Below the pieces are notes generated by a model, which saw nothing but the letters and a program-made list of their open reading frames with translations, was not told the DNA's origin and searched no databases. Both the position numbers and the translations under genes were made by a program. Source: Gemmatimonadaceae bacterium (lineage in GTDB: Bacteria; Gemmatimonadota; Gemmatimonadetes; Gemmatimonadales; Gemmatimonadaceae). From it: DNA of 12,117 nt. Positions 1 to 12,117 of the stretch are shown here, piece after piece (position 1 is the first letter of the stretch; each line of letters starts with the position of its first letter). The stretch is taken from NCBI GenBank assembly GCA_013361745.1, contig JABFXM010000089.1, forward strand, positions 1 through 12,117, in the 5' to 3' direction.

Positions 1-643
1 CGCGAACGGTGAGCAGCGGATCGTCCGCGATCGCCGTCCCGATGCCGACGGCGATCGCGTCGCACCCCGCGCGCAACCGGTGGACCTCGCGCCGCGCCGC
101 GCGTCCGGAGAGCCAGCCGCGCGAGCGTGCGGCGTCCGCGATGGCGCCGTCGAGGGAGACGGCGAGCTTGAGGATCACCCAGGGCCGATCGGAGGCGAAG
201 CGGTGGAAGAAGGCGGCGTTCAGCTCGCGCGCCGCGTCCTCCTCGACCCCGACCACGACCTCGACCCCCGCGCGTTCGAGAAGCTCGATGCCGCCGGCCG
301 CCTCCGGATTCGGATCGCGCGCGGCGATGACGACGCGACGCAGCCCCGCCGCGGCGACCATCGGGGCGCACGGCGGCTGACGCCCCGTATGGTTGCAGGG
401 CTCGAGGGTGAGATAGAGCGTCGCGCCGCGCGCGCGCGCTCCCGCGGCGGTGAGCGCGATGCGCTCGGCGTGCTCTTCGCCGGCGCGGGCGTGGTATCCC
501 TCGCCGACGACCTCGCCGTCGCGAACGACGACGGCGCCGACCATCGGGTTCGGCGCCGTCTGCCCCCAGCCTCGCCGCGCCAGCGCGAGGGCGCGGCGCA
601 TCCAGCGCACATCGGCCTCCCGCGTCGGCGCGCCGTCCGTCAC
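1..643 (-). CDS. ribD: Bifunctional riboflavin biosynthesis deaminase/reductase RibD, 3' end outside window
   Basis: RibD deaminates the pyrimidine made from GTP by RibA and then reduces its ribosyl side chain with NADPH, in the cytoplasm. About 214 codons are visible. The deaminase domain (residues ~10-145) shows the T-A-P-N-P-M-V-G strand (29-36), the zinc and catalytic H58-A-E60, and the second zinc segment TLEPCNHTGRQPPC (79-92) with Cys83 and Cys92. The reductase domain begins at about 155 with LKLAVSLDGAIA and continues to IADDPLLTVR, where the window ends. I chose the GTG at 643-641 because it leaves the usual ~14 residues before WMRRALALARRG. It also overlaps the TGA of the upstream gene as GTGA, which suggests translational coupling. 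The nearest Shine-Dalgarno-like run (GGAACGGGG) is weak, in keeping with coupling. The family call is secure; the start is likely. Confidence 0.95.
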   Translation of the reverse strand, partial: MTDGAPTREADVRWMRRALALARRGWGQTAPNPMVGAVVVRDGEVVGEGYHARAGEEHAERIALTAAGARARGATLYLTLEPCNHTGRQPPCAPMVAAAGLRRVVIAARDPNPEAAGGIELLERAGVEVVVGVEEDAARELNAAFFHRFASDRPWVILKLAVSLDGAIADAARSRGWLSGRAARREVHRLRAGCDAIAVGIGTAIADDPLLTVR

Positions 644-1671
644 CGCCCCGTTCCGACGCGGATGCCTAACGCGCCCTCCCAGCTCGCGTCGCCGGCGGAC
701 CCGCCGACGAACTCGTTGAAGGTCGGGATCGCGATCGCGCCGACGCGGCCGACCTCGAAGGTCAGCGTCGCCCAGCGCATGTCGACGCTCGCGTCGGCGA
801 AGAGCTGGGACCGCGTCACCTTCTGCGCGAAGCCGTCGAAGGGACGCCCGCTGCACGACTGCGGTCCGTAGGTGCAGCGCGGCGGCTGGATCGCGACGTA
901 CAGGTTCATCTCGCTCGAGGCGCGGTCCTGCCCGCCGCCCGCGTCGAGCTGCAGCGGTCCGAACGAGCTGCTCGCGACGAGCCGCCACGCGGTCGTGCGC
1001 GCGCGCAGTCCCTCGACCTCGACGCGGTCGCTGTTCGCGGCGAACGCCGCCGCGGCGTGGACCACGGGGAGGTCGCGCCGGATCCACGTCGCGCTCAGCG
1101 CCGGCCACGGTCCGGGGGCGTCGAAGATCCCGAGCCGCGCGCCGTAGCCGAGCTTCAGCGGGCCGTTGGGCACGCGCACCGTCACCCCGCCGCGCGCGAC
1201 GTTAGGCAGGTACGCGACGTTGACGAGCGCGTCGAGCCCGCCGACGGAGAAGCCGGCGAATGGGAGCGACGGCAGCACGCCGACCGCTCCATCGACCATC
1301 GGCAATGGCAGCGGGATCTCCTGGAGCGGGAAGCGCGTCCGCTTCGCGGCGCCGGTGTCCGCCGGAAACTGCGAGAGATCGGGAACGCTTCCGTCGATGA
1401 CGTGAAATCGGAGTCCGACGGTCCACCGCCCGAGTCCGAGCGGCGTCCCCTGGCCGAGCGTCGCATTGCCGCCGGCGACGACCGCGCCGAGCTGCGGGGC
1501 GAGCTGGCGATAGAGATCGGTGGCCTTCTGGCAGACGTCCTGGAAAGTGCTGCTCCCCCCGGCACATTGGGGATCGAGCGCGCCCGTGCCGTTCTGCGCA
1601 CGAAGCGGCGCCGCCCATGCGCCGACGAGCAGCCCGGCGATGGCGACGCCGCTACGAAACTTCAACCTCAT
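640..1671 (-). CDS. Exported outer-membrane beta-barrel-like protein B, tandem paralogue of the upstream gene
   Basis: This is a 343-residue protein of unknown function. Residues 1-25 form a signal peptide (basic MRLKFR, hydrophobic core, cleavage after PLRA). The mature N-terminus has two cysteines spaced C-x10-C, followed by APQLGAVVAGGNATLGQG. The rest alternates glycine and aromatic-rich strands (VGGLDALVNVAYLP, PLKLGYGARLGIF), as in outer-membrane barrels. These blocks align with the next gene upstream: C-x10-C, APQLGAV.AGGN.TLGQG, VGG.DALVNV.Y.P, GVTV, PNG, K.GYG.R.G, RRDLP/KRDLP, GGGQD. Hence the two are tandem duplicates. This copy ends in GIRVGTGR rather than an aromatic residue, so the usual C-terminal barrel-assembly signal is missing. 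It starts 6 bp after the upstream stop, with AGAGGA overlapping that stop. I infer an outer-membrane location but no ligand. Confidence 0.85.
   Translation of the reverse strand: MRLKFRSGVAIAGLLVGAWAAPLRAQNGTGALDPQCAGGSSTFQDVCQKATDLYRQLAPQLGAVVAGGNATLGQGTPLGLGRWTVGLRFHVIDGSVPDLSQFPADTGAAKRTRFPLQEIPLPLPMVDGAVGVLPSLPFAGFSVGGLDALVNVAYLPNVARGGVTVRVPNGPLKLGYGARLGIFDAPGPWPALSATWIRRDLPVVHAAAAFAANSDRVEVEGLRARTTAWRLVASSSFGPLQLDAGGGQDRASSEMNLYVAIQPPRCTYGPQSCSGRPFDGFAQKVTRSQLFADASVDMRWATLTFEVGRVGAIAIPTFNEFVGGSAGDASWEGALGIRVGTGR
664..671 (+). repeat. Octamer GCCTAACG, exact, inside outer-membrane protein B
   Basis: Exact copy. On the coding (minus) strand it reads gCG-TTA-GGC, giving Leu-Gly with the rare TTA codon, near the protein's C-terminus. 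Confidence 0.7.
1200..1207 (-). repeat. Octamer GCCTAACG, exact, inside outer-membrane protein B
   Basis: Exact copy in the opposite orientation. The coding strand reads CTG-CCT-AAC-GTC, giving Pro-Asn with the uncommon CCT codon. Confidence 0.7.
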
Positions 1672-1677
1672 GATCCT

Positions 1678-2655
1678 CTAGAATCCGATGCGCAGCCCGA
1701 GCGAGCCGTAGAGACGCGACGCGTCGGCGGGCTTGCCCGAGAAGGTATTGTACGTCGCGACCTTGCCGCCGGAGGTCGTCCCGATCTCGGCGACGAGCTT
1801 CGCGAGCATCATGTTCATGTAGACGTCGGCGAAGTAGTTCGTGCGCGTGAGCGACTGCGACACGTTGGCCGTCGCCGGCACGTACGGGGGCGCGACGCCG
1901 CTGATGGAAGCCGAGGACTCGTACTTGTCCTGCCCGCCGCCGAGCGCCAGCCCGTACAGGAGGAACGACTTGCTCGCCGTCACCCGCCAGCTCGTCGTCT
2001 TCGCGTCGAGGGCGTTGACGTCGATCGAGTTCTGCCCCGCGGTCGCGTGGATGTCCACCGTCGGCAGGTCACGCTTGACGTAGCTCACGCCGATTCCCGG
2101 GGTGAGGAGTCCCTCCTGGAGCACGCCGACGCGCACGCCGTAGCCGAACTTCGTCGAACCGTTAGGCGTCTTCACCGTCACGCCACCACCGTTGTACTCG
2201 GGGATGTACGAGACGTTGACGAGCGCGTCGATCCCGCCGACGCGCGTCACGCCGAGGCTCAGCCCGGGAAAGACACCGATCGACGCGTCGACCACCGGCA
2301 TCGCGAGGACCTGGTTCTTCGTCGGGACGGTCTGCGCCGAGGTGTTCGAGAGCGGATTCGGGCTGTAGAACGGGGTGTAGCTCCTGAGCTGCGGCAGCGA
2401 CCCGGCGAGCGCGTTCGCGCGAAGCGAGATCGCGAAGCGCGGGAACCCGCCCATCGTGCCGCCCTGGCCCAGCGTCGTGTTGCCGCCGGCGATCACCGCG
2501 CCGAGCTGCGGCGCCATGTAGTTGAAGAGGTCGACGCCCATGTTGCAGGCGTTCTGCTGCGGGGCGACGCTGCTGTTGCACTGGCTGGCCTGCCCCTCCA
2601 CCGTCACTGCGCTCGCCACCAGCGCGCCCATCACGACAACGAGATTGCACTTCAT
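1678..2655 (-). CDS. Exported outer-membrane beta-barrel-like protein A
   Basis: This is a 325-residue protein of unknown function. Residues 1-21 or so are a signal peptide. The mature protein opens with a C-x10-C pair, possibly a disulfide, then MAPQLGAVIAGGNTTLGQG. It continues as glycine-rich amphipathic stretches (FGYGVRVGVL, LALGGGQDKY, YFADVYMNMML). It ends in GLRIGF; the terminal phenylalanine is the typical beta-barrel insertion signal. It is the likely parent-type copy of the paralogue immediately downstream (6-bp gap). It lies 15 bp after purM, with GGAG (2667-2664 on the minus strand) eight bases before the ATG. The position inside a purM-ribD run does not suggest an obvious substrate. 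A FadL-like or other small-molecule channel is possible, but I recognise no named family. Confidence 0.87.
   Translation of the reverse strand: MKCNLVVVMGALVASAVTVEGQASQCNSSVAPQQNACNMGVDLFNYMAPQLGAVIAGGNTTLGQGGTMGGFPRFAISLRANALAGSLPQLRSYTPFYSPNPLSNTSAQTVPTKNQVLAMPVVDASIGVFPGLSLGVTRVGGIDALVNVSYIPEYNGGGVTVKTPNGSTKFGYGVRVGVLQEGLLTPGIGVSYVKRDLPTVDIHATAGQNSIDVNALDAKTTSWRVTASKSFLLYGLALGGGQDKYESSASISGVAPPYVPATANVSQSLTRTNYFADVYMNMMLAKLVAEIGTTSGGKVATYNTFSGKPADASRLYGSLGLRIGF
2160..2167 (-). repeat. Octamer GCCTAACG, exact, inside outer-membrane protein A
   Basis: Exact copy. The coding strand reads ACG-CCT-AAC-GGT, giving Pro-Asn within TPNGS. Confidence 0.7.
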
Positions 2656-2668
2656 TCGTCTTGCTCCG

Positions 2669-2676
2669 CGTTAGGT
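2669..2676 (-). repeat. Octamer variant ACCTAACG across the purM stop
   Basis: One-mismatch copy. Its TAA is the purM stop codon, and it abuts the ribosome-binding site of the next gene. Confidence 0.5.
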
Positions 2677-3702
2677 GAGAACCACTCGCCCGGCGCCGTC
2701 CGTGATGTGTCCCATGAGCCAGGCCGGTACCCCGGCCGCCGCCGCCGCCGCGATCACGCGGTCGGCTGACGATTCGTCGGTGATGACCACCATACCGACG
2801 CCCATGTTGAAGGCCCGAAACATCTCGGATCGCTCGACGCCACCGGCGCGCTCCAGCTCCTGAAAGACACTCGGGACCGTCCATGTCCCCGTGTCAACGA
2901 GCGCGTCCATCGTACCCGGCAACGCCCGGTTCAGGTTCCCCGGCAGTCCGCCACCTGTGATGTGCGCCATCGCGTGGATGTGATCCAGCACCGGACGCAG
3001 CGCCGCGAGGTACGAGCGGTGTACCGCGAGCAAGACATCGGCCACGGATCGCTCGGTTCCCGGGAAGCGATCGCGCGCGCCGATTTTCATGCGCTCGCTC
3101 ACGATCCGCCGCGCGAGCGAGTAGCCGTTGGTGTGCAGCCCCGAGCTCTCGAGGCCGACGAGCACGTCGCCGACGCGGACGCGCTCGCTGCCTAACACTC
3201 GCTGCTCCTCGACGAGCCCGACGATGAAGCCCGCGAGATCGTAATCGGGCGGCGTGTACACGCCCGGCATCTCGGCAGTCTCGCCGCCGATCAGCGCGCA
3301 GCCGTTCTCGCGGCAGCCAGCCGCGACACCGGCGACGACGCCCTCGACGACGCGCGGCTCGAGCTTCCCGAAGGCGACGTAGTCGAGGAAGAAGAGCGGC
3401 GACGCGCCCTGCACGAGGATGTCGTTCGTGCAATGGTTGACGAGATCGTGGCCGATCGTGTCGTGGCGGTCCGCCTCGATCGCGACCTTGATCTTCGTCC
3501 CGACGCCGTCCGCGCTCGCGACGAGCAGCGGCGCCGTCGCGCTCTCCGGCACGCGGAACATCCCGCCGAAGCCGCCGAACGCGCCCCGCGCGCCAGCCGT
3601 GAAGGTGCTCTCGACGAGCTTGCGGATCCGCTCCTTCGCCTCGTCCGCGGCGTCGATGCTGACGCCGGCGTCGCCGTACGTCAGCCCCTCCTTGGCCGTC
3701 AC
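2671..3702 (-). CDS. purM: Phosphoribosylformylglycinamidine cyclo-ligase (AIR synthetase)
   Basis: PurM closes FGAM to 5-aminoimidazole ribonucleotide using ATP, the fifth step of purine synthesis, in the cytoplasm. At 343 residues it has the normal family length. Diagnostic segments are the N-terminal YGDAGVSIDAADEAKERI, the ATP and metal loop SADGVGTK (63-70), NHCTNDILVQGA (89-100), LIGGETAEMPG (137-147) and SSGLHTNGYSLAR (186-198), then HITGGGLPGNLNR and FNMGVGMV. The start is GTG (3702-3700), overlapping the TGA of the upstream kinase as GTGA, with GGAG at 3711-3708 five bases before it. The stop TAA lies within an ACCTAACG copy of the window's octamer. One leucine is encoded by TTA, inside another octamer copy at 3190-3197. 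The identification is secure. Confidence 0.97.
   Translation of the reverse strand: MTAKEGLTYGDAGVSIDAADEAKERIRKLVESTFTAGARGAFGGFGGMFRVPESATAPLLVASADGVGTKIKVAIEADRHDTIGHDLVNHCTNDILVQGASPLFFLDYVAFGKLEPRVVEGVVAGVAAGCRENGCALIGGETAEMPGVYTPPDYDLAGFIVGLVEEQRVLGSERVRVGDVLVGLESSGLHTNGYSLARRIVSERMKIGARDRFPGTERSVADVLLAVHRSYLAALRPVLDHIHAMAHITGGGLPGNLNRALPGTMDALVDTGTWTVPSVFQELERAGGVERSEMFRAFNMGVGMVVITDESSADRVIAAAAAAGVPAWLMGHITDGAGRVVLT
3190..3197 (+). repeat. Octamer variant GCCTAACA inside purM
   Basis: One-mismatch copy. The coding strand reads GTG-TTA-GGC, with the only in-frame TTA codon I find in purM. Confidence 0.5.
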
Positions 3703-4610
3703 GCGATCTCCGCCTCGAAGGCGACGAGCTCCTGGAACTCGCCGAGGCGCCGCGCGATGTCGGCCTGTGTCACCTCGAGCAGCCGCTGGACGCTGAACTT
3801 CTCGACCGCGAAGCTGCCCAACGCCGCGCCGTAGATCATCGCGCGCCGCATGTTGCGCTCGCTCAGGTCGCCGGTGCGCGCGAGGTAGCCCATGAAGCCG
3901 CCGGCGAAGGAATCCCCCGCGCCGGTCGGGTCGAACACCGACTCGAGCGGGTACGCGGGCGCGAAGAAGATCGTGTCGCGCGTGAACATGAAGGCGCCGT
4001 GCTCGCCCTTCTTGATGATCACGTGGCGCGGACCCCTATCCAGGATCCAGCGAGCGGCCTGCACGAGGTTGAACTTCTCGGTGAGCTGGCGTGCCTCGCC
4101 GTCGTTCAGCGTGATGAGATCGACGTGCTTCAGCAGCTCGAGCAGGTCGGAGCGGCGGCTCTCGATCCAGAAATTCATCGTGTCGCAGGCGACGAGCTTC
4201 GGCCGGTTCACCTGGCGGAGCACGTCGAGCTGCAGCCGCGGATCGATGTTCGCGAGGAAGACGAAGGGCGCGCTCTTGAACTGCTCCGGGATCTTGGGGC
4301 TGAAGTGCGAGAACACGCCGAGGTGCGTCTCGATCGTCTCGGCGCTGTTCAGGTCGTGCCGGTAGCGGCCGCGCCACCGGAAGGACGATCCCTCCGCGCG
4401 CTCGAGTCCCGACAGATCGACGCCGCGCTTCGCGAGCGGTTGCAGCTGCTCGACGGGGTAGTCGCTCCCGACGACGCCGACGAGCTGCACCGGCGTGAGG
4501 AGGCTCGCGGCGGCGGAGAAGAAGGTCCCCGATCCGCCGAGGACGTTGTCCGCGCGGCCGAAGGGAGTCTCGACCGAGTCGAGCGCGACCGAACCGACGA
4601 CTAGGAGCAT
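3699..4610 (-). CDS. PfkB/ribokinase-family kinase, substrate unknown
   Basis: This 303-residue cytoplasmic kinase probably phosphorylates a sugar or nucleoside with ATP. It has the N-terminal VVGSVALDSVETPFG, the substrate-side double glycine VLGGSGTFFSAAAS (23-36), the NxxE motif NDGEARQL (169-176) that contacts Mg-phosphate, KKGEHGAF (200-207), and the C-terminal signature DPTGAGDSFAGGF (227-239), whose Asp233 is the catalytic base. NFWIESRR and the VETPFG start recall a subgroup often filed only as 'sugar kinase', sometimes near methylthioadenosine phosphorylase genes; that is memory, not a search. It overlaps purM by four bases, so it may serve purine or ribose metabolism, but this is inference. 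No Shine-Dalgarno sequence is visible: the bases before the ATG are pyrimidine-rich. It probably leads its transcript. Confidence 0.93.
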   Translation of the reverse strand: MLLVVGSVALDSVETPFGRADNVLGGSGTFFSAAASLLTPVQLVGVVGSDYPVEQLQPLAKRGVDLSGLERAEGSSFRWRGRYRHDLNSAETIETHLGVFSHFSPKIPEQFKSAPFVFLANIDPRLQLDVLRQVNRPKLVACDTMNFWIESRRSDLLELLKHVDLITLNDGEARQLTEKFNLVQAARWILDRGPRHVIIKKGEHGAFMFTRDTIFFAPAYPLESVFDPTGAGDSFAGGFMGYLARTGDLSERNMRRAMIYGAALGSFAVEKFSVQRLLEVTQADIARRLGEFQELVAFEAEIA

Positions 4611-4844
4611 CGTTTCAGAGGAAGTGGTTGGCAGGGCGTTCGTGGAGTCGCACGCGCGGAACGCTGTACGTGTGCGGCATCAACGGCGGGAACGACAATC
4701 TCACTGATTCGCACGGATTTTCACTGATACGACTTCAGGACTGAAAGGCGAGACGGCTCACGTCGAACGGCCGAGCTGCAGTATCCGTGCAGATCCGTGT
4801 ACATCCGTGTGATCGTCGTTCCCCAATCGATGCTGGAGTCGCGC
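4611..4844. other. Intergenic region between argS and pfkB
   Basis: This gap separates the two leftward gene runs. Most of it is the 136-bp inverted-repeat element. The 77 bp between that element and the pfkB start (4611-4687) should hold the pfkB promoter, but I see no convincing -35/-10 pair and no Shine-Dalgarno sequence. On the minus strand there is no T-tract after any hairpin, so a classical intrinsic terminator for argS is not evident. Confidence 0.6.
4688..4823. repeat. 136-bp imperfect inverted-repeat element with 10-bp-spaced CACGGAT units
   Basis: Two 43-base arms (4688-4730 and 4781-4823) are inverted copies, matching at 34 of 43 positions by hand alignment. The outer ends are perfect (GGGAACGAC at 4688-4696, its complement at 4815-4823). 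The right arm holds ATCCGTG at 4783, 4793 and 4803, exactly 10 bp apart. The left arm holds CACTGAT, CACGGAT and CACTGAT with the same 10-bp period (4702, 4712, 4722). The 50-bp centre contains a small inverted repeat, TTCAG-GA-CTGAA (4734-4745). It lies between the argS stop and the pfkB start. No transposase or T-tract is seen. It could be a dispersed intergenic repeat, a structured RNA or terminator, or a protein-binding array. No family assignment was possible. Confidence 0.75.
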
Positions 4845-6488
4845 TCACATCCGCTCCGGCGCCGTGATCCCGAGGATCGAGAGCCCGTTCCGCAGCACGA
4901 TCATCGACGCCCGCGCGAGGAGCAGGCGCGCGTTCATGATCTCCGCCGGCTCGTTCAGCACGTGCGCCTTGTGGTACCAGAGATGCATCCGGCGTGCGGT
5001 CTCGAGCAGATAGTTCGCGACACGGTGCGGCTCGAGCGCGTCCGCCGCGCCGGCGACGAGCGCCGGGAAGTCGAGCAGCGACTTCACCAGCTCCTGCTCC
5101 TCCGGCAGCGAGAGCTGCGCGAAGTCGACGCCGGCGCCGCTGATCGATGCAGGGTCGATCTCGCCGACGCGGAAGATCCCGCAGAGGCGCGCGTGCGCCA
5201 TCTGGATGTAGTACACGGGGTTCTCCTCGCTCTGCGAGCGCGCGAGGTCGACGTCGAAGACGAGCTGCGAGTCGCCCTTCCGCATCAGGAAGAAGTAGCG
5301 CACCGCGTCGCGCCCGACCTCGTCGATGAGGTCGCGCACCGTGACGTAGCTCCCCGCGCGCTTGGAGATCTTCATCTCCTCCCCGCCGCGCATCACCGTC
5401 ACCATCTGGTGCAGCACGTAGTCGGGATATCCCGCGGGAATCCCCATGCCTAACGCCTGCAGCCCCGCGCGCACGCGGGTCACCGTGCTGTGGTGGTCGG
5501 CGCCCTGGACGTTGATCGCGCGGTGGAAGCCGCGCTCCCACTTCGTCACGTGATAGGCGACGTCGGGAAGGAAGTACGTGTACGTCCCGTCACGCTTGCG
5601 CATGACGCGATCCTTGTCGTCGCCGAACGCCGTCGTGCGCAGCCAGAGCGCACCCTCGCTCTCGTACGTCGCGCCCTTCTCCTCCAGCATCGCGACCGTC
5701 TTCTCGACCATCCCGTTCTCGTAGAGCGAGCTCTCGAGATAGTAGGTGTCGAAGGCGACACCGAACGCCTGGAGGTCGAGGTCCTGCTCGCGACGCAGCG
5801 CCTTCACGGCGAAGCGGCGGATCGCCTCGAGGTCCTCCGCCTTCGGGTCCTCGCGATGCTCCTCGACGTAGCGCGCCGCGATCTCGCGGATGTACTCGCC
5901 GTGGTAGCCGCCCTCGGGGATGGGCGCGTCCATCCCCGCGAGCTGGCGCGCGCGTGCCTGCACGCTGAGCGCGAGGTTCGCGATCTGCACGCCGGCGTCG
6001 TTGTAGTAGAACTCGCGCGAGACCTTCCAGCCCGTCCACTCGAGCAGCGCGGCGATCGCGTCGCCCAGCGCCGCCTGGCGCCCATGGCCGACGTGAAGTG
6101 GGCCGGTCGGGTTCGCGGAGACGAACTCGACGTTCACCGCGCGGCCTTCGCCGGTGGCGCGGCGGCCGAATTGGTCGCCTTCCGCTACTATCGCGGGCAG
6201 CCCCGCGGCCAGCGTCCCGGCGTCGATGCGGAAGTTGATGAAGCCGGGCCCGGCGATCTCCGCGCCGGACACCCCCGCCTTGCCGAGGTCCATCGCGCCG
6301 ATGAGCGCGTTGGCGATGTCGCGCGGGGACTTCTTCAGCGGCCGCGCGAGCGTCATCGCGAGGTTGGTCGCCCACTCGCCGAACTGCGGATCGCGCGGGC
6401 GCTCGAGCACCGGCTCGACTCCTTCCGGCGCGCCGAGGGCGCGAGCGGCGCGCGCCAGCTCGCCGCGAATGCGCTCGGCGCTGCTCAT
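4845..6488 (-). CDS. argS: Arginyl-tRNA synthetase
   Basis: This class I synthetase charges tRNA-Arg with arginine in the cytoplasm. At 547 residues it is a normal length. It has the N-terminal Add1 domain ([13 protein letters not shown] at 33-45), the HIGH box as HVGH (132-135) within [14 protein letters not shown], and [12 protein letters not shown] (161-172). The KMSKS-equivalent is KISKR (373-377), followed by [15 protein letters not shown]. The C-terminal DALR anticodon-binding domain ends LGITAPERM. The ATG (6488-6486) overlaps the stop of the zinc-ribbon gene as ATGA, so the two are co-translated. A TTA codon at Leu346 lies in an octamer copy (5448-5455). No T-box leader is seen. The identification is secure. 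Confidence 0.98.
5448..5455 (+). repeat. Octamer GCCTAACG, exact, inside argS
   Basis: Exact copy. The coding strand reads GCG-TTA-GGC at Ala345-Leu346-Gly347, with the only in-frame TTA codon I find in argS. Confidence 0.7.
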
Positions 6489-6838
6489 TCCGTGCTCGGC
6501 TTCGTCGAGGGCGCGGGGGCAGCCGGCTTGGCGTCTGCGCTTCCCGACTTCTCGCTCTTCGCGTCGCTCTTCGCCTCGCCTTTCGATTCGGTCGAGGCCG
6601 AGCCGCTCCCCTCGCTCTTCGCCGGCGGCCTCGTCGAGCCCTTGGCGTGCGCGTTCTTTCCGTAGTCGGTGAGGTAGAAGCCGGAGCCCTTGAACATGAG
6701 GCCGGCGCCGGCGGACATCTGGCGTACGGCCTCACGGCCGCACGTCGGGCACGCGACGACCGGCTCGGCGGCGGAGATCGTCCGGAAGAACTTCTCGAAC
6801 TCGTGCCCCTCGGGGCAACGATATTCGTAAGTGGGCAT
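6485..6838 (-). CDS. FmdB-family zinc-ribbon protein with charged low-complexity tail
   Basis: This is a 117-residue small protein of the FmdB putative-regulator family, whose biochemical role is not established. It begins MPTYEYRC, then the ribbon: Cys8, Gly11-His12 where most members have a second cysteine (CPEGHEFE), and Cys30-x2-Cys33 (ACPTCG). [11 protein letters not shown] (50-60) is typical of the family. From about residue 70 the tail is rich in Lys, Ser, Glu and Ala, and probably disordered. I chose the ATG at 6838-6836 because the family starts at MPTYEY; a longer frame to 6988 adds unrelated residues. No Shine-Dalgarno is visible (pyrimidine-rich leader), so leaderless or S1-dependent initiation is possible. 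It is first in its run and overlaps argS by four bases. Confidence 0.92.
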
Positions 6839-6882
6839 TCGGGAGAGACTTGGGAGCTGCGTGAAGCGAACTATCAAGCTAA

Positions 6883-6910
6883 GCCCGCTGACGGGGCCGA
6901 ACAAGCGGGC
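6883..6910. repeat. Inverted repeat GCCCGCT/AGCGGGC in the fmdB leader
   Basis: GCCCGCT (6883-6889) and AGCGGGC (6904-6910) are perfect complements separated by 14 bases, 45-72 bases upstream of the fmdB start. It could form an RNA hairpin in the fmdB-argS leader or bind a dimeric regulator. It has no following T-tract, so it is unlikely to be a terminator. A chance occurrence in GC-rich DNA is possible. Confidence 0.4.
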
Positions 6911-7115
6911 GCTCCCTCCGTCCGCGACGCGCTTCCCCGTTGTCAGCGATGTATCAGCAGTCGATGCGTGGGGACTGGCGCGGCCCACTCCAACCGGTCA
7001 GATTGGGCCCCCGACCACACCATCAACTAACGCCACCCTGTCGCCGCGCCGACCCGCGCGCCGCGAGGGAGTTCGCCACGTCCGGCCGACGCCCCGACCC
7101 GATCCGATCGCGGAA

Positions 7116-7123
7116 CGTTAGGC
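7116..7123 (-). repeat. Octamer GCCTAACG, exact, upstream of susC
   Basis: Exact copy in non-coding DNA, 70 bp before the susC start. Confidence 0.7.
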
Positions 7124-7180
7124 CCGCCCCCCTTCACCACTGCCGCCACGCGCGGCTCCTTCTTCAACCCGAGGCGTTTC

Positions 7181-7186
7181 AAGGAG
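7181..7186 (+). promoter_or_regulatory. Ribosome-binding site of susC, decides the start
   Basis: AAGGAG lies directly against an ATG at 7187 (no spacer) but six bases before the ATG at 7193. Normal Shine-Dalgarno spacing favours 7193. This start also gives a clean signal peptide beginning MRRF. Confidence 0.85.
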
Positions 7187-7192
7187 ATGCCC

Positions 7193-10174
7193 ATGAGAAG
7201 GTTCGTCAGTTCACTCCTCACCGTCGCGGGGCTGGCATTGTTGCCCGCCGGCCTGCGCGCCCAGCAGACAGGAACCGTTACTGGCCTCGTGACCGGTCAG
7301 GGCAACGTTCCCGTCCCTAATGCGGCCGTGCAGATCGTCGGAACGACGATGGGCACCCGCACCAGCGACGACGGAAGCTACCGCATCACCGGCGTGCCGA
7401 GCGGCGCGCGGACGCTGCGGGCCTCGCGCATCGGCTACGCCGCGATGACGCAGTCCGTCACTGTCCCCGCGGGGGGCACGGTGAGCGCGAACTTCACCCT
7501 CGACGTCTCGCACATCGTCCTCGGAGACGTCCTCATCACCGCCGCCTCCGGCGAGACGATGCGGAAGCGCGAGAGCGGCGCGGCGACGGCGACCGTGGCC
7601 TTCGACTCCGTGCCACCGGTGCCGAGCGCGAACTTCTCCCAGGCGCTGAACTGCAAGGCGTCGGGCGTGACCATCCAGCAGGCGAGCGGCTCGACCGGCT
7701 CCGGAGCGCGCATCCGCATCCGCGGCTCGAACTCCATGTCGCTCAGCAACGAGCCGCTGCTCATCATCGACGGCGTCCGCGCCGACAACTCGGCGGAGTC
7801 GAACTCCATCGACGTCGGCGGCATCTACCCGTCGCGCATCAACGACCTCAACCCGGACGACATCGAGTCCGTCGAGGTGATCAAGGGACCGGCGGCGGCG
7901 GCGCTCTACGGCACCGCGGCGGCGAACGGCGTCCTGCAGATCACGACGAAGCGCGGCCGCGCCGGCCAGACGCACTTCACCACGTATGGTGAGCGCGGGC
8001 GGCTGTACGAGGTCACCGCGTATCCGTACAACTTCGGCGGCTGGACGAGCGACACGGCCAACTATCCGCCGGTCATCGGGTCGCCCGGCGCGAGCCCGTT
8101 CTGCAACCTCGACGAGCAGGCACACGGCGGATGCACCATCGATTCCCTCGCCAAGCTCAATCCGCTCGAGCAGTACAGCCCCTTCCGCATCGGCAACCGC
8201 AGCAAGTTCGGCGGCTCGGTGAACGGCGGCTCCGACAAGCTTCAGTACTATCTCTCGGGTGACAAGGAAGTCGAGGAGGGGGTGCTGATGAACAACCTCC
8301 TCGCCCGCTTCAACCTGCGCAGCAACCTGCGCGCGAGCCTCCGGAAAGATCTCGACGTCAGCCTGAACACCGGCTACACGAACAGCGCGCTGCAGCTCCC
8401 GCAGACCGACAACAGCTACTACGCTCCGCTCGGCAACGGCTACGGCGGCGACGCGTATCCGGGCCTCTATCACGGCTACGATCCGATTCCGCCCGAGCAG
8501 TCGTACTCGGTGAACACGACCCAGAACCTCGACCGCTTCGTCGGGAGCCTCAACACGAACTACACGCCGCTCCCCTGGCTGAAGGTCACGGGCGTCACGG
8601 GCGCCGACATTCTGAGCCGCATCGACCGCGAGATCACGCCGCGCGACGCGGTGCACTTCACCGACGCGTCACTCCTCGGCGCCGCGACGTCGAACCAGTT
8701 CCGCATCACGAACTACACGGCGAACTTCTCCGGCATCGCGACCTTCCAGCCCGCGGAGGCCTTGACCTCGACGACCACGGTCGGGTCGCAGTTCGCGCAG
8801 AGCTCCAACACCGGCACGTTCGCGTACGGCGAAGACCTCGCGGGTGGCATCGCCTCGCTGCGCGGCGTCGCGGCACGCTTCGCCGTCGACGAGCGCACCA
8901 TCACCAACCGCACCCTCGGCGGCATCTTCTCCGAGGAGCTCGGGTGGCGTGACCGGCTGTTTCTCACCGGCGCCGCGCGCGCCGACAAGAACAGCGCGTT
9001 CGGCGCGAACCTGAAGCCGGTCGTCTATCCCGCCGCCAGCATCTCGTACGTCGTGAGCGAGGAGCCATACTGGCCGCGCAACCCCGTGGTGAGCACGCTG
9101 CGGCTGCGCACGGCGTACGGCGAGTCGGGTCTGCGCCCGGGACCGCAGGACGCGCTTCAGTACTACGCTCCCCGCGGCACGACGGTGCACGGCAAGGATG
9201 CGCCGGGCCTCGCCCTCGCGAACTTCGACAACCCGAACCTCAGGCCCGAGCGCTCGGGCGAGTTGGAGGGGGGCTTCGAGGCGTCGCTGTTCGGCGATCG
9301 TGCGAGCCTCGACGTCACGGCGTACGACAAGAGGTCTCGTGACGCGCTGGTGCTGCGCCGGCTGCCACCTTCGCTCGGTGGTCCGACGTCGCGCTTCGAG
9401 AACATCGGCAAGGTGTCGAACAAGGGTCTCGAGGTGGCGCTGAACTCGAAGGTGCTGCAGCTGAACAACCTCCAGTGGGACGTGAACGTGAACGCCGCCT
9501 GGAACAGGAACCGGCTCGTCGAGCTCGGAAAGAACATCCCCGATATCGTGTTCGGCTTCAGCAGCTCGCAGCGCCACACACCCGGTCGTCCGCTCGGCGC
9601 GTTCTACGGTCGCGTCATCACGGGCTACCAGGTGGTCAACGGACTCGTGGACCCGTCGACGATCAAGCGCAGCGCGAGCCCGACGTATCTCGGCACGCCG
9701 ATCCCGACGCGGACGGTGACGCTGACGACGGGTGTCACCTTCTTCAAGCTGGCGCGCCTCTCCACCCTGCTCGATTACAAGGGTGGGCACATGCAGTACA
9801 ACGACTCGGAGTCGTTCCGCTGCGGCATCGGCACCTGCCGCGGCGTCAATGATCCCGCCGCTCCGGCTGACGAGCAGGCCCGCGCGCTCGCCCGCTACGA
9901 GTCGAGCTCGGCGATCGGCGACTTCATCGAGCACGCCGACTACATGAAGGTGCGCGAGGTCTCGCTCACCCTCACCGCTCCGCACGACTGGGCGGCACTC
10001 GCGCGCGCGAACGACGCGAGCCTCGTGATCTCCGGTCGCAATCTCTACACGTGGACCCGCTACACCGGCCTCGATCCGGAGCAGAACATCGGGCAGAACA
10101 ACTTCACGACGACGGACTTCCTCGGCCAGCCGAACGTCCGGTACGCGACCGTCCGCCTCAACCTCACTTTCTGA
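7193..10174 (+). CDS. SusC/RagA-type TonB-dependent outer-membrane transporter
   Basis: This 993-residue outer-membrane importer is energised by TonB-ExbBD and probably takes up oligosaccharide or peptide nutrients with its SusD partner. A signal peptide (1-23, cleaved after GLRA) is followed by a carboxypeptidase-regulatory-like beta-sandwich (~25-105; GLVTGQGNVPVPNA, TSDDGSYRITGVPSG). The plug domain (~115-255) has the SusC hallmarks SLSNEPLLIIDGV (185-197), DDIESVEVIKGPAAAALYGT (222-241) and ANGVLQITTKRG (244-255). The remainder is a 22-stranded-type barrel ending FLGQPNVRYATVRLNLTF, with a C-terminal phenylalanine. An NCKASGV segment replaces the more usual GR-type plug residues. susD follows after 24 bp. 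No anti-sigma factor, CAZyme or peptidase is adjacent, so the substrate cannot be inferred. Confidence 0.95.
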   Translation: MRRFVSSLLTVAGLALLPAGLRAQQTGTVTGLVTGQGNVPVPNAAVQIVGTTMGTRTSDDGSYRITGVPSGARTLRASRIGYAAMTQSVTVPAGGTVSANFTLDVSHIVLGDVLITAASGETMRKRESGAATATVAFDSVPPVPSANFSQALNCKASGVTIQQASGSTGSGARIRIRGSNSMSLSNEPLLIIDGVRADNSAESNSIDVGGIYPSRINDLNPDDIESVEVIKGPAAAALYGTAAANGVLQITTKRGRAGQTHFTTYGERGRLYEVTAYPYNFGGWTSDTANYPPVIGSPGASPFCNLDEQAHGGCTIDSLAKLNPLEQYSPFRIGNRSKFGGSVNGGSDKLQYYLSGDKEVEEGVLMNNLLARFNLRSNLRASLRKDLDVSLNTGYTNSALQLPQTDNSYYAPLGNGYGGDAYPGLYHGYDPIPPEQSYSVNTTQNLDRFVGSLNTNYTPLPWLKVTGVTGADILSRIDREITPRDAVHFTDASLLGAATSNQFRITNYTANFSGIATFQPAEALTSTTTVGSQFAQSSNTGTFAYGEDLAGGIASLRGVAARFAVDERTITNRTLGGIFSEELGWRDRLFLTGAARADKNSAFGANLKPVVYPAASISYVVSEEPYWPRNPVVSTLRLRTAYGESGLRPGPQDALQYYAPRGTTVHGKDAPGLALANFDNPNLRPERSGELEGGFEASLFGDRASLDVTAYDKRSRDALVLRRLPPSLGGPTSRFENIGKVSNKGLEVALNSKVLQLNNLQWDVNVNAAWNRNRLVELGKNIPDIVFGFSSSQRHTPGRPLGAFYGRVITGYQVVNGLVDPSTIKRSASPTYLGTPIPTRTVTLTTGVTFFKLARLSTLLDYKGGHMQYNDSESFRCGIGTCRGVNDPAAPADEQARALARYESSSAIGDFIEHADYMKVREVSLTLTAPHDWAALARANDASLVISGRNLYTWTRYTGLDPEQNIGQNNFTTTDFLGQPNVRYATVRLNLTF

Positions 10175-10186
10175 GCGCCGATGCGC

Positions 10187-10192
10187 AGAGGA
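10187..10192 (+). promoter_or_regulatory. Ribosome-binding site of susD, decides the start
   Basis: AGAGGA ends six bases before the ATG at 10199. The earlier in-frame ATG at 10181 has no such site and would add six residues ahead of the signal sequence, so 10199 is preferred. Confidence 0.75.
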
Positions 10193-10198
10193 TATATC

Positions 10199-11575
10199 AT
10201 GACCACCGTGCGATTCATCGCGCGTGCGGCCGCGCCGCGTCGAGCCGGAGGCGCGGCGCTGGGCGCGCTGGCGCTCGTCGCCGCCGTCAGCGCCTGTGAC
10301 CTCAAGGTCGCGCAGCCCGACGTGGCGTCGCCGTCGTCCGTCAATCAGTCGGGCGCCCGCGCGACGCTGCTCAACGGCGCCGTCTCGCTGTTCTCGCAGG
10401 GCTACGCCGGCAACGGCGACAGCAGCGGCGTCGCCTCCCTCGGCGGGATGTTCTCCGACGAGTTCACCGACTCCGACTACCAGGAGCGGCACATCGACGT
10501 GGACAAGCGCAACGTTCCGGAGAACAGCGCCGCGGTCGCCGGCGCGTACACGGCGCTCCAGCGCGCGCGTGTCGCCTCGCTCGACGTGGCCGCGCGGTAC
10601 GCGGCGGCCGATCCGACGTCGATCCACGCCGCCGAGGCGGAGATGATCGCCGCCTACTCGTTCCTCACCTTCGCCGAGAACTGGTGCAACGGCGTTCCGT
10701 ACAGCAACTACAACGGAGGCAACCTCCAGTACGGCACGCGGACGACGTCGGCGCAGACCTATGACAGCGCGCTCACGCACTTCGACAAGGCGCTGGCCAT
10801 CGCGGTCAAGGGCGACACCGTGCACGATCAGGACGCGCTCGACGTCGTCAACACCATCCGCGTCGGACGCGGGCGGACGCTGCTCGGCCAGGGCAAGTTC
10901 GCCAGCGCGGCGATCGCGGTCACCGGCGTGCCGGCCGGCTTCGTGTACTACCTGTACTCGTCGTCGGCGAGCACGAAGCAGTACAACGGCGTGTATTCCT
11001 GGAACAACAGCTACGGCCGATTCACCGCGGCGAACAGAGAAGGCACGAACGGCCTGAACTTTCTCAGTGCGAACGACCCGCGCGTGAAGTACCAGGACGC
11101 GGGGAAGTTCGGACTGGACGGCCGCACGGAGCTGATCTACCAGATGAAGTATCCCGATTACGGCTCGCCGATGCCGCTCGCGTCGGGCACAGAGGCGGAG
11201 CTCATTCGCGCCGAGGCGGACCTGCAGGCGGGTAGCAGCAACTGGCTCACGCGCCTCAACGGGCTTCGGGCCAGCGCGGGGCTTTCGGCGCTGACCGATC
11301 CGGGGACGGGCGCCGGCCCCGACTCCGCGCGCGTCGCTATCCTGTTTCGCGAGCGCGCCTTCTGGCTCTGGCTGACCGCGCACCGCATGGCCGATATGCG
11401 GCGGCAACTGCGGCAGTACGGAAACTTCTTCACGCAGTCGGCGCTCTACCCGACGGGTTCCTACCCGAAGGGCGGCAACTACGGCACCGACGTGGTATTC
11501 AAGGTTCCCTTCGACGAGCGCAACAACCCGAACTACTCGGGCGCGGCGACCACCTGCACCGACATGAATCCGTAG
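10199..11575 (+). CDS. SusD/RagB-type surface lipoprotein
   Basis: This 458-residue lipoprotein is the substrate-capturing lid of the SusC channel upstream. A basic, hydrophobic leader ends in the lipobox VSAC, with lipidated Cys32. The SusD alpha-helical TPR-like scaffold shows GAYTALQRARVASL, then the core EAEMIAAYSFLTFAENWCNGVPYS. EAELIRAEADL and FRERAFWLWLTAHRMADMRR follow, near the C-terminus. VVFKVPFDERNNPN precedes the end, where CTDMNP supplies a cysteine that may pair with another. It is shorter than many Bacteroidota SusD proteins (often ~500-600 residues), as I recall for Gemmatimonadota members. It follows susC by 24 bp and is followed by a strong terminator, so the two form one operon. 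Confidence 0.93.
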   Translation: MTTVRFIARAAAPRRAGGAALGALALVAAVSACDLKVAQPDVASPSSVNQSGARATLLNGAVSLFSQGYAGNGDSSGVASLGGMFSDEFTDSDYQERHIDVDKRNVPENSAAVAGAYTALQRARVASLDVAARYAAADPTSIHAAEAEMIAAYSFLTFAENWCNGVPYSNYNGGNLQYGTRTTSAQTYDSALTHFDKALAIAVKGDTVHDQDALDVVNTIRVGRGRTLLGQGKFASAAIAVTGVPAGFVYYLYSSSASTKQYNGVYSWNNSYGRFTAANREGTNGLNFLSANDPRVKYQDAGKFGLDGRTELIYQMKYPDYGSPMPLASGTEAELIRAEADLQAGSSNWLTRLNGLRASAGLSALTDPGTGAGPDSARVAILFRERAFWLWLTAHRMADMRRQLRQYGNFFTQSALYPTGSYPKGGNYGTDVVFKVPFDERNNPNYSGAATTCTDMNP

Positions 11576-11598
11576 CCGGCACGAACGGCGACGAAAGA

Positions 11599-11636
11599 CG
11601 AAACGGCCCGGGGAATCCCGGGCCGTTTCGCGTTTT
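11599..11636 (+). terminator. Intrinsic terminator after susD
   Basis: A perfect 14-bp stem (11599-11612 with 11617-11630) and a GAAT loop are followed by CGTTTT (11631-11636). It lies 23 bp after the susD stop and 19 bp before the end of the converging mutase gene. The T-run favours rightward termination. The minus-strand side offers only CTTTCGT, so leftward use is possible but weaker. Confidence 0.9.
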
Positions 11637-11647
11637 CACGGCGGGTT

Positions 11648-11655
11648 GCCTAACG
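11648..11655 (+). repeat. Octamer GCCTAACG, exact, across the mutase stop
   Basis: Exact copy. The coding strand reads CGT-TAG-GC, supplying the TAG stop of the mutase gene. Confidence 0.7.
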
Positions 11656-12117
11656 TCCGGGCGCGTACACCCCCCACACCCCGCGCAGCACGTCAGCGAT
11701 CTCGCCCACCGACGCCCGCGCGCGCACCGCGTCGACGATCAGCGGCATCAGCGGCTCGCGCGCGCCCGCGCCGAGATATCCCGGTGCCGCGGCGCCTAAC
11801 GCGTCGAGCGTGCGCTTCACCGCGGCACCGTCGCGCTTCTCCTTCACCGCGCGCAGTCGCTCGACCTGATCCCGCGCGAGCCGCGAGAAGTCCGGCGTCG
11901 GGATCACCGGCGGCTCCTGTTCGTCGGCGAACCGGTTCACCCCGACGATCACCGTCTCCCCCGACTCGATCCGCAGCTGCTGCTCGTACGCGCTGCGACC
12001 GATCTCCTCCTGAAAGAACCCCGCCTCGATCGCCTGCGCCGCGCCGCCGAGCTCCTCGACCTTCGCCATGAGCGCGAGCGCGCGCTCCTCGAGCGCGTTC
12101 GTCAGCGATTCGACGTA
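11650..12117 (-). CDS. Methylmalonyl-CoA mutase family large subunit, C-terminal part only
   Basis: The last 155 residues of an acyl-CoA mutase catalytic subunit are visible; the start lies beyond the window. This adenosylcobalamin enzyme interconverts methylmalonyl-CoA and succinyl-CoA in propionate metabolism. Recognisable segments are YVESLTNALEERA at the window edge, AQAIEAGFFQEEIGRSAY, ESGETVIVGVNRF and VGEIADVLRGVWGVYAPGR. The chain ends right after GVYAPGR, where fused mutases usually continue into a B12-binding domain. That domain is therefore presumably a separate protein. The ATG at 12069 is internal, not the start. The TAG stop lies within an octamer copy, and one TTA codon lies in another. 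Isobutyryl-CoA or a related mutase cannot be excluded. Confidence 0.9.
   Translation of the reverse strand, partial: YVESLTNALEERALALMAKVEELGGAAQAIEAGFFQEEIGRSAYEQQLRIESGETVIVGVNRFADEQEPPVIPTPDFSRLARDQVERLRAVKEKRDGAAVKRTLDALGAAAPGYLGAGAREPLMPLIVDAVRARASVGEIADVLRGVWGVYAPGR
11794..11801 (+). repeat. Octamer GCCTAACG, exact, inside the mutase gene
   Basis: Exact copy. The coding strand reads GCG-TTA-GGC (Ala-Leu-Gly), 146 bp from the copy at the stop codon. Confidence 0.7.

Follow-up and report, generated by a model that had tools for sequence, protein, structure and literature searches.

An abundant, unpolarised 8-bp word in Gemmatimonadota genomes: a candidate uptake-type sequence

The word in the window

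The window, a 12.1-kb stretch of DNA from a Gemmatimonadaceae bacterium (genome G000), includes genes for PurM, ArgS, a SusC-like protein and methylmalonyl-CoA mutase. It also contains an octamer, GCCTAACG, that is not palindromic (its reverse complement is CGTTAGGC) and that recurs far more often than chance would lead one to suppose: seven exact copies, against a mean of 0.26 and a maximum of 2 in 200 dinucleotide shuffles. All seven lie where a preliminary description of the sequence had placed them, and its two one-mismatch copies are equally real, reading CGTTAGGT (2669) and GCCTAACA (3190) on the + strand:

664..671, + strand: exact GCCTAACG, within a minus-strand gene without Pfam family; GCG TTA GGC (Ala-Leu-Gly)
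1200..1207, - strand: exact copy, sharing its gene with the 664 copy; CTG CCT AAC GTC (Pro-Asn)
2160..2167, - strand: exact copy, in the gene after that of 664 and 1200; ACG CCT AAC GGT (Pro-Asn); retained at the aligned place in the congener G001
2669..2676, - strand: one-mismatch copy across the PurM stop codon (ACC TAA CG); lost or absent in G001
3190..3197, + strand: one-mismatch copy GCCTAACA inside PurM (GTG TTA GGC); absent in G001
5448..5455, + strand: exact copy in ArgS, GCG TTA GGC; present at the same ArgS codon in G001 and G032
7116..7123, - strand: exact copy, intergenic, upstream of the SusC-like gene
11648..11655, + strand: exact copy across the stop codon of the methylmalonyl-CoA mutase gene (CGT TAG GC)
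11794..11801, + strand: exact copy, likewise in the methylmalonyl-CoA mutase gene of the 11648 copy; GCG TTA GGC (Ala-Leu-Gly)

Four of the exact copies are on the plus strand and three on the minus, and the orientations of five and four reported earlier are reproduced when the near-misses are counted in. The contexts reported—two coding frames, stop codons and intergenic DNA—are likewise all seen in the window, the frames being xCG TTA GGC (664, 5448, 11794) and xxG CCT AAC Gxx (1200, 2160). At 0.58 copies per kb, the window has about twice its genome's mean density of 0.30 per kb.

Excess throughout the genome

Enrichment extends well beyond the window. The 2.97 Mb of G000 hold 880 copies of the word (407 on one strand, 473 on the other) and only 57 of the reversed word (29 and 28), so it is not window-limited, and Gemmatirosa kalamazoonensis (G017) has 4,469. 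Sampling differed among sequences: 11 contigs of G000, the window among them, were picked for visible copies, and density there is therefore overstated; the stretches of G036 were picked for copies, too, and a further set for comEC and argS, whereas those of Gemmatirosa and certain contigs of G022, G001 and G016 were picked blind to copies. Genes were called by a simple script of our own rather than by Prodigal.

The preliminary description's proposal that the DNA word, rather than the protein, is under selection is upheld by a synonymous-shuffle null (40 shuffles) as well as by the several frames, stop codons and spacers in which copies occur. Genic copies number 36 in G000 against a shuffled mean of 0.8, 167 against 3.2 in Gemmatirosa, 91 against 2.9 in G022, 25 against 0.5 in G001, 48 against 1.1 in G021, 20 against 0.4 in G032, 15 against 0.6 in G012, and 7 against 0.1 in G030; the control genome, G016, has none against 0.6. 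Of the TTA codons in sampled genes of G000, 28 of 30 lie inside the word, as do 50 of 76 TAA stops in Gemmatirosa. The order-6 Markov comparison suggested earlier finds no excess when taken literally (48 observed in 140 kb of G000, 47.2 expected), and the excess appears at orders 1 to 3, which expect 0.8 to 2.0. Order 6 fails to reject because the sub-words GCCTAAC (49) and CCTAACG (51) hold the entire excess; the outcome is a defect of the test, the shorter sub-words being exceptional already. The word is a sharp, non-palindromic, unpolarised 8-mer, in excess genome-wide at the level of DNA.

Placement of copies

The strand majority in 23 Gemmatirosa stretches, 0.613, matches that of random orientation (0.616) and not that of a 75:25 polarity (0.755), in keeping with the earlier claim that the word is not polar. 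Copies avoid close spacing, and are more evenly spaced than random: in eight genomes 45 of 509 gaps are shorter than 250 bp, against 76.3 (sd 7.5) under uniform placement. No excess of opposite-strand, inverted pairs was found in Gemmatirosa, where 5 pairs within 150 bp are on opposite strands and 16 on the same strand. Spacers between divergent genes in that genome have 23 copies in 15.8 kb and those between convergent genes 2 in 9.9 kb when copies that run into a stop codon are left out, which is the opposite of an association with terminators; in G022 divergent spacers have 4 copies over 4.5 kb, convergent ones 3 over 2.3 kb. A promoter element was rejected, the distances from copy to gene start being spread.

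Certain near-misses are in excess as well: GCCTAACA in Gemmatirosa (16 vs 0.8) and G022 (22 vs 1.1), and GCCTGACG in G001 (23 vs 3.8). This excess is weak in G012 and in G000 (GCCCAACG 4 vs 5.7; GCCTGACG 16 vs 10.4). Gene composition matters also. GC3-rich genes carry the word more densely in all four genomes tested, and contexts that permit the word spell it in 16 of 69 cases in the low-GC3 third of genes versus 242 of 486 in the remainder (five genomes), use outside the low-GC3 third reaching 65% in G022 and 72% in G001. A codon-score proxy for native genes gave the opposite of the GC3 result in Gemmatirosa, and a weak result elsewhere.

The chromosome of Gemmatirosa and three stretches of its two megaplasmids are similar in word density. 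A 21-kb mobile element of this organism is word-rich, with 17 copies in 20 kb, 12 of them distinct; no viral relatives of the element's primase were found. On whether recently acquired DNA is poor in the word the observations divide: the GC3 result and a stretch holding glycosyltransferase genes, with 2 copies over 20 kb, speak for it, the mobile element and the codon score in Gemmatirosa against. In Neisseriaceae, mobile islands have been located by local scarcity of uptake words (excerpt of PMC7371117).

Distribution among genomes

Among 298 genomes sampled from the phylum, 18, from two families of one order, have more than 300 copies. Family f1 is bimodal: 12 of its 36 genomes have 709 to 4,469 copies, and the other 24 have 4 to 50. 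In 33 genomes beyond the phylum, reached through loci not titled Gemmatimonadota, there are just 1 to 98. Presence among genera is patchy. The word is nearly absent from G016 and G188, which form one genus that, judged by G016, is sister to Gemmatirosa on an ArgS tree; on this tree the 11 word-rich rows do not form one group, seven changes are needed, and clustering is no better than when labels are shuffled (348 of 500 such trials giving as low a count), eight of the 17 inner branches being open.

The codons for ArgS AALGD spell the word in seven of the nine word-rich genomes with data, G000 not among them. Such conservation of a site was rejected as proof of shared descent because 30 of 39 orthologous sites, in 17 families, have the word in only one word-rich genome, and independent gain is still possible; for the same reason function looks spread rather than site-specific. 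Recent loss was rejected, too, for the supposed same-genus pair G022 and G243, whose DNA is just 70–78% identical over the five longest matches. No prominent alternative word was found in 24 samples from word-poor genomes; all but one of these were just 11–22 kb long, and a single sample, L117, proved to come from a genome with 639 copies. In 40–60 kb samples of the moderately rich G027, G030, G035 and G006, GCCTAACG lies outside the top six words.

What the word might be

Among the candidates put forward in the preliminary description, an uptake-type sequence appears to fit best. We put at about even odds (0.5) that GCCTAACG, or equivalently CGTTAGGC, marks DNA as self for those members of the order that are capable of natural transformation. 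Free DNA carrying the word would be caught at the cell surface by a receptor, probably a minor type IV pilin, and passed inward through ComEC; chromosomal recombination would then spread copies wherever protein sequence permits, in synonymous codons, stop codons and spacers, transformation itself supplying the drive. Genes of low GC3 would, we infer, be of foreign origin, and the word would disappear from lineages that had lost the specificity.

The genome-wide excess at the level of DNA, the lack of polarity, the near-miss excess, the even spacing, the depletion in low-GC3 genes, the patchiness and the scarcity of shared sites all count for uptake, and ComEC is encoded by all 12 word-rich f1 genomes. 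ComEC is encoded by 56 of 60 genomes overall, however, word-poor ones included, and pilin motifs are present in all 12 genomes searched in numbers that are alike in word-rich and word-poor, so neither discriminates. No candidate protein or gene for a reader was found, and this, together with the competence genes, the word-rich mobile element and the lack of an inverted-pair excess, counts against uptake, as do the preference for divergent spacers and the codon-score result in Gemmatirosa and the weakness of the near-miss excess in G000 and G012. Known uptake sequences leave a near-miss footprint, and about 10% of copies form inverted pairs; the evenness of their spacing is disputed (excerpts of PMC1939737). 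Neisseriaceae have high numbers of inverted pairs at terminators (PMC3630211), but such pairs are the usual companion of these sequences, not a requirement.

Possible also, though on balance we doubt it, is a site for an intracellular protein of nucleoid organisation, replication, repair or non-polar recombination, with selection retaining around half of the permissive contexts; the chromosome-organising role suggested earlier is likewise possible. An intracellular site of this sort would be that of a new kind of genome-wide, non-polar reader, distinct from uptake, Chi and methylation, that dictates leucine, proline and stop codons at thousands of places. The avoidance of close spacing, the heavy use of permissive contexts in G022 and G001, the similar densities of chromosome and megaplasmids, the word-rich mobile element and the preference for divergent spacers in Gemmatirosa all agree with such a reader. 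But other genera mostly lack genic copies at the same place, the word is near-absent in the sister genus of Gemmatirosa, no candidate protein came to light, and thousands of individually selected sites would presumably be hard to maintain without drive.

A word made or retained by DNA methylation and mismatch repair, like HIP1 of cyanobacteria, is improbable. HIP1 is likewise 8 bp and hyper-abundant, and has been proposed to be created by methylation-dependent repair; it is palindromic, however, and associated with orphan methyltransferases (excerpts of PMC4390886), and GCCTAACG is not palindromic. The N6-methyladenine motifs of Gemmatirosa, RGATCY, ATGCAC and CCAGN7TCA, do not include the word (PMC3974934), 5-methylcytosine being a separate matter. 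Nor do the two enzyme families compared track it: of 15 genomes of each kind, PF01555 occurs in 8 word-rich and 9 word-poor, and PF02384, above 100 bits, in 8 and 5. The HIP1-like candidate raised earlier and N6-methylation are accordingly disfavoured, the latter for Gemmatirosa by its methylome. More improbable still is that copies are attC or attI core sites (GTTRRRY), scattered as landing pads or remnants of integrons. Word-poor G036 has many copies in a region resembling a cassette array, with repeats GCCTAAC...CGTTAGGC; the Gemmatirosa chromosome has one attC-like inverted pair (L038:14837-14939); and 35 of 60 genomes have an integron integrase above cut-off. But the integrase, above cut-off in 10 of the 12 f1 genomes rich in the word and in 16 of the 24 poor in it, fails to discriminate as a cause of the word, G054 of family f2 has 181 copies and no integrase above cut-off, and most sampled copies are single, within conserved genes as synonymous codons. 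We regard as least likely a Chi- or KOPS-like signal of recombination or segregation. The word is 8 bp, non-palindromic and abundant, and the numbered halves of the Gemmatirosa chromosome, which are not set by ori and ter, show a weak asymmetry (54+/73-, then 51+/41-). Chi and KOPS are polar signals, and strand majorities in Gemmatirosa, indistinguishable from a coin toss, disfavour polarity.

To our knowledge, uptake-type self tags are so far known from only two other bacterial families. If the word is one, a separate phylum would supply the third such case, independent of the others, and show that words of this kind evolve repeatedly; related genera with and without it would then make it possible to weigh molecular drive against selection. 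Otherwise, genome-wide DNA readers of a new class await discovery. On either reading, the word explains a good part of the TTA codons in G000 and of the TAA stop codons in Gemmatirosa.

Comparison with known systems

The word shares with Chi and KOPS only that they are short and abundant, for those are polar and it, in the Gemmatirosa sample, is not. It shares with HIP1 its length and hyper-abundance, but not the palindrome. It corresponds to a core site at one end of the repeats that make up the array of G036 (L095), an organism of the same order, but arrayed core pairs occur only there, and sampled copies mostly lack a nearby second core. The likeness to the DUS of Neisseriaceae and the USS of Pasteurellaceae goes further: these, too, are short, non-palindromic words in hundreds to thousands of copies, balanced in orientation, present in genes and spacers, rather evenly spaced, attended by near-miss satellites, and patchy among relatives. 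The Gemmatimonadaceae word differs in belonging to another phylum, in being 8 bp long instead of 9–12, in having no excess of inverted pairs, in abounding in a mobile element and, in Gemmatirosa, in its heavy use in stop codons; and its receptor and uptake are putative.

The word in the window, the genome and the phylum

Seven exact copies of the word GCCTAACG lie in the window, all at the positions given in the preliminary description, against a mean of 0.26 and a maximum of 2 in 200 dinucleotide shuffles; a check bears out both near-misses and both coding frames, as well as the stop-codon copies and the spacer copy. The genes encode RibD-like, PurM, PfkB-kinase, ArgS, zinc-ribbon, methylmalonyl-CoA mutase, SusC-like and SusD-like proteins, and two without a Pfam family; the nearest titled relatives of ArgS come from Gemmatimonadaceae and other Gemmatimonadota. 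In the spacer 3' of argS (window 4690-4815), recurring ATCCGTGT-like segments can be made out by eye, and are perhaps a small dispersed repeat.

A both-strand count across the genome (2.97 Mb, 619 contigs, 72% complete), as had been proposed, finds 880 copies, where the reversed word has 57, so the enrichment extends beyond the window. The order-6 Markov check proposed with it is blind to the excess, because GCCTAAC and CCTAACG already hold it; order 2 is used below. Among 60 genomes, its own and relatives, 12 of the 36 in family f1 carry 709 to 4,469 copies and the remaining 24 carry 4 to 50. In a survey of the phylum (298 genomes, evenly drawn, completeness limit 80%, the window's genome kept apart), our reading of the table puts more than 300 copies in 18—13 from f1 and 5 from f2, two families of one order, whose names are inferred—with 168 to 181 in three and at most 93 in 277. 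Loci without a Gemmatimonadota title led to 33 genomes with 1 to 98 copies each; among the seven that do bear that title, 639 and 223 copies occur in two Gemmatimonadaceae MAGs and 6 to 52 in the other five. Gemmatirosa kalamazoonensis, identified by 20 kb of contig C3 that are 100% identical to NZ_CP007129.1, has the most copies and belongs to f1, the family of the window's genome. This is a real, strong, lineage-patchy DNA word.

Copies of the word, seen (expected)
Genome; stretch used for all copies; all copies (order-2 Markov); genic copies (mean of 40 synonymous-codon shuffles within the genome)
G. kalamazoonensis, G017; 480 kb including mobile element L031; 278 (5.4); 167 (3.2)
Window's genome, G000; 140 kb; 48 (0.9); 36 (0.8)
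G022; 136 kb; 98 (2.7); 91 (2.9)
Congener, G001; 44 kb; 24 (0.4); 25 (0.5)
G021; –; genic only; 48 (1.1)
Word-poor control, G016; 200 kb; 0 (0.5); 0 (0.6)

Information content ends sharply at eight bases, the eighth being less strict in G022; the base directly upstream is mostly C or T. Near-misses are in excess too: GCCTAACA in Gemmatirosa (16 versus 0.8) and G022 (22 versus 1.1), GCCCAACG in G022 (40 versus 10.4) and GCCTGACG in the congener (23 versus 3.8), with weak or no excess in the window's genome and G012. Over 44 kb of the congener (L066-L074), GCCTGACG forms a second word of near-equal abundance, 25 versus 24, possibly a dialect.

Retention and turnover

That selection acts on the DNA word, not on protein, is borne out by its several codon phasings, its presence in spacers and its excess over synonymous shuffles. 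In Gemmatirosa it occupies all six phasings, two with a stop codon inside, as well as spacers; in the sample from the window's genome, four of six. In sampled genes of the latter, 28 of 30 TTA codons lie inside the word, and TTA occurs in none of 1,213 pairs of Ala, Pro, Ser or Thr with Leu that lack a following Gly. Gemmatirosa spells 50 of its 76 TAA stops GCC TAA CG, and 16 of 82 TAG stops CGT TAG GC. An Ala-Leu-Gly in ArgS is spelled GCG TTA GGC in seven of nine word-rich genomes with data (the window's genome has CTG); the word is in none of nine word-poor ones, where Leu is CTC or CTT.

In a 20-row ArgS tree the word-rich genomes are dispersed: there are 7 changes, and supported branches force at least 3 of these; Gemmatirosa's supported sister is the word-poor G016. 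A comparison of 17 orthologous families gives 39 genic sites; 29 are found in one genome and 30 in one word-rich genome, one of these also in word-poor G024; one apiece is common to 3, 4 and 7 genomes. Where the congener aligns with the window, both exact copies are kept and neither of two near-misses is, and it has three extra words. Sites being mostly single-genome, and these two genomes differing, the word turns over, as is expected of a dispersed signal. The argS of G012 lies in two overlapping pieces (L251, L252; G012:C6:97031-98661), perhaps through a sequencing error in this essential gene.

Distribution along genomes

In Gemmatirosa the word is non-polar, as the preliminary description argued for the window: over 23 stretches the strand majority is 0.613, versus 0.616 for a coin and 0.755 for 75:25 polarity. 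Density is alike on the chromosome and three megaplasmid stretches. Gaps below 250 bp are scarce in eight genomes, 45 of 509 versus 76.3 (sd 7.5) under uniform placement, a count as low in none of 1,000 simulations. In 359 Gemmatirosa genes, 69 words fall within the 25 nt before the stop end and only 2 within 50 nt of the gene start; this genome also has more per length in divergent than convergent spacers, a preference G022 does not share.

In all four genomes tested, genes of the GC3-richest third carry the word at 2.5 to 5 times the density of those of the poorest third, and contexts able to spell the word are used less in the low-GC3 third (16/69 versus 242/486 in the rest; five genomes, p = 3e-5). 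Were low GC3 the mark of foreign genes, as we assume, the word would be scarce in them. This is countered by a codon-score proxy for nativeness, which runs the opposite way in Gemmatirosa (support in G022, G000 and G021 is weak, p 0.05 to 0.23), and by a word-rich 21-kb mobile element there (L031:1-20000, contig C1), which encodes an integrase and a protein resembling a primase. The element seemingly carries its first 6 kb twice, offset by about 15 kb, and it matches the start of the chromosome contig; its real unit may thus be only about 15 kb long.

Candidate readers

Among ComEC, pilin motifs, methylase families PF01555 and PF02384, and integron integrase, no gene tracks the word. All 12 word-rich f1 genomes have ComEC, yet so do 56 of 60 overall; pilin-motif counts do not differ, six word-rich genomes having 6 to 19 and six word-poor ones 7 to 17. 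Presence of the two methylase families does not follow the word, and the published methylome of Gemmatirosa gives RGATCY, ATGCAC and CCAGN7TCA for N6-methyladenine (PMC3974934). Among f1 genomes, integron integrase exceeds the cut-off in 10 of the 12 that are word-rich and 16 of the 24 that are word-poor, and was set aside.

The integrase (TIGR02249) is over cut-off in 35 of 60 genomes. The word-poor G036, which belongs to this order too, carries an integron-like cassette array (L095:1-20000, also L097; contigs C95, C43 and C80). Its many attC-like elements end GCCTAAC...CGTTAGGC; their core site is therefore the genome-wide word of its relatives. An attC-like inverted word pair, 95 bp apart, lies on the Gemmatirosa chromosome (L038:14837-14939), and the best integrase match is on another replicon, contig C3. 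Our search found no literature joining integron, Gemmatimonadetes and attC.

Comparison with uptake sequences

No description of such a word appeared among the papers listed on uptake, transformation, competence or over-represented motifs in Gemmatimonadota, nor, for the word itself, among the best 30 of 329 matches, in a search mostly outside the subscription literature. Uptake sequences, in the passages of PMC1939737 drawn on here, occur in both orientations without bias, in coding and non-coding DNA, with a footprint of near-miss words; even spacing has been described, to a degree that paper itself disputes. The reading with the best support, to which we give roughly even odds, is that the word works as such sequences do. 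We do not claim it as a member of the class, because uptake and receptor are putative and one usual companion, the inverted pair, is not in excess: part of PMC3630211 describes many terminator-associated inverted pairs in Neisseriaceae, whereas no such abundance of opposite-strand pairs was found here. According to a passage of PMC12616744, Neisseriaceae and Pasteurellaceae are the only families known to have uptake specificity of this kind.
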